A DNA stretch of 64,000 bases, taken from Thioploca ingrica (GTDB lineage: Bacteria; Pseudomonadota; Gammaproteobacteria; Beggiatoales; Beggiatoaceae). The stretch spans positions 1,550,001 to 1,614,000 of the forward strand of contig AP014633.1 in NCBI GenBank assembly GCA_000828835.1, in the 5' to 3' direction. Made by a program: the position numbers and the translations under genes. The notes under the pieces were generated by a model that did no database searches, was not told the DNA's origin, and saw only the letters and a program-made list of their open reading frames with translations. Each line of letters starts with the position of its first letter. The first letter of the stretch is position 1. This document shows positions 1 to 64,000 of the stretch, in pieces.

Positions 1-1497
1 GTGTTAAATGGACAAAATATCGCTTATATTGGTAATAATATTGACCTGAATGAGCTATTAGAACGCACTCTCCGCCAACGTTTAGAAAATGGTTATAATA
101 TGATTATAGCGGCGGATGGACGTTTAATCGTTCACCCGCGCTGGATATACAAGATGATCGAGCGCGGTGGTCACTTTAATATCCGTACTGATGGCGATAC
201 GCAATTAAAGCATATGTTTGATCTGATCAGTGCGGTTGAAACCGAAGATGTTGTAGAAGATAAGGAAAACTATCAGTATTTAGGTGTCACCAAAATGGAA
301 ACCACCGGCTGGTATTTTGTGGTGGTATTTCCAAAAGTATTTTTTGCCCAAATTGCTTGGGAAACCGCCCAACTTATCCTGATTTTAGGTAGCCTATCTT
401 TGTTGATTGTCCTGAGCATTTTATATGTGATTATGCATCGCCAAATTGCTAAACCACTGACGGAACTGCTGGTGGCCACTCGACGCTTGGGTAACCATGA
501 TTTTAATATGCACTTTGATTTTAAAAGAAAAGATGAATTAGGTCGGTTAGCGGAATCTTTTCAAACCATGGCCATGATTTTAGGTGCCCGAGAACAACAA
601 TTATTAGATTACGCTAATGATTTGGAAATTTATACCCTCGAATTGACTCGTGCTAAAGAAGCGGCTGAAGCCGCTAATATTACTAAAAGCCAATTCATTG
701 CAAACGTTAGCCATGAATTACGAACCCCTTTAAATGCGATTATTGGTTACAGTGAAATGTTACAAGAAGATGCGGTGGATTTTGGAGAAGAAGGTTTTAT
801 TTCGGATCTGCAAAAAATTCATACCGCCGGTAGACATTTACTAGGTCTTATCAATGACATCTTAGATATTTCTAAAATTGAAGCTGGTAAAATGGATATT
901 TACACCGAAACCTTTGATATCCAATCATTATTAGATGAAGTCGTCATAACGGTTCAACCGTTGGTAACCAAATCCGGTAATACTTTATTAATAGAATATG
1001 GCGATAATTTAAGTGAAATGCATGCTGATCTCACTAAAATTCGGCAGTCTTTATTAAATTTGCTCAGCAACGCGTCTAAATTCACTGAAAAAGGGGTGAT
1101 TACTTTATCAGTTAAGCGTCATTCCCTGATTCCGGGTGACAAAAGAAGTGATTGGTTTGAATTCAGAATCACCGATACCGGTATCGGGATGACCGACACT
1201 CAAAAAAGGAAACTATTCCAAGCCTTTACCCAAGTAGATGCTTCCACGACTCGAAAATATGGTGGCACCGGTTTAGGTTTAGCGATTACTAAACGGTTTA
1301 CTGAAATGATGGGTGGGAATATCAGTGTTGAAAGTGAATTAGGACGTGGTAGTACTTTTAAAATTCGGTTACCGGCTAAAGTCATCATCGGTAAAGCCGC
1401 GGCAACCCTGGAGATTCAAATGAAAACCCCCACGCCACCCTCCCCAGTAAAACCAATCGAGGTTAAGTCAATAACGAATACGACTCAATCAATTTAA
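1..1497 (+). CDS. Sensor histidine kinase (5' partial)
   Basis: The reading frame is open at the window edge, so the gene is probably truncated at its 5' end and the GTG at base 1 need not be the start. Visible order: C-terminal part of an extracellular dCache-like sensor domain (about 1-115), one membrane helix (about 121-146), HAMP linker (about 147-200), a HisKA domain with phospho-acceptor His238 in NVSHELRTP, and a HATPase domain with N-box, DTGIGM and GGTGLGL motifs. It should autophosphorylate at the inner membrane and pass phosphate to a response regulator. No receiver domain is fused and no regulator gene follows; moaB starts about 70 bp downstream. The signal sensed cannot be read from the sequence. 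Confidence 0.9.
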
Positions 1498-1512
1498 CTG
1501 ATTTTAGTTAGT

Positions 1513-1556
1513 GTAGCCCAGATGGAACGAAGTGGAATCTGGGACTCCAGGCTATG
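1513..1556. repeat. Short dispersed palindromic repeat, GTAGCCTGGAT family
   Basis: The intergenic segment begins GTAGCCCAGATGGAACGAAG and ends CTCCAGGCTAT, so its ends are inverted and related. A related 80-bp palindrome lies at 57773-57852. It sits between the histidine kinase stop and the moaB ribosome-binding site (AAGGAAA) and could form a transcript hairpin there. Confidence 0.55.
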
Positions 1557-1568
1557 TAAGGAAAATTT

Positions 1569-2090
1569 ATGTCTACTCCCCAACAGTTTATTCCCTTAAA
1601 AATCGCGGTGTTAACGGTTTCAGATACTCGTACTGAAGCTAATGATAGTTCCGGCAAAATTTTGGTAGAACGTTTAACGACCGCTGGGCATCAATGTGCC
1701 GACAAAGTGATTGTTCCAGATAATATTTATCAAATTAGAGCGGTGGTTTCCAATTGGATTGTACATCCTGATATTCAAGTGATTATATCCACGGGCGGCA
1801 CCGGCGTCACCGGGAGAGATGGGACACCAGAAGCCATTGATCCCTTATTAGACAAAAAGTTAGCTGGTTTTGGGGAATTATTTCGAGCGCTCTCTTACGA
1901 AGAAATTCAAACTTCAACTATCCAGTCAAGAGCTTTAGCTGGCGTTGCCAATGGAACTTATATTTTCTGTTTACCTGGTTCTGCTGGTGCCTGTAAAACC
2001 GCTTGGGATAAAATTATTCAAGCCCAACTAGATTATCGCACTCGCCCCTGTAATTTTGTCGAATTGATGCCCCGGTTATTGGAAACCTAA
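1569..2090 (+). CDS. moaB: Molybdenum cofactor biosynthesis protein MoaB
   Basis: A 173-residue protein of MoaB/MogA type. It carries the family's glycine-rich molybdopterin-binding motif STGGTGVTGRDGTPEAI near residues 77-93 and a conserved LPGSAGACKTAWD segment near the C-terminus. MoaB-type proteins adenylylate molybdopterin, or stand in for MogA, in cytoplasmic molybdenum-cofactor assembly. The start is supported by AAGGAAA a few bases upstream. The next gene begins at or just after its stop, so the two are probably cotranscribed. No other molybdenum-cofactor gene lies in the window. Confidence 0.93.
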   Translation: MSTPQQFIPLKIAVLTVSDTRTEANDSSGKILVERLTTAGHQCADKVIVPDNIYQIRAVVSNWIVHPDIQVIISTGGTGVTGRDGTPEAIDPLLDKKLAGFGELFRALSYEEIQTSTIQSRALAGVANGTYIFCLPGSAGACKTAWDKIIQAQLDYRTRPCNFVELMPRLLET

Positions 2091-2116
2091 TGTTTATTAA
2101 TGGAGAGGAAATCGTT

Positions 2117-3601
2117 ATGCCTCAACTGCTGAGTTTATCTCGAGCCGCCCGCTTAGTGGGTATCACGCGCAGTGCTTTGCAAAAAAGTATTCAAAGTGGT
2201 CAATTATCGACTTTTGAAGGTAAGGTTACCGTCACTGATTTACTTCGCGCCTATCCAGAAACCCAAATGGAAAACACCACCATGTTGGAACGGGTTGAGC
2301 GCATTAAAATCGAGGCTATCTATGAGCAGCGGCGCTCGGATACCACTACTTTACCCCATCCAGAAATCCTGATGGCACGTCTGACTAAATTGAGTAAAGA
2401 ACTCGTTTCAACTAAAAATGAACTCAAAAAATATTTAGAATTAATTGAAGCGCTTTGGCAAAAAATCACTGAGTTAGAACAGATTGAAGATGCCCAATTA
2501 CGCTCTCATTGCCATGCCCTGTATGAATGGTTGGTGAGTGAAAAACAAAGTTATTCGCAGATCATTAACGAAGCGGTTATACAACTCCTGGCTAAAGACA
2601 CGGTACTACGTATTATGGCTGCTCATGTCAAGTTGATTCCCAGCGGACATGAATTTTTCATAGAAGGCAGCGCTTCTATTTTGGAAGCCGCGTTACAAGC
2701 CGGTATCGCTTTAAATTATGGTTGTAGTAGTGGTAATTGTGGTTTATGTAAAGCGCGGGTAGTGGTTGGCGAAGTTCAAAAAATTCGTCAACACGATTAT
2801 GTTATCAGTGAGGCTGAAAAATTAATGGGTTATAAATTAATGTGTGCTCACACCGCTATAACCGATTTAATCATTGAAGCTGAGGAAGCTCATCATGTGA
2901 CTGATATTCCATTTCAGCAAATTGAAGCCAAAGTCAAAAAACTGGAAAAAGTTACCCCGGATTCACTAATATTGTCTCTGCAAACACCACGCACTAAAAC
3001 TTTACGCTTTTTTGCTGGGCAAATGGTTACTTTGCGCCTAGAAGGTGGTTTATCAGGGCATTACTTTATTGCGAGTTGCCCTTGCGATGGGCGTAATTTA
3101 GAATTTCATCTTGACCAATCGGCAGATAATTCCCTCACCGAACTAGCTTTCAAGCAACTGAAACTAGGACAATCGGTCAATATTGAAGGACCGAAAGGCG
3201 ATTTTGTTTTGCAAGAGAATTCTACTCGCCCGGCTTTGTTTATGGCTTATTCACATGGATTTGCTCCCATCAAAAGTTTACTCGAACATGCTTTTGCTTT
3301 AGATACCATTGCTTCTTTCCACTTATATTGGCTAGCCAGTCATGAAAATGGGTTCTATCAAAATAATCTCTGTCGTGCTTGGGCAGATGCACTGGATAGT
3401 TTTCAATATACGCCGCTAGTCGCGACTAACGATGAACTGTCATTGAAGCAAGCATTATCGTCTATCCTGTTGGAATATTCTGATTTGAGCCGGTTTGAAG
3501 TTTATATCGCGGGTCCAGAATTGTTTATAACGGTAGTTAAAGGTCTGTTACAACAGCACCAGTTACCAACAACACAATTGCATTCAGCGGCTAGCGCTTG
3601 A
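2117..3601 (+). CDS. [2Fe-2S] ferredoxin / FNR-like reductase with N-terminal DNA-binding-like region
   Basis: A 494-residue protein starting at the ATG preceded by GGAGAGGAA; an in-frame ATG at 2090, overlapping the moaB stop, is the alternative. Order: an N-terminal helix-turn-helix-like stretch (LSRAARLVGITRSALQKSI), a charged helical region likely to be coiled coil, a plant-type [2Fe-2S] domain with intact C-x4-C-x2-C and a distal Cys (CSSGNCGLC...LMCAH), and a ferredoxin-NADP reductase-like module. In that module the usual RxYS flavin motif reads GHYFIAS and the nucleotide-binding GTGxxP motif reads SHGFAP, so flavin and NAD(P)H binding may be altered. It probably transfers electrons; partner and substrate are unknown. 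Close coupling to moaB hints at a molybdoenzyme link, which is inference. Confidence 0.75.
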   Translation: MPQLLSLSRAARLVGITRSALQKSIQSGQLSTFEGKVTVTDLLRAYPETQMENTTMLERVERIKIEAIYEQRRSDTTTLPHPEILMARLTKLSKELVSTKNELKKYLELIEALWQKITELEQIEDAQLRSHCHALYEWLVSEKQSYSQIINEAVIQLLAKDTVLRIMAAHVKLIPSGHEFFIEGSASILEAALQAGIALNYGCSSGNCGLCKARVVVGEVQKIRQHDYVISEAEKLMGYKLMCAHTAITDLIIEAEEAHHVTDIPFQQIEAKVKKLEKVTPDSLILSLQTPRTKTLRFFAGQMVTLRLEGGLSGHYFIASCPCDGRNLEFHLDQSADNSLTELAFKQLKLGQSVNIEGPKGDFVLQENSTRPALFMAYSHGFAPIKSLLEHAFALDTIASFHLYWLASHENGFYQNNLCRAWADALDSFQYTPLVATNDELSLKQALSSILLEYSDLSRFEVYIAGPELFITVVKGLLQQHQLPTTQLHSAASA

Positions 3602-3610
3602 TAGTGATCC

Positions 3611-3647
3611 GGTGGAGTTTAGCAAAAAATTTTAATCTTACTCCACC
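3611..3647. terminator. Stem-loop after the moaB operon
   Basis: GGTGGAGT (3611-3618) pairs with ACTCCACC (3640-3647) around a 21-nt AT-rich loop, starting about 10 bp after the stop at 3601. There is no clear U-tract, so the terminator role is only plausible. Confidence 0.4.
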
Positions 3648-3680
3648 ACTATCTTAATTAACTAGTGTAACCATTCTTTA

Positions 3681-4460
3681 TTGATGGAAAAAAGTATGAC
3701 GGATTACCATATAAATTGCCTACGCCCACTCTTTACTGATGAATTGCTTAACCTATTACAACAAGGTATCTCGGTTAACCTCATTGCTCAAGCTGGACAA
3801 GGCAGAAAACGATTATTGGAAGATATCCAAACTGCTCACCTAAAAAATACTAAAATCATTATCGTCGATATAAAACATCATTTAAATAGTTACGATGACC
3901 TGATTCAAACCCTTTGGCAGCAGCTAGATGGAACCACTCAAGCACCCACAACTTGGGAAGAACTCATCGCGGCGATTAATAAGAAATATAATCGTACTAT
4001 CATAGTCTTATATCATTTTGATGATTTGTTGGATAATCTCTCGATAGATAGTAAGTTTAATATCAATTTTTTCAATCAACTGGATAAGATAAGTCACAAT
4101 CCACATATCTCTTTATTGTGCGTAACCAGTCAAGCGCATGATCAATCGATGGTCTGTACTGAAGGTCTGAAACGAAATTATTCCTGGTTAGATTTAGAAA
4201 AGAAAAAATTACCTAAGTTAAGCTATGATGAAATTCAATTTGAGTTGAAAAATCGCAATCTATCTCTTGCTGCTGAAGAATTATCTCAACTGACTTGGAT
4301 CATACACAAACATACTTTGCCTTATACTTTACTCGATTTTTTAGCTGCAAAAATAGCTCATCAAGAAGACCCTGAACTGGCTTTTAGTGATCGAATGGAG
4401 AAATGGATTAAACAATTTGATGAGAGTAATCGTACTGAGGAATTACCGCGATTTATTTAG
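3681..4460 (+). CDS. Hypothetical AAA/STAND-like ATPase-fold protein
   Basis: A 259-residue soluble protein I cannot assign to a named family. The N-terminal part resembles AAA/STAND ATPases: a glycine-rich loop at about residues 36-46 (AQAGQGRKRLL) lies where a Walker A motif would be, and a hydrophobic strand ending IIVLYHFDDLL resembles a Walker B aspartate pair. The P-loop deviates from GxxGxGK[ST] (it has GQGRKR), so ATP binding is doubtful. The C-terminal third is helical and charged. A second in-frame ATG at 3696 is an alternative start. It follows the ferredoxin-like gene by about 80 bp in the same direction and ends before a large palindrome. Confidence 0.55.
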   Translation: MMEKSMTDYHINCLRPLFTDELLNLLQQGISVNLIAQAGQGRKRLLEDIQTAHLKNTKIIIVDIKHHLNSYDDLIQTLWQQLDGTTQAPTTWEELIAAINKKYNRTIIVLYHFDDLLDNLSIDSKFNINFFNQLDKISHNPHISLLCVTSQAHDQSMVCTEGLKRNYSWLDLEKKKLPKLSYDEIQFELKNRNLSLAAEELSQLTWIIHKHTLPYTLLDFLAAKIAHQEDPELAFSDRMEKWIKQFDESNRTEELPRFI

Positions 4461-4524
4461 CCTATGGGTAACAAGCGTTTTACACCGAACCAAAACAAAT
4501 AGTTAAGCGAGGGATAGGTTCTAA

Positions 4525-4567
4525 GTCGGGTGTGTCCTACACTGATTGTGCGTAGGACGCACCCGAC
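4525..4567. terminator. Large palindrome between convergent genes
   Basis: GTCGGGTGTGTCCTAC (4525-4540) pairs with GTAGGACGCACCCGAC (4552-4567) with a single G-T pair and an 11-nt loop. It lies between the ATPase-like gene (+) and lptF (-), where it could end transcription in both directions. It lacks a U-tract and resembles the window's other GTGCGT-containing palindromes, so it may be a dispersed repeat. Confidence 0.5.
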
Positions 4568-4644
4568 TCAATGACTCACGTTACACACTAAACCATTTAT
4601 CTCCCGTTCCTCCCTGCACCCGACTTCCAATCCAAGTATATAAT

Positions 4645-5784
4645 TTAACATTTTCTCGAAGCAAACAGCCAACTTATCCAATAACGATACTTAAGTTTTA
4701 ATTTTGAGAAATTGAATAAAATGAGTATTATCAACAATAAACCGAGATGAACCCAACCGATTCCTATCCAAGGAGAGATTTCTTCTCGTTCCACCCACTT
4801 TTTAAAGATACTTAATAAATTGTTATAAATAAGGTAAATGAGAATACCGATCACGATTTTAAAGTAGTGACTTTGGCGTGGTGTCGTATGAGAAAGTGGT
4901 ATTGCCAATCCAGCTAGTAACACGACCATAATCGGTAGAGATAAACGCCATTGCAACTCGGCTTGATAAATGGGTGCCATTTTTTGAAATAATGACCCCG
5001 TTGGCAAAGCAGCCTGATTTTCACCGCGGTGGTTATCAATTTTTTTAGGAATTCTAATATGATGCTCACTAAACTGGGTGATAGTATAATTTAAACTACC
5101 CGGTTGATTTTCATAACGATGCCCATCAACCAAAACCAGATATAATTCTCCTTTATCCATTATTTGATAGCCTTGTTTAGCAACCAGGGTAATTCGCTTA
5201 TTGGGTAAATTAATTTGCACAAACAGTGTTTGCATCGTATTGGTCTTATTATCGAGTTTTTCAACATAAAAAGTGCCTTTACCTTGACTAAATTCTTTAA
5301 AGCGACCGGCAGCAATACCGCCTACTTCAGCAACCGTTTGTAATTGAGTTATTAGGATATCACGTTGGTTTTCTGCCCAAGGAGCCAATATTAAAGATAA
5401 TAAGCTAATAACCCCTGCAAAAATAAAACTAGATATAAAAATACTCATGACCGGTACCGGTATACCACAAGCGGCCATCGCTGTTATTTCATTATCTTTA
5501 TATAATCTTCCCAAAGCTAATAAGAGCGCTAAAAAGAAACTTAATGGCAAAATAAGCATTAAGTCGGTTAGTAACCGTAAGGCAACTAATTGAAAAATAA
5601 AAGCAGCCGGTAAAATGCCGGTAGATGCTTGTACCAAATAAGCCATAAATCGATGACTGACATAAATAAGGAGTAATAGTGCAGTCAACGCTAATAAGTT
5701 ATATAGTATTTCACGAAATAAGTAGCGGCTGATGATCAAAAAAAACTCCATTATCTTTGCGTTATGAGTAATAAAAGAATACAA
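4645..5784 (-). CDS. lptF: LPS export permease LptF
   Basis: A LptF/LptG-family inner-membrane permease (YjgP/YjgQ fold) of the LptBFG transporter that extracts lipopolysaccharide from the inner membrane. It has the family pattern: N-terminal YLFREI segment, helices in the first 130 residues, a periplasmic beta-jellyroll part (about 140-265) and three C-terminal helices. The listed start gives 379 residues; the internal ATG at 5751 (MEFFLIISRYLFREI) fits the usual LptF N-terminus better. It diverges from pepA, the standard gammaproteobacterial order. LptG normally follows LptF, but here the downstream gene is unrelated and convergent. Confidence 0.9.
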   Translation of the reverse strand: MYSFITHNAKIMEFFLIISRYLFREILYNLLALTALLLLIYVSHRFMAYLVQASTGILPAAFIFQLVALRLLTDLMLILPLSFFLALLLALGRLYKDNEITAMAACGIPVPVMSIFISSFIFAGVISLLSLILAPWAENQRDILITQLQTVAEVGGIAAGRFKEFSQGKGTFYVEKLDNKTNTMQTLFVQINLPNKRITLVAKQGYQIMDKGELYLVLVDGHRYENQPGSLNYTITQFSEHHIRIPKKIDNHRGENQAALPTGSLFQKMAPIYQAELQWRLSLPIMVVLLAGLAIPLSHTTPRQSHYFKIVIGILIYLIYNNLLSIFKKWVEREEISPWIGIGWVHLGLLLIILILFNFSKLKLKYRYWISWLFASRKC

Positions 5785-5924
5785 TTTAACATGTTTACTA
5801 GCAATTTGTCATATTAAGCTATACTATTCCAAATAATAGTGTAAACTGAATATACAAAAATAAAGAAAATAAGAATGCTTTTAGCTATCAATTATTGATA
5901 TAACTTTAACTGTTGAGAGTTAGC

Positions 5925-7487
5925 ATGGAATTTAATGTAAAAAGTGGTCATCCGGAAAAACAACGTACTGCTTGCGTGGTGGTGGGTGTGTATGAGCCGC
6001 GACGTTTATCTGAAGTTGCTAAACAAATTGATGAAGTCAGTGGGGGACATCTTTCTTCTATATTGCGGCGTGGGGATTTGGAAGGTAAATCTGGGCAAAC
6101 TTTATTATTACATAATGTTCCCGGAACCCTGGCCGATCGGGTATTACTGGTTGGCTGTGGACGTGAACGCGAATTAGGTGATACTCAATATCGTAAAGTT
6201 ATTGCACATGCCATTCGGACTTTACATGAAACCGGATCCATGGAAACTGTTTGTTATTTAACTGAATTAAATGTGCGTGGCCGTGATACCGCTTGGCGTA
6301 TTCGGCATGCCATTGAGACGGCACAAGCGACTTTATATAGTTTTGATCAATTAAAAAGTAAAAAAGATATTACCCGACGGCCGTTGCGTAAAATTGTTTT
6401 TAGCGTTGGCTCACGTCGTGAGTTAGCCTTAGCTGAACAAGCCAGTCGAGAAGCACAAAAAATTGCCGATGGTGTTAAATTAGCAAAAGATTTAGGTAAT
6501 ATGCCAGGTAATCTCTGTACGCCTTCTTATCTAGCCGATCAAGCTAAAACCCTTTGCAATTTACACGAAAAAATGTCTTGCAAAGTACTTATAGAAACTC
6601 ATTTAGAAAAACAAGGTTTTAATGCGTTATTAGCGGTTGCTAAAGGCAGTGAACAACCCCCTCGATTAATTATTTTAGAGTATCGCGGGGGTAAAAAAAA
6701 TGATCTGCCCATTGTTTTAGTCGGTAAAGGAGTGACTTTTGACTCCGGTGGCATTTCGATTAAACCTTCTAAAGATATGGATGAAATGAAGTTTGATATG
6801 TGTGGTGCAGCAGCGGTATTAGGGACTTTGTCTGCTGTCGCTGATTTACAATTACCGGTCAATTTAATCGGAATTATTCCCGCCGTCGAAAATTTGCCGA
6901 GTGGTAAAGCCACCAAACCGGGAGATATTGTGACCAGTTTATCCGGGCAAACCATTGAAATTCTGAATACCGATGCTGAGGGTCGCTTAATTTTATGTGA
7001 TGCTTTAACCTATGCTGAGCGTTATAAACCCGATGTGGTTATTGATATTGCGACTTTAACGGGAGCTTGTGTTATTGCTTTAGGTAAACCAGCTCACGGG
7101 TTGTTTAGTAATCACAATCCCTTGACGAATGATTTACTGAATGCGGGTAGAATCAGTTGTGACCGCGCGTGGGAATTACCTTTATGGGATGATTATCAAG
7201 AACAACTGGATAGCCGCTTTGCTGATATTGCCAATATCGGTGGACGCGAAGCCGGCGCAATTACTGCGGCTTGCTTTCTTTCCCGATTTACTAAAAAATA
7301 CCGTTGGGCGCATTTAGATATTGCGGGAACAGCCTGGTTAACCGGTAAAGAAAAAGGCGCTACTGGACGACCGGTGCCTTTATTAACCCAATACCTCATT
7401 GAACGTAGCCGTGAAGACGACCCCAATTTGATGACGACAATTCCTCTTCCTCCGATAACTCAAACAGAAGATGAGGATGAGGCTTAA
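5925..7487 (+). CDS. pepA: Leucyl aminopeptidase PepA (M17)
   Basis: A 520-residue M17 family cytosolic aminopeptidase that removes N-terminal residues using two metal ions. The C-terminal catalytic domain carries [17 protein letters not shown] (metal/substrate lysine and aspartate) and the signature [10 protein letters not shown]; the N-terminal half is the typical regulatory domain. The ATG at 5925 matches the usual MEFNVK start, and the TTG twelve bases upstream is rejected. Some PepA homologues also bind DNA. It diverges from lptF and is followed by holC 63 bp downstream, the conserved lptF//pepA-holC arrangement. Confidence 0.95.
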
Positions 7488-7550
7488 CTAAGCTTCATTC
7501 ATTTTCACCTTCACCGTAAATACCCTCTCGCTAGATGAACAAGGATTGTC

Positions 7551-7985
7551 ATGCCGCAAATTGACTTTTACATCCTACATACCAAAGCCAGGCAAGAAAG
7601 GGATCGTCTTGCCTGTCAATTGGTTGACAAAGCGTGGCACCAAGGTTACCGTACTTATATTCACACCCATTCTCTCATTCAAGCCAAACAACTGGATGAT
7701 CTGCTCTGGACCTTTAAGGATACCAGTTTTTTACCACATGATATTTATCCGGAGGTGTTATCTTCAACTGCGCCAATCCGGATTGGTTATACTGACCAGC
7801 TCTGTGAAAAAATGGAAGTATTAATTAATTTAACGGCAACAGTACCCCCGTTTTTTGCACTGGTTAAACGCATTGCTGAAATTGTCGATGATACCCCGAC
7901 TGCACGTGAAGCAGGTCGAGACCGCTATCGCTGTTATCAACAAACGGCGGATAATGTACTAAAAGTTCATGAAATTTATCGATAA
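7551..7985 (+). CDS. holC: DNA polymerase III chi subunit HolC
   Basis: A 144-residue HolC-type protein. The start MPQIDFYIL, the central HSLIQAKQLDDLLWTF segment and the position directly after pepA identify it. Chi links the clamp-loader complex (through psi) to single-stranded DNA-binding protein at the fork. The gene is complete. The IscB element's left end begins about 20 bp after the stop codon, so holC itself is intact but its 3' flank, and any following gene such as the usual valS, has been separated from it. Confidence 0.88.
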   Translation: MPQIDFYILHTKARQERDRLACQLVDKAWHQGYRTYIHTHSLIQAKQLDDLLWTFKDTSFLPHDIYPEVLSSTAPIRIGYTDQLCEKMEVLINLTATVPPFFALVKRIAEIVDDTPTAREAGRDRYRCYQQTADNVLKVHEIYR

Positions 7986-8004
7986 TAAAGGTAAAGCGCC
8001 GTCA

Positions 8005-8285
8005 ACTACCCCGCCCTGAAGGGCGGAGCTTGTCAAAGCGAGGTTGACCAGACTAAGCCGCTAGCAATAGTGGCTACGCCACACTGAGGTCGTTAAGACT
8101 TACCAGCAGATGCTTCCTGAGTCTGCTGCTCTAAAAGACTTTAATCAAGCTGGGGCAAGGTAAAACCCCGAAGGTTTTAGTCGTTGTTGGCAACAGCAAG
8201 AGCCGCTGTGTGGCCTTGTCGAAGGGAGACTGTGAGCAATCACAACGTCACTAGGTGCGTAAGCACATAAAAGTTCGAGTTAAAC
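8005..8285 (+). ncRNA. Omega-RNA of the IscB system
   Basis: The roughly 280 bp directly upstream of iscB has no ORF but is packed with stem-loops: CCGCCC/GGGCGG (8011-8026), GTGGC-TAC-GCCAC (8070-8082), AGCAGA/TCTGCT (8105-8127), AAAACC-CCGAA-GGTTTT (about 8160-8180) and GTGC-GTAA-GCAC (about 8255-8267) just before the start codon. This matches the known layout of IscB omega-RNAs: guide at the 5' end copied from the flank outside the element, scaffold running to the iscB start. The guide would be roughly the 16-20 nt before about 8004. The 5' end and pairing are inferred by eye. Confidence 0.78.
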
Positions 8286-9611
8286 ATGGCCGTTTTTGTA
8301 TTAGACAGACAGAAAAAACCATTAATGCCCTGCTCAGAAAAGCGAGCCAGACGGTTGCTAGAGCGTGGTCGTGCCGTGGTGGTGAAGCGGTATCCGTTCG
8401 CTATTCGGTTAAAAGACCGTGTGGGTGGTGAACTACAGCCTATTCGAGTCAAGCTAGACCCTGGCAGCAAGCAAACTGGCGTTGCCATCGTGCGCGAAAG
8501 CAAAAATATTGATACTGAAACTGGCGAAATAACCAGGAAAATCAACATACTTAGCTTGTTGCACCTCCATCATCGTGGCTTGGCAATCAGTGCCAATTTA
8601 ACCTCACGTCGTGCTATGCGTAAGCGCAGAAGAAACAATCTACGTTACCGTGAAGCACGATTCGATAATCGTACTAAGCCAACCGGTTGGTTAGCCCCTT
8701 CCTTGCAACATCGTGTAGATACGGCGATAAGTTGGATTAAAAAGTTGCAACGAGTTGCACCCGTTACCGCACTTTCTCAAGAATTAGTACGGTTTGATCT
8801 GCAGCAATTGGAATCACCAGAAATCAGTGGGATTGAGTATCAGCAAGGCGAACTGCAAGGCTACGAAGTACGTAAATACTTGTTGGACAAGTGGGACAGA
8901 AAGTGTGCTTATTGTGGCGTTGAGCAGGTACCACTAGAAATTGAACATATTGTGCCTAAATCTGCTGGCGGCAGTCACCAAGTGAGCAATCTCACTTTGG
9001 CATGTATCCCTTGTAACCAAAAGAAAGGCAGTCAAGCCCTGGATATTTTTTTAGCTAAACAGCCGCAATTGTTGCAAAAAATCAAGGCACAAGCCCAGCA
9101 GCCGTTAAAAGATGCCGCCGCCGTCAATAGCACTCGCTGGGCATTGGCTAACGCACTCAAAACAACCGGTAACCCGGTGGAATTAGCCAGCGGTGGTAGA
9201 ACCCAGTTTAATCGAATTCGCTTGGACATTCCAAAATCTCATGCGCTAGATGCGGCTTGTGTTGGTATAGTCGATACAGTACAGGACTGGAATAAGCCCA
9301 CTTTAGAAATTAAATGCACTGGAAGGGGCAGTTATCAACGGACTCGCCTGGATAAGTTTGGCTTTCCAAGAGGCTATTTGATGCGGAGTAAATCGGCGTT
9401 TGGTTTTCAAACGGGCGATATGGTTAAAGCGGTTGTGACAAAAGGTAAGAAAGTCGGTGAGTATGTTGGACGAGTTGCAATACGCGCCAGTGGCAGTTTC
9501 AATATCACCACTCTCATTGAAACGATTCAAGGCATTAGCCACAAGTATTGCCAAATGATTAGCCGTAACGATGGTTATGGCTATTCCCTACAGCCAAAGA
9601 TAGCCAACTAA
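8286..9611 (+). CDS. iscB: IscB RNA-guided nuclease
   Basis: A 441-residue IscB, the compact ancestor-like relative of Cas9. Order: N-terminal PLMP domain (KPLMPCSEKRARRLL, 11-25); RuvC-I with Asp58 in KLDPGSKQTG; arginine-rich bridge helix (about 108-128); RuvC-II with Glu166; HNH domain with zinc cysteines 207, 210, 240 and 243 and catalytic His221 in IEHIVPKSAGG; RuvC-III with His319 and Asp322 in SHALDAACVG; C-terminal TAM-recognition region. All expected RuvC and HNH residues are present, so it is probably active. With its omega-RNA it should cut both strands of a guide-matched target beside a short 3' motif. The ATG follows the last omega-RNA hairpin by about 18 bp. Confidence 0.95.
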   Translation: MAVFVLDRQKKPLMPCSEKRARRLLERGRAVVVKRYPFAIRLKDRVGGELQPIRVKLDPGSKQTGVAIVRESKNIDTETGEITRKINILSLLHLHHRGLAISANLTSRRAMRKRRRNNLRYREARFDNRTKPTGWLAPSLQHRVDTAISWIKKLQRVAPVTALSQELVRFDLQQLESPEISGIEYQQGELQGYEVRKYLLDKWDRKCAYCGVEQVPLEIEHIVPKSAGGSHQVSNLTLACIPCNQKKGSQALDIFLAKQPQLLQKIKAQAQQPLKDAAAVNSTRWALANALKTTGNPVELASGGRTQFNRIRLDIPKSHALDAACVGIVDTVQDWNKPTLEIKCTGRGSYQRTRLDKFGFPRGYLMRSKSAFGFQTGDMVKAVVTKGKKVGEYVGRVAIRASGSFNITTLIETIQGISHKYCQMISRNDGYGYSLQPKIAN

Positions 9612-9696
9612 TAGGAGAAGCGGGACACCGGGACTGGCTACGCCAGTCGCGCTATCCCTCCCCGCCCTGAAGGACGGGGTTTCCCGCGCAATTCGG

Positions 9697-9990
9697 ATGA
9701 AGAAAACTCAAATACTGGATTTGCCCGTGTTAAAAGATGTGGTCGTCCCAGGTAAAGAAATTCCCCTCACCGACGAACTCTCACCCGGTTTAGACGAGCG
9801 ACAACTGAAGACATTACAACAACAAATCGAAAAAATTATTCAAACTCAATTCGATGAAATCTTAAAAAAAGTCTCTCAGGATACAATTAAGAAAATTAAC
9901 GCTCATCTAGATAAAGTATTACCTAAACTTCTTGAACACATGAATCAATCGGTTAGCGATGAGAACAATGAGGATGATGATGATGAATAA
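9697..9990 (+). CDS. Small acidic-tailed protein, formerly downstream of holC
   Basis: A 97-residue charged, helical protein ending in an acidic run (SDENNEDDDDE). Small proteins of this kind can follow holC, which fits the inference that the IscB element was inserted between the two. No family is recognised. The ATG lies only about 7-17 bp from the element's right end and has no Shine-Dalgarno in front of it, whereas an AAAGG remains on the other side of the element just after holC. The insertion may therefore have separated this gene from its ribosome-binding site or removed its true start. Confidence 0.6.
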   Translation: MKKTQILDLPVLKDVVVPGKEIPLTDELSPGLDERQLKTLQQQIEKIIQTQFDEILKKVSQDTIKKINAHLDKVLPKLLEHMNQSVSDENNEDDDDE

Positions 9991-10182
9991 TTGTTGCTGG
10001 TTAATCGACGATAACTGCAAAAAAATTCACCTGCACAACTAATTCCAACAACAATACCGGCCAAAAATAAATTATGAGCGCAATGAATTTAATCACCGGG
10101 CTGCAACAATAAAAAAGGAACAAGTCAAAGCCTGTCCCTGACGGTTAATAAAAAATTAATTGGCACAACTGCTGTATATGAT

Positions 10183-11547
10183 TCAAAAAGGTAACTTTAA
10201 CTGCTTATCTATCGCTAATAATTGTTGGCGAAACTGAGTTTGAATCCGAGTAAGCGCTGCTAAATTATCCGCTTCAAAGCGAAAGATTAAACTGGGAGTG
10301 GTATTGGAAGGACGAACCAAACCCCAACCGTCTTGAAAATCAGCACGCACCCCATCAATAGTGGCAACTTGCGCCGCTTCAAACTGAAAAGTATCCCGAA
10401 TTTTTTGCATTAACTCAAAATGTTCACCAAACTGTTTTAGTTCAAGTTTTAATTCTGGGGTATTAACGGCATCGGGTAAACTCGCAAAAACTTCCTCTGG
10501 TTGGCGATTATCCTGTGACAGAATTTCTAACAATCGAGCCGCTGTGTATAAAGCATCATCAAAGCCATACCACCGTTCTTTAAAGAAAACATGTCCACTC
10601 ATTTCACCCCCTAACAGCGCACCCGTCGCTTTCATTTTTGCTTTAATTAAAGAATGGCCGGTTTTCCACATCAACGGTTTACCGCCGTGTTGTTGAATAG
10701 CATGGTCTAAATGGCGGCTACATTTCACATCATAAATAATTTGAGCGCCAGGATGACGTTTTAATAGATCCGTTGCATACAAAATCATTTGTCGATCCGG
10801 CCAAATAATCTTACCTTTGGCATCGATAACGCCTAAACGATCACCATCACCATCAAAAGCAAATCCGAGATCTGCATTTTCAGACTTTACTACGGCTATC
10901 ATTTCTACTAAATTCTCTGGAACACTAGGATCCGGATGATGATTAGGAAAATGACCGTCAATCTCACAAAACAATTCCACCACTTCACAACCTAAAGCGC
11001 GAATTAATTGCGGTGCTAACACGCCAGTGACGCCATTACCGGCATCGATAATCACTTTAAAGGGGCGCGCCAATTTGATATCATCAGTGATTCGCTTGAT
11101 ATAAGCTGCACCAATATCAAGACTTTCCAGGGTACCATTACCATAGCTCAGTTCGTTATTATCAATCCGGGTTTTCAGCGCTTGAATGCGTTCTCCAGAT
11201 AAAGCCTCGCCCCCAATCATAATTTTGAGGCCATTGTAATTGGGTGGATTATGACTACCTGTTAACATCACGCCATTACCGGTATTTAAATAATAAGTAG
11301 CGAAATACAAAACCGGCGTTGGTACCATGCCAATATCAATTACTGGACAACCGGCGGCTTGTAAACCGGTGATCAACGCGGTTAATAATTCTAATCCAGA
11401 GAGACGACCATCCCGAGCAACCACAACTTGAGCTTGTCCTTGGGCAATGGCCTCACTGCCTATAGCTTGTCCTATTTGAGTAACGACTACCGGTGTTAGA
11501 TTTTCTCCAACGATTCCACGAATATCATAGGCTTTAAAAATTGACAT
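10183..11547 (-). CDS. Phosphomannomutase/phosphoglucomutase (AlgC type)
   Basis: A 454-residue alpha-D-phosphohexomutase. Motifs in order: N-terminal KAYDIRG, the phosphoserine loop TGSHNPPNYNG (about 97-107), the Mg-binding loop DGDGDRLG (about 234-241), a sugar-binding GGEMSGH loop (about 318-324) and a C-terminal phosphate loop (RPSNTTPS). It interconverts mannose or glucose 6- and 1-phosphates, supplying GDP-mannose or UDP-/dTDP-glucose for polysaccharide. It lies downstream of pgm on the same strand, separated by a heptamer-repeat array that takes the place of an ordinary leader. GGAAGTAATCC upstream of the ATG provides a plausible SD. Confidence 0.92.
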   Translation of the reverse strand: MSIFKAYDIRGIVGENLTPVVVTQIGQAIGSEAIAQGQAQVVVARDGRLSGLELLTALITGLQAAGCPVIDIGMVPTPVLYFATYYLNTGNGVMLTGSHNPPNYNGLKIMIGGEALSGERIQALKTRIDNNELSYGNGTLESLDIGAAYIKRITDDIKLARPFKVIIDAGNGVTGVLAPQLIRALGCEVVELFCEIDGHFPNHHPDPSVPENLVEMIAVVKSENADLGFAFDGDGDRLGVIDAKGKIIWPDRQMILYATDLLKRHPGAQIIYDVKCSRHLDHAIQQHGGKPLMWKTGHSLIKAKMKATGALLGGEMSGHVFFKERWYGFDDALYTAARLLEILSQDNRQPEEVFASLPDAVNTPELKLELKQFGEHFELMQKIRDTFQFEAAQVATIDGVRADFQDGWGLVRPSNTTPSLIFRFEADNLAALTRIQTQFRQQLLAIDKQLKLPF

Positions 11548-11573
11548 AGGATTACTTCCTCTATTTGCTAACA

Positions 11574-11720
11574 GTTATCAATGAACGTTTAGTCGTTATC
11601 AATAAACTGTTAGCCGTTATTTAGTATTCGTTATGCGTTAGTAATAATTGTAAGTGAGTTATTAATTATTCTATAGCAGTTATCAATAAACGTTTAGCAG
11701 TTATCAACCAACGGTTATCA
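11574..11720. repeat. Heptamer-phased repeat array, (TAACTGA)n type
   Basis: GTTA(T) units start at 11574, 11595, 11616, 11630, 11637, 11658, 11679, 11700 and 11714; every interval is 7, 14 or 21 bp. The best units read GTTATCA, the reverse complement of TGATAAC, which is a rotation of TAACTGA. On the minus strand, the coding strand of the mutase just downstream, the array therefore reads as degenerate TAACTGA repeats and runs to near the gene's ribosome-binding site. Arrays of this heptamer upstream of genes are reported from marine Beggiatoaceae. Intergenic coordinates 11548-11784 hold nothing else. Confidence 0.75.
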
Positions 11721-11748
11721 ATTATTAACAATTAGGTTAATTTACCTT

Positions 11749-11776
11749 TGATAACGGCTAACTGATAAGTGATTAA
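11749..11776. repeat. Short heptamer run beside the pgm stop codon
   Basis: GATAACG-GCTAACT-GATAAGT-GATTAAA keeps a seven-base phase and carries TAACTGA in the opposite orientation to the adjacent array. With that array it forms a loose inverted pair at the end of pgm. Confidence 0.45.
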
Positions 11777-11784
11777 AGCAGATT

Positions 11785-13485
<1,701 letters not shown>

Positions 13486-13526
13486 TTATCAGTCATATGT
13501 TAAACCATTGACTCACGATGACAACA

Positions 13527-13575
13527 GATAACTGAATAATGAATAATTGACAACTAAAATTAACCATTGATAATT
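13527..13575. repeat. Heptamer-phased region upstream of the 13585 gene
   Basis: GATAACT-GAATAAT-GAATAAT-TGACAAC-TAAAATT-AACCATT-GATAATT keeps a seven-base phase and reads like degenerate TAACTGA on the plus strand. It ends at the ribosome-binding site (TTGGAGTTA) of the downstream gene, the same placement as the array before the mutase. Confidence 0.55.
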
Positions 13576-13584
13576 GGAGTTAAT

Positions 13585-14007
13585 ATGAATTTAGAACAGC
13601 TTACTACCTTAAAACACAAACTGGTTACTGCAAATAATTTTAAAGAGACTTGGGAATATTTCTTTGAACATTTTGGTGGTAACCCCCATTTTTTAAAAAT
13701 GGGTAAGCGGGTGACCAGTCCATTATTAGAAGCCATTGTAACTAAACTGGGTCAAGAATTATTTCAACAATCAAGCCAAGCCAATCATTTATTATTGACT
13801 GAAATCGAAGCGTACCATTTTATTCACGGTGCCTGCTTGCTTGAGAAGCATATTGTTACTCTCTTGTTTTTCACCGATATTGATATGGGGTTATTTGCTA
13901 TCTCTATGGAAGAAATGGAAATTTCTTTGATACGATTTTCTAGTATGAAAATAGAAATGAATAATAATACTTTTTTATCTCCTTTTGTGAGTCATGCGAT
14001 TAACTAA
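13585..14007 (+). CDS. Hypothetical protein upstream of lolC
   Basis: A 140-residue soluble protein with no signal peptide, no membrane helix and no recognised family. The start is the ATG preceded by TTGGAGTTA; an upstream in-frame start at 13567 falls inside the repeat region and is rejected. The middle is mixed alpha/beta (FFEHFGGNPHFLKMGKRVTSPLL) and the C-terminal half is beta-rich. lolC begins 12 bp after its stop, so it is probably cotranscribed with the lipoprotein-sorting genes. A role there is only contextual. Confidence 0.65.
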   Translation: MNLEQLTTLKHKLVTANNFKETWEYFFEHFGGNPHFLKMGKRVTSPLLEAIVTKLGQELFQQSSQANHLLLTEIEAYHFIHGACLLEKHIVTLLFFTDIDMGLFAISMEEMEISLIRFSSMKIEMNNNTFLSPFVSHAIN

Positions 14008-14019
14008 AAATAAGCCATT

Positions 14020-15270
14020 ATGTTTAAACCGCTTCCCTTTTATATTGGGTTACGTTATACCCGTGCTAAACGTCGCAATCATTTTATTTCATTTATCTCG
14101 TTAACTTCGATACTGGGTATTGCTTTGGGTGTTACCGCACTCATCACCGTATTATCGGTCATGAATGGATTTGAAAAGGAATTACGTTACCGCATGTTAG
14201 GTATGTCAGCACATGTGGTTATCGACACTTATAATGGTCATTGGAGTGATTGGCAGATATTAGCAGAATCACTCCGCAAACAACCCCACATCATTGGGAT
14301 TGCCCCGTTTATCCAAGGACAAGCCATGGTCAGTTTTGAAGAAAATGTTTATGGGACGATGTTACAAGGTATTTTACCGGAACTAGAACCACAAGTTTCT
14401 CAAGTGAAAGAAAAAATGATAGCCGGCAGTATAGATAACCTCCGTGCGGGTGAATTTGGGATTGTAATCGGATCCGAACTCGCTAATTCTCTAGGTACCG
14501 GTGTGGGACGTAAAATTACCCTCGTCGTCCCGCAAGCTTCTGTTACCCCCATCGGCGTATTACCACGAATCAAGCGCTTTACGGTCCAAGGTATTTTCAC
14601 CGTGGGGATACATGAATACGATAGTAGCTTAGTTCTATTACACCTGGCGGATGCTGCTAAGTTATTACGTTTACCTCCTGGCAGTATTCATGGACTCAAT
14701 ATTAAACTCGACGATATGTTTATGGCTACTTCTCTGAGTCATCGCTTACAAAATGAATTACCGGTGGGTTACCGTAGTTATGATTGGACTTATCGTTATG
14801 CCAATTTTTTTGCCGCCATAAAAATGGAAAAAACGGTTATGTTTGTTATTTTAACGCTGATCGTCGCCGTCGCTGCTTTTAACATTGTTTCTACTTTAGT
14901 GATGGTGGTCACCGATAAACAAGCGGATATTGCTATCTTACAAACTTTAGGTGCTACTCCACGCACTATCATGGCTATTTTTATTGTGCAAGGTGCACTG
15001 ATTGGTGTATTGGGTACCTTATTAGGTTTAGGCGGTGGGATTAGTTTAGCGCTCAATATCGAAACCTTAATTCCCGTCATCGAAAATTTTTTTGATACTA
15101 AATTTCTTTCTTCTGATATCTACTATATTAGTGAATTACCTTCTGATTTACGTTGGTTGGATGTCTATAAAATCACCATTCTATCGTTACTGATCAGTTT
15201 GTTCGCAACCATATATCCCGCTTGGCGCGCTTCACGTACTCATCCAGCCGAGGCTTTGCGTTATGAATGA
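14020..15270 (+). CDS. lolC: Lipoprotein-releasing permease LolC/LolE family
   Basis: A 416-residue LolC/E permease with the family N-terminus ([27 protein letters not shown]), one N-terminal membrane helix, a large periplasmic domain (about 45-265) and three C-terminal helices forming the FtsX-like domain. It is the inner-membrane part of the LolCDE ABC transporter that extracts outer-membrane lipoproteins and hands them to LolA. Only one permease gene is present, so it may act as a homodimer (as LolF-type proteins do) or lolE may lie elsewhere. The stop overlaps the lolD start by 8 bp, indicating translational coupling. Confidence 0.93.
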
Positions 15271-15943
15271 AATCGTGCTGAGGTGTGAAAATATCTATAA
15301 AAGCTTTAAAGAAGGTGGTCTATCGGTTGAAGTTTTGCGGGGCGTTGAACTCAGCGTGAGTGCCGGCGAACAAATTGCTATCGTGGGTAGCTCTGGTTCT
15401 GGTAAAAGTACTTTGTTACATTTACTCGGTGGCTTAGATATACCCAGCCAGGGCGAGATTTGGGTCGCTGGTAAACCTATCAATCAGTTAAATCCAGCAC
15501 AGCGAGCAAGCTGGCGTAATCAACATTTAGGTTTTGTCTATCAATTTCACCATTTATTGCCGGAATTTACCGCTTTAGAAAATGTGGGTATGCCACTCCT
15601 GATTCGCGGTTTGTCTCCTGCTGAAGCACAACAAAAAGCGGCTCACATTCTCACTGAAGTGGGTTTAGGAAATCGTCTTAAACATAAACCCGGTGAACTC
15701 TCCGGCGGGGAACGACAACGCGCTGCGGTAGCACGGGCACTGGTAACCGAACCGAAATGCGTTCTGGCTGATGAACCGACCGGTAATTTGGATCATCGTA
15801 CCGCCGAACAAGTTTATGAACGCATGTTGGAATTAAACCAAGTCGTCGGGACCAGTTTAGTCCTCGTAACCCATGATCCGGTTTTAGCCAAACGGATGAA
15901 TAGAACCCTACGGTTACTTGATGGTGTGTTAGTGGCAGAATAA
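15263..15943 (+). CDS. lolD: Lipoprotein-releasing ABC ATPase LolD
   Basis: A 226-residue ABC ATPase energising lipoprotein release. It has Walker [10 protein letters not shown], the LolD-type Q-loop region ([24 protein letters not shown]), the signature LSGGERQR, Walker [13 protein letters not shown] and the H-loop VTHD. Length and motifs match LolD of the MacB/LolD/FtsE branch. The overlap with lolC and the [11 protein letters not shown] segment separate it from FtsE and MacB. Confidence 0.95.
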
Positions 15944-15970
15944 TCAACTTAAATTGTGATCTTAAAAATT

Positions 15971-16915
15971 ATGACTCAACCAACTATCGATATCAGCCAA
16001 CTGGAGCAAATTATCCTCCAGAAATTACCCACGTTAATACAAAAAAGTCCACAAATTCAAGAATTAGTCTTGGAATTGGCTCGACAAAATTTTGCCGATC
16101 GCCAAGCCACAGAAGATAAATTTTATCAACTTTTAAATGAATTACGGCGGGATCGAGAAGAACAAGCCCGCAAGTGGGACGAACAAAACCAGAAATGGGA
16201 TGAACAAAACCAAAAGTGGGATGAACAAAATCAGAAATGGGATGAGCAAAATCAGAAATGGGATGAACAAAACCGCAAGTGGGAAGATTTTAAGCAAGAA
16301 CTACAACGAGATCGAGAAGAACAAGCTAAAAAGTGGGATGAACAAGCCCGCAAATGGGATGAACAAAACCACAAATGGGAAGATTTTAAGCAAGAACTAC
16401 AACGAGATCGAGAAGAACAAGCCCACAAATGGGACAAACAAAACCAAAAGTGGGAAGATGCTAAACTTGAATTTGCTCGAATGCATGAAGCGATTATGGC
16501 TATCGCGCAAAAACAAGAACGAAGTATTGGTGCATTAGGTGCACGTTGGGGAATTCAAGCAGAAAGTGCTTTTCGCAATGCTTTAGCTGGTATTTTAGAA
16601 AAGAGCTTTGGAGTAGAGGTTGTTAATGTAAATGAGTATGATGACCAAGGTGAAGTTTTTGGTAGACCAGACCAAGTTGAATTGGATGTGATTATTAAAA
16701 ATGGCTTGCTGATTATTTGTGAGATAAAATCTTCCATAGACAAAGCCGGTATGTATATATTTGAACGAAAAGTACGCTTTTATGAAAAACGGCATCAACG
16801 CCAAGCGAATCGTTTATTAGTTATTTCGCCAATGGTTGATTCTAAAGCACAACCGGTTGCCGATCGACTCGGAATTGAAGTTTATAGCGATTCAGTTGAT
16901 GTCAAAAAGTTATAA
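15971..16915 (+). CDS. Coiled-coil protein with C-terminal PD-(D/E)XK nuclease-like domain (DUF3782-like)
   Basis: A 314-residue protein starting at ATG 15971, 27 bp after lolD. A helical N-terminus (about 1-60) is followed by a long coiled coil of KWDEQNQ heptads and a 32-residue unit (DFKQELQRDREEQA) used twice. The C-terminal 125 residues look like a restriction-endonuclease fold: RPDQVELDVIIKNG followed by IICEIKSS supplies the D...ExK pattern. Proteins of this build, often labelled DUF3782, are common in cyanobacteria and large sulfur bacteria; their function is unknown. The heptad number may vary by recombination between the near-identical DNA repeats. Confidence 0.75.
   Translation: MTQPTIDISQLEQIILQKLPTLIQKSPQIQELVLELARQNFADRQATEDKFYQLLNELRRDREEQARKWDEQNQKWDEQNQKWDEQNQKWDEQNQKWDEQNRKWEDFKQELQRDREEQAKKWDEQARKWDEQNHKWEDFKQELQRDREEQAHKWDKQNQKWEDAKLEFARMHEAIMAIAQKQERSIGALGARWGIQAESAFRNALAGILEKSFGVEVVNVNEYDDQGEVFGRPDQVELDVIIKNGLLIICEIKSSIDKAGMYIFERKVRFYEKRHQRQANRLLVISPMVDSKAQPVADRLGIEVYSDSVDVKKL
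16172..16276. repeat. Five 21-bp coding repeats (KWDEQNQ heptads)
   Basis: Five consecutive units of about AARTGGGAYGARCAAAAYCA encode KWDEQNQ-type heptads inside the 15971-16915 gene. A larger 96-bp (32-codon) repeat follows: the block at about 16281-16326 recurs at 16377-16422. Spacer-free, in-frame repeats exclude a CRISPR array. Confidence 0.9.
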
Positions 16916-16988
16916 CCAACCGGTGCAAACGAAAGCATGAATATGAGCGAGTTGTCTTGAAGTTAGCTTTGAGTTTTTATTAAAAAAA

Positions 16989-18230
16989 TCAGTTGGCTAT
17001 CAAGTCAGTCTGACGAGCTTGTAACCAATACGTCGTCATTTCTCCTTTACCTTTTACTTGGATGGTTTCACGTTTAACTAACACATAGTGATTCCTTAAA
17101 ATTTGGTAAACATTATCAGATACTTGAATTTTACCGGGCATACCGTGTGACTCCATGCGACTGGCGATATTAACGGTATCGCCCCATAAGTCATAAGCAA
17201 ATTTTTTAATTCCAATTACGCCGGCAACGACTGGTCCAGTATGTATTCCAATGCGAATGTGTAAATTTTTATAGTATTGTTGGTTAAATTTTGCAATGGT
17301 TGTTTGCATATCTAAAGCCATTTCGGCCATCTGAGTGACATGATTGGGGTTAGGTTCTGGAAGCCCAGCTACCACCATATACGCATCACCTATGGTTTTA
17401 ATTTTTTCTAACCCATGTAGCTCAACGAGTTTATCAAATTTACAAAATATTTCATTCAGCAATTCAACTAATTGCAGCGGCGACATCCCAGTAGACATGG
17501 CAGTAAACCCAGCAATATCAGCAAATAATACCGTTACTTCAGTAAAATTTTCTGCAACCGTCGCACCGGGTTGTTTTAATCGCTCTGCTATCGATTGGGG
17601 TAAAATATTAAGTAGCAACCGCTCCGATTTTTCTTGTTCCACTTCTAGATTTTGTTTAGTATCAAACTCTTTACGTTGTAATTTTTCATAAAAGAACACT
17701 GAAATATCGCAAATGACACAGAACCAAAATAGGTATAAATAAAGAAAAAAGGAATCGGCATTAGCAATATTGGATTCAATGACCGCACCAAAGTAAAATT
17801 GAATGAAAAAGAAACAAACAAATACACCCAGTTGTGATAACAAGTGTAAAGACCATCGTACTGGAATTAACGTCGTTTGACCTAGAAATAACAAAGTCCA
17901 GGTGACAAAGTCTAATTTAGCCACGCCTTCTAATAGAAAATACCAATACTGTGGAACTAGCGTCAGTGCCCAAGAAAATAACAGAAAAATTAATCCTGGG
18001 TAAGAACGACCTCGAGGGGAAAGCAACAACAATAAACAAAGTAGTAAAGCCGCTTCTTGAGTTAAATTAGTATATAGCCAAGGGGGTTCTAAGTTGGGGT
18101 AATGTGACAGATTAAGCACAATAAAAGACATCACCGCAACTATACCAATGATTCCACCAATCCAAAGACGACTTAACATAAAGTCACGTCGCCAAGTGGT
18201 ATATTGAGAAAAACCCAAATTTATTGCCAT
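16989..18230 (-). CDS. Membrane-bound class III adenylate cyclase
   Basis: A 413-residue protein with about six membrane helices in the first 190 residues, a short linker helix (KQNLEVEQEKSERLLLNILPQSIAERL) and a class III nucleotidyl-cyclase domain. The catalytic domain has both metal aspartates (LFADIAGFT; IKTIGDAYM), the purine-specifying Lys in EKIKTIGD and Asp in AYDLWGDTVNIASRM, the pair expected for ATP rather than GTP, plus the transition-state Asn/Arg in NIASRME. It should make cAMP at the inner membrane. It lies 21 bp after mtnA on the same strand, so cotranscription is likely. The signal sensed is unknown. Confidence 0.9.
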   Translation of the reverse strand: MAINLGFSQYTTWRRDFMLSRLWIGGIIGIVAVMSFIVLNLSHYPNLEPPWLYTNLTQEAALLLCLLLLLSPRGRSYPGLIFLLFSWALTLVPQYWYFLLEGVAKLDFVTWTLLFLGQTTLIPVRWSLHLLSQLGVFVCFFFIQFYFGAVIESNIANADSFFLYLYLFWFCVICDISVFFYEKLQRKEFDTKQNLEVEQEKSERLLLNILPQSIAERLKQPGATVAENFTEVTVLFADIAGFTAMSTGMSPLQLVELLNEIFCKFDKLVELHGLEKIKTIGDAYMVVAGLPEPNPNHVTQMAEMALDMQTTIAKFNQQYYKNLHIRIGIHTGPVVAGVIGIKKFAYDLWGDTVNIASRMESHGMPGKIQVSDNVYQILRNHYVLVKRETIQVKGKGEMTTYWLQARQTDLIAN

Positions 18231-18251
18231 GAAAAAATGGCTTTACCGAGC

Positions 18252-19295
18252 TTAAGAACGCATGATGGCTGTCATACGCTCTAAGTTAGGTTGTGTTACC
18301 ACACCTTTCTCAGTGACGATTACATCGACTAAATGAGATGGGGTCACATCAAAAGCCGGATTCCAAGCTTGGGCACCGACGGGTGCGATAGCTTGTCCAT
18401 TTACAGTTAAAACTTCTGCTTGAGAACGTTCTTCAATCACAATGGCACTTCCTTCCATGAGATTCATATCGATAGTAGAGGTTGGAGCAACAACCATCAA
18501 TTTAACACCATGTTGGCGTGCTAAAATAGCCAAACCGTATGTTCCTATTTTATTGGCAACATCACCTCTCGCTGTAATACGGTCAGCACCCACAATCACC
18601 CAATCAATGCGTTGTTGTTGCATCAAAGCGGCAGCAGCATTGTCAGCTAATAAAGTGACCGGAATATTATCTTGTAATAATTCCCAAGCGGTTAAACGGG
18701 CACCTTGTAACCAAGGTCGCGTTTCGTCGGCGTAAACTTGACTCAGTTTGCCAGCACGATGGGCAGTGCGAATAACCCCCAAAGCAGTACCATAACCACC
18801 GGTTGCCAAAGCACCCGCATTGCAATGGGTTAAAACCCGACAAGCGGCGGGTAATAAATCGGCACCTAATTCTCCCATGCGGTGATTGGCTGCCAGATCT
18901 TCTTGATGAATACGATGAGCTTCTGCTAGTAAAATGGGTACTGGGTCAGCTACTATGGTGCTGAAATGAGTTTGCATTCGTTGTAGTGCCCACACGAGAT
19001 TGACTGCAGTCGGTCGTGCCTGAGCCAGTTTTTGTAAGTCAGCGGTAATTATTGTTTGCCAATGAGGTGGAGCTTGTGCATAAGCCGATTGAGCGGCTAA
19101 AACGACTCCATAAGCGGCAGCGATACCGATTGCGGGTGCACCACGAACGACCATATCCTTAATCGCTTGAGCAACCTCAGCCGCTGTTGCTAACACCACT
19201 ATTTGCTGTTGATGAGGTAACCAGCGTTGGTCAAGTAAATGAAGCCGCTCCTCTTGCCAAGTGAGCGGACATAAACTGTCACCTTGATAAATCAT
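18252..19295 (-). CDS. mtnA: S-methyl-5-thioribose-1-phosphate isomerase MtnA
   Basis: A 347-residue eIF2B-alpha-like isomerase of the methionine salvage pathway, converting methylthioribose 1-phosphate to methylthioribulose 1-phosphate. Hallmarks: [16 protein letters not shown] near residue 50, the catalytic cysteine in [18 protein letters not shown] (about 158-172) and the catalytic aspartate in [20 protein letters not shown] (about 233-250). No other salvage genes are in the window. The adenylate cyclase follows closely. Confidence 0.95.
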
Positions 19296-19761
19296 AGTAT
19301 TACCCTTGAGTCCAAAAGTAACACTATTTTATAGCAAAACAAAAGTAATTGAATGAGCGGAAAACTGATAATTAACTACTGAATTCTTTTATTTCAGTTT
19401 TATAAAACTAATTTCATGAAATTAAAATAAAAATTTTAATCACTGCCGCTGACTATTATTTTCTAGTTCAATTTTTTAGACTTAATTAAAAAAACTGATT
19501 ATCTCATTATCAATAAAAAAATAATAATTCAGACCATTGTTATGATTAACATTTACCACTACCGCAACCAGTCTGAAATACTGTAGTTAAAGATAGAGTA
19601 AAAAAACTTTTATAATGATTTTTATCATTTGAACTCTTGATTTTAATATAATTAATGTTATAATAAAAAATGTAGTCGCTAATTATTAATAATGACTATT
19701 AATCGAAAATTTAATTAATATCAGGTCCCTTCTTTTTAATCCTTTAGGTAGGATATATCTT
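19296..19761. other. AT-rich intergenic region between divergent genes
   Basis: About 466 bp separate mtnA (-) and the secreted-protein gene (+). It is very AT-rich with A/T runs and one TAACTGA-like stretch (ACTGATAATTAACTACTGAA, about 19366-19385). It presumably contains both promoters; no ORF, RNA gene or clear operator was seen. CTTTAGGTAGGA near 19742-19753 provides the downstream SD. Confidence 0.5.
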
Positions 19762-20748
19762 ATGATTATCAAACAATCTCTTCTCAAAGTGGCTTTGAGC
19801 CTATCTGTGGGGATAAGCTTATTCAGTTTCACCCCCGAAATTTTGGCTGACCAAAGCCGGATACTCTATGCAGGTCAACATACTGAAGTAGGTGTAGTTG
19901 ATGTTCTGATAAACGGTGACACAACTACGGTTGATTACACCATCACTACACCGGGGTGGTGTCTTAACCTGACTCATTTGTATGTCGGTACAACCGAACC
20001 TAAAAAAATTGCGCCCGGACAATTTCCCTACGCTCATACCAATCTGGGTTGTACTCAATTCGATTCCTATGAAGTACCAACGAGTCAATGTGGGTATGTA
20101 GCGGCACATGCTGAAGTGACACAGTGGAGTGTGCCAATTGGTGGTGAAGTTACTTATAAAGTCTCTCATAGCTCTTCTACAAGAGAAGAGGGTCTTTTTG
20201 ATGGCGATATTCTGATCAATGGAGAATGGCAAAGACATCTATCCCGTTGTGTTGATTTAGACCATTCTATCGGCTCCAACAAAGAATATACTTGCACCTT
20301 ATATTCGTCATTAGATATGAACGCGCCAGTGGATAAACCGGCAAATCTTGATCTACTGAATTATATGTTGAATCATCAAGATGAGTACATGGCTGATCCT
20401 AATCTTGGTGGTCTTGGACTTGGTCCAGCTACCAAAAAGGATATTCTAGCAGCCGGTTGGACTCTAATCGAAAATTCCCCTATACCTAGTAATTTAAAAG
20501 GAAATCAACTGCGGGTTGATTATATTGTCAATCAGGCTTTGCTCTATGGAGAAGGATTTATCCCTGGTCCAGATGATATCATCGGTATAATTGTTTATTG
20601 CGGTACAAAAGTTCAAGTGACTTTGATGGAATTCATCCGTGGCGACATTGAACTCGGTAGTGAAACGGCTTGGGCGCAAGGTGATTTTCCTTTCCTTAAT
20701 AATAAAGGTAAACCCACTGGCTGGGGTACCTATTTCCAATGTCATTAA
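19762..20748 (+). CDS. Secreted protein of unknown function, cysteine-containing
   Basis: A 328-residue exported protein. A signal peptide (MIIKQSLLKVALSLSVGISLFSF, cleavage after ILA around residue 29) precedes a beta-rich region with six or more cysteines and the segment TTPGWCLNLTHLYVGTTEPKKIAPGQFPYAH. That segment recalls secreted beta-sandwich proteins in which a conserved cysteine precedes an LYVG-x-P strand. The second half (NYMLNHQDEYM...) looks like a separate helical region. No catalytic motif is evident. It stands alone between long intergenic regions and ends at a strong terminator. An extracellular or cell-envelope role is likely. Confidence 0.7.
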   Translation: MIIKQSLLKVALSLSVGISLFSFTPEILADQSRILYAGQHTEVGVVDVLINGDTTTVDYTITTPGWCLNLTHLYVGTTEPKKIAPGQFPYAHTNLGCTQFDSYEVPTSQCGYVAAHAEVTQWSVPIGGEVTYKVSHSSSTREEGLFDGDILINGEWQRHLSRCVDLDHSIGSNKEYTCTLYSSLDMNAPVDKPANLDLLNYMLNHQDEYMADPNLGGLGLGPATKKDILAAGWTLIENSPIPSNLKGNQLRVDYIVNQALLYGEGFIPGPDDIIGIIVYCGTKVQVTLMEFIRGDIELGSETAWAQGDFPFLNNKGKPTGWGTYFQCH

Positions 20749-21214
20749 TGAATCAAAGTGTAGATAATTCTTATTCCCTCCTCTCGTAAAACAATCAATC
20801 CCGGGTGCGTTATGCGGTTAACGCACCTTTTTCTAACCTGATCGACCGGTTAAATATTCACGTTATGCGTCGTTCCTATCTCCTCCTTTGACACACTGCC
20901 ATTAATTAAGTGAGTAGTTGGAGCGTAAGCTTGGCTGGCTCGAAAAAGCTAGCAAAGCCAAGATTCCACCGGTGATTACTTTGACGAAATATCGCTTAAC
21001 CTAATGGCGGTGAACCTATTGTCTAAATAGGCTCTGCATATGATATGCTTGATATTTTACTACGATGACCTTGACCATCTCGTGTGTTCATGTAAAGATT
21101 CTAACGGTATTGTTATCCGAAAATAAGTCTAACTCAGTGATCGTTGTGATGGTTATCTCTAACGGTAATCATATTAACTTAACATAACTAATTATGTATT
21201 AAAATTAATACGTC
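20749..21214. other. Intergenic region between the secreted-protein gene and lpoA
   Basis: About 466 bp with one clear terminator near its start (20804-20832) and no supportable ORF. The remainder should hold the lpoA promoter. No tRNA or riboswitch structure was recognised. Confidence 0.5.
20804..20832 (+). terminator. Rho-independent terminator after the secreted-protein gene
   Basis: GGTGCGTTA (20804-20812) pairs perfectly with TAACGCACC (20819-20827) around a 6-nt loop and is followed by TTTTT. It lies 56 bp after the stop at 20748. Confidence 0.85.
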
Positions 21215-23017
21215 ATGAGCATGAAAATTCATACATCAACTTATTTAATTATTTTATTTGCTTTATTGTTATCGAGTTGCGGTACTTGGTTACCTAAACA
21301 CAATGAGCCGACTACTTCTCAACTCGTTTCAGATCCGGCGGTGAAGGCCAAACAGTTGGAAATGCAAGGTTATTATCCAGAAGCTGCACACGAATATTTA
21401 CGAATTGCTGCGCAAATGCGCCCACCCACTCAACAGGGTTATCAATTATCGGCGATAAAAGCTTTGGTACAAGCGAATATGATTACTGAAGCGAAAGCGG
21501 AATTAGCACGCTTAGATATTAAGCAAAGTTATGGTCTGGAAATTCCTCTTGAATTAGTCCGTATTAAAATTGATCTAGCTGAACAACAAGTTGAGTCAGC
21601 TTCACAGCGATTAAAGGGTATTGATTCGAATACTTTACCTTTACCATTGCAATTAGAATATAAACAATTATATGCTCAAATTGAAATGGCAAAAGGGGAT
21701 ACTTTAGGGGCAGTGCATCAATGGATAGAAGTGGATAAATTGACCCAAGCTAACCCTAATTTGCTCAGGAAAAACCATCAACAATTATGGCGTACCTTGC
21801 TTTCTTATCCCTTAAATGATCTCAAACAGATCGAACAAAGCCCCGGTGATATTTTTTCGGGTTGGGTGGCGTTGTCATTATTGGTAAGTACCACACCACA
21901 AGGTTATTTACAAGCCGCGTTAGATAATTGGCAATTACGTTTTCCCAACCATCCTGCCAATCAGGATATTATACCGACTCTTCTGATACCACCGACTAAT
22001 CAAATATCAGCTCAACCCCAACCACTTAAACAAATCGCCTTATTATTACCTTTAAGTGGTAAATTTGGTGATTGGGCAGAAGCAATTAAAAATGGTTTTA
22101 TCACGGCAGCTGAAGCAGATAGTTTGGCAAATCGTCCGCAAATTAATATTCATGACGTGAATAGCGAAAACATTCTAGAATCTTACGATAAAGCAGTCAA
22201 AGCCGGTGCTGAGTTTGTCGTTGGGCCGCTAGAAAAGCAGGATTTAGAAATGCTGGCTGACAAGAAAAAGCCACAATTGCCGGTACCGACATTAGGCTTA
22301 AATCATCTAGAAACTCCGATTACAACAGGTAATCTCTATCAATTTAGTTTATCACCCGAAGATGAAGCACAAATCGTTGCTATTCGTGCAGCCAATGATG
22401 GACATCGGTCTGCACTGGTATTCGTTCCAGAAGGCGATTGGGGCAAACGCTTACTGACTGCGTTTCAAACTGAATGGGAAAAACGCGGTGGTAAAATCGT
22501 TAGAGAACAAAGTTATGGCAACCACTTTGAAGTGGCTGTTGGCCAATTGCGTCAAAATTTGAATCAAGGGGATATGTTATTTTTAGTCGCTTTCCCTCCG
22601 TTAGCACGGCAAATTCTCCCGTTATTAAACGCGGATTCGACGCAGCGCTTACCGATTTATAGCACTTCTCATCTCTATGCGGGAACACCTGATCAGGAAC
22701 GAGATAAAAACCTCAATGGCGTAAAATTTGTGGATATGCCTTGGATATTAGTACCGGATAGTAAAGCGCAACAGTTACATAGTCTCTTACAAACCGGTTG
22801 GCCTAGTGAAAAAATAGAAAAATTGAGCCGGTTGCATGCTTTAGGTGTAGATGCCTATGAATTGCTTTCCCGACTACGTTCCCTCGATTCACAAACCTCA
22901 TTTCAGTGGCCTGGACAAACCGGGCATTTATCTTTAAGTCAAGACGGTAAAATCCATCGTGATCAGCTGCAGTGGGCCCATTTTGTTGAAGGTGTACCGC
23001 AGTTATTAAATGAATAA
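21215..23017 (+). CDS. lpoA: Penicillin-binding protein activator LpoA
   Basis: A 600-residue outer-membrane lipoprotein with a lipobox LLLSSC near residue 22. The N-terminal half is TPR-like helical; the C-terminal half is a periplasmic-binding-protein fold (IALLLPLSGKFGDWAEAIKNGF...). This two-domain order is LpoA, which reaches through the peptidoglycan to stimulate PBP1A. yraN follows 18 bp downstream, the conserved gammaproteobacterial order; the usual upstream rsmI is absent. The ATG at 21221 is an alternative start. Confidence 0.92.
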   Translation: MSMKIHTSTYLIILFALLLSSCGTWLPKHNEPTTSQLVSDPAVKAKQLEMQGYYPEAAHEYLRIAAQMRPPTQQGYQLSAIKALVQANMITEAKAELARLDIKQSYGLEIPLELVRIKIDLAEQQVESASQRLKGIDSNTLPLPLQLEYKQLYAQIEMAKGDTLGAVHQWIEVDKLTQANPNLLRKNHQQLWRTLLSYPLNDLKQIEQSPGDIFSGWVALSLLVSTTPQGYLQAALDNWQLRFPNHPANQDIIPTLLIPPTNQISAQPQPLKQIALLLPLSGKFGDWAEAIKNGFITAAEADSLANRPQINIHDVNSENILESYDKAVKAGAEFVVGPLEKQDLEMLADKKKPQLPVPTLGLNHLETPITTGNLYQFSLSPEDEAQIVAIRAANDGHRSALVFVPEGDWGKRLLTAFQTEWEKRGGKIVREQSYGNHFEVAVGQLRQNLNQGDMLFLVAFPPLARQILPLLNADSTQRLPIYSTSHLYAGTPDQERDKNLNGVKFVDMPWILVPDSKAQQLHSLLQTGWPSEKIEKLSRLHALGVDAYELLSRLRSLDSQTSFQWPGQTGHLSLSQDGKIHRDQLQWAHFVEGVPQLLNE

Positions 23018-23035
23018 CTCATTAAGACCGGAATA

Positions 23036-23425
23036 ATGAGTCGTCATTATCAATTCAGTTCTCAAGCTGGGCAATGGGCAGAAAATTTTGCCCATGCCTA
23101 CCTTTGTCAACAGGGATTACAACCCATTGAACGTAATTATCGTTGCCGACAAGGCGAAATTGACCTCATCATGCAACAACAGGCTATTCTGGTCTTTATC
23201 GAAGTAAGATATCGACGGCATTCTTCTTATGGCGGTAGTTTAGAAAGTATTGATTACCATAAACAACAACGTATTTTAAGAACAGCGAACCATTACCTCT
23301 ATACTCATTCATGGGCTCAACAATATCCTTGTCGGTTTGATGTGGTGCTTATTCAAGGTCATTTAACTGCACCACAAATTTGTTGGCTAACCGATGCGTT
23401 TAGAAACGAAACTTTTAAGGACTGA
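23036..23425 (+). CDS. yraN: YraN / UPF0102 family nuclease-fold protein
   Basis: A 129-residue UPF0102 protein with a predicted restriction-endonuclease (PD-(D/E)XK) core: GxxAENFAHAYLCQQG, RNYRCRQGEIDLI and LVFIEVRYR supply E, D and ExR/K-like positions. The biochemical role is poorly defined; a link to recombination or DNA processing has been suggested for the family. It is cotranscribed with lpoA and its 3' end faces the convergent ABC ATPase gene 8 bp away. Confidence 0.9.
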   Translation: MSRHYQFSSQAGQWAENFAHAYLCQQGLQPIERNYRCRQGEIDLIMQQQAILVFIEVRYRRHSSYGGSLESIDYHKQQRILRTANHYLYTHSWAQQYPCRFDVVLIQGHLTAPQICWLTDAFRNETFKD

Positions 23426-23432
23426 TAAACTC

Positions 23433-24152
23433 TCATTCATGTTGCTCAATACAATTGAGATAAGCTTGTTCCAGATTGGGGGTGGCAAACAAACGACAAC
23501 ATTCTGCCGGCGTTCCTACAAATTTTAACCGGCCTTCATGTAAAATGGCCATGCGATCACATAAGGCTTCCACATCGGGTAACAGATGTGTGCTGAAAAA
23601 GAGTGTTTTTCCTATTCCTTTCAAGTTAACTAGGTAGTTTTTGAGATAAGCTCGTGCCTTGGGATCTAAGCCACTCATGGGTTCATCCCACACTAATAGA
23701 CTTTTGTTACTTAAAATACTCGCAATTAAACCCAGCTTCTGCGCCATGCCTTTAGAATAATCTTGTACGGGTTGATTGAGGGCAGTGACAGCAAAATCTA
23801 AAGTACAACAAATTTCATGAGCACGAGCGAGATTAAAAGTTTGGCCTTGTAACCGAGCGATATAGGTTAAGAAATTTTGGCCGGTCAAATAGTAGGGCGG
23901 AATAAAATGTTCGGGTAAAAAGGATAAATGGGTACGCGCATTATAAGTGGTATGGGGTACGCCAAATAAGTAAATATCACCTTGTTCGATTTCGCATAAA
24001 TCCAGTAAACTTTTAATTAAAGTGGTTTTACCAGCACCATTTACCCCCACCAAACCAAAAAATTCGCCTTGCTCAATTTGTAAATCAATATGGTCGAGGA
24101 TCCGATGAATTCGGTAATCTTTGCAAACATCTTTAAATTGAATAACAGTCAT
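23433..24152 (-). CDS. ABC transporter ATP-binding protein
   Basis: A 239-residue ABC ATPase of the CcmA/NatA-like class. Walker A is GVNGAGKTT, followed by the signature DYSKGMAQKLG, Walker B SLLVWDEPMSGLDP and the H-loop FFSTHLL. The degenerate signature (YSKGMAQK) is typical of ABC-2-type exporters. No permease gene is adjacent: upstream on this strand is a lysozyme-like gene. The substrate and partner are therefore unknown. Confidence 0.9.
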   Translation of the reverse strand: MTVIQFKDVCKDYRIHRILDHIDLQIEQGEFFGLVGVNGAGKTTLIKSLLDLCEIEQGDIYLFGVPHTTYNARTHLSFLPEHFIPPYYLTGQNFLTYIARLQGQTFNLARAHEICCTLDFAVTALNQPVQDYSKGMAQKLGLIASILSNKSLLVWDEPMSGLDPKARAYLKNYLVNLKGIGKTLFFSTHLLPDVEALCDRMAILHEGRLKFVGTPAECCRLFATPNLEQAYLNCIEQHE

Positions 24153-24239
24153 CAGTTATATCCTCAGATTCTCACTTTGACTTTAATGGCTTTAATCCTT
24201 AAACCCCATAATTGCCATTGAATAGTTAGATTTAAGACC

Positions 24240-24923
24240 CTATCGCCAACCATGTAGCTGAAACCAACCACTGCGATCTAAGACATCTCGTGAATAATCC
24301 TGACCAGTGGTGTTATAGTCAATATCTTGGCCAACCTCGATGGCTTGTAAAGTGGCAGTGGCTCCGCCGTTATAGGCCGCAATGACCGCCCGCAATAATT
24401 GTTCTTCAGTTAAGTTAATTCCACTACTTTGAAAAAATTGTCGCGCTTGCTCCAATACAGTACAGGCATACATGATATTTTCTCGTGGATTTTGCCAATT
24501 ACCGGTGCGAGCAAATTCATGCCAATCATAATCAATTTGCATCAAACCACGTCCGTAACCGGGACCATCCGGGGGTTCTGGTGTATATCGATCCCCACGC
24601 GGACGCCGCTGAGAAAAATCACCACGTCCATCTGGACCAGGTGGTCTGAGCGCTATTCCCCATTGAGATTCTCGTGAACCAATTCCACAGAGGACGGCTG
24701 GTTGCAATCGGTAACGACGCGCCGCATCTTCGATAACACCACGATATCGAGTAGCTTCTTGAAGTTGTTGCAGTAAAGTCGGGTGATTCCTATCAAAACT
24801 GGTTAGAAACCGCCCCGGTTCCGTTGGTTGAGTTCCTGGCTTAACAGTTGGGGTTGGTTGAGGAATACCAAATATTTTCCTAAACCAAGAGATTTCTTCA
24901 CCTCTTTTTCCTGGTCTATCCAT
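24240..24923 (-). CDS. Lysozyme / lytic transglycosylase-fold protein
   Basis: A 227-residue protein starting at ATG 24923, eight bases after GGAG; the longer start at 24959 is less likely. The core resembles goose-type lysozyme/SLT domains: LCGIGSRESQWG supplies the catalytic Glu, GRGLMQIDYDWHEFA the conserved GLMQ motif, and ENIMYACTVL...AAYNGG the C-terminal helices. A proline-rich stretch (PQPTPTVKPGTQPTEPG) precedes it and no signal peptide is seen. It may act on peptidoglycan after export by another route or on foreign cell walls. It is followed by the ABC ATPase and preceded by a MORN lipoprotein gene 65 bp away. Confidence 0.75.
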   Translation of the reverse strand: MDRPGKRGEEISWFRKIFGIPQPTPTVKPGTQPTEPGRFLTSFDRNHPTLLQQLQEATRYRGVIEDAARRYRLQPAVLCGIGSRESQWGIALRPPGPDGRGDFSQRRPRGDRYTPEPPDGPGYGRGLMQIDYDWHEFARTGNWQNPRENIMYACTVLEQARQFFQSSGINLTEEQLLRAVIAAYNGGATATLQAIEVGQDIDYNTTGQDYSRDVLDRSGWFQLHGWR

Positions 24924-24988
24924 ACAAAGTTCTCCATCGTTAGATAAGGACAACTGCAAGGGCTGCCCCTACGGACAATTGACATTAA

Positions 24989-25573
24989 TTAATTAACGAG
25001 TTCATTGTTTTGCCATAAACCGGCTTCTTCTTTACCATCCACATATTTCATCACTCCACGTCCGTTGGCTTGACCGGCTTTAAATTGTCCAATATAACGA
25101 TCACCATTAGACCAAATGTAAGTTCCTTGTCCATGAGCTAGTCCATTGCTAAATTCACCCTCATAAGTATCTATCCCGGTCGCTTTACCACGACCCTGCG
25201 CTTTACCATTCTGACAAGCACCCTGATAACGACCACGCAGGCGAAGATCAGCTACGTAACAGCCACTATGAGGAATCTGAGGAATACCTTTATCAAAGGA
25301 ACCGACAAAACGTTCACCATCAGCCCAAGTATAAGTTCCCTTACCCTGAGGTAATCCTTGAACAAATTCACCTTCATACTTGTCCTTACCGATTGCTAGA
25401 CCGGATCCATGCGCCTTACCATTTTGACAATCACCCTGATAATGACCTTGTAATTTAGGATCAGCCACTGAACAAGTTTGCTGAGGGGTTGTCGGGATAG
25501 TGGTGCAACTGACAACCCACAGTATAGTTATTATTATACCTAATCTATAGACAAGATTATTCTTTAATATCAT
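24989..25573 (-). CDS. MORN-repeat lipoprotein
   Basis: A 194-residue protein with a hydrophobic N-terminus ending in a lipobox-like VVSC (Cys about 23), then MORN repeats (YEGEFVQGLPQGKGTYTW, YEGEFSNGLAHGQGTYIW and others). The body is an internal duplication: two units of about 65 residues each begin with a C-x-x-x-DLxLxGxYQG-x-CQNGKA motif. MORN repeats typically bind lipids or proteins at membranes. It is probably anchored in the envelope and shares an operon with the lysozyme-like gene. The specific partner is unknown. Confidence 0.8.
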   Translation of the reverse strand: MILKNNLVYRLGIIITILWVVSCTTIPTTPQQTCSVADPKLQGHYQGDCQNGKAHGSGLAIGKDKYEGEFVQGLPQGKGTYTWADGERFVGSFDKGIPQIPHSGCYVADLRLRGRYQGACQNGKAQGRGKATGIDTYEGEFSNGLAHGQGTYIWSNGDRYIGQFKAGQANGRGVMKYVDGKEEAGLWQNNELVN

Positions 25574-25874
25574 ATTATGTACTCCTAATTTTTATTTTAT
25601 AAATCACTTTGTTTTAATTGCTGAGTTTAAAATTCTGGTTTAACCCCAATTTAATTTCTTAACCAACCCGTTGCTGCGGTAAATAATACTATAGATGATT
25701 TTTTAATTCGATAAGGTTATTAAGTCAAATGGTCTGGATGAGAACTTGATTTTAATCCGTCTCTTAACATTGAATTTAGGTGCATAAATTGCTTAGCTTA
25801 ACATCTTGATGAATAATCATATAAAATAAAATGTTGGTTTAAAAAAATTACCTGATTTATAAGATTTTTAGAGC
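25574..25874. other. AT-rich intergenic region between divergent genes
   Basis: About 300 bp between the MORN gene (-) and slt (+). No ORF or clear hairpin was seen; it must contain both promoters. The segment nearest slt is mostly A/T. Confidence 0.4.
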
Positions 25875-27884
25875 ATGAAATTGGTGTTTGACTGGGTTAT
25901 GAAAAGACAGTACTTACTATACAAGATAATTATTCTATCGTTAATTAGTTTTAATACCTTTGCTGAGGAGTTAACTGCACAACGTTGGCAATTTCAATAT
26001 GCTTATGAAGCATTTAAAAATAATAAGTTAGAAAAATTTCAATCATTATCAACTACCTTATCAGATTATCCACTTTATTACTATCTACAATATCTTGATA
26101 TCAGTTCCAAACTGTCACAACATTCCTCTTCATCAATAGTAACCTTTTTAAAACAATATGGTAATACTTACTTTGGCGAAGAATTGCGCCGTGATTGGTT
26201 AAAAAAATTAGCTCAAGAACAGAATTGGAGTACTTTTTTACAAAATTATACGCCGAATGAATCCACTACCTTGCAATGTTATTATGCGCAAGCCCGTTTA
26301 GCAATGGGACAGCAAATTGAGACCGCCCTTGAAGAAACTAAAAAATTGTGGTTAGTGGGTGATTCGCAACCGAGTACTTGCGATCTGGTTTTTGAGTATC
26401 TCTATCAAAGCAATCTGATGAATGATGCCTTAGTGTGGGAACGGATTGGGTTAGCAATGCAAAATAAGAAATGGTCACTCGCGATTACTTTGGCAAAACG
26501 GTTAAGTCCTAGCGAACAAGCTTGGTTTACTGTATGGCAAACGATGCATTATCAACCCGAGCAAACTTTAGCAACATTTAATTATCCCGATTTGCCTATC
26601 ACTCGAACGATTATTTTGCATGGTATTAATCGTTTGGCAACGAGTCAATTTGATCTCGCTTATAGCTATTGGGAAAAATTACAACGTGATTATGCCTTCT
26701 CCGTAACACAAATCGGCGAAATGCAGCGTGATTTAGCTTTAGCGAGCGTTAAACAACATCATCCCGATGCACTAAAATGGTTAGCCGCAATCAATAGACA
26801 GTTTCTCACGGAAGAAGCTAGTGAAACCCGTATTAACTTGGCTTTAAAGCAACAACATTGGCCGGCATTGCTGGATTTTATTACCGAAATGCCATTGGCA
26901 CAAAGGAATTTATTACAATGGCGTTATTGGTTAGGACGCGCCCTCGAACAAACCGGTCAGCAACCCCAAGCACAAAAGTTATTTATTGAACTCGCTAAAG
27001 AACGTGACTATTATGGGTTCCTAGCTGCAGATCGAATTGGAACTGAATATCAGATGAAAAATCAACCGATTCAATATACTCCAACTGATCAAGCCCATTT
27101 GCTGAAGAACCAAAGTATTCGCGCCGCCTATGAATTTTATCAACTGAGTCAATTAATTGCCGGAGAAGAATCCTGGCTTCTCAATGCACGCCGGGAATGG
27201 GATTATGGAATTAAACAACTGCTACCAGAGCAACAAGCCATTGCTGCAGCATTAGCCAATCGTTGGGGCTGGCACGACCGAGCGGTACTGACCTCCGCTA
27301 AAGCCGGTTACTATGATGATTTAGAAGTCCGGTTTCCATTAGCTTATCATCAGGACTTAACCACAGCAGCTAACCAGCAAAATGTTGATCTCGCCTGGGT
27401 CTACGGTATCGTTCGCCAAGAGAGTGCCTTTATGGCCAAAGCACGTTCTCATGCGGGTGCACTAGGATTAATGCAATTAATGCCGGCAACGGGTCGCACC
27501 ATAGCGAGACAGTTGGGTTTAAAATTAAAAAAGGTACAAGATATTTTAGCCATTGATACCAATGTGAGCTTAGGAACAAGTTATTTGCGCCAAATGCTAA
27601 ATCGGTTTGGTGGTAATTACATGCTCGCAACAGCAGCTTATAATGCTGGTCCCGGGCGTGCGGAACGTTGGGCTGGAGAAAATAGTTGTTTACCTCCCGA
27701 TATTTGGGTGGAAATGATTCCCTTTAATGAAACCCGTAAATATGTTCGGAATGTGTTATTTTATACGGTTGTGTTTGAATCCCGATTAGGGCAACGCCCA
27801 CATTCTTTACGTATTAGTCTATCCCCCTATAATAATTGCCCATTTCCTGAAGGTGAGTCAAATAAAGTAGCCAGAATGAAATAA
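25875..27884 (+). CDS. slt: Soluble lytic murein transglycosylase Slt
   Basis: A 669-residue Slt70-type enzyme. A signal peptide (about 1-30, ending NTFAEE), a long alpha-superhelical U/L region (about 40-450), then the catalytic domain with the essential Glu in VRQESAFMAKARSHAGALGLMQLMP (motif from about residue 513) and AAYNAGPGRAERW. It cleaves the MurNAc-GlcNAc bond in the periplasm, forming 1,6-anhydro products. The ATG at 25902 (MKRQYLLYKI) may be the real start. It is followed by htpX after about 60 bp. Confidence 0.93.
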   Translation: MKLVFDWVMKRQYLLYKIIILSLISFNTFAEELTAQRWQFQYAYEAFKNNKLEKFQSLSTTLSDYPLYYYLQYLDISSKLSQHSSSSIVTFLKQYGNTYFGEELRRDWLKKLAQEQNWSTFLQNYTPNESTTLQCYYAQARLAMGQQIETALEETKKLWLVGDSQPSTCDLVFEYLYQSNLMNDALVWERIGLAMQNKKWSLAITLAKRLSPSEQAWFTVWQTMHYQPEQTLATFNYPDLPITRTIILHGINRLATSQFDLAYSYWEKLQRDYAFSVTQIGEMQRDLALASVKQHHPDALKWLAAINRQFLTEEASETRINLALKQQHWPALLDFITEMPLAQRNLLQWRYWLGRALEQTGQQPQAQKLFIELAKERDYYGFLAADRIGTEYQMKNQPIQYTPTDQAHLLKNQSIRAAYEFYQLSQLIAGEESWLLNARREWDYGIKQLLPEQQAIAAALANRWGWHDRAVLTSAKAGYYDDLEVRFPLAYHQDLTTAANQQNVDLAWVYGIVRQESAFMAKARSHAGALGLMQLMPATGRTIARQLGLKLKKVQDILAIDTNVSLGTSYLRQMLNRFGGNYMLATAAYNAGPGRAERWAGENSCLPPDIWVEMIPFNETRKYVRNVLFYTVVFESRLGQRPHSLRISLSPYNNCPFPEGESNKVARMK

Positions 27885-27947
27885 AAAGTACTAAACTATT
27901 ACTTATTAAAAATAACTCGATTGGCTTGTTTGTTAGAGGTCAATAAT

Positions 27948-28808
27948 ATGAAGACAGTAATATTATTTCTTGCTACTAATTTAGCAGTCTTGGTATTATT
28001 AAGCATCATTTTGCAGATTCTCGGTATTAACCAACTGCATGGATTATTAATATTCGCCTTATTTATTGGAATGGGAGGTGCCTTTGTTTCTTTAGCGATA
28101 TCTAAATGGAGCGCGAAAATAGCAACGAAGGCACAAGTTATAACACAACCAAATCATCCGGTAGAAATCCGGTTAATAGATATGGTGCGACGTCAAGCTA
28201 ATGCGGCCGGAATTGGTATGCCAGAAGTCGCTATTTATGATGCGGTGGATATTAATGCTTTTGCCACTGGAATGAATCGCAATAATGCCTTGGTGGCTGT
28301 CAGTACTGGCTTATTGCAAGCGATGGAACCCGATGAACTGGAAGCCGTACTCGCTCATGAAATCAGTCACATTGCTAATGGTGATATGGTCACGATGGCC
28401 TTAATCCAAGGAGTGATTAATACTTTTGTGATAGTCTTGGCGAGAATCATTGGCCAATTGGTTGATCGGGTGCTCTTTAAAAATGAAGAGGGGCCCGGTC
28501 TCGGTTATTGGATGACAAGTCTAGTTGCAGAAGTTATACTGGGTTTATTAGCGAGCCTTATTGTGATGTGGTTTTCAAGACAACGAGAGTTTCGTGCTGA
28601 TGCCGGATCGGCTCAATTGGTTGGTGCTCAAAAAATGATTCGTGCTTTACAACGATTAAAATCGGCTCATGATGGACAACTTCCCGCTCAGTTATTTGCC
28701 TTTGGAATAAAGGGTAGTAAAGGTAGCAGCTTGATTCAATACTGGTTTATGAGTCATCCACCTTTAGATGAACGAATTGAAGCTTTGCTAAAAACGGTTG
28801 ATTCTTAG
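27948..28808 (+). CDS. htpX: Membrane protease HtpX (M48)
   Basis: A 286-residue zinc metalloprotease of the inner membrane. Two N-terminal helices, HEISHIANGDM with the HExxH zinc motif at about residue 139, two further helices, and the third ligand Glu in REFRADAGSA match HtpX. It degrades damaged membrane proteins alongside FtsH, often under envelope-stress control. The start is the ATG giving MKTVILFLATN; the longer frame from 27921 lacks support. Confidence 0.95.
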   Translation: MKTVILFLATNLAVLVLLSIILQILGINQLHGLLIFALFIGMGGAFVSLAISKWSAKIATKAQVITQPNHPVEIRLIDMVRRQANAAGIGMPEVAIYDAVDINAFATGMNRNNALVAVSTGLLQAMEPDELEAVLAHEISHIANGDMVTMALIQGVINTFVIVLARIIGQLVDRVLFKNEEGPGLGYWMTSLVAEVILGLLASLIVMWFSRQREFRADAGSAQLVGAQKMIRALQRLKSAHDGQLPAQLFAFGIKGSKGSSLIQYWFMSHPPLDERIEALLKTVDS

Positions 28809-29124
28809 TCATAAGTTATTTCAGCAAAGATTAACTTCTTTTGCAGAAATTGCTGTTCTCTTGTTGTTAAATTGAAACCATACGAGTAGGTCATATTATG
28901 ACCAATACTAGCGATTATTCGACTGTTTAACTTCATTAAAAAATTGTTTGTACTTTATTTGTTTTTACTTTATAAAGTAAAATACCGAGGGTATTGTATA
29001 ATTAATTTATTTTATATAGAGTTAAAAATAATTAGTTAAAGAATCTTAACCGAATACAATGCTAATCCCCACTTACTCAAAATGAGTTTAGAGTTATAAC
29101 ATAGAGTGGTGGCATGATATTAAT
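28809..29124. other. Intergenic region upstream of the polysaccharide-export pair
   Basis: About 316 bp, strongly AT-rich, with a small inverted repeat (TACTTT / ATAAAGTA, near 28967-28982). It probably holds the promoter for the wza/wzc-like pair. No ORF was supported. Confidence 0.4.
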
Positions 29125-30273
29125 ATGTACAGGACCATATCCCGAGTATTAATGAATTTAAACCTTAATTTACTGTTAAAATTAATTATTTTAGTAGAAA
29201 TAATTATTGGTTGTACTCCAACTACACCCATTCCCCTCCCGCTTGAACCGCCCAAACCACGTCAGCAAGTCCCCACGACTTCAACTCAATCACTTAATTA
29301 TTTTCAACTGAATACAACGGATTATGAAAAAGAATACCTATTAGGTGCCGGTGATCATCTCACGGTTGAAGTATGGGGATATCCAGAATTATCGGGTCAG
29401 CATACGATTGGACCGGATGGTAAAATCACTTTACCCCTCATTGGGTCACTTCGAGTAACCGAACTTTCACGTGAACAAGTGTCTAAATTGATCATCACTC
29501 GGTTATCACCTTATTATACCGATTTATCAATAGCAGTTCGCGTTGATCAGTATGCCGCTAATCGAATATTAGTATTAGGCCGCGTGGCTCGTCCAGGTGA
29601 AATTCAATTTGGAATGACTACGCCCACTTTATTAGAAGCCATTTCGTTAGCCGGTGGTTTTGCTAACGCCAGTGGCTTACCAGAACAAGCTCAAAGTTTG
29701 CTCTTTACACACTGCGCTATATTTCGAGGACGGGATCGAATTGTCTGGATTGAACTAGAACCATTAATCATGGGCAAGGATCTATCTCTGAATATCAAGT
29801 TACAACGGAATGATATCATTTATGTACCTGACATAGAGGAAAAGTTAGTCTATGTATTTGGTGAAGTACGCAATCCAGGGGCTTTCCCGTTAACACCCTC
29901 TATGTCTTTTGTGGAATTACTCGCTAGAGCGGGTGGTCCGACTCAGAATGCTGCTCCAGACAGAATCAATGTTATTCGTCCGACTCAAGGGATTAATCGC
30001 CCTATCGCTTTAAAAGAATTAATCGTACCCAATAAAAAATTTGATGTCGCACTTCAAGAAGGTGATATCATTTATGTTCCCACTAATACCATTACTAAAG
30101 TCAATTATGCCTTACAATTGCTCAATCCGTTTACCACTATATTGGGTATTTATTCTAATATTACCTCTATTCAAGCTAATAATCAGCGACGCCAACTGGA
30201 TCAAGAACAGCAAAGATTAGAGACAGAACGAGCGAAACTAAATGCCATTGAAACGACAAATTCTTTAGAATAA
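29125..30273 (+). CDS. Polysaccharide export outer-membrane protein (Wza family)
   Basis: A 382-residue export protein with a lipobox-like IIIGC (Cys about 30), a Poly_export domain (YLLGAGDHLTVEVWGYPELSG ... PDGKITLPLIG), and two SLBB domains (RILVLGRVARPGEIQF; KLVYVFGEVRNPGAFPL). A charged helical tail (QRRQLDQEQQRLETERAKL) replaces the usual amphipathic outer-membrane helix, so how it spans the membrane is unclear. The Wzc-like gene follows 13 bp later. No glycosyltransferase or polymerase genes accompany the pair. Confidence 0.9.
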   Translation: MYRTISRVLMNLNLNLLLKLIILVEIIIGCTPTTPIPLPLEPPKPRQQVPTTSTQSLNYFQLNTTDYEKEYLLGAGDHLTVEVWGYPELSGQHTIGPDGKITLPLIGSLRVTELSREQVSKLIITRLSPYYTDLSIAVRVDQYAANRILVLGRVARPGEIQFGMTTPTLLEAISLAGGFANASGLPEQAQSLLFTHCAIFRGRDRIVWIELEPLIMGKDLSLNIKLQRNDIIYVPDIEEKLVYVFGEVRNPGAFPLTPSMSFVELLARAGGPTQNAAPDRINVIRPTQGINRPIALKELIVPNKKFDVALQEGDIIYVPTNTITKVNYALQLLNPFTTILGIYSNITSIQANNQRRQLDQEQQRLETERAKLNAIETTNSLE

Positions 30274-30286
30274 TTGACTTGATCTT

Positions 30287-32395
30287 ATGTTACCACAGTC
30301 CTCTTCCGGCGTTGTCGAGCAGTCTATTCCGACGGGTCGATTTAAACCGTTAGTTAGTCTGTTAAGATATAAGTGGTTAGCGTTGTTCATCTTGTTGGGA
30401 GTGAGTGCTATTGGTATAGAGGTTTTTTCCACCATGGGAGTGCCTATTTATCAAGCAGTAGCTATAATCTGGGTATCACCTCGGTTTACGCCTAACTTGG
30501 AGACAGACAAAACCATGGACTTGGATCGCACCGAATACCCATTCTATGTTAAACAACAAGCGAGTTTAGTTACCCGACCTGATGTCATTCACGAAGCGTT
30601 GCAAACTCCCCAATTACGAGAAAACTGGTTTCTGCCTGGTGAAGATGAAAGTAGCGCTAAGCAACGGTTAAAAGATGCACTTGACGTTGACAATAAGCGC
30701 AATGAACCCTCTGTCACGGTCAAATTAAGTAGTGAACAAGCTAAAGGATTAGGTACTGTTCTCAACACCTTGATAGAAGTGTATTTGAAAAAAACTCAAG
30801 AAGAAAATATTTTTGATAGTAGTGGTCGAATTAAATGGTTAGAACAACATCGGCAGGAATTAGAACAATTGCTCGCCACAAAGGAACAACAACGTACTCA
30901 AATTGCCATAGAATTGGGGGTAACGACCTTCCAAGAAAATAGCTTAAATCCATACGATAATATTTTGGTTGAAAGTAGACAAGCACAGGTACTGGCACAC
31001 CGTGACAGTGTCAAAACCGAAAATCAATTAGCGACGTTGAATAAGAAACAAAGTAATGGTGATACCATATTAGATATTCTAGTTGCTGAACAAGTTGCTA
31101 ATGATGGTGAATTAAAATCCTTTACTACCCGCTTAACTGACCGACGTACCCAACTCTTAACTGAAATCTTAGGTTTAACCCCAAAGCATCCCACTCGGCA
31201 ACGTGCGGAACAAGAGATTGCTAAAATTGATCAAGATATTGCCAAAGCAACTCAGGATTTTACGGTAACGATTCGGAACCGGTTATTAGAAAAAAGTAAA
31301 GCCGACGTTTATCAAGCGCAAAGTATTGAACAATCTTTAGCGGACGAACTGGATAAACAGCGTCAGCAAGCGAATCACTATGCCAAGCTTTATAATGAAG
31401 CCTTAGTGGTGAGCAGAGAAATTACCCGTATTATTCAACAATTAGATAAAATTAATGATCGGACTGATTTTTTATCAATTGAATCTACTGCACCTGGATT
31501 TGTACGATTAGATACTCCCGCAGTCGAACCGACAATCCCGGTTGCCGGTAAGCGCATAAAAATTTTGTTAATATTTATAGCCGCTGCTTTTGGTTTAGGT
31601 ATCGGATTCCCCATTCTAATAGATATGCTTGATAGGCGCATTAGAACACCAGGTGAGATCCACAAACTGCTTGGATTCCCTCCAATAGCCTGGGTTTTAG
31701 AACACCGTAATAAGCATACTCAACAGGTCATGGCTGATCAAATGCGGCGGATGGCATTAGCCTTAGAACGAGATTGGCATACCCATAAAACCAACTATTT
31801 TGTATTGACTTCGGTGAAAGCTGGCGGTGGAACTACAACCCTCACTCTCGAGTTAGCTCGGTTATTAAGTGATTTTGGAGTACACACTTTAGCGGTCGAG
31901 TTGAACGCCTTTAAACCAGATAGCCGCTATAACGATGTTGATTCATCAGCCGGTCTAACTACTTTACTTAATCAAGAATATCTTGATCCCCTGATGTTTA
32001 TTAAACCCGCTACGGAGTATTTACCGAATCGGTTACCGGTTGGAGAAACTCCAGAACCTTATTTGGTCACGCGGGGTAAACTACGTCCATTACTGAAACA
32101 ACTCAATATTGAGTATGATTTAATTCTGCTGGATACTCCTCCAATTTTATTATCCGCTGATGCCGAATTATTAGGGGAAATCGCCGGCGGTATTTTATTA
32201 GTTGTTGAAGCAGAAAAGGTTTTCCCAGGTGAACTCCGGCGTGCAGCACAATTATTAGAACGTTTAAATCCACCGGTAGTGGGTTCCATACTCAATCGAG
32301 TTAAAATATACCAAGGTGGTGGATATTTTTCTAAGTTAGTTAAGGAATATGAAAACAGGGAAAAATTACGTCATCGCTTTGCTAAAAGCGGTTAA
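30287..32395 (+). CDS. Wzc-like chain-length / tyrosine-autokinase-like protein with degenerate ATP site
   Basis: A 702-residue inner-membrane polysaccharide co-polymerase. It has a Wzz domain with membrane helices near residues 28-46 and about 425-445, a periplasmic coiled coil between, and a cytoplasmic BY-kinase-like domain. That domain is altered: the Walker A region (about 505-515) reads SVKAGGGTTT instead of GxGKT/S, Walker A' reads LAVELNAFKP in place of LLIDxDxRxP, while Walker B (LILLDTPP, about 612) is kept. The C-terminus (KEYENREKLRHRFAKSG) lacks a tyrosine cluster. It may be a non-catalytic scaffold for chain-length control. Confidence 0.88.
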   Translation: MLPQSSSGVVEQSIPTGRFKPLVSLLRYKWLALFILLGVSAIGIEVFSTMGVPIYQAVAIIWVSPRFTPNLETDKTMDLDRTEYPFYVKQQASLVTRPDVIHEALQTPQLRENWFLPGEDESSAKQRLKDALDVDNKRNEPSVTVKLSSEQAKGLGTVLNTLIEVYLKKTQEENIFDSSGRIKWLEQHRQELEQLLATKEQQRTQIAIELGVTTFQENSLNPYDNILVESRQAQVLAHRDSVKTENQLATLNKKQSNGDTILDILVAEQVANDGELKSFTTRLTDRRTQLLTEILGLTPKHPTRQRAEQEIAKIDQDIAKATQDFTVTIRNRLLEKSKADVYQAQSIEQSLADELDKQRQQANHYAKLYNEALVVSREITRIIQQLDKINDRTDFLSIESTAPGFVRLDTPAVEPTIPVAGKRIKILLIFIAAAFGLGIGFPILIDMLDRRIRTPGEIHKLLGFPPIAWVLEHRNKHTQQVMADQMRRMALALERDWHTHKTNYFVLTSVKAGGGTTTLTLELARLLSDFGVHTLAVELNAFKPDSRYNDVDSSAGLTTLLNQEYLDPLMFIKPATEYLPNRLPVGETPEPYLVTRGKLRPLLKQLNIEYDLILLDTPPILLSADAELLGEIAGGILLVVEAEKVFPGELRRAAQLLERLNPPVVGSILNRVKIYQGGGYFSKLVKEYENREKLRHRFAKSG

Positions 32396-32551
32396 TCCAA
32401 TATTATTAAAGTGATTACTTTGAATCCGGGTTAAGAAAATAAAATGGCTATTAATTTATAATAACTCACCGGGAGCATGATTATTTAGGCCAGTTTTTGT
32501 GATATTATAGTATTTAAGTTTAATTTTCTACGACACCAAGATTCCTGAAGT

Positions 32552-33928
32552 ATGATGACTGATAATGAAAGTATGACTGTTATTGAACAACGGGCTGCCT
32601 TTGCCTTAGCGGGTATTTTATCTACTCGCATGTTGGGTTTATTTATAATTTTACCGGTTTTTGCGCTTTATGCTCGTACCTTACCTAACGTAACACCGAC
32701 TTTAGTCGGGTTAGCGATAGGAATTTATGGTTTAACTCAAGCCCTATTTCAAATTCCGTTTGGAATATTATCGGATCGCTGGGGACGTAAGCCGGTTATT
32801 ACCTTAGGATTATTGATTTTTGCAGTGGGTGGTTTAACAGCCGCCCTATCAAGTTCTATTGTGGGGATTATTATTGGACGTGCGTTACAAGGCCTAGGCG
32901 CCATTTCATCGTCTATACTCGCTTTAACAGCAGATTTAACCCGTGAAGAACACCGCACGAAAGCAATGGCTTTTTTGGGTAGCAGTATGGGGATATCCTT
33001 CATGTTAGCCTTAATCATTGGACCGGTGCTCAATCAATGGATAGGTATACCCGGTATTTTTGCACTGACCGCATTATTAAGCTTAATCGCCTTGGCAGTA
33101 TTACATTTCATGGTACCTCAACCGGTGACGAAACAATCTCATCAGCATGCTGAACCCATACGCGTTCAATTTAAAAAGATTTTGACCAATACCCAATTAT
33201 TACGCCTTAACATCGGGGTTTTATTATTACATTTATTCTTGACTTCTCTGTTTGTGGTATTACCCATTGTACTGAAAGCTAAATTAGACTTGGAGCATCA
33301 TTGGCAAGTTTATGTGCCCGTATTAGTGAGTTCTTTCCTGATCATTGTGCCGGTTATTATTTATACCGAGAAACGTCATCTTTCCAAACCGGTTTTTGTT
33401 AGTGCTATTACTTTACTGGTTTTGGGTATGTTGGGGTTAAGCTATTTAGATAATTCTCTCGGTGGTATCATGGGGATGTTGTTGTTATTTTTTATCGCTT
33501 TTAATTTACTCGAAGCCAGCTTACCTTCGTTACTAAGTAAAATAGCGCCAGCAGAATATAAAGGTGCCGCGATGGGTGTTTATTCCACTGCTCAATTTTT
33601 GGGTGCTTTTCTAGGCGGTTTTGGTGGGGGTTGGATACAGCATCACTACGGAATTGAGTCTGTATTTATAGTCGACGCAGCTTTAGCAACAATCTGGTTA
33701 ATGCTAGCCATAACCGCAAAAAATCCACGTTACTTAAGTAGCCATCTGCTTAATGTTGGTCAAATTAATAAACAACAAGCCAACCATTTGAGTCACTGTC
33801 TTACCCAAGTGCCAGGGGTAGCTGAAGTAGTCATTATCCTTGAAGAAGGCGTTGCTTACTTGAAAGTGGATCGTCAAGTGTTGGATATGACCGCATTAAA
33901 TGTTATATCAAATTACATTACTAAATGA
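32552..33928 (+). CDS. MFS transporter, YajR-like with C-terminal YAM-type domain
   Basis: A 458-residue major facilitator with twelve predicted helices; the motif-A loop GILSDRWGRKP sits between TM2 and TM3. After the helices, about 60 residues (NVGQINKQQANHLSHCLTQVPGVAEVVIILEEGVAYLKVD) form a ferredoxin-like beta-alpha-beta domain as in YajR. YajR is a proton-driven exporter of uncertain substrate. ssb follows 28 bp later. The adjacency of a YajR-like gene and ssb is common in gammaproteobacteria. Confidence 0.88.
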   Translation: MMTDNESMTVIEQRAAFALAGILSTRMLGLFIILPVFALYARTLPNVTPTLVGLAIGIYGLTQALFQIPFGILSDRWGRKPVITLGLLIFAVGGLTAALSSSIVGIIIGRALQGLGAISSSILALTADLTREEHRTKAMAFLGSSMGISFMLALIIGPVLNQWIGIPGIFALTALLSLIALAVLHFMVPQPVTKQSHQHAEPIRVQFKKILTNTQLLRLNIGVLLLHLFLTSLFVVLPIVLKAKLDLEHHWQVYVPVLVSSFLIIVPVIIYTEKRHLSKPVFVSAITLLVLGMLGLSYLDNSLGGIMGMLLLFFIAFNLLEASLPSLLSKIAPAEYKGAAMGVYSTAQFLGAFLGGFGGGWIQHHYGIESVFIVDAALATIWLMLAITAKNPRYLSSHLLNVGQINKQQANHLSHCLTQVPGVAEVVIILEEGVAYLKVDRQVLDMTALNVISNYITK

Positions 33929-33956
33929 GTAACTGAGTCAAAAAAGGAAGACACAT

Positions 33957-34472
33957 ATGTCCACTCGTGGTGTCAATAAAGTGATTTTAATAGGAAATTT
34001 AGGTGCTGATCCCGAAGTACGTTATAGTGCCAGTGGCGTGGCGATGGCCAATTTGAGCTTAGCGACGAGTTACAGTTCGCAAGATAAACAAACCGGTGAA
34101 TGGCAAGAACGAACGGAATGGCATCGACTCGTTCTTTTTAAACGCTTGGCAGAAGTAGCCGGACAATATTTACGCAAAGGTTCTCAGATTTATGTGGAAG
34201 GCCATTTACAAACCCGTAAATGGCAAGATCAAAATGGGATAGACCGTTATACGACTGAGGTTGTGGTGCTTGACATGCAAATGTTAGGTGGACGTGGTGA
34301 AAGCACAACGACTCACTATAACGCACCCCCGCCCGGTAACTATGTGCCACAACCCCCGCCGGTGAACGAAGGAGTAAATCCACCCACTATTCCACCGACC
34401 TCTTCACCCCCGCGTCCTTCTAGTCCAGCACCGGTTGCTGACCAGAATTTTGACGACGATGTGCCTTTTTGA
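33957..34472 (+). CDS. ssb: Single-stranded DNA-binding protein
   Basis: A 171-residue SSB with the OB-fold start [16 protein letters not shown], the conserved WHR in [15 protein letters not shown] and the interaction tip DDDVPF at the C-terminus after a proline-rich linker. It coats single-stranded DNA in replication and repair; the tip recruits partners including the chi subunit encoded at 7551. The start follows AAGGAAG. Confidence 0.97.
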
Positions 34473-34483
34473 GCAGTTAGCCA

Positions 34484-35080
34484 GTGAAACCCATTGTATT
34501 AGCGAGTAACAATTCCGGTAAACTCAGAGAATTTGCCCAAATACTCGCCACATTTGATTACCAAGTCATTCCCCAAAGTCAATTTGAGGTACCCGAAGTG
34601 GCAGAAACCGGATTGAGCTTCGTTGAAAATGCCTTAATCAAAGCACGACAAGCTTCGCAACATACCCGTTTACCGGCGATGGCGGATGACTCGGGAATTG
34701 AAGTCGACGCTCTCCAGGGCGCCCCCGGGATTTATTCAGCCCGATTTGCGGGTATTGGTGCGAGTGACGAAGATAATAATCGCTTATTATTAAAAAAATT
34801 AACCATTACACCGGAGATTCAGCGAACTGCCCGTTACCATTGTGTCATTGTTTATATGCACCATCCGAATGATCCCATGCCACTAATTTGTCAAGGTACC
34901 TGGGAAGGACATATTATCCATGAACCACGCGGTGAAAATGGCTTTGGGTATGATCCCTTATTTTATGTACCAACCCATCATTGTACTTCCGCCGAATTAT
35001 CCCCAGAAATAAAAAATCAACTCAGTCATCGTGGGCAAGCTCTGCGGGCATTGCAACTGGCTTTATCTAAAAAAACTTAG
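34484..35080 (+). CDS. rdgB: XTP/dITP pyrophosphatase RdgB
   Basis: A 198-residue Ham1/RdgB family protein starting with GTG (VKPIVLASNNSGKLREF). The motifs are SNNSGKLREF at the N-terminus, MADDSGIEVDALQGAPGIYSARF in the middle and GENGFGYDPLF near residue 145. It hydrolyses deaminated purine nucleoside triphosphates to keep them out of DNA. It is 12 bp after ssb and overlaps the end of convergent dnaQ by 4 bp. Confidence 0.95.
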   Translation: MKPIVLASNNSGKLREFAQILATFDYQVIPQSQFEVPEVAETGLSFVENALIKARQASQHTRLPAMADDSGIEVDALQGAPGIYSARFAGIGASDEDNNRLLLKKLTITPEIQRTARYHCVIVYMHHPNDPMPLICQGTWEGHIIHEPRGENGFGYDPLFYVPTHHCTSAELSPEIKNQLSHRGQALRALQLALSKKT

Positions 35081-35790
35081 CTCTGTTCCAAAGCCTGCCA
35101 CAAACATTTCCCACCACTCATTTTCTCAATAACCACTAACTTTTGTTCATGGGCTTGCAACTCCATTGACGTGGGTATTACGACTTTCAAGGGCGGTCGC
35201 TCGGAATGAACTCGTTTAATTGCAGCCTCATTATTAACTTGATTAGTTTCTTGGCAAGATAATAAACTGACTTGCCCACCGGTCATCGCTAAGTAAACTT
35301 CAGCTAATAATCGAGCATCTAGCAAAGCGCCATGTAACTGCCGATTAGAATTGTCGACGTTATAACGTTTACACAACGCATCTAAACTATTTTTTTGCCC
35401 GGGATGGCGTTCTCTAGCCAATGTTAAGGTATCCGTAATTGAGCAATAATGAGAAAGCGGTTGCCAATTTTGTTGAAGTAATTGTAATTCATGATTAATA
35501 AAGCCCACATCAAACGAGGCATTGTGAATAATGAGTTCTGCTCCCTGAATAAAAGCCATCAATTCAGTAACTACATTGGCAAAGCGTGGCTTATCTCGAA
35601 GAAATTCATGAGTAATCCCATGAACACGACTAGCGGCAACCTCAATTTGACGATCCGGTTGGAGAAATTGATGATAATACCGGTCAGTAATCCGTCGATT
35701 GATCATTTCGACACAACCCATTTCGATAATACGATGACCTTCTTTGGGATCGAGACCGGTCGTTTCAGTATCTAAAACAATTTGGCGCAT
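35077..35790 (-). CDS. dnaQ: DNA polymerase III epsilon subunit (3'-5' proofreading exonuclease)
   Basis: A 237-residue DEDDh exonuclease: Exo I VLDTETTGLDP, Exo II NASFDVGFINHEL, Exo III LHGALLDARLLAEVYLAM with catalytic His/Asp. The C-terminal part includes polymerase-binding elements. It proofreads as part of the DNA polymerase III core. It is convergent with rdgB, with a 4-bp overlap. Confidence 0.95.
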   Translation of the reverse strand: MRQIVLDTETTGLDPKEGHRIIEMGCVEMINRRITDRYYHQFLQPDRQIEVAASRVHGITHEFLRDKPRFANVVTELMAFIQGAELIIHNASFDVGFINHELQLLQQNWQPLSHYCSITDTLTLARERHPGQKNSLDALCKRYNVDNSNRQLHGALLDARLLAEVYLAMTGGQVSLLSCQETNQVNNEAAIKRVHSERPPLKVVIPTSMELQAHEQKLVVIEKMSGGKCLWQALEQS

Positions 35791-35930
35791 AAAATTATCT
35801 CTTTTTAAATCAATTTATTACATTAAAAATTTACAATAGGATTGAAATTACCACACAATGTATTAAGATTATATTATATTTAAGGTGATGTTATTTTAAC
35901 CCCTCTGACTAGCTAAGAGGATATGTTCAA

Positions 35931-36527
35931 ATGATTGATACAGATGGCTATAGAATGAACGTCGGCATCATTCTGACGAATCAGCAGGGGCAAGTATTAT
36001 GGGCCAAACGGATAGGACAAGATGCTTGGCAATTTCCACAAGGTGGTATTAAGGCCCATGAAACACCGAAACGCGCTCTATTTCGTGAATTACATGAGGA
36101 ACTCGGGTTAACTACCAAACAAGTGCATGTTTTGGGAGCAACTCGAGGTTGGTTACGGTATCGCTTGCCTAATCATTTAATACGTTATCACCAACAACCA
36201 CTTTGTATTGGACAAAAACAAGTGTGGTATATGTTGCGTTTGTTAGCCAAGGAGAGAAACATTCAGTTGAATACCAGTGAAGAACCCGAATTTGAAAAAT
36301 GGTTATGGGTAGATTACTGGTACCCTTTAACAGAAGTTGTTTATTTTAAAAAGAAAGTTTATGAAATTGCTTTAAAAGAATTGCAAACTTTTATGTTACC
36401 TAGCCCCAAAAAAATCGTCTTACATCCGCTCTCTTCAAATAATTCCCCAACGCTACCGCCCCATTCCATTCAAGCTCGTGAATTAAGTAAACCCATTCGA
36501 CCTAAAAGTCTCGGGTTAAAATCATAA
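35931..36527 (+). CDS. rppH: RNA pyrophosphohydrolase RppH (Nudix)
   Basis: A 198-residue Nudix hydrolase. The start [15 protein letters not shown] is nearly the canonical RppH N-terminus, and the Nudix box ([23 protein letters not shown]) is complete. It removes pyrophosphate from 5'-triphosphorylated mRNA and starts decay. A C-terminal extension (about 40 residues, proline- and serine-rich) is longer than in E. coli RppH. A terminator follows at 36565. Confidence 0.93.
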
Positions 36528-36564
36528 ATGACTTCATGATTTTTATTGGTGTGCTTTTTTCTTT

Positions 36565-36591
36565 CCGCCTTCGTTACAAGAAGGCGGTTTT
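36565..36591 (+). terminator. Rho-independent terminator after rppH
   Basis: CCGCCTTC (36565-36572) pairs with GAAGGCGG (36580-36587) with a 7-nt loop, followed by TTTT. It lies 38 bp after the stop. Confidence 0.88.
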
Positions 36592-36742
36592 ATGCCGATC
36601 AATAAGATTCTGTGCTGATTTCGCAATTTGATACTCAGTTGTGACTGAGGGTATAAGCTTAAGAGGCAATTTATGTTAAAATATCAAATTTATTACGACT
36701 TAATTACTCACATAGATTAACCTGGGTTTGAGGAATTTAACA

Positions 36743-37486
36743 ATGTTAGTAATCCCCGCCATTGACTTAAAAGATGGTCAATGCGTACGACTAAAACAAG
36801 GCCGCATGGAAGATAATACGGTGTTTTCTAATGATCCAATAGCGATGGCAGCCCGTTGGATAGAAGCGGGTGCACGTCGGTTACATATTGTCGACTTAAA
36901 TGGTGCCTTTGCCGGAAAACCGGTTAACGCGAAAATTATTCACCAAATTGCCGAAACCTATCCTCATATCCCAATCCAAGTGGGGGGTGGTATCCGTGAC
37001 GAAGAGACGATACAAACCTATCTCAGTGTTGGCGTAAGTTATGTGATTATTGGGACTAAAGCGATTCAAGCACCTCATTTTGTTGCCGATGCTTGTTTAG
37101 AATTTCCCGGACACATCATGGTGGGATTGGATGCTCGCAATGGCAAACTCGCCACCGAAGGTTGGTCAAAACTTTCCCATCATAAGGTAATTGATATGGC
37201 ACAACGCTTTGAACAAGATGGGGTTACCGCCATTGTATTTACCGATATTAGCCGTGATGGGATGTTAGGCGGTGTGAATGTGGAATCGACCCTTGAACTA
37301 GCGCGTGCTATTACCATTCCAGTCATAGCAGCCGGTGGGATTAAAACTGTCTATGACATTCAAGCTTTGTGTGAAGTCGCTAATGAAGGTATCATCGGTG
37401 CCATTACCGGTCGGGCTATTTACGAAGGTACCCTCGATTTTGTGCAAGCCCAACAACTCGCAGATGAGTGTAGTAGAAAAAACTAG
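36743..37486 (+). CDS. hisA: HisA, ProFAR isomerase
   Basis: A 247-residue (beta/alpha)8 barrel. The start is [20 protein letters not shown]; the N-terminal catalytic Asp is in AIDLKDG and the second Asp in [12 protein letters not shown]. It isomerises the ProFAR intermediate of histidine synthesis. The frame from 36728 is rejected in favour of the conserved start. hisF follows after about 80 bp. Confidence 0.96.
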
Positions 37487-37568
37487 CTTGACTGATTCAT
37501 TATCAATTCCTGCCTTTCAAAACTATCCTCTCTTCCAAATCAAATGTTGAAATCAAGTGGAACTCATC

Positions 37569-38345
37569 ATGGGATTAGCTAAACGTATTATTCCTTGTCT
37601 CGATGTTGATGCTGGACGTGTCGTTAAAGGCGTTAAATTTGTCAATATTCGTGATGCTGGCGACCCAGTAGAAATTGCGCAACGTTATGACGAACAAGGT
37701 GCAGATGAATTAACTTTTTTAGATATTACCGCGAGTTCAGATGCCCGCGATACCATGGTACATGTGGTAGAGTCCGTCGCGAGTGAAGTATTTATTCCGT
37801 TAACAGTGGGTGGTGGTATTCGTCAACTAGCCGATATTCGCCGTATGCTCAACGCCGGCGCTGATAAAGTGGCGATCAATACCGCCGCAGTTTTTAACCC
37901 CGAATTAGTGGCGGAGGCGAGTAATCATTTTGGTTCGCAATGTATTGTGGTCGCGATTGATGCTAAACAAATTAATCCAGCCCAAGAATCACCACGGTGG
38001 GAAGTATTTACTCATGGCGGTAGAAAACCAACGGGACTGGATGCGGTAGAATGGGCTAAACAAATGGTCAATCTCGGTGCTGGGGAATTATTACTGACGA
38101 GCATGGATCGAGATGGTACTCGCCAAGGTTTTGATTTAGCCTTAACACGAACCATTAGTGAAGCCGTTAATGTACCGGTTATCGCTTCCGGTGGGGTAGG
38201 TACTTTAGAACACCTTGCCCAAGGGATACTCGAAGGTAAAGCGGATGCCGTATTAGCAGCCAGCATCTTTCATTTTGGAGAATATACGATTGCGGATGCT
38301 AAACAACAAATGAGGGCACGAGGTATCGAAGTACGCTTAGGTTAA
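37569..38345 (+). CDS. hisF: HisF, imidazole glycerol phosphate synthase cyclase subunit
   Basis: A 258-residue barrel starting [21 protein letters not shown] with the catalytic Asp in CLDVDAG and the second Asp in [14 protein letters not shown]. It pairs with HisH to form imidazole glycerol phosphate and AICAR. hisH is not in the window. The hisA-hisF pair is separated from hisE by a SYLF gene. Confidence 0.96.
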
Positions 38346-38525
38346 ACCATTGGGTTGGCTAACTAAGAAATAACTATCTGTATTAACAGGTAGTTATCTA
38401 TATCTCGGCAGAAAAATTTTGCCCACTTATCTATTACCGAGTGACAAATGAATGCAAAAATTGTTACAGTATAAACTTCAAAATCCTTATTTTAATTTGA
38501 ATTAGGAAGAACGGAGAACCCAAAA

Positions 38526-39227
38526 ATGTGTATGAGTAAATATATCACCCTACTATTTAGCGTTTGGTGTTTCCTTAGTCCGTCTGTTTATGCGAAGAGT
38601 GACACAGAAAATCTCTTTGTCAATGAAGCACCTTCTCTTGAAGAGGTTAACGAGCAGATCTCAACTTTAACCACGGCGTTAGAAACCGTTATTAAAGATA
38701 AAATTCCAGCGGCATTAATGAAACAAGCTAAAGCAGTGGTTGTCGCTAATGCTAAAAAAGGTGGCTTTGTTATCGCTATCCAAGCCGGTAAAGGATTTAT
38801 GATGGTACGCAATGATAAACACTGGAGTAATCCAGCACTGATTACCGTATCAGCGGCGAGTGTTGGATTTCAAGCGGGAGTAGAAGCTAAAACCGTGGTT
38901 TTAGTATTTACCCAACGTGAAGCCGCTGAAAAAGTCTTACAGGGCAATCTCAAGTTAGGTGCCGGTTTAAATTTAGCGGTCGGACCGCTGGCTACTGACG
39001 TCGGTACCAATACGGTCTTTGACAAAGAAGTTTACACTTATTCAGATGGAATGGGGTTATTTGCGGGTTTATCCTTAGAAGGCTCATCATTAACTTTTGA
39101 TCCGCTTCCTAACGAAGGTCTCTATGGTAAAAAAGTAACTGCCGCTGAAATTTTCTCTGGTAAAGTCAAGACCAATGCCGTGGCAACGAAAAATTTGACC
39201 AAACTGTTGCAAGAAAAATCATTGTAG
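38526..39227 (+). CDS. SYLF-domain secreted protein (Ysc84-like)
   Basis: A 233-residue exported protein with a signal peptide (about 1-24, ending VYAKS) and a SYLF/Ysc84 domain: [36 protein letters not shown] and [16 protein letters not shown] near the end. SYLF domains bind phosphoinositides in eukaryotes; the bacterial role is unknown, probably lipid-linked in the periplasm. CGGAGAA provides a Shine-Dalgarno about eight bases before the ATG. It lies between hisF and hisE and has a paralogue at 39575. Confidence 0.88.
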
Positions 39228-39234
39228 GTTAGTA

Positions 39235-39552
39235 GTGAGTGAATTACTACAACAACTCGCTCAAGTGCTAGAACAACGTAAGACTGCTGATCCAAAACAG
39301 TCTTACGTGGCCAATTTATATAGTAAAGGCTTAGACGCCATTTTAAAAAAGATCGGTGAAGAAGCCACCGAAACAGTTATCGCTGCTAAAAATGGCGATA
39401 CCAACCAACTCATTTACGAAACAGCAGATTTGTGGTTTCATACCTTGGTACTGTTAACACACCAAGGTTTAGGACCAGAATTGGTATTAAACGAATTACA
39501 GCGGCGGTTTGGTCAATCTGGGTTAGAAGAAAAAGCAAAACGTCATCAGTAA
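39235..39552 (+). CDS. hisE: HisE, phosphoribosyl-ATP diphosphatase
   Basis: A 105-residue MazG-like protein starting at GTG 39235, seven bases after the SYLF stop. [15 protein letters not shown] and the downstream [13 protein letters not shown] helix carry the metal-binding glutamates and aspartate. It hydrolyses phosphoribosyl-ATP in histidine synthesis. The usual neighbour hisI is not beside it. Another SYLF gene follows. Confidence 0.95.
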
Positions 39553-39574
39553 ATAGTCAGTTTATGGAGGCAAT

Positions 39575-40342
39575 ATGAATTTAATTTCGTCACAGTGGTT
39601 AGGAAAGAAACCCCCAATTTACTTTCACTTTGTCACTATTTTGTTAATGGTATTAGGACTCGGTAGCTGTGCTACTCTCGGCGGGGATGGAGCAGATAGC
39701 ACCAGTAATTCAACCGATAAGGTAGCAATTGAAACGGTTAATACGCTTATTGAGAAATCGATGATCGTTTTAGAAGAAATTATGCAAAATCCTGATAGCA
39801 CCATACCCTCTTCTCTACTACAAGTCGCCGAGGCACTGATAATTGTCCCCGATATGTTCAAAATCGGTTTTGGGATTGGTGCTAATTTGGGTAAAGGAAT
39901 TGCGATGGTACGTGAAGATGACCGTACCTGGAGCAACCCGGTCATGATATCTATGGGAGGAGGCAGTTTTGGATTACAAATCGGTGCACAAGAAACCGAT
40001 ATCGTACTGGTCTTTAAAAATCGTCAAGGTCTTGAAAATTTAGTCACCGGAAGTATGACTCTGGGTGCTGATTTAGGAATCGCAGCGGGTCCGGTTGGTG
40101 TTGCAACCGAAGCCAGTGCCGATTCCCAATTTAATTCCGAAATTTATTCCTATTCACGAAGTAAAGGGCTATTCGCTGGCGTGTCTTTAAAAGGACAAAA
40201 AGTAGAAGTTGATAAATCAAGTAACTTAAGCTTGTACGGCAAGTTGGTTAATGTGGCTGATGTTTTTGCCAACCGGGTTAGCGCAACTTCTTTAAATGTC
40301 GTAAATAACTTAAAAAATAAATTGAGAAAACTATCACCCTAA
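39575..40342 (+). CDS. SYLF-domain lipoprotein
   Basis: A 255-residue paralogue of the 38526 protein. A hydrophobic N-terminus ends in a lipobox-like LGSC (Cys about 32), followed by a SYLF domain (IPSSLLQVAEALIIVPDMFKIGFGIGANLGKGIAMVR ... LYGKLVNVADVFANRVSA). It should be anchored to an envelope membrane. GGAGG a few bases before the ATG supports the start. With the first SYLF protein it brackets hisE. Confidence 0.86.
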   Translation: MNLISSQWLGKKPPIYFHFVTILLMVLGLGSCATLGGDGADSTSNSTDKVAIETVNTLIEKSMIVLEEIMQNPDSTIPSSLLQVAEALIIVPDMFKIGFGIGANLGKGIAMVREDDRTWSNPVMISMGGGSFGLQIGAQETDIVLVFKNRQGLENLVTGSMTLGADLGIAAGPVGVATEASADSQFNSEIYSYSRSKGLFAGVSLKGQKVEVDKSSNLSLYGKLVNVADVFANRVSATSLNVVNNLKNKLRKLSP

Positions 40343-40386
40343 GTTTAACTTTTATCACTTTTTAGGCCACTGATTTCTGGAGAAAA

Positions 40387-40743
40387 ATGATGAAAGATCC
40401 CCATTGTCTCTTTTGCAAAATTATTGCCGGAGAAATACCCTCTGCTCAAGTTTATAGCGATGAACGTGTCGTGGTCTTTAAAGATATTAATCCCAAAGCG
40501 GCTGTCCACTTGCTAATGGTACCCAGAGAACATATTATAAGTCTCAATGAACTGGAGACCCAACATGATAATCTAATAGCGCAGATGATGCGAACACTCC
40601 CCATCATCGCTAAACAACAAGGACTGACTACGGGCTTTCGTACCGTAATTAATACCGGAGCGGGGGGTGGACAAATTATCTTTCATTTACATATTCATCT
40701 ATTAGGTGGCAATAATCTAGACGGTGCTGGTTTTGTGATGTAA
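40387..40743 (+). CDS. hinT: HIT family purine nucleoside phosphoramidase HinT
   Basis: A 118-residue HIT protein: N-terminal [20 protein letters not shown] and the catalytic triad motif HLHIHLLGG near the C-terminus. It hydrolyses AMP-linked phosphoramidates, including by-products of aminoacyl-tRNA synthetases. It precedes tatA, the conserved his-hinT-tat order. A second ATG at 40390 could also be used; GGAGAAAA precedes both. Confidence 0.95.
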
Positions 40744-40765
40744 TTTTATTTTAGGAGAAAGTGAT

Positions 40766-41026
40766 ATGGGTACATTTAGCATTGGACATTTATTAGTGGT
40801 TTTATTGGTTGTCATTTTGGTATTTGGAACTAAAAAACTGCGTAATATTGGCAGTGATTTAGGTGATGCGATTAAAGGCTTCCGCCAATCGATGCGAGAA
40901 GGCGAAAGGGAAGAAGATTTTCCTAAATCTTCCTCCTCAACTAGTACCACACCAATCATTCAAGATGACAAAGGTAAAGTGATTGAAGGTCAACTGACTG
41001 ATAAACAAATTAAATCTAATGGATAA
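40766..41026 (+). CDS. tatA: Sec-independent translocase TatA
   Basis: An 86-residue protein with one N-terminal membrane helix (about 5-20), the [10 protein letters not shown] hinge, the amphipathic helix [15 protein letters not shown] and a disordered tail. TatA oligomerises to open the twin-arginine export channel. AGGAGAAAG precedes the start. tatB and tatC follow. Confidence 0.95.
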
Positions 41027-41039
41027 TTAAATAATCGTT

Positions 41040-41402
41040 ATGTTTGATATCGGTTTTTGGGAACTTTGTTTGATAGCCGTAGTGGCATTAATTGTTTTTG
41101 GTCCGGAAAAATTGCCAGAAGCAGCTCGCAGTGCCGGCTTATGGATAGGTCGTGCCCGTCGGTTTATGGCGACTGTCAAGCAAGAAATTGATCGAGAATT
41201 ACATCTTCAAGAAGCCAGAGATGCGATCAAACGAAGCGAGCAAAGTAGCCTTCATCAATTTTTGGAAGAAACTAAAACCGGTTTGAATGAGTTACAAAAA
41301 CCGATTATATCGGCTACTGATAATGAAAAAACGCCTTTGCCTGCCAATAACTTGCCTCCCGCTGCAACGACTTCTACCGTTCATAAAATAGAGCCACACT
41401 GA
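41040..41402 (+). CDS. tatB: Twin-arginine translocase TatB
   Basis: A 120-residue protein starting MFDIGFWELCLIAVVALIVFGPEKLP, characteristic of TatB, then an amphipathic and charged helix region. It forms the TatBC receptor for twin-arginine precursors. The tatC start follows its stop by 3 bp. Confidence 0.94.
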   Translation: MFDIGFWELCLIAVVALIVFGPEKLPEAARSAGLWIGRARRFMATVKQEIDRELHLQEARDAIKRSEQSSLHQFLEETKTGLNELQKPIISATDNEKTPLPANNLPPAATTSTVHKIEPH

Positions 41403-41405
41403 TTT

Positions 41406-42248
41406 ATGACTGAGCCTAATTCGCCTATCGGCAAGGAAATGCCGTTTGTTCAGCATTTATTAGAGTTACGTAGTCGCCTGTTAAAAATAATATTAACAGT
41501 CGTCGTGATTTTGTTGGTGCTTATGCCTTTTACTAACCCATTATTCTCTTTCGTTGCCACTCCACTGCTTAACCTGATGTCTGGAGCTGGCTCGAAGATG
41601 ATAGCGATTGATGTGGTTTCCCCTTTCTTTACACCCTTCAAATTATTACTCGTAGTTTCTATTTTTCTAGCCATGCCGGTGATTCTTTATCATTTATGGG
41701 CTTTCGTGGCGCCAGGGTTATATGAACATGAAAAATCTTTAATCCTTCCCCTATTAGTTTCTAGTACCGGCCTGTTTTATTTAGGAATGCTCTTTGCGTA
41801 TTTAGTCGTGTTACCACTGGTGTTTGGTTTTATGATTTATACCACCCCGGTAGGGGTAGAAATGATGACCGACATTAGTCGCTATCTCGATTTTGTGCTC
41901 GCCATTTTTTTTGCTTTTGGAGTTGCTTTTCAGGTACCGGTAGCCACCGTGATTCTCGTCTGGTTGGAGATAGTTACCCCAGAAGCGCTAGTCGAAAAGC
42001 GTCCTCATATCATTGTGGGCGCCTTTGTCATTGGGATGATCATGACACCACCGGACGTCATTTCGCAGACCCTATTAGCCGTTCCCATGTGGCTACTCTT
42101 TGAAGTCGGTTTATTTTTTGCGCGCATTGCCTTAGCTAAAAAGAAGAAAGCTGAAGCTCAGGAGGGACCAAATTATCCTATTTCAAATTTAGATAAAATG
42201 GATGCTAAATTGACACGTGACCCTAATGGAGATGATCACAAACCTTAA
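41406..42248 (+). CDS. tatC: Twin-arginine translocase TatC
   Basis: A 280-residue six-helix membrane protein with the conserved N-terminal PFVQHLLELRSRLL and the FAFGVAFQVPVATVIL segment. It recognises twin-arginine signal peptides. A C-terminal extension of about 40 charged residues goes beyond the usual core. A hairpin follows before the convergent secreted-protein gene. Confidence 0.96.
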   Translation: MTEPNSPIGKEMPFVQHLLELRSRLLKIILTVVVILLVLMPFTNPLFSFVATPLLNLMSGAGSKMIAIDVVSPFFTPFKLLLVVSIFLAMPVILYHLWAFVAPGLYEHEKSLILPLLVSSTGLFYLGMLFAYLVVLPLVFGFMIYTTPVGVEMMTDISRYLDFVLAIFFAFGVAFQVPVATVILVWLEIVTPEALVEKRPHIIVGAFVIGMIMTPPDVISQTLLAVPMWLLFEVGLFFARIALAKKKKAEAQEGPNYPISNLDKMDAKLTRDPNGDDHKP

Positions 42249-42259
42249 TTTAGGTGGGA

Positions 42260-42296
42260 AGAGCAACGGTTCTCTTAATTTGATTACCGTTGCTCT
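42260..42296. terminator. Bidirectional stem-loop between tatC and the convergent gene
   Basis: AGAGCAACGGT (42260-42270) and ACCGTTGCTCT (42286-42296) form a perfect 11-bp stem with a 15-nt loop. It lies 11 bp after tatC and 40 bp from the end of the opposing gene. There is no strong U-tract. Confidence 0.6.
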
Positions 42297-42336
42297 GTGA
42301 GGAAGTTAGTTATTAATTAGGAATTATTTTAAGTTG

Positions 42337-43533
42337 CTAGAGGCAAACTTCACCGTTAGGCATGTCCACACCATCAACTTCAAGCGGTATATTCGTCCCT
42401 AACGCACCTTCATTCACCAGGCTATAGCAAGCACCCGCGTGTAGTTTGGTAATCAAATCACTCACATCAAAAGTGTTAACGCCATCTTCTGCTACTTCAA
42501 ACGCAGGAACTCCCGATAAAAGACTACCATTGGCTGAAACGTAGACTAATCCTTCTCCGTACAGGGTAAGGAGGTTAGCAGAAACGCTTGCTCCCGTGAC
42601 GGGTAGGCAATCGGTATCCGCTATGAATTTAAAGATGGGGTCTATTAGCGTAGCTCCTACAATACTTGGAGCGAAGTCAATTACCAGAGTTCCATAAAGA
42701 TCATGTTTAGGTATATCACCGGGTGCAGCAGGATTATTACCATCTTTAGGTAGAACTGGTGGATGGATGGAAAAAGGAGGGCCGGGCGGACCACTGACGT
42801 ATACTGGATCACTATAGGTTGCTGTGAAACTCACACCTGCTGGTAGATACTTTAGAGCAAAAGCCTGCCCCCTTGCCGCACCTTTGGTATGCTCAGGAAC
42901 AGCAGGCGCCGGAACACGAGGCAATTTTCCACCGACATCAAAAGCATATACCCTTCCCTTCGGTGGAGCCACATTTAAAGCCTTAATCGCAATTTGTTTT
43001 ATAGCTTTAGTGGTATAGAGTAACCATTGATGATCCCAAGTGTCACCTTTTTCAGCTAATATCCACCCGGTTCCTAATACATACCCCACCTCACCTCCAG
43101 TTGTACTGGTTGCTTTCCACCTATCTGAACCTGTTGTGCCGTCGGCAAACAACACCTCCACAAGGATTCCTTGCATTTCAGCCCCATTTACTGGGAACGA
43201 GTTAGGATTACACATAGCGGGCTTAATGACTTCCTGGCTTGTATCACCTGGAACAAGAGGAGTAGGGGTTGAGCTAGGGGTTGCTGCAATATAAACATTC
43301 GGGGGTAATTTTTGGGAAGGATCGAGACCCGCAGGTAAGGACACTCCTGGGTCGTCAGGAGCATCTTCTGATATTCCCTGTTCTGCTTCTGGGAAAACAA
43401 TTGTGTCTAGAAAAGCACTGACCTCTTGTGGTGTCATTTCCGGAGATAAGATTACATCATCAGCAAGAGCATAACTACCTGCTGCACCATACAACAAGGC
43501 ACCAATTGCCAGCAATAGACTGGTTTTTTTCAT
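42337..43533 (-). CDS. Secreted protein of unknown function with proline-rich linker
   Basis: A 398-residue exported protein. The start is the ATG at 43533, preceded by AAGGAG; the longer frame to 43593 lacks support. Signal peptide MKKTSLLLAIGALLYGAAGS, cleavage near YALADD. An acidic/proline-rich region (about 30-90, PSSTPTPLVPGD) leads to beta-rich segments with few cysteines. No enzymatic motif is recognised. It stands alone and ends at a bidirectional hairpin. Confidence 0.7.
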   Translation of the reverse strand: MKKTSLLLAIGALLYGAAGSYALADDVILSPEMTPQEVSAFLDTIVFPEAEQGISEDAPDDPGVSLPAGLDPSQKLPPNVYIAATPSSTPTPLVPGDTSQEVIKPAMCNPNSFPVNGAEMQGILVEVLFADGTTGSDRWKATSTTGGEVGYVLGTGWILAEKGDTWDHQWLLYTTKAIKQIAIKALNVAPPKGRVYAFDVGGKLPRVPAPAVPEHTKGAARGQAFALKYLPAGVSFTATYSDPVYVSGPPGPPFSIHPPVLPKDGNNPAAPGDIPKHDLYGTLVIDFAPSIVGATLIDPIFKFIADTDCLPVTGASVSANLLTLYGEGLVYVSANGSLLSGVPAFEVAEDGVNTFDVSDLITKLHAGACYSLVNEGALGTNIPLEVDGVDMPNGEVCL

Positions 43534-44050
43534 CACTTTCTCCTTAATTACTATGATTGCTTCACATATGATTAATACGTTAAGGTCTTTCAATACATAG
43601 CCGGAAGAAAAGAGTAAGAACTAGTTTGCTTAAAATTCAACAACTTCCTACCGATTCTTCTGATAGCTAACTGTTTTAGAGCGCTTTGGTTAAGCTTATT
43701 CTAAATAATAATTGGCTACCATTTTAGTATGGTAAAAGAAATCCATTTCCTACCACTTAAATATGATAAAAGGTATTAATTAGAAGATTGATGGTTATAT
43801 TAACTATTTTGATTGGTAGTTGATTGAAGTTAACTAATTGATTAATACGGATAGTATAACGACTGCCATAAAGTTAAGAATTCCCCCCCCGTTAGCCACT
43901 TTTCTTTTCGTTCATTTGACCATGCTATTATCACGGTCAAATATCCGCCGAATCTCGATGAGATCATACAAGCGTAGCAAGCCACGTACCTCACGGTCAC
44001 ACCGAGTTCTTCATCACCTCTTCTAGGTTACGGCGGAAAAAAAAGTAGAG
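43534..44050. other. Intergenic region with possible decayed coding remnant
   Basis: About 517 bp, AT-rich near the secreted-protein gene, where its promoter should lie. A run of eight C follows near 43880. On the minus strand, about 43930-44010 can be read as a short peptide (VRGLLRLYDLIEIRRIFDRD) without a start and interrupted by stops, which may be a fragment of a decayed gene. No other feature was recognised. Confidence 0.35.
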
Positions 44051-44275
44051 TTATTTCCTATAAACTTCTTGGTCTCGATAATGTACATCTAACCAACAAC
44101 GAGGTAGTGCTTCTCCTGAAGGAAATATCAACTCTGATTTTTTAAATTTATCGGGTTCCTGCATTTCTTCTCCATAATGAAGTCGACCAACGATTTGAGT
44201 CAAAGAGGGATCAAACAGGTCATTTAGGCTCAATACTTCTACTAGATGACCATTCGCTTGTTGTTTTAGAAACAT
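44051..44275 (-). CDS. Small conserved hypothetical protein
   Basis: A 74-residue protein (MFLKQQANGHLVEVLSLNDL...) of a family seen in cyanobacteria and large sulfur bacteria and sometimes labelled acetyltransferase without catalytic support. The segment ELIFPSGEALPRCWLDVHYRD near the C-terminus is its most recognisable part. It starts 8 bp after AGGAGGA. The function is unknown. Confidence 0.6.
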   Translation of the reverse strand: MFLKQQANGHLVEVLSLNDLFDPSLTQIVGRLHYGEEMQEPDKFKKSELIFPSGEALPRCWLDVHYRDQEVYRK

Positions 44276-44452
44276 AAGTCCTCCTAATGATCTTAATTTT
44301 TATCCACCTTAATAGTGTAACTTTTCCATTATTTTAGGTAAAGCGATTCAAACTAAAATAACTCTATTTATCGGTAAGTAAAGGTAGGATAGGTAACGAA
44401 TCTGATACTAACTAAAGATTAATTTTTAACTACAGTGACTTTGATTGCGAGC

Positions 44453-45010
44453 TTACTCGACAAATAGTTCACCTAAATCGATGCTCACAGTAGACCCAGC
44501 TTGAGGAGATAGCTGTACAGTTGCATTCATTGTTTGTAACTGAGCATAACCAGCAATTTGGGGATCACGATACACTTCCACAACCGCTCGTTCTAAATCA
44601 AATAACCAGGTTTCTATAATGCCATAACGTGCGTACAAAGGAACTTTAATTTGTTTGTCGTAACGAAAACTACTCTCTGCAACTTCAATTAAGAGCAACA
44701 CATCAGACACTGTAGCCGGTTTATGTCGGTAATCACGAGGGCGACCGCGTAGAATAACTAAATCCGGTTGTGGTTCAGATAAATCGCCTAAACGGATAGG
44801 ATTTTGTACACTGACGGTAGCAAATGAACGTACTTGTGGCACTAAGATGTCGGTTAACTGATTGACAAAAAATATGTGCCGATTACCGATAGCCGCCATT
44901 TCAATAAGTTCTCCTTCAATCAGTTCAATTCTATCATCTTCATTGAAAACTTCTGGCATGGCATGAAATTCTTGTACCGTGAATAAATGTTTCTGAATGG
45001 GTAGTGACAT
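44453..45010 (-). CDS. Uma2 family protein (PD-(D/E)XK nuclease fold, DUF820)
   Basis: A 185-residue Uma2-type protein. Hallmarks: N-terminal FTVQEFHAMPEV and DDRIELIEGELIEM, then PQPDLVIL and LLLIEVAESS supplying the D...ExA/K-like nuclease positions, followed by YDKQIKVPLYARYGI. These are abundant in cyanobacteria and Beggiatoaceae; many are linked to mobile DNA but most are uncharacterised. The catalytic Lys is not obvious (EVAES), so activity is uncertain. Confidence 0.85.
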   Translation of the reverse strand: MSLPIQKHLFTVQEFHAMPEVFNEDDRIELIEGELIEMAAIGNRHIFFVNQLTDILVPQVRSFATVSVQNPIRLGDLSEPQPDLVILRGRPRDYRHKPATVSDVLLLIEVAESSFRYDKQIKVPLYARYGIIETWLFDLERAVVEVYRDPQIAGYAQLQTMNATVQLSPQAGSTVSIDLGELFVE

Positions 45011-45100
45011 ATCGTTCTTTTCACTCTTAAAAAGGGTTCTCTTTTATTCCCCCACTCTTTGTCAAAGGAAGTCCTTAAATTGATAGCGGTGAGGATTCGT

Positions 45101-45637
45101 CTACGAAGTCAGTAAATCTTTTAAACACTGGGCATTAGCATCTTTAGCCGATAAAACCGGGTTATTAATTGGCCATTGAATATTAATTTCTGGATCATTC
45201 CAGCGAATGCAACCTTCGTCTTCGGGATGATAGTAATCGGTACATTTATAATGAAAATCAGCTTGTTCAGAGAGAACACAAAAGCCATGTGCAAATCCCG
45301 GCGGAATATAGAATTGTTGATGTTGTTCCGCTGTCAAAGTAATTCCAACCCATTTTCCCAAAGTAGGTGAAGTAGGGCGAATGTCAACGGCGACATCAAA
45401 TACAGCGCCGCTGGTGACATAAACCAGTTTACCTTGAGGATATTGCTTTTGAAAATGGAGTCCGCGTAATACACCCTGAGCAGAATGGGAATGATTATCT
45501 TGCACAAAGGGACCGAGTATGCCAGCTTGAGCATAACGTTCGACATGAAAAGTTTCCAGGAAAAAACCACGGGTATCACCAAATACTTTCGGTTCTATCA
45601 CGATGACACCAGGAAGCGTTGTGGGTATCACTTTCAT
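45101..45637 (-). CDS. rfbC: dTDP-4-dehydrorhamnose 3,5-epimerase RfbC
   Basis: A 178-residue cupin epimerase with IEPKVFGDTRGFFLETF, VQDNHSHSAQGVLRGLHFQ (catalytic His in GLHFQ) and IPPGFAHGF motifs. It acts on the third step of dTDP-L-rhamnose synthesis. The ATG overlaps the rfbA stop by one base (TAATG). rfbD is not found in the window. Confidence 0.95.
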   Translation of the reverse strand: MKVIPTTLPGVIVIEPKVFGDTRGFFLETFHVERYAQAGILGPFVQDNHSHSAQGVLRGLHFQKQYPQGKLVYVTSGAVFDVAVDIRPTSPTLGKWVGITLTAEQHQQFYIPPGFAHGFCVLSEQADFHYKCTDYYHPEDEGCIRWNDPEINIQWPINNPVLSAKDANAQCLKDLLTS

Positions 45638-46512
45638 TAGCTTATTTCGTGTTCCAAAATAGAGTGAAGATAATGACCATAACTACTCTTAGCCAACGGT
45701 TCAGCTAATTTTGCTAATTGGTCAGTCGTAATATAATTTTTACGCCAAGCAATTTCTTCTGGGCAAGCAATTTTAAGCCCTTGCCGTTGTTCAATGGTTT
45801 GAACAAAAGCGGAGGCTTGTAACAAAGCTTCGTGCGTACCCGTATCTAACCAAGCCATGCCTCGTCCCAATTTTTCGACAGTGAGACGCTGACGTTGTAA
45901 ATAAACGTTATTAACATCAGTAATTTCTAATTCACCACGAGCGGAAGGTTGAATATGTTTAGCAATGTCAATCACTTCATTATCAAAAAAATATAAACCG
46001 GTCACGGCATAACGCGATTTGGGTCGCTGCGGTTTCTCCTCAATACTGAGCGCCCGCCCGGTTCGATCAAATTCAACGACACCATAGCGTTCTGGATCGT
46101 GTACGGGATAAGCAAAAACTTTAGCACCATGAATCAAAGTGGCCGTCTGTTGTAGTTTTCTTTGTAAATCATGACCATAAAAAATGTTGTCCCCCAGCAC
46201 TAAAGCACAATTATCGGTTCCAATGAATGATTCACCGATAATGAAGGCTTGAGCTAATCCATCTGGTGAGGGTTGTATCGCATAGCTGATATGAATACCC
46301 CATTGTTCACCATTACCTAAGAGTTGTTCAAACCGCGGCGTATCTTGAGGAGTAGAAATTAATAAAATGTCACGAATATCCGCTAACATTAACGTGGTCA
46401 GCGGATAATAAATCATCGGTTTATCATAAATCGGTAAAAGTTGTTTAGAGATAACTTGGGTAACGGGGTGCAAACGGGTACCCGCACCGCCGGCTAAAAT
46501 AATACCTTTCAT
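45637..46512 (-). CDS. rfbA: Glucose-1-phosphate thymidylyltransferase RfbA
   Basis: A 291-residue nucleotidyltransferase with [24 protein letters not shown] and [11 protein letters not shown]. It joins dTTP and glucose 1-phosphate to start dTDP-sugar synthesis; the two mutases at 10-13.4 kb can supply glucose 1-phosphate. The rfbB stop directly precedes its start. Confidence 0.96.
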
Positions 46513-47565
46513 TTAACCTAATCCTAACCGTTCACCGCGATAACGACCATCACGGACTCGTTGCCACCAATCGCGATTATCCAAATACCATTGCACCGTC
46601 TTATCTAAGCCGCTGGCAAAAGTTTCTTGTGGTTGCCAACCTAAAGTGCGATTAATCTTATTGGCATCGATAGCATAACGTAAATCATGACCCGGTCGGT
46701 CAGTAACGAAAGTAATTAATTGTTGATGTGGTCGATAAGGTGAATGCGGTAATTTGTCATCTAAAATTTGACATAACGTGTGTACGACTTCCAAATTGGT
46801 TTTTTCGTTATGCCCACCAATATTATAAGTTTCTCCTAATTGACCTTGAGTTAGCACTAAATAGAGTGCCCGAGCATGATCATCAACATACAGCCAATCA
46901 CGGATATTTTCACCTTGACCATAGACTGGCAACGCTTTACCTTCTAAGGCATTGAGAATAATTAATGGAATTAACTTTTCTGGGAATTGGTAAGGACCAT
47001 AATTGTTAGAACAATTGCTGGTGACAACCGGTAATTGATAAGTATGATGCCAAGCACGGACTAAATGGTCAGAAGAAGCTTTACTGGCTGAATAAGGTGA
47101 ATTCGGTTGATAAGAGGTTGTTTCCGTGAATAATCCGGTTTTACCTAAACTGCCATACACTTCATCAGTAGAAACATGATGAAAACGAAATCGTGGTTGT
47201 ACTTCACTATCCAACCCTTGCCAATAGCGGCGGGCGACTTCAAGCAAGGTATAAGTTCCCACAATATTAGTTTGGATAAATTCAGCGGGACCATCTATAG
47301 AACGATCAACATGCGATTCAGCCGCTAAGTGCATCACCGCCTCGGGTTGAAATTCCAAGAATAATTGTTGCAATGCTGCGGCATCAACAATATCGACTTG
47401 GGCAAAATGATAACGGGAATTATTTGATACCGGTGATAAGGAGTCTAAATTACCGGCATAAGTTAGTTTATCAATATTCATAACAACGGTGTCAGTTGTT
47501 GTCAGGAGATAACGAATAACCGCTGAACCAATAAAACCCGCACCGCCAGTGACAATCAGTCTCAA
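46513..47565 (-). CDS. rfbB: dTDP-glucose 4,6-dehydratase RfbB
   Basis: A 350-residue short-chain dehydrogenase-type enzyme: NAD-binding [27 protein letters not shown], the [13 protein letters not shown] and [12 protein letters not shown] (YxxxK) motifs and [17 protein letters not shown]. It leads the rfbBAC operon for dTDP-4-keto-6-deoxyglucose and onward to rhamnose. Confidence 0.97.
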
Positions 47566-47760
47566 AATGAGTCCTCTTTAGGGCAATCAATGAATAGTAA
47601 ATCAATTTAAATTTTAATATGATATCAAAAAAAGATCGAAATGTTTTTAAAAAATCCTTTCAGGGCGAGCGCTAATGCCATTAAGTTAAGCCACTTAGCT
47701 GGACATACTTGAGAGAATTTAATTTTAGGTTATTTCTGCCTTCATGCTAAGAGAGTAATT

Positions 47761-48198
47761 ATGAATAAACTATTTGATTATGAAACAGATTTTTATGCCT
47801 GGGCATTACATAATGCGCAATTACTCCGGGAAGGTAGATTTTCAGAACTTGATGTCGATCATCTCGTTGAAGAATTAGAGGATATGGGAAATAATAAACC
47901 AGAATTAGCTAGTCGTTTTATTATCCTAATCGCCCATTTATTAAAATGGGAATATCAACCGGAGCGTCGTGGTAGAAGTTGGAAGCGTTCCATTGATGAA
48001 CAACGTTCACAAATTGACTGGTTGCTACAAAATAAACCCAGTCTAAAACCTGGATTAACGGATGCCGCTACTGAAATTTATTCCCGTGCCGTCAAGCTAG
48101 CCGCTAAAGAAACTAAATTTCCCCTCACCCATTTTCCGCTAGCGTGTCCCTATTCCATAGAACAACTGTTAGATGAGGACTTTTACCCAGAAAATTAA
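47761..48198 (+). CDS. DUF29 family protein
   Basis: A 145-residue helical DUF29 protein: YETDFYAWALHNAQLLREGRFSELD, VDHLVEELEDMG and LIAHLLKWEYQPERRGRSWKRSI are the typical signatures. The family is abundant in cyanobacteria and Beggiatoaceae and uncharacterised. It stands alone, divergent from rfbB and convergent with the metallopeptidase-like gene. Confidence 0.9.
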   Translation: MNKLFDYETDFYAWALHNAQLLREGRFSELDVDHLVEELEDMGNNKPELASRFIILIAHLLKWEYQPERRGRSWKRSIDEQRSQIDWLLQNKPSLKPGLTDAATEIYSRAVKLAAKETKFPLTHFPLACPYSIEQLLDEDFYPEN

Positions 48199-48314
48199 AA
48201 ATCGCCGGCTGCAGTTACTTGGTTTTGCATTTTAAACCACGTGGAGTATTAAATCATATATGGCATATGACGCTTGGCTTATACGCCCTACACGGGCTAC
48301 CGAAGGAATGTGAG

Positions 48315-48337
48315 TAACGTGCGCATAGCGCACGTTA
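48315..48337. terminator. Perfect stem-loop between convergent genes
   Basis: TAACGTGCGC-ATA-GCGCACGTTA: a perfect 10-bp stem with a 3-nt loop, 8 bp before the end of the minus-strand gene at 48345. It probably ends both transcripts, though a strong U-tract is lacking. Confidence 0.65.
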
Positions 48338-48344
48338 TCTTCAA

Positions 48345-49790
48345 TCAGGTAACGATTGGTTTGTAAGGCTGCTGCCCCCAAGAGTCATTAGCCAGATGCA
48401 TGCGATTTAATAAAGTCATCATACCATTAAAAACCCTTTGCATTTTGAGCGGAGAATATTCTCCTAGCAGCATTTCCAAAGTGGCCGCGGCCACCACATG
48501 GGCTGCATAATAGCCTTTTTCAAGTTCAACCGGCAGCGGTTGCCAAGGTGCGTAGAGGACTGGACGTAACAGGCCTACGATATTTTCGTCCTGGTCATTC
48601 CATTTCTGGATGTCACCAAAGGCATTACCGCCCAAACTATTGAGTTTTTGCTTAACGACGGTCTCTGCGATAATGTCAGTCAATTCGCAGGTATGGGAAC
48701 GACTTACGGTTATCGGCACGAGTTCGTCCGTTATCAAAATCAAACTAGAACAAGACTCTGGGCAAACAGTGTTTATCATATCGTCTATAATTTGTGCCCA
48801 TTCGTTGGCTCCTCTAAAGTTAAGTTGACGAAGTGTGGAAACCGCCAGATGAGCGCGAAAGAGAGGAGTAGGATGAGGGTCGCTTCCGGCGGAAGAACCA
48901 ATGAATGTGAAACGGTTCAGGTTATCTTGTTGACTTTTGGCGAGTGACAGCGCTCGGAAGAAACCGATAAATCCAAATGCGGCCATGGGCCCCATATTGA
49001 GGATTCCTAGAATATCAGAGGCGGTTTCGTCGATTCTTAATTTGGCCCAGTTTTCGATTAGTTGGTCGTGTTCCTTAATTCTTTCTTTGATTTTCTTGGC
49101 TATGGCATTACTGAGTTCCTCTAGAACTCCGTGGTAAGCATGGAGAATATCATGTCCTCCCACTTCGTGGGACCAACAACTCCAGGCAAGAAGCCCCCCT
49201 CCCATGTATTCAGGGGGAAAATAAACCACGGCCGATTCTACTCCAATCTTTAGCATTTCATCGACCGGCATAGTCATCGGCCCCCCTATGTCCTGAGTAG
49301 CGCTTCTGGCTAAAGGGGGTAGGATAACATTGTCGGGTGGTTTTAGAGCGTGCTTACGGGCATTACTCAGAAAGCTGTCATACAAATCAGTGACCACTTC
49401 TTGAAATGCGTTGATGCCTACTTTATGGAGGATGTTAGGTAAGCTGTGTTGAAAGACTGCTTCTGCGGCTAACCAAACTTTTTGGGCCGGTGGACAACCT
49501 CCAGGATATTGTATCATCGGGTTGAGAAAGAGTTCTGGGCCTATTTTTTCTAAACGCTCACACAGTGGTTTAACCACTTTAGATTGGTAAAGAGGAGGCA
49601 ATGCCTGTCCATAAGATTTTAAGGCTTCTAGCAACACCTTATAGTCTTTCATGAGTGGTGAGGGGATCAAGCCTGGATCTTGCGTCCTAGGACGGCCGGT
49701 TTGGGGATCAGCAGCAAAGGATTTGTTAACAGCGGCTAATTCTTTAATACATTCGTTTAGATTTCTAAGAACAACTCCAGTATCGAGCAT
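48345..49790 (-). CDS. Putative zinc metallopeptidase of unknown family (HExxxH motif)
   Basis: A 481-residue protein with no signal peptide; AGGAGG precedes the ATG. I do not recognise the family. Residues 207-220 read SHEVGGHDILHAYH, an HExxxH-type zinc motif, and DETASD follows at 254-259. The combination HExxxH plus [DE]ExxxD, about 47 residues apart, resembles the HELLGH/EECRAD pair of M49 dipeptidyl peptidase III, without evident similarity elsewhere. The region before it (PPEYMGGGLLAWSCW) is apolar. The gene is isolated, with a terminator hairpin after its stop. Peptidase activity is inference. Confidence 0.6.
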   Translation of the reverse strand: MLDTGVVLRNLNECIKELAAVNKSFAADPQTGRPRTQDPGLIPSPLMKDYKVLLEALKSYGQALPPLYQSKVVKPLCERLEKIGPELFLNPMIQYPGGCPPAQKVWLAAEAVFQHSLPNILHKVGINAFQEVVTDLYDSFLSNARKHALKPPDNVILPPLARSATQDIGGPMTMPVDEMLKIGVESAVVYFPPEYMGGGLLAWSCWSHEVGGHDILHAYHGVLEELSNAIAKKIKERIKEHDQLIENWAKLRIDETASDILGILNMGPMAAFGFIGFFRALSLAKSQQDNLNRFTFIGSSAGSDPHPTPLFRAHLAVSTLRQLNFRGANEWAQIIDDMINTVCPESCSSLILITDELVPITVSRSHTCELTDIIAETVVKQKLNSLGGNAFGDIQKWNDQDENIVGLLRPVLYAPWQPLPVELEKGYYAAHVVAAATLEMLLGEYSPLKMQRVFNGMMTLLNRMHLANDSWGQQPYKPIVT

Positions 49791-49933
49791 ATTTTCCTCC
49801 TAAGTGGGTTGAGAAATGAGGGATTGATACCGGGTGAAGATTGATGTAACAAACAATGTTACTTTAGTTTATTTTAAATTAACCTGTCAATTAAAAACTG
49901 AGTTCAATAAATTCTTGAGTGAGGTTATCATCA

Positions 49934-50073
49934 GCCAGTGTAGGGTACGTTAATAACGCACTAAAAATATTTAAGATAAACATTAACTAACTGATATTTG
50001 ATCAACTGAATTGATTGAATGACGTTTTTGAATGGTGTGTTACGGCTTAACACCTAACGCACCCTACACTGGC
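49934..50073. repeat. MITE-like 140-bp element with 19-bp inverted ends
   Basis: GCCAGTGTAGGGTACGTTA (49934-49952) matches the reverse complement of TAACGCACCCTACACTGGC (50055-50073) with one mismatch. The interior is AT-rich and has no ORF. A diverged relative begins at 58563 with GCCAGTGTAAAGTGCATTAA. It lies in the 360-bp gap upstream of the 50151 gene and may supply promoter sequence. Confidence 0.75.
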
Positions 50074-50150
50074 TTCATATGAAGTGGCTCTGGGTGTATT
50101 TCCTCTGCCTATTGATTTTTCTATAAATATTCCCATAATATTTAATTATC

Positions 50151-50510
50151 ATGCGTTCCCCATTGCTGATTCGCCAGTTAGCTGTATTGCTAATAATCGC
50201 TTTACTGTTCCAAAGCTATGTTGCTGTGGCGATGCCGTTTTGTTCGCATTCATCTTCACTAGCCGCTCCGCTGGTTCAGCATAGTGGACATCATCATGGG
50301 AAATCTCACCAAGCGGTTACTCCTTTAAAATTGTTTTGCGATAATTGCGAACTATGCAGTGTATGCAGCCATGTTTATAGTTTACTCATTCCTATTTTAC
50401 CCTTCCCTATTTTATCAGCCGCGGTAAGTTATCCATTTTTAGCCATTTTCTTTACTTCCTTTATCCCCGATCAACTGCAAAGACCTCCTCAATTTTCTTA
50501 CTTCTTCTGA
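50151..50510 (+). CDS. Small histidine/cysteine-rich membrane protein beside the efflux genes
   Basis: A 119-residue protein with an N-terminal hydrophobic segment (QLAVLLIIALLFQSYVAVAM), a histidine cluster (HSGHHHGKSHQ), a cysteine cluster (CDNCELCSVCSH) and a second hydrophobic stretch. The His/Cys content and position just before the RND efflux genes suggest periplasmic metal binding, similar in design to DUF2946-type proteins. No exact family is claimed. Confidence 0.6.
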   Translation: MRSPLLIRQLAVLLIIALLFQSYVAVAMPFCSHSSSLAAPLVQHSGHHHGKSHQAVTPLKLFCDNCELCSVCSHVYSLLIPILPFPILSAAVSYPFLAIFFTSFIPDQLQRPPQFSYFF

Positions 50511-50602
50511 AATAGCCTATTTTTTACTTTTCGTTGAATTTGTTGTCTGAATTGAGCGAATGCTTGGGTATCGCTCGACAGGTTCAGATACAGGGGGTTT
50601 TT

Positions 50603-52372
50603 ATGCGAATTTATTTTTTTAGCTTAATTATTATTCTAGGATCATTTTCTTGGGTCATGGCTCACGAAGGACATGATCATGGTCCAGCTTTGCCTCCTCT
50701 ACCGACTCAAACACTAACACCACGGGTGGAGGTAAAATCTGCTGATTTTGAACTGGTGGGTATCGTGGGACGAGATGAAGCCACCTTAACGATTTATTTA
50801 GATGTTTTTGCTACCAATGAGCCGATCAATCAGGCGAAAATTGAAGTTGAAGAAAGTGGTTTATTTAAAGCCATTGCTAAACCGAGTCAAGCCGGTACTT
50901 ACCTTATTCAAAGCCAAGAACTGACTTCACCAGGAAAGCATGAGTTAGTGTTCACAATAGAAACAAAGCAACTCGCTGATCTGTTGTTAGGTGAATTAAC
51001 GATTCCACCTTCCAAAGATTCGGAACCAGTGAGTAAATTAAATACAAATTGGTGGCTAGATCTCCAATCTAATTGGCTTCCCGTAATGTCTCAGTGGCAG
51101 GTACGGTTGGGAAAATGGCTATCTTATGTTAGCGCTGGGTCTTCTGAACCCACTGGGTTCACTTGGGGATTACTGGTAACTGTTGTCATCGTAGGATTGC
51201 TTATCATGCGTTGGCTGGTAAGAACTGGGCAGCAACGCCCTATCTTCGCAATCACACTCCTGTTAGGTTTAGTCGGGATATTTTTTGCGGTGGCGAGTAT
51301 GGCTCATGAAGGTGAAGATCATAGTGAACAAGCCAGCCAGCCAGTGGCGACACCTTTGAGTGGACTAGCAGATAGTACTGCGATTCGCTTACCCGATGGT
51401 AGCGTGTTTATGCCTAAACCAATTCAACGGTTACTGAATATCCGCACTCATTTGGCTAAAACCACTCAAGTGGCTCAAGGTGTGGAATTGCATAATGGCC
51501 ATATCATTGCGGATCCGAGTTATAGCGGGGTAGTTCAAGCACCGCTCGCAGGTCGGATTGAATTGACAACCGCCGGATTACCCCATCTGGGTCAAACAGT
51601 GAATAAAGACCAAATTCTCGCTTATCTCATTCCGATTGCGAGTGATGTGGATCGTGCCGGACAACAAGTAGAAATAGCCAACTTAGCGGGACAAATTGAA
51701 ATCGTTCATAAAAATATTGGTCGTCTCAGCCAATTAGGAAATAATAGTGCCCGCAAAGAGTTAGAAGATGCCCAAGTAGAATTGAGTAGTTTACAGTTAC
51801 GTCAAACCACTTTAGCAGCCAGTTTAACCAACAAAATTCCCTTGACCTATCCCCTTACTGGGGTAGTGGCAGTGAGGCATATTTCAGTTGGTCAAGTGGT
51901 TGATGCACGAGAAATTCTAATCGAAATCATCAACCCGGATAAATTATGGGTAGAAGCGCTCGTGTACGATCCCGCTTGGGTGGAACAAATTGTCACCGCG
52001 CAAGCTATCACCACGAATCAACAAGTATTATCCTTAAGTCTAGTTGGCTTAACCTACCAATTACGAGAACATGCGCTACCGTTACAATTTCGCATCACTT
52101 CGCCGCTACCGTTTTTAGCCGTAGAACAACCAGTTAAAGTTTTTGCTTCATTGAAACAAACGCTGCAAGGAATAGCGTTGCCCAACAGTGCGGTGTTAAA
52201 AGGCAATAACAGTCAAAGTCTCGTGTGGGTGCATGAGAGTGCTGAACATTTTCAACCCGTAACGGTATCAGTGCAGGCGGTAGATGCTAACCAAGTGGTG
52301 GTAGTCGCCGGATTAAAAGCCAATGAACGAGTGGTCATTGAAGGGGCAACCTTGTTGGGACAAGTGCGTTAG
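50603..52372 (+). CDS. Heavy-metal efflux membrane fusion protein (CzcB/CusB-like) with extended N-terminus
   Basis: A 589-residue adaptor starting at ATG 50603 after CAGGGGG; the upstream TTG frame is rejected. After a signal peptide comes a His-rich MAHEGHDHG, a beta domain (about 35-150), two membrane segments (about 195-215 and 225-245), a second AHEGEDHSE motif, and then the usual fusion-protein core ([11 protein letters not shown], barrel-sandwich, helical hairpin, [19 protein letters not shown]). It should link the RND pump to an outer-membrane channel. The N-terminal third is unusual and looks like an added sensor or metal-capture module. The pump gene follows 5 bp later. Confidence 0.85.
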
Positions 52373-52377
52373 GAGGC

Positions 52378-55300
52378 ATGATGTTTCAATTTATTATCCA
52401 TCATAGTTTACACCAACGTTTGTTGGTATTAGCGATAAGTATTCTTTTGGTCATTTACGGTACCTTAGTGTTACGCCAAATGCCGATTGATGTGTTTCCG
52501 GATCTCAACAAACCCACGGTGACTTTGATGACCGAAGCCGAAGGTATGGCACCAGAAGAAGTAGAACAACTGATTACTTTTCCCATTGAAACGGCGATGA
52601 ATGGCTTACCGGGCGTGACTCGAATCCGATCCGTATCGGGTATTGGCTTAGCCATTGTTTTTGTAGAATTTGCTTGGGGAACCGATATTTACCTAAATCG
52701 TCAACAGGTCACCGAGCGCTTAGGATTGGTGCAAGAACAATTACCGGCTGGCATTATTCCGCAAATGGGCCCCATTACTTCCATCATGGGAGAAATTATG
52801 TTAATTGCTATGCACGGTGCCAACGCCGCTAACACGCCCATGCAAATTCGGGAACTCGCTGATTGGGTAGTTCGCCCACGCCTGTTGACTATTCCCGGGG
52901 TGTCACAAGTGATTCCCATTGGCGGAGAAATTAGACAATATCAAATTACGCCCAATATCGCTATGATGGGGGATTTACAAATTACCTTGGCCGAAATTGA
53001 GAATGCTTTGACCGATTTTGCGATCAATACTAGTGGCGGGTTTCTAGAAAAACAGGCTCGTGAATATCTGATTCGCCACATTGGACGCACGACTCGGTTA
53101 GAAGATTTGCAAGATCTGGTGGTGAGTTTTCGTAGCGGCGTACCGATTCTGCTCAAGCAGGTAGCGACAGTTCATTTTTCTGCCCGTATCAAACGCGGCG
53201 ATGCGAGTTTTAATGCTCAACCCGCCGTGATTTTGTCAGTGCAAAAACAACCGACCGCCGATACCGTTACCCTGACCCGCGAAATCGAAGCCGCTTTGCA
53301 CGAATTGAATAGGAATATGCCAACGGGTATCACGGTAGATGATATTTTATTTAAACAGGCTAATTTTATCGAAGCCTCGGTGACTAATGTCGAAGAAGCC
53401 CTGCGAGATGGTGCGATCATGGTGGCGGTGATACTGTTCTTATTTTTATTGAACTTTCGTACCACCTTCATTTCTCTCACCGCTATTCCCATTTCTATTT
53501 TAGTCACGGTGTTAGTTTTTCGTTATTTTCATCTGTCCATTAATACCATGACCCTAGGCGGATTGGCGATAGCCATTGGAGAATTAGTCGATGATGCGGT
53601 GGTGGGGGTGGAAAATGTGGTGAGACGCTTGCGGTTAAACCATACAACCACTTCTCCGCAATCGATCATGACGATTATCAGTACCGCTACGCTCGAAGTT
53701 CGCTCGGCCATTATTTATGCCACCTTGATTATCGTACTGGTATTCGTGCCGTTGTTTGCCTTATCCGGGATTGAAGGCAGATTATTTGCGCCACTGGGTG
53801 TAGCCTACATCGTTTCTATTTTAGCGAGCATGTTAGTCTCGGTCACGCTTACCCCGGTATGGTGTTATTACTTGTTACCACAAGCGAAATTTGTCCAACA
53901 TGAAGAAAGTGGGTTAGTCAAACAACTCAAGCAAATCGATACTTATTTATTAAAATGGTCATTCCATCATGCTAAGTTATTGTTAATCATAATTTTATTA
54001 ATGGTTATTACCGCAATAACGACGGTACCGTTTTTAGCACGTTCGTTTCTACCCGCCTTTAATGAAGGGACTTTAACTATTAGCGTATTACTCAATCCGG
54101 GCACCTCGTTAAGTGAATCCAATAAAATCGGTACCTTAGCCGAACAACTCATTTTACAAGTACCCGAAGTAATTAAAGTGGGTAGACGAACTGGACGTGC
54201 GGAACTGGATGAACATGCTGAAGGGGTTCATTCTTCTGAGATTGAAGTCGATTTACGTCCATCAACCCGTTCCCGAACAGAAATTTTACAAGATATTCGT
54301 TCCCGTCTCGCGGCTTTGCCGGCAGTAGTTAATATTGGACAACCGATTTCTCACCGGTTAGACCATTTATTGTCGGGGGTACGTGCCCAAATTGCCTTAA
54401 AAGTATTTGGTGATGATTTAGATACCCTGAGAGGATTAGCCAGCAATTTACAAACTCAATTCGCTACCATACCCGGGATCGTCGATTTACAAATTGAAAA
54501 ACAAGTTCGTATCCCGCAAACTCAAGTTCATTTGGATTACAGCAAAGCCGCTACTTATGCAGTTACCCCGGCGGCAGTAACTCATGCCCTGCAAACTTTG
54601 GTGGGTGGGCGAGTCATTTCACAAATTATTGAGGACAATCGCCGCTTCGATGTCGTGCTACGATTGGCGGATACGGATCGAACTCAACAAGGATTATCTA
54701 ATTTATTAATAGAAACACCCGGTGGCTACATTCCGCTTAACCTCATTGCTGACATTGAAGATGCGGATGGTCCCAATCAAATCAGCCGTGACAACAGTCG
54801 GCGGCGCATCGTATTATCAGCCAATACCGACGGGAGTGATTTAGCCACTATCATCGCGAAAATTCGCCGAGAAATTGCCCAAACAACCTTACCGGAGGGC
54901 TACTTCATTAGTTTAGAAGGACAATTTCAAGCGCAAGAAGCAGCGACACAACTAATTAGTCTATTATCCTTGATCTCCTTAGCGTTGATTTTCTTAGTGT
55001 TATACAGTCGCTACCATTCTGCGATTATCGCCTTAATTATCATGCTCAATATACCGCTTGCTCTGGTGGGCAGCGTAATCGCTTTAAAACTCACGGATGG
55101 GATTTTATCGGTTGCCAGCTTAATTGGTTTTATCACTTTAACCGGTATCAGTGCGCGAAATGGCATTTTGAAAATCAGCCATTATCTTCATCTCATGGCG
55201 CATGAAGGCGAAGTATTTGGTCAAGCAATGATTATTCGGGGTAGTTTAGAAAGACTTACCCCCGTACTGATGACGGCACTGACGGCTGCTTTTGCCCTAA

Positions 55301-55488
55301 TGCCGCTATTACTGGCTGCTGGTGAACCGGGTAAAGAAATTTTACATCCAGTAGCCGTCGTTATTTTTGGAGGATTAATTAGTTCTACTTTACTTGACAC
55401 CCTCATTACCCCGGTGATGTTTTACTTGTGGTGTCAATCACCGGCAGAAAGATTACTCGCACTTCGTGGTAAAGCCAGCGAATATTAA
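52378..55488 (+). CDS. Heavy-metal RND efflux pump (CzcA/CusA family)
   Basis: A 1036-residue proton-driven RND transporter with twelve predicted helices and two large periplasmic loops; the start is [24 protein letters not shown]. Helix 4 carries [19 protein letters not shown], with the paired aspartates of proton relay, but without the DFG-x3-DGA-x3-VEN form of divalent CzcA or the VDA form of CusA. The metal exported is thus uncertain. It is translationally coupled to its adaptor; no outer-membrane channel gene (czcC/cusC) is in the window, so another TolC-like protein must serve. Confidence 0.93.
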
Positions 55489-55528
55489 ACTTCCATTGAC
55501 TATTATTGTTAATTAACTTGGAGTAATA

Positions 55529-55945
55529 ATGATGAAAATATTTCCCCTAGCAACAGTTAGTATTATAGCATTACTGTTTAGCTTCAACAGTTTGGCTCAC
55601 ACCGATGAATTTCTGGATACGCAAAAATCTCCGCATGGCGGACAACTGCGCATGGCTGGTCATTATCATTTGGAATTAGTTGTCGCCGAAAAATCGCTAA
55701 CCATCTATGTGACTGACCATGCTGGCATAGCCATTCCCACCAAAAATGGCACTGGCAATGCGATTGTCTTAGCCAACAAAGCGAAAACAACCGTAGAACT
55801 AAAGCCGGCAGAGGATAACGTGCTTCAAGGTGAAGGCAAATTTGTCTTAGATCCGAATATGAAAGTTGTGGTATCAGTGACTTTACCGGAAGATAAAGAA
55901 CCACAACAAGCGCGATTTGAGCCTTTAATGAAGCAGCAGAAATAA
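55529..55945 (+). CDS. Small periplasmic protein of the metal-efflux cluster
   Basis: A 138-residue exported protein with signal peptide (MMKIFPLATVSIIALLFSFNSLA) and a mature part rich in histidines near its start (HTDEFLDTQKSPHGGQLRMAGHYHLELV). Similar small proteins follow CzcA-type pumps and are presumed metal-binding periplasmic accessories. A degraded copy of about 55 bp of this gene lies at 58675-58728. Confidence 0.75.
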   Translation: MMKIFPLATVSIIALLFSFNSLAHTDEFLDTQKSPHGGQLRMAGHYHLELVVAEKSLTIYVTDHAGIAIPTKNGTGNAIVLANKAKTTVELKPAEDNVLQGEGKFVLDPNMKVVVSVTLPEDKEPQQARFEPLMKQQK

Positions 55946-55963
55946 ACTCGAACCAACAATTTT

Positions 55964-55980
55964 GGTGGGCATTGCCCACC
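55964..55980. repeat. Short hairpin of the GGTGGGCA family
   Basis: GGTGGGC-ATT-GCCCACC forms a 7-bp stem 18 bp after the efflux-accessory gene. It is the first of three similar units (also 56886-56913 and 58735-58761) and may act as a terminator. Confidence 0.6.
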
Positions 55981-56004
55981 CTACTTGGCTAAAACAGTAG
56001 TTAT

Positions 56005-56847
56005 TTAAACATTGTATTGCTGTTTAAGTCGCTCATAAAAACAATTAGGGGAAAAAGTTGCATCTTTATCAATCTTCTTTCTACGCCACATCTCATTCCA
56101 TAGATGAATAGCATAAGATTCTCGACAAATTATCTTTATTTGCTCCGTCTTACCATCTTCTATAACCCATTTCCAATCCCACCAATTAAGTGGATAAAAA
56201 AACTCTGATGGCATCACCCATTCTTGTAAATTCAATTTTATAATGGCCTTTGAAAAAAGAGTTGGGCCGGTATCCCCCCATCTTAAAGTATTAGGGTCAC
56301 GGCTTGCCGCTTTGGTGTAGCAATATTTGCCAAGATGAGAAGAAGGAGGGCATTTTATAATTCCATTACCAATCTTAACTAATTGTAATTTGTTTTTAGG
56401 TGAAACCAGATAATAAGGAGGGAAATGGGATAATTTAGGAACAGAAGTTTTCAAATTTACCCACCATTTCAATATTTCTCGTTTAAATCCACTCTGTAAA
56501 AACAGTGATTCACTTCCAAATACATAATCTGATGGAAAGTTAAAAGGTTTCAGGGCGATAATATCTGTATCTACCCAAAAATTACCCTTTTCAAATAGTA
56601 ATTGGTATCGAAATAGATTAGAGAACCCAGCATAACTATTATTGTTTTTATACTTAAAGATTTTATTAGCTGGAACAATTTGGTTAGCATCTTTTATAAT
56701 TGTTTTTGGTGGAATTCCAGCTACTTCATCGTAAACGTATAGATGAAAGGAATGTCCATTACGCAAAAATGAAGTAATAGACAATTGTTCCATAGAGGAC
56801 AATTTTTTACCAATCCACAAGCTTTGAATAATAGGTAATTCTTTCAT
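56005..56847 (-). CDS. Glycosyltransferase with DxD motif (GT32-like)
   Basis: A 280-residue cytoplasmic glycosyltransferase. IIQSLWIGKKLSSMEQLSITSFLRNGH and the DxD-containing WVDTDIIALKPF (about residue 94) match the Gly_transf_sug/GT32 type. The catalytic centre binds a nucleotide-sugar through the aspartates and a metal. The acceptor is unknown. It is isolated among repeats and IS remnants, so recent gain is possible. Confidence 0.8.
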   Translation of the reverse strand: MKELPIIQSLWIGKKLSSMEQLSITSFLRNGHSFHLYVYDEVAGIPPKTIIKDANQIVPANKIFKYKNNNSYAGFSNLFRYQLLFEKGNFWVDTDIIALKPFNFPSDYVFGSESLFLQSGFKREILKWWVNLKTSVPKLSHFPPYYLVSPKNKLQLVKIGNGIIKCPPSSHLGKYCYTKAASRDPNTLRWGDTGPTLFSKAIIKLNLQEWVMPSEFFYPLNWWDWKWVIEDGKTEQIKIICRESYAIHLWNEMWRRKKIDKDATFSPNCFYERLKQQYNV

Positions 56848-56885
56848 AAGAGATCTATATATTTAAAATTAAGCACGTAGTAGTA

Positions 56886-56983
56886 GGGTGGGCAAAAGCG
56901 AAGCGTTGCCCACCATTTCTTCTTATTATGATAGCACGTAACATGTAGGCTGGGTTGAGGAACGAAACCCAGCTTGCTGAAAA
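56886..56983. repeat. Composite repeat block, copy 1
   Basis: GGTGGGCAA...TTGCCCACC, then ATTTCTTCTT, GATAGCACGTAACA and a GTAGGCTGGGTTGAGG hairpin ending TTGCTGAAAAG. The same order recurs at 58735-58861. Confidence 0.75.
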
Positions 56984-57131
56984 GTAAAACACGGTGACAT
57001 TAATTCGGGGAGAGACCGGTGAGAGATTGAAAATATTCTTCTGGTCATCATTGGGTAACCTATGGGGTTGATCTCCTTAATTGGGCTACCAATAACAAAT
57101 AAGCTGGGTTTCGTTCCTCAACTCAGCCTAC
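56945..57131. repeat. 187-bp element with 31-bp inverted ends
   Basis: The end starting GTAGGCTGGGTTGAGGAACG (56945-56975) is repeated inverted at 57101-57131 with one mismatch. Each end is itself a hairpin (CTGGGTT/AACCCAG). The interior has no ORF. The right end meets the IS4-like remnant. Confidence 0.7.
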
Positions 57132-57432
57132 TCGTGCTTAAGTTGATTTGACTTAGACCGAACTGATTGAATTTGACCAAATCGAAGTCACGTCGAAACC
57201 CACGTGAATAGGTTTTTTCGTGATAATCGCTATAACGGCTTAAGTTGCGGAAGTTGGCTTTACCCCGTAAACACATTAAGCTCGTCAACACCACCACGAT
57301 AAACTGACGTTGTGCTTTGTTCACATTGGACATTGGCTCTAGAATAGTTTCTAATAAGCTCATGAGAACCCTCTCTGGAAATGGATAATATGGTTTTGAG
57401 CCATTATATTCTCCCACAAATTGGGTTCTCAT
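57132..57432 (-). pseudogene. IS4-like transposase remnant
   Basis: The 5' ~100 codons of a transposase: VNKAQRQFIVVVLTSLMCLRGKANFRNLSRYSDYHEKTYSRGFRRDFDLVKFNQFG resembles the N-terminus of IS4-family enzymes. The frame runs out at the 31-bp inverted-repeat element, so the catalytic DDE part is missing. Its 5' end directly abuts the truncated AAA ATPase gene, implying insertion there before decay. Confidence 0.65.
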
Positions 57433-57627
57433 TTAAATCTCATTCAGTTGCTTAAAACGGTCCGAACCATTGTTATTATTAATAACAAATTCTTTAAGTC
57501 TATTAATCACTTCAAACAAAGTTGTTTTACCAGAACCATTTTCACCAAGCAACAGATTAGATTGCTTAAAATCTAGCGAAAAGTTTACGAAAATTTTATA
57601 GTTATCAATGTAGATACGTTTGAGCAT
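57433..57627 (-). pseudogene. Truncated AAA ATPase (RecF/OLD-like N-terminus)
   Basis: Sixty-four residues beginning MLKRIYIDNYKIFVNFSLDF and carrying a full Walker A (LLGENGSGKTTLFEVINRL). This is the N-terminus of an SMC/RecF/OLD-like AAA_15/AAA_21 ATPase that normally extends over 300 residues. The frame stops where the IS4-like remnant begins, so the gene is broken. Such ATPases often belong to defence or abortive-infection systems, but no partner remains. Confidence 0.7.
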
Positions 57628-57772
57628 ATACTTACCTCATACACTTAAGCCAACTAGTGTAGCAAAAACTAGTCGCTAACGCATTCGACACTCGTTTTAT
57701 GAATCCTGGAATAATTACTATATTATCAAATATATACGTCAATTTTTCACCAATGCCTCCAACTGAGCGAGT

Positions 57773-57852
57773 GTAGCCTGGATGAAGCGTAGCGAAATCC
57801 AGGGAGATCCTAATCCTTTTTCCTGGATTTTACTTTGTTTCATCCAGGCTAC
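57773..57852. repeat. 80-bp palindromic repeat, GTAGCCTGGATGAAG family
   Basis: The ends GTAGCCTGGATGAAGCG and, inverted, GTAGCCTGGATGAAAC face each other with two CCAGG/CCTGG inner arms. It is related to the unit at 1513-1556. It lies in the 324-bp gap between the AAA fragment and the toxin gene, which otherwise shows nothing. Confidence 0.65.
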
Positions 57853-57951
57853 TCGCTAAACTGCACCGCTTTGACGGTGTTAGATATTCCCACACTAACT
57901 AGAACGTGGGAACGAGAGAAGTTTGGTAGAGAACAATGTTCACCAATTAGA

Positions 57952-58293
57952 TCAGTCAATTCCCTCTAGGCGGTCTTGATAAACTTGCACTAGCTTGTAT
58001 TGTCGGCTGAGTTCACAAATATCCGGCCAAAGTGTCGATAATATCTGATGAAAGTCCCGCATTTTCAGGTTGCCGAAACGAATATGAATCACTCTCGGTG
58101 GTGGTTCGTGCAGCAATATCCGTTCGGAAAAGTCTGCATCCTTGCTAATAATCGTTACCCCCTGTGCCTGCGCATACTGCCAAATTTGCGAGTCAGTCCA
58201 GGTTTCACCCAAGTTTTTGACATGTAGATATTCCGGACCAGCCCACAATCCAAAGCGGTATGGCAGATTCACATCAACCAAAAAGGCTGCCAT
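57952..58293 (-). CDS. DUF5615 PIN-like toxin of a VapBC45-type pair
   Basis: A 113-residue DUF5615 (Mut7-C-like PIN) protein: AFLVDVNLPYRFGLW with the first acidic residues, IISKDADFSERILL with the second cluster, and PRVIHIRFGNL at the centre. It is expected to act as an RNase toxin. Its ATG overlaps the antitoxin stop (TGATG), so translation is coupled. Confidence 0.82.
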   Translation of the reverse strand: MAAFLVDVNLPYRFGLWAGPEYLHVKNLGETWTDSQIWQYAQAQGVTIISKDADFSERILLHEPPPRVIHIRFGNLKMRDFHQILSTLWPDICELSRQYKLVQVYQDRLEGID

Positions 58294-58544
58294 CAAGCCA
58301 CCATTTTGAGCGTATAACGATGTGCCATCAGCTTACCGGCAAACATAAGGCAAGCGTCTATGTCTTCAGTTTGTAAAGAGGGATATTGGTACAAGATTTC
58401 TTCTCGACTTTCACCGGTACTCAAGAATTCCAAAATGGTTTGCACCGTAATTCGTAAACCGCGCACGGTGGGTTTACCATTGCAAATATCGGGATGAATG
58501 GTAATTCTGCCATTCAGATAACTGAGTGGTTGAATTTCTAACAT
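58293..58544 (-). CDS. DUF433 antitoxin of a VapBC45-type pair
   Basis: An 83-residue DUF433 protein: RITIHPDICNGKPTVRGLRITVQTILEFLSTGES and the QYPSLQTEDIDACLMFA segment are the family marks. It has a winged-helix/HTH-like fold and should bind the DUF5615 toxin and its own promoter. A MITE-like relative lies just upstream, so control may be affected. Confidence 0.85.
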   Translation of the reverse strand: MLEIQPLSYLNGRITIHPDICNGKPTVRGLRITVQTILEFLSTGESREEILYQYPSLQTEDIDACLMFAGKLMAHRYTLKMVA

Positions 58545-58562
58545 GTGGTGTGACCTCGATAA

Positions 58563-58663
58563 GCCAGTGTAAAGTGCATTAATAACACCCTGGAAATATT
58601 TAATTATAATGGTGATCCTAATTACTGTAGAATCTTTTTGGTGCGTTACGGCTAACGCGCTAC
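58563..58663. repeat. Diverged copy of the GCCAGTGTAGGG MITE-like element
   Basis: The left end GCCAGTGTAAAGTGCATTAA and inner GGAAATATTTAA parallel the element at 49934; the right part GGTGCGTTACGGCTAACGCG parallels that copy's GGTGTGTTACGGCTTAACAC. The end is degraded. It is in the 429-bp gap 58545-58973 together with the features listed next. Confidence 0.6.
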
Positions 58664-58674
58664 TATTCGTGTTT

Positions 58675-58728
58675 AAGCCGGTAGAGGATAACGTGTTTCC
58701 AAGGTTGAAGGAAAATTTGTTTTAGTCA
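58675..58728 (+). pseudogene. Relic of the efflux-accessory gene
   Basis: AAGCCGGTAGAGGATAACGT and the following bases match 55801-55855 inside the gene at 55529, with substitutions and two single-base insertions. No reading frame survives. It indicates a former duplication of the region around 55.8 kb, consistent with the shared composite repeat block that follows. Confidence 0.7.
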
Positions 58729-58734
58729 AGTCAA

Positions 58735-58861
58735 GTGGGCAAAAGCGAAGCGTTGCCCACCATTTCTTCTTCCATGATTATAGAATGGATACTATTTATT
58801 ATGTATGATAGCACGTAACACGTAGGCGGGGTTGAGGAACGAAACCCAGCTTGCTGAAAAG
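58735..58861. repeat. Composite repeat block, copy 2
   Basis: The same order as 56886-56983: GTGGGCAAAAGCGAAGCG hairpin, ATTTCTTCTT, then TATGATAGCACGTAACACGT and a GTTGAGGAACGAAACCCAGC unit ending TTGCTGAAAAG. An extra stretch of about 30 bp separates the two halves here. Confidence 0.75.
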
Positions 58862-58869
58862 CCAAGTAG

Positions 58870-58893
58870 GTCGGCAATCCATTGCCGACTTTT
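58870..58893 (+). terminator. Hairpin GTCGGCAA-TCCA-TTGCCGAC with T-run
   Basis: A perfect 8-bp stem with a 4-nt loop followed by TTTT. It could terminate transcription in the plus direction or be a dispersed repeat unit. It lies about 80 bp before the HicA-like fragment. Confidence 0.6.
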
Positions 58894-58973
58894 ACGACCA
58901 AGACTGACCGGTTTTTAAAACCGATCCGATCTGGTAGCAGACGCAGAGTTAATAATGAGAGAATATCCCCATA

Positions 58974-59096
58974 GTGAAAAAGAAAAAACTCCTGCAAAAA
59001 ATTTTGGCCGGAATGAATAATGTTCATTTTCATGACCTGCAAAAACTTGTCGAAGCCCACGGTTTCAAACTAGATCGTATAGCAAATCTAGTATAA
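58974..59096 (+). pseudogene. HicA-like toxin fragment truncated by IS630
   Basis: From GTG 58974 the frame reads VKKKKLLQKILAGMNNVHFH then DLQKLVEAHGFKLDRI before entering the IS630 left end at about 59078. This strongly resembles the N-terminus of HicA/YcfA-family mRNA-interferase toxins. The part carrying the catalytic GSHH segment is missing and is not found beyond the right end of the IS. No hicB is present. Confidence 0.65.
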
Positions 59097-60032
59097 AATG
59101 ATTACAATAAAACCAAGATATCTTTTAATAAAAATCGAGTTTAATTTAGAAAAAAACAGAGTGAAGCGGATTAGCCAAAATTATGACCTATTCAATTGAT
59201 TTTAGAAAGAAAGTATTATCCATAACAGCACCAGAAAATCTAACCTTTTTAGCGGGATCAAAACGAGTTGGTGTCGGTCAAGCGAGTGTAGTCAGATGGT
59301 CTCAAAATCTCGAACCTCCACGAACTCGAACTAAACCGACTGTAAAGATCCCTTGGGAGGCCTTGGCTCAAGATGTTGAAGAACACCCCGAGAGCTATCA
59401 GTATAAGCGTGCCGCACGGGTTGGTGTGAGCCGGCAAGGGATTGCTTAGGCTTTGAAACCATTAAAACTCTCCCGTAAAAAACCCCTTCCAACACCCCAA
59501 AGCCAACCCCGAAGCACAACCGCTCTTCCAAACTCCAATAGCCGAGTTAAAGAAAACCAATCAACCCATTGTCTATCTTGATGAAAGTGGTTTTGCTCAT
59601 GACCGGCCCCGTCGACACGGTTATTCACCCATTGGTCAAAGGTGTTTTGGTCAGCCAGATTGGGGAGCGAAAGGACGTACTAACGTCATGGGTGCCTTAT
59701 TATCCGGTTTACTACTGACCGTGACTCGGTTAACGGGCAACGTGAATTCAGAGGCTGTCTCTACTTGGATAACGCCAGAGTTATTACCTCAGTTGCCCAA
59801 AGAAGGTGTTATTGTTATGGATAATGCGAGTTTTCATAAGCGATTAGATATTCAAAAGGCTATACGTCATGCCGGTCAGGTTCTACTCTGTTTACCACCT
59901 TATTCGCCTCAATTGAACCCGATTGAACCTAAATGGGCACAAGCTAAAGCGATTCGACAACAAAAACCGGGTTCTATCTCTGACATTTTTGCTCTCGATG
60001 AAATTTAATCATTTTATACTAGTTTTGCTATA
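59078..60032 (+). mobile_element. IS630-family insertion sequence (inactive)
   Basis: Ends: TATAGCAAATCTAGTATAAA... (59078-59104) and the inverted TATAGCAAAACTAGTATAAA... (60006-60032) match over 27 bp with one mismatch, including flanking TA dinucleotides as expected for IS630 target duplication. The 955-bp element contains one broken transposase. The inverted repeats are well preserved, so a related transposase could still move it. Confidence 0.9.
59183..60008 (+). pseudogene. IS630 transposase, interrupted by a stop and a frameshift
   Basis: The N-terminal helix-turn-helix part (MTYSIDFRKKVLSITAPENL...GVSRQGIA) ends at a TAG (59447-59449) where a glutamine codon would fit. A frameshift follows near 59480-59495. 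The DDE part resumes in another frame (YLDESGFAHDRPRRHGYSPI ... VIVMDNASFHKRLD ... LNPIEPKWAQAKAIR) with all three acidic residues present and ends at 60008. At least two lesions inactivate it. Confidence 0.9.
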
Positions 60033-60609
60033 ACCATCCCCACTCTCTGGTGCGAGTAATTCATAGTCCAACGTATCCCCGTCGGCGTCGGAACCGGTTA
60101 ATTGGATGGGGTAATATGTCGGTGATTGGGAATCTAAGGTTTGAGATAAAGAAGTGGCGATCGGCGCTTGATTACCCATTGATATCTGCTTAGCAGTCTT
60201 GACACTTAAAAAGCCCGTTTCGTTTTCATGTAGCATGACTTGATAAGGTACCGTGACTCCAGGGGCCGTTTGCACATCGATGACCGGAATGTACAGATTG
60301 TTGGTGTCTGGATTATACGTGGCACCCCTGTCGTTGCTAGGTTCTGCCAAAAGGGTTTTAGTTTGCCATTGAAATGACCAACTTTCGGTATTTTCTAACT
60401 GTAAATAAACTTGGTAAACCTGACGGGGGGGTGACTTGAGTAGAGGAAGAATTAGAGGGTAACCATTCTACACAAGGTAAATAGGCTGTTTTATTGCCTA
60501 AGATATAGGTAGGGCGACAACCATCTGCTTGGATGGGGTGAGACAGGCTTAACGACAAACTCAGTACCGCAGTATGCAAAAGAGCATGTCGTTTTTGACT
60601 AGCGTTCAA
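60033..60609 (-). pseudogene. Secreted protein, frameshifted and cut by IS630
   Basis: The gene begins at ATG 60609 with a signal peptide (MNASQKRHALLHTAVLSLSL, cleavage near IQADG). A frame change at the seven-G run 60425-60431 separates SSSTQVTPP from RQVYQVYLQLENTESWSFQW. The continuation holds NLYIPVIDVQTA and a cadherin-like LTGSDADGDTLDYELLAPESGDGY and is then cut by the IS630 right end. The poly-G change could be a sequencing error. The full protein was probably a longer surface protein. Confidence 0.75.
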
Positions 60610-60885
60610 AAAAGTCCTCCTTTAATTAAGATTAAGTGACCTAAGTGATAATAATACAAGTGTGTTTATTAATTCACTATGACAATCGCTTAAATAAGAC
60701 TGCCGTTAACAGGGCCTCATTCCACAAACGGGTATAAGCCTATTGAGGGTCGTTAAATGCTTATGGATTCTCGTTGCCACGGGAATGATGTCCTCGCTGG
60801 TTTAACTTTTGCTTAACCTTCCTTATTGAGTGAATTCCTATAAATTTCTTCCGTTTTAACAATTTCTAGAACTTTTTTAATCCAT
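60610..60885. other. Intergenic region before the cyclic-di-GMP gene
   Basis: About 276 bp separating divergent genes. ATTCTCGTTGCCACGGGAAT near 60768-60787 recalls widespread proteobacterial intergenic palindromes. No ORF or clear promoter was assigned. Confidence 0.4.
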
Positions 60886-63800
60886 ATGCGTCTTTTTTTA
60901 AGTTATAAACGACAAATCAAATGGGTCAGTTTAATTATTATTTTTCTGCTCATTATGCCAGTTTTGGGTTGGACTATTTCCTCTTTGCCTTTCTTTGAAG
61001 AACTGACCTATTATCCACCGATTTATATTTTTATAAAGATTTTTACCATTGTTATGGCTATGCTCATATTTGCAGTGGGATGGAATACTTATAATAAGAA
61101 ATTACCCCGCAATATTATTATTCTTTCTACTGCTTTTCTGGGAGTAGGATTATTTGGTTTTGCGCATTTGTTATCTTATAGAGGCATAGCTGATTTTATT
61201 GCACCGGGTAATTCTGGGCCAACCATTGATTTTTGGTTAATGGCCCGACTATTTGCTGTTCTGGCTTTACTAGCCATAGCCGTATTGTCAGATAAACCAT
61301 TAATGGCTTCTCGCTTCACCCGCTATAAGTTATTAAGTGGGGTGTTGCTCATGACCGTTTTTTTGGCGGGGTTGCAGTTTTTTTATAACGATATTTTTTT
61401 ACTCTCTTTTCTTCCTAACGAAGAATTTATTCAAATTGAAGTCATCATCAACTACATCACCGTGGCTTTGGGGATTATTGCGGCAATTCTATTTTATCTG
61501 CGCATGCAGCAACCACAATCTTATGATTTAGTTAGTTTATTTGCTGCTAGTATCGTCATGGTATTGAGTAATTTTTTCTTCACGTTAACGAGCTATGATT
61601 TATTTAATCTGTTAAGTCATGTTTATCAACTGATTGCTTATCTGTTTTTATATCGGGCTATCTTTGAGAGTGCTATTCGTAAACCTTATCAACAACTGTA
61701 TAAATCCCAAAAAAAGTTAGAAAAGGCACAATCGGCATTACGTCAATCCGAATTTCGTTATCGGACTGTTTCGGAATTGACTTCCGATTATGGTTATGCT
61801 TTCCAAGTGGCAGCGGATGGGAACTTAATTCAAGAATGGGTAACTGAAGCTTTTCATCGGATTACAGGTTTTACTCCAGGGGAAATCGATAATCTTGGTG
61901 GCGTTGTTACTCTTATTCATCCAGATGATATTCCGCTCGCGCTACAACATCGAGATATTCTCCTCTCTAATCAACCCGATGTTTCTGAATTTCGGCTGAT
62001 CGCTAAAAATGGCGAAATCCGTTGGATACTCAATTATGGGCGTCCTCAATGGGATTCGCTTGCCAATCGGGTCGTGCGTATCATTGGTGCCGCACAAGAT
62101 ATTACCTCTCGTCACCGGGAGGAGGAACGTCTGGCTAAGTTAAATCAATGTTTTACTAGCTTTGGCCCGAAATTCGGTGAAAATATTAACCGGTTGGTGG
62201 CGTTGGGCGGAGAACTGATGGGCGCTCATTTCGCAGTTTATAGTCGCCTGGAACAAGGCTTACTGCATTCGTGTGGATCGTGGCAAACGCCCCCCGATTA
62301 TCACTCGAGTTGCCCACCGGCCGGACGAATTTGTGCCGCTGTGATTGGTAACGAAGGCGATAATGTAGTGGTTATTCAGCACTTGCCCAATACACCTTAT
62401 GCTCAAACTGATCCACGTGTAGAACAATATCAACTACAGACTTATATTGGTCAGGTGGTGAAATGTGAACAACAACGGCTCGGCGCACTCAGTTTATTTT
62501 ATTATCAACCGGTTGAACTAAGCCAGTCAGATAAAAAGCTGATAGGAATTATCGCGGCTGCCATTGGTGTAGAAGAGGAACGCCAGCGAGCAGACGAAGC
62601 GATTAAAGCCGAACGAGCCTTTTTACAAAACGTCATTGATGGTGTTCCTGATCCGATTATGGTCATTCAAGCAGACTATCAAATTATCCTCATGAACCGT
62701 ATTGCTCGTGAAATGGCGATGGTACCCATTTCCGCTAATTCATACGGCTCGTGTTATCAATTTACTCGTGGTTTATCAGAGGGTTGTGGTATTGCCGATC
62801 ATAGTTGTCCAATGGAAGAGGTGCGTAAATTGGGCAAGACCGTTACGATAGAACATGAATATCAAGACATTCAAGGCTATCATCGGGTGATTGAAATTTC
62901 CGCCGCTCCATTATGGGATACTGAAGGTCACTTAGCGGGTATTATCGAATCATCACGAGATATTACCGAAAGAGAACGCGTTAGGAAAAAACTTTTAGAT
63001 AATCAGTCACATCTAGATTATCTCGCTCATCACGATCCCTTGACTGATTTACCGAATCGCTTGTTATTTCATGAACGTTTACATCAAGCGATTGTCAATG
63101 CACAAGCCAATCAAACCAAAGTAGCCTTACTTTTTCTCGATTTAGATCGCTTTAAAAAGGTGAATGATACCTTGGGGCATCAAATCGGTGACTATCTCTT
63201 GAAAGTGGTTGCCCAACGATTACAAACGAGTGTGGGACAAGCGGGCACGGTGGCTCGTTCCGGCGGCGATGAATTTACTATTTTTATAGAAGGGGTCGAA
63301 GATATTTATCCTATCGCTAAAATTGCGCAGCGAATTATCGCCGAACTGGCTCACCCGTTTGAAGTCAATCATTATGAATTTTATATTGGTACCAGTATTG
63401 GAATTAGTTTCTATCCGACTGACGGCAGAGACGTTGAAACTTTACTTAAACATGCTGATAGCGCAATGTATTTAGCTAAAGCACATGGTCGAGGTAATTA
63501 TCAATTTTTTACCGCAGAATTAAACCGTAAAGCCATGCGCCATCTCATGTTAGATACCCGGTTGCGTAAAGCTTTGGAACAGGAAGAATTACAAGTATTT
63601 TATCAACCCCAAGTGAATCCCAGTAATGGTCGCATTGTTGGGATGGAAGCTTTGGTTCGCTGGCCTTATTCCCCAACTGAGTTTATTTCGCCGGCCGAAT
63701 TTATTCCCGTTGCCGAAGAAATGGGTCTCATTGTGCCTTTAGGCGAATGGGTACTCCGAACGGCCTGTATTCAAACTAAAATTTGGCAAGATGCCGGCTT

Positions 63801-64000
63801 GAACCTGCGAGTTGCAGTTAATCTTTCCGCGCAACAATTTCGCCAACAAAATTTATTAGAGAAAATCATGATGATTCTCTCTGAAACTGGACTGAGCCCA
63901 GATTATTTAGAACTGGAACTCACCGAAAGTACTTTCTTAGAAGGTGCCGAAGCAGCTATCAGTTTAATGAATAAAATCAAAAAATTAGGTATCAACTTAT
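60886..64000 (+). CDS. MASE3-PAS-GAF-PAS-GGDEF-EAL cyclic-di-GMP protein (3' partial)
   Basis: Open to the window end; 1038 codons visible from ATG 60886. Order: MASE3 membrane sensor with about seven helices (1-260; NSGPTIDFWLMARLFAVLALL is typical), PAS (about 290-405), GAF-like domain (about 415-580), PAS (about 590-700), GGDEF with the intact active site SGGDEF at about 792-797, and the start of an EAL domain with EALVRW at 921. It should make and/or break cyclic-di-GMP at the inner membrane. Residual EAL residues beyond 64000 decide whether the hydrolase half is active. Confidence 0.93.
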   Translation, partial: MRLFLSYKRQIKWVSLIIIFLLIMPVLGWTISSLPFFEELTYYPPIYIFIKIFTIVMAMLIFAVGWNTYNKKLPRNIIILSTAFLGVGLFGFAHLLSYRGIADFIAPGNSGPTIDFWLMARLFAVLALLAIAVLSDKPLMASRFTRYKLLSGVLLMTVFLAGLQFFYNDIFLLSFLPNEEFIQIEVIINYITVALGIIAAILFYLRMQQPQSYDLVSLFAASIVMVLSNFFFTLTSYDLFNLLSHVYQLIAYLFLYRAIFESAIRKPYQQLYKSQKKLEKAQSALRQSEFRYRTVSELTSDYGYAFQVAADGNLIQEWVTEAFHRITGFTPGEIDNLGGVVTLIHPDDIPLALQHRDILLSNQPDVSEFRLIAKNGEIRWILNYGRPQWDSLANRVVRIIGAAQDITSRHREEERLAKLNQCFTSFGPKFGENINRLVALGGELMGAHFAVYSRLEQGLLHSCGSWQTPPDYHSSCPPAGRICAAVIGNEGDNVVVIQHLPNTPYAQTDPRVEQYQLQTYIGQVVKCEQQRLGALSLFYYQPVELSQSDKKLIGIIAAAIGVEEERQRADEAIKAERAFLQNVIDGVPDPIMVIQADYQIILMNRIAREMAMVPISANSYGSCYQFTRGLSEGCGIADHSCPMEEVRKLGKTVTIEHEYQDIQGYHRVIEISAAPLWDTEGHLAGIIESSRDITERERVRKKLLDNQSHLDYLAHHDPLTDLPNRLLFHERLHQAIVNAQANQTKVALLFLDLDRFKKVNDTLGHQIGDYLLKVVAQRLQTSVGQAGTVARSGGDEFTIFIEGVEDIYPIAKIAQRIIAELAHPFEVNHYEFYIGTSIGISFYPTDGRDVETLLKHADSAMYLAKAHGRGNYQFFTAELNRKAMRHLMLDTRLRKALEQEELQVFYQPQVNPSNGRIVGMEALVRWPYSPTEFISPAEFIPVAEEMGLIVPLGEWVLRTACIQTKIWQDAGLNLRVAVNLSAQQFRQQNLLEKIMMILSETGLSPDYLELELTESTFLEGAEAAISLMNKIKKLGINL

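What the first reader, a model, noticed from the sequence alone, without database searches (positions are those of the whole stretch)
8005..9690. Complete IscB/omega-RNA element inserted behind holC
The IscB has every RuvC (D58, E166, H319, D322) and HNH (H221, zinc cysteines) residue expected, and an upstream stem-loop-rich RNA region matching known omega-RNA placement. Matching subterminal hairpins mark both ends, and no transposase is present. This is a compact, probably functional RNA-guided nuclease in what looks like a Beggiatoaceae genome.
Basis: partly seen in the sequence, partly recalled or inferred. Interest (0 to 1): 0.85.

Follow-up and report, generated by a model that had tools for sequence, protein, structure and literature searches.

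The report
IscB transposon inserted at start codon
This is a real RNA-guided nuclease transposon (IscB with its guide RNA), one of 18 related insertions in its genome; such elements often land exactly on a gene's start codon, and their right end carries what looks like a folded replacement ribosome-binding site that could keep the interrupted gene working.

Summary
Confirmed: window 8001-9696 is a complete IscB/omega-RNA (HEARO) element, with HEARO RNA at 8001-8233 and an intact IscB at 8286-9611. The genome has 18 HEARO copies; two carry IscB, 16 are ORF-less elements of 407-427 bp with a covarying RNA fold. A same-genus genome without HEARO hits shows seamless empty sites ending in ATGA.

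The unexpected part is the position. 9 of 18 own copies and 18 of 26 elements from other genomes sit exactly on the ATGA start of a long ORF, against 7-17% of control ATGA sites. The window copy sits on a 97-aa gene behind holC; others on single-copy accD and nuoI.

The right end reads Shine-Dalgarno, 6-8 bp stem around the terminal hairpins, 6-10 nt, host AUG in 48 of 52 elements, against 2-3% in controls; stems differ in sequence yet still pair. I infer a portable folded ribosome-binding site that rescues the gene. Translation was not measured, and the stem could instead serve transposition. I saw no such report in the paper listings and passages available here.

The parts
7981..8000 (+). 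presumed guide: host sequence directly 5' of the element (20 nt assumed; true length unknown)
   Evidence: HEARO model starts at 8001; left flanks differ, the closest pair of 20-mers among the 18 copies has 9 mismatches; guide position is inferred from known IscB omega-RNAs
7987..7991 (+). host Shine-Dalgarno-like AAAGG, 9 nt from the ATG in the joined empty site, now cut off from it by the element
   Evidence: read from the sequence; in G001 this stretch is changed
8001..9696 (+). whole IscB/HEARO element, 1696 bp, inserted without target duplication
8001..8233 (+). HEARO (omega) RNA scaffold
   Evidence: Rfam RF02033, 102 bits, E 7.5e-20; 22 of 67 predicted pairs with double changes over 18 copies
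8011..8026 (+). left subterminal hairpin CCGCCC-TGAA-GGGCGG, itself enclosed by the HEARO stem GUCAAC/GUUGAC
   Evidence: sequence, copies
8286..9611 (+). iscB, 441 aa, RuvC and HNH residues intact
9612..9618 (+). element-borne Shine-Dalgarno-like UAGGAGA, directly after the iscB stop codon
   Evidence: anti-SD dG -7.3 kcal/mol
9620..9687 (+). bridging stem GCGGGA (9620-9625) with UCCCGC (9682-9687), enclosing hairpins 9632-9648 and 9660-9679
   Evidence: predicted; other copies have GCGAGA/UCUCGC and UGUGAGA/UCUCACG
9688..9696 (+). tail GCAAUUCGG between stem and host AUG
9697..9700 (+). ATGA: presumed TAM and start codon of the host gene
   Evidence: ATGA follows 18 of 18 copies; empty sites
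9697..9990 (+). host gene, 97 aa, no Pfam or NCBIfam match

Best explanation
The element is an IscB/HEARO transposon without its own transposase. Shown from sequence: it is intact, multi-copy, seamlessly inserted 5' of ATGA, and here and in relatives it is enriched at ATGA start codons, cutting the gene off from its own leader. Inferred: IscB is guided by an omega-RNA whose guide is the host leader just upstream; it cuts the empty site (leader + ATGA) and so keeps the copy in place; the 16 ORF-less copies are served in trans by the two IscBs; a Y1 TnpA elsewhere moves them. Inferred from anatomy and pair-keeping changes: the right end is a portable ribosome-binding site, in which a Shine-Dalgarno at the foot of a stem is brought to 6-10 nt from the host AUG by folding of the terminal hairpins, so insertion at a start codon leaves the gene translatable. 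Landing in a leader in sense orientation would also let the host promoter transcribe the guide, which lies outside the element.
For: HEARO and IscB matches. 18 copies, 2 with IscB. Empty sites in same-genus G001 (no HEARO match): of 16 copies aligned, 8 show the left flank followed directly by ATGA. Start-codon position in 9 of 18 own copies and 18 of 26 from other genomes, against 71/521 and 47/281 of all control ATGA sites and 10/107 and 4/61 of intergenic ones; Fisher p 4e-4, 4e-8 and 1e-4, 4e-9; a window control gives 89/702 and 20/136. Proteins starting there match a family in 8 of 9 own and 15 of 18 other cases; NuoI and a viral ribonucleotide reductase match from residue 1. AccD and NuoI have one copy each. 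Folded-RBS motif in 48 of 52 elements (own 17/18, other family-1 25/26, family 2 6/7, L224 0/1) against 2.6-3.2% of shuffles and 11 of 514 other ATGA sites. Stems differ but still pair: GCGAGA/UCUCGC, GCGGGA/UCCCGC, UGUGAGA/UCUCACG, AUCGGCAA/UUGCCGAU, GUGGCAA/UUGCCAC. Viral set: motif (6 bp or more) 10 of 20 against 48 of 1175; 16 of 20 ends begin an ORF of 60 codons or more, or one open at the contig end. No own copy lies antisense to both called neighbours. IsrB TAMs are NTG, NTGA/TTGA, NTGG (passages of PMC9581776), start-codon-like.
Against: No expression, translation or cleavage data. Copies within a family are related, so counts are not independent. The left end also has an outer stem (HEARO GUCAAC/GUUGAC) around a matching hairpin, so an outer stem may be an end feature used in transposition; only the SD 5' of it is peculiar to the right end. 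In 14 of the 27 start-codon cases a further in-frame start codon lies upstream in the joined empty site (73 and 85 codons in L167 and L148), so the ATGA is not proven to be the only start there. Linear SD strength and AUG accessibility do not differ between element ends and empty sites (p 0.57 and 0.63). In the window copy the minimum-energy fold pairs part of the SD with the tail, and z-scores of four folded ends are modest (-0.5 to -2.0). Copy 9, L195, L218, L224 and half of the viral set lack the motif as defined; in the viral set a looser 5-bp rule gives 12 of 20 but also 150 of 1175 controls. In Chromatiaceae copies the GGAGG lies, as I read the frame, in iscB's last codons. 9 of 18 own copies are not at a start codon; L149 seems antisense to both neighbours (crude gene calls). 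The motif rule was framed after seeing the sequences.
Confidence: 0.68

Rival explanations
1. Start-codon bias is only survivorship: insertion needs ATGA, coding insertions are purged, and the spot just before AUG is tolerated; the right-end stem and GGAGG serve transposition (single-strand DNA recognition by a Y1 transposase), not translation.
For: ATGA follows all 18 copies. Both ends have a terminal hairpin, and the left end too has an outer stem, GUCAAC/GUUGAC. Copies away from start codons carry the same right end (8 of 9 own).
Against: Bias holds against intergenic ATGA sites. The 5' side element is SD-like in different sequence in different families (AGAGGAG, GGAGG, UAAGGAGG). Ends of a third family with another flank, placed by eye, lack the motif in 4 of 4 checked. 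accD and nuoI, single copy, stay open behind the element.
Confidence: 0.25
2. The right end drives the downstream gene by another route: an outward promoter giving a short or leaderless transcript, or reinitiation at UGAUG at the junction.
For: 12 of 18 own junctions read ...UUUG|AUGA, a termination-reinitiation-like overlap.
Against: The 6 own copies ending AAG or CGG have no UGAUG, and I saw by eye no ORF leading into that UGA. No promoter scan was run.
Confidence: 0.1
3. The 16 ORF-less copies are dead MITE-like relics with no guide function.
For: They lack iscB; no transcript data.
Against: 22 of 67 predicted omega-RNA pairs show double, pair-keeping changes over 18 copies, 16 of them ORF-less (no shuffle control was run), and both ends are kept. 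Changes could partly predate loss of iscB.
Confidence: 0.25

Closest known systems
IscB/omega-RNA (OMEGA) systems, HEARO RNA RF02033
   Same: IscB domain layout and residues; HEARO RNA 5' of iscB; TnpA seldom nearby, as PMC9755519 reports for HEARO nucleases (passages)
   Different: Start-codon insertion and a folded right-end RBS did not appear in the passages I saw. From recall only: the 2009 HEARO description reports insertion before ATGA or GTGA and ORF-less copies, and AwaIscB of Allochromatium has an ATGA TAM; the 2009 and 2021 papers are not held
IsrB nickases
   Same: TAMs NTG, NTGA/TTGA, NTGG on the 3' side of the target (PMC9581776, passages)
   Different: IsrB lacks the HNH domain; its element ends were not examined here
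IS200/IS605 elements and their ORF-less derivatives
   Same: subterminal hairpins, seamless insertion next to a fixed tetranucleotide (family traits recalled)
   Different: no TnpA in the element; right-end matches occur only at the 18 HEARO copies, not at the genome's 7 Y1 matches
Structure-bridged Shine-Dalgarno sites (phage T4 gene 38) and the c-di-GMP group I intron of C. difficile (both recalled, not looked up)
   Same: RNA structure or splicing brings an SD next to a start codon
   Different: here the SD and bridge belong to a DNA transposon end and the AUG to the host gene

Membership tests
IscB | PLMP domain, RuvC I-III, bridge-helix Arg run, HNH | tested here: met
   NF040563 440 bits, RRXRR and HNH, residues
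IscB | RNA-guided DNA cleavage | not testable with these tools
   no wet-lab data
HEARO omega-RNA | RF02033 covariance match directly 5' of iscB | tested here: met
   102 bits over cut-off 83
IscB | variable host sequence at the omega-RNA 5' end and a fixed motif on the other side of the insertion | tested here: met
   variable left flanks, ATGA after 18 of 18 copies, empty sites; use as guide and TAM untested
IS200/IS605 transposon | seamless insertion, subterminal hairpins | tested here: met
IS200/IS605 transposon | Y1 TnpA in or acting on the element | tested here: inconclusive
   none in the element; 7 Y1 matches elsewhere, none with a matching right end; action in trans unknown
Shine-Dalgarno-led translation start | anti-SD-like sequence, with a start codon of a real gene at suitable effective spacing once the end is folded | tested here: inconclusive
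   sequence and predicted stem present in 48 of 52, genes real in most scanned cases; the fold and hence the spacing are predictions
Shine-Dalgarno-led translation start | measured translation | not testable with these tools
   no wet-lab data

The most novel reading that the evidence does not exclude
IscB/HEARO transposons are start-codon specialists: their TAM (ATGA, more widely NTG) is the start codon itself, their right end is a portable folded ribosome-binding site that makes insertion nearly neutral even in essential or phage core genes, and landing in a leader lets the host promoter make the guide RNA that locks the copy in place.
Probability: 0.57. Interest if true: 0.85.

Novelty: new variant of a known kind. 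Interest (0 to 1): 0.74.

Why it matters
It would explain why the Cas9 ancestor has a start-codon-like TAM, how such elements spread through dense genomes and phages without killing the gene they hit, and how a guide that lies outside the element gets transcribed. It also gives a natural one-genome set of 2 IscBs and 18 guide RNAs, with empty sites in a sister species, for testing trans-acting omega-RNAs.

Tried and rejected
Linear SD strength or AUG accessibility as the rescue: no difference between element end and empty site (empty sites do beat random upstream windows, p 0.002). An outgroup search for the extra DNA right of copies 6, 8, 12 and 13 in G001: spacing varies, not decisive. A rule-based finder of viral right ends failed on most loci, so the 20 ends were placed by eye with the ATG in view; 9 of the 29 loci looked at were dropped (L255, L257 with the right flanks of L145 and L157, already counted; L269, L275 near-duplicates; L273, L278 cut by contig ends; L262, L267, L281 no clear end). 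The other 29 of the 58 loci were partial or weak matches and were not looked at. Of 60 regions gave a right end by a pattern that required a following NTGA or NTGG; of 20 regions, 8 did. The stem finder chose another stem in several Chromatiaceae rows; one search uses a motif rule instead. The alignment A3 misaligned the left part between families and was not used for pair counts. Paper searches: no listed paper was about start-codon insertion or a right-end RBS; I saw listings, and passages of four papers only, and many subscription papers are not held.

Full report
Observation. The window holds an intact iscB (8286-9611, 441 aa) behind a HEARO RNA (8001-8233, 102 bits). NCBIfam names it RNA-guided endonuclease IscB (440 bits, cut-off 175); Pfam gives RRXRR and HNH; solved IscB structures match by sequence.

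Copies. The genome (one contig, 4.81 Mb) has 18 HEARO matches, 17 over the family cut-off, and 18 right-end matches at the same places, but only two full-length IscBs, the second 85% identical. The other 16 are 407-427 bp elements without iscB. Their RNA shares the fold: 22 of 67 predicted pairs have double changes that keep pairing in at least one of the 18 copies (no shuffle control was run). Left flanks, where the guide would lie, differ; the closest pair of 20-mers has 9 mismatches.

Ends and insertion. The copies begin GTCAAC (17) or GTTAAC (copy 18), and all 18 are followed by ATGA. A same-genus genome, G001, has no HEARO match. Searching it with the 18 joined flanks gave matches for 16 copies, none listed for copies 2 and 9. 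Aligned, 8 of the 16 (copies 1, 4, 5, 8, 10, 11, 14, 15; copy 8 only as far as ATGA) have the left flank running directly into ATGA. Copy 7 has one changed base in the ATGA, copy 17 three extra bases, copy 12 thirty-six; copy 18 is gapped; in copies 3, 6, 13 and 16 the two flanks did not join. So the element is 8001-9696 with no target duplication, and its last G is its own.

Start codons. In the window the ATGA is the start of a 97-aa gene; a Shine-Dalgarno-like AAAGG (7987-7991) is left on the far side of the element. Nine of 18 own copies sit exactly on the ATGA of an ORF of 97 aa or more, including VgrG, a DnaJ-domain protein, accD and nuoI; accD and nuoI are single copy, and accD is essential in E. 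coli (recalled). Copy 6 is 4 nt and copies 8 and 12 are 17 and 19 nt upstream of a co-directional gene. Of 60 regions from five other genomes, 26 gave a right end by pattern; 18 of these start an ORF of 90 aa or more, and 15 of the 18 match Pfam. Control ATGA sites in the same flanks reach 90 aa in 71 of 521 (own) and 47 of 281 (others), intergenic ones in 10 of 107 and 4 of 61; in the window 89 of 702 and 20 of 136 reach 97 aa. A second element family in the window genome's own taxonomic family gives 5 of 7, 4 of the 5 proteins matching Pfam. Caution: 14 of the 27 family-1 cases have another in-frame start codon upstream in the joined empty site.

Right-end anatomy. Folding the ends showed a recurring order: Shine-Dalgarno, 0-4 nt, 6-8 bp stem around the terminal hairpins, 6-10 nt tail, host AUG. 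By a motif rule it is present in 17 of 18 own copies, 25 of 26 others and 6 of 7 of family 2, and absent in L224: 48 of 52, against 2.6-3.2% of dinucleotide shuffles and 11 of 514 other ATGA sites in the same loci. All 27 start-codon copies of family 1 have it; so do 15 of the 17 other family-1 copies (8 of 9 own, 7 of 8 others). Stem sequences change in pairs inside and between families. Ends of a third family with another flank, placed by eye, lack it in 4 of 4 checked. Against this: the left end too has an outer stem around its hairpin, so the stem may serve transposition; linear SD strength and accessibility do not separate element ends from empty sites; fold z-scores are modest; and in the window copy part of the SD pairs with the tail.

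Independent set. IscB loci in viral contigs: of 29 looked at, 20 right ends were placed by eye; 16 begin an ORF of 60 codons or more, or one open at the contig end, and 10 of 20 have the motif (6 bp or more) against 48 of 1175 control starts. Of 10 of these proteins scanned, 6 match Pfam; of 10 (partly the same), 7 match PHROGs. Genes hit include a ribonucleotide reductase matching from residue 1 (L276, 5-bp stem only), a GroES, a YqaJ exonuclease with a GTG start and a replication protein (L274, L283, L258); these last three lack the motif.

Reading. From passages I could read: IsrB TAMs are NTG-like on the 3' side (PMC9581776), and HEARO nucleases seldom have TnpA nearby (PMC9755519). Recalled only: the ATGA TAM of AwaIscB, insertion of HEARO before ATGA/GTGA, and ORF-less HEAROs. 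I infer that the TAM doubles as the start codon and that the right end is a portable folded ribosome-binding site. The transposase is unknown: 7 Y1 matches exist elsewhere, none with a matching right end. Orientation fits transcription of the guide from host promoters: no own copy is antisense to both called neighbours, though L149 elsewhere seems to be (crude gene calls).

Noticed in passing
own copies 6, 8, 12, 13 (L006, L008, L012, L013) against G001 loci L082, L087, L079, L080: G001 has 36 to about 283 nt more between the insertion point and the downstream gene; in copies 8 and 12 the G001 left flank runs into an earlier ATGA, as if DNA between two ATGA motifs was lost beside the element (or gained in G001).
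   Followed up: partly
short copies, e.g. L002, about +233 to +330 of the element: The 16 ORF-less elements share a hairpin-rich stretch after the HEARO model (GCGGGAAACCGC...CACTAG...) that is only partly matched in the IscB copies; it may be the rest of the omega-RNA.
   Followed up: no
L213, L220, L221, L223: A third HEARO family with left end near GTAACTGTCCATAAAT and right end CATGCACGTTCCT, not placed before ATGA and without the right-end SD.
   Followed up: partly
L210 and L208 (G003 contig 9, about 321-323 kb): Two IscB/HEARO elements lie head to tail, the second starting about 30 nt after the iscB stop of the first; no intact iscB was found in the second by my script.
   Followed up: no
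own copy 7 (L007): The element splits an inverted repeat (GTTCCGAA...TTTCGGAAC) that looks like a terminator between convergent genes.
   Followed up: no
window 9697-9990: The 97-aa acidic protein behind holC has no Pfam or NCBIfam match; its start is also ATGA in G001.
   Followed up: partly
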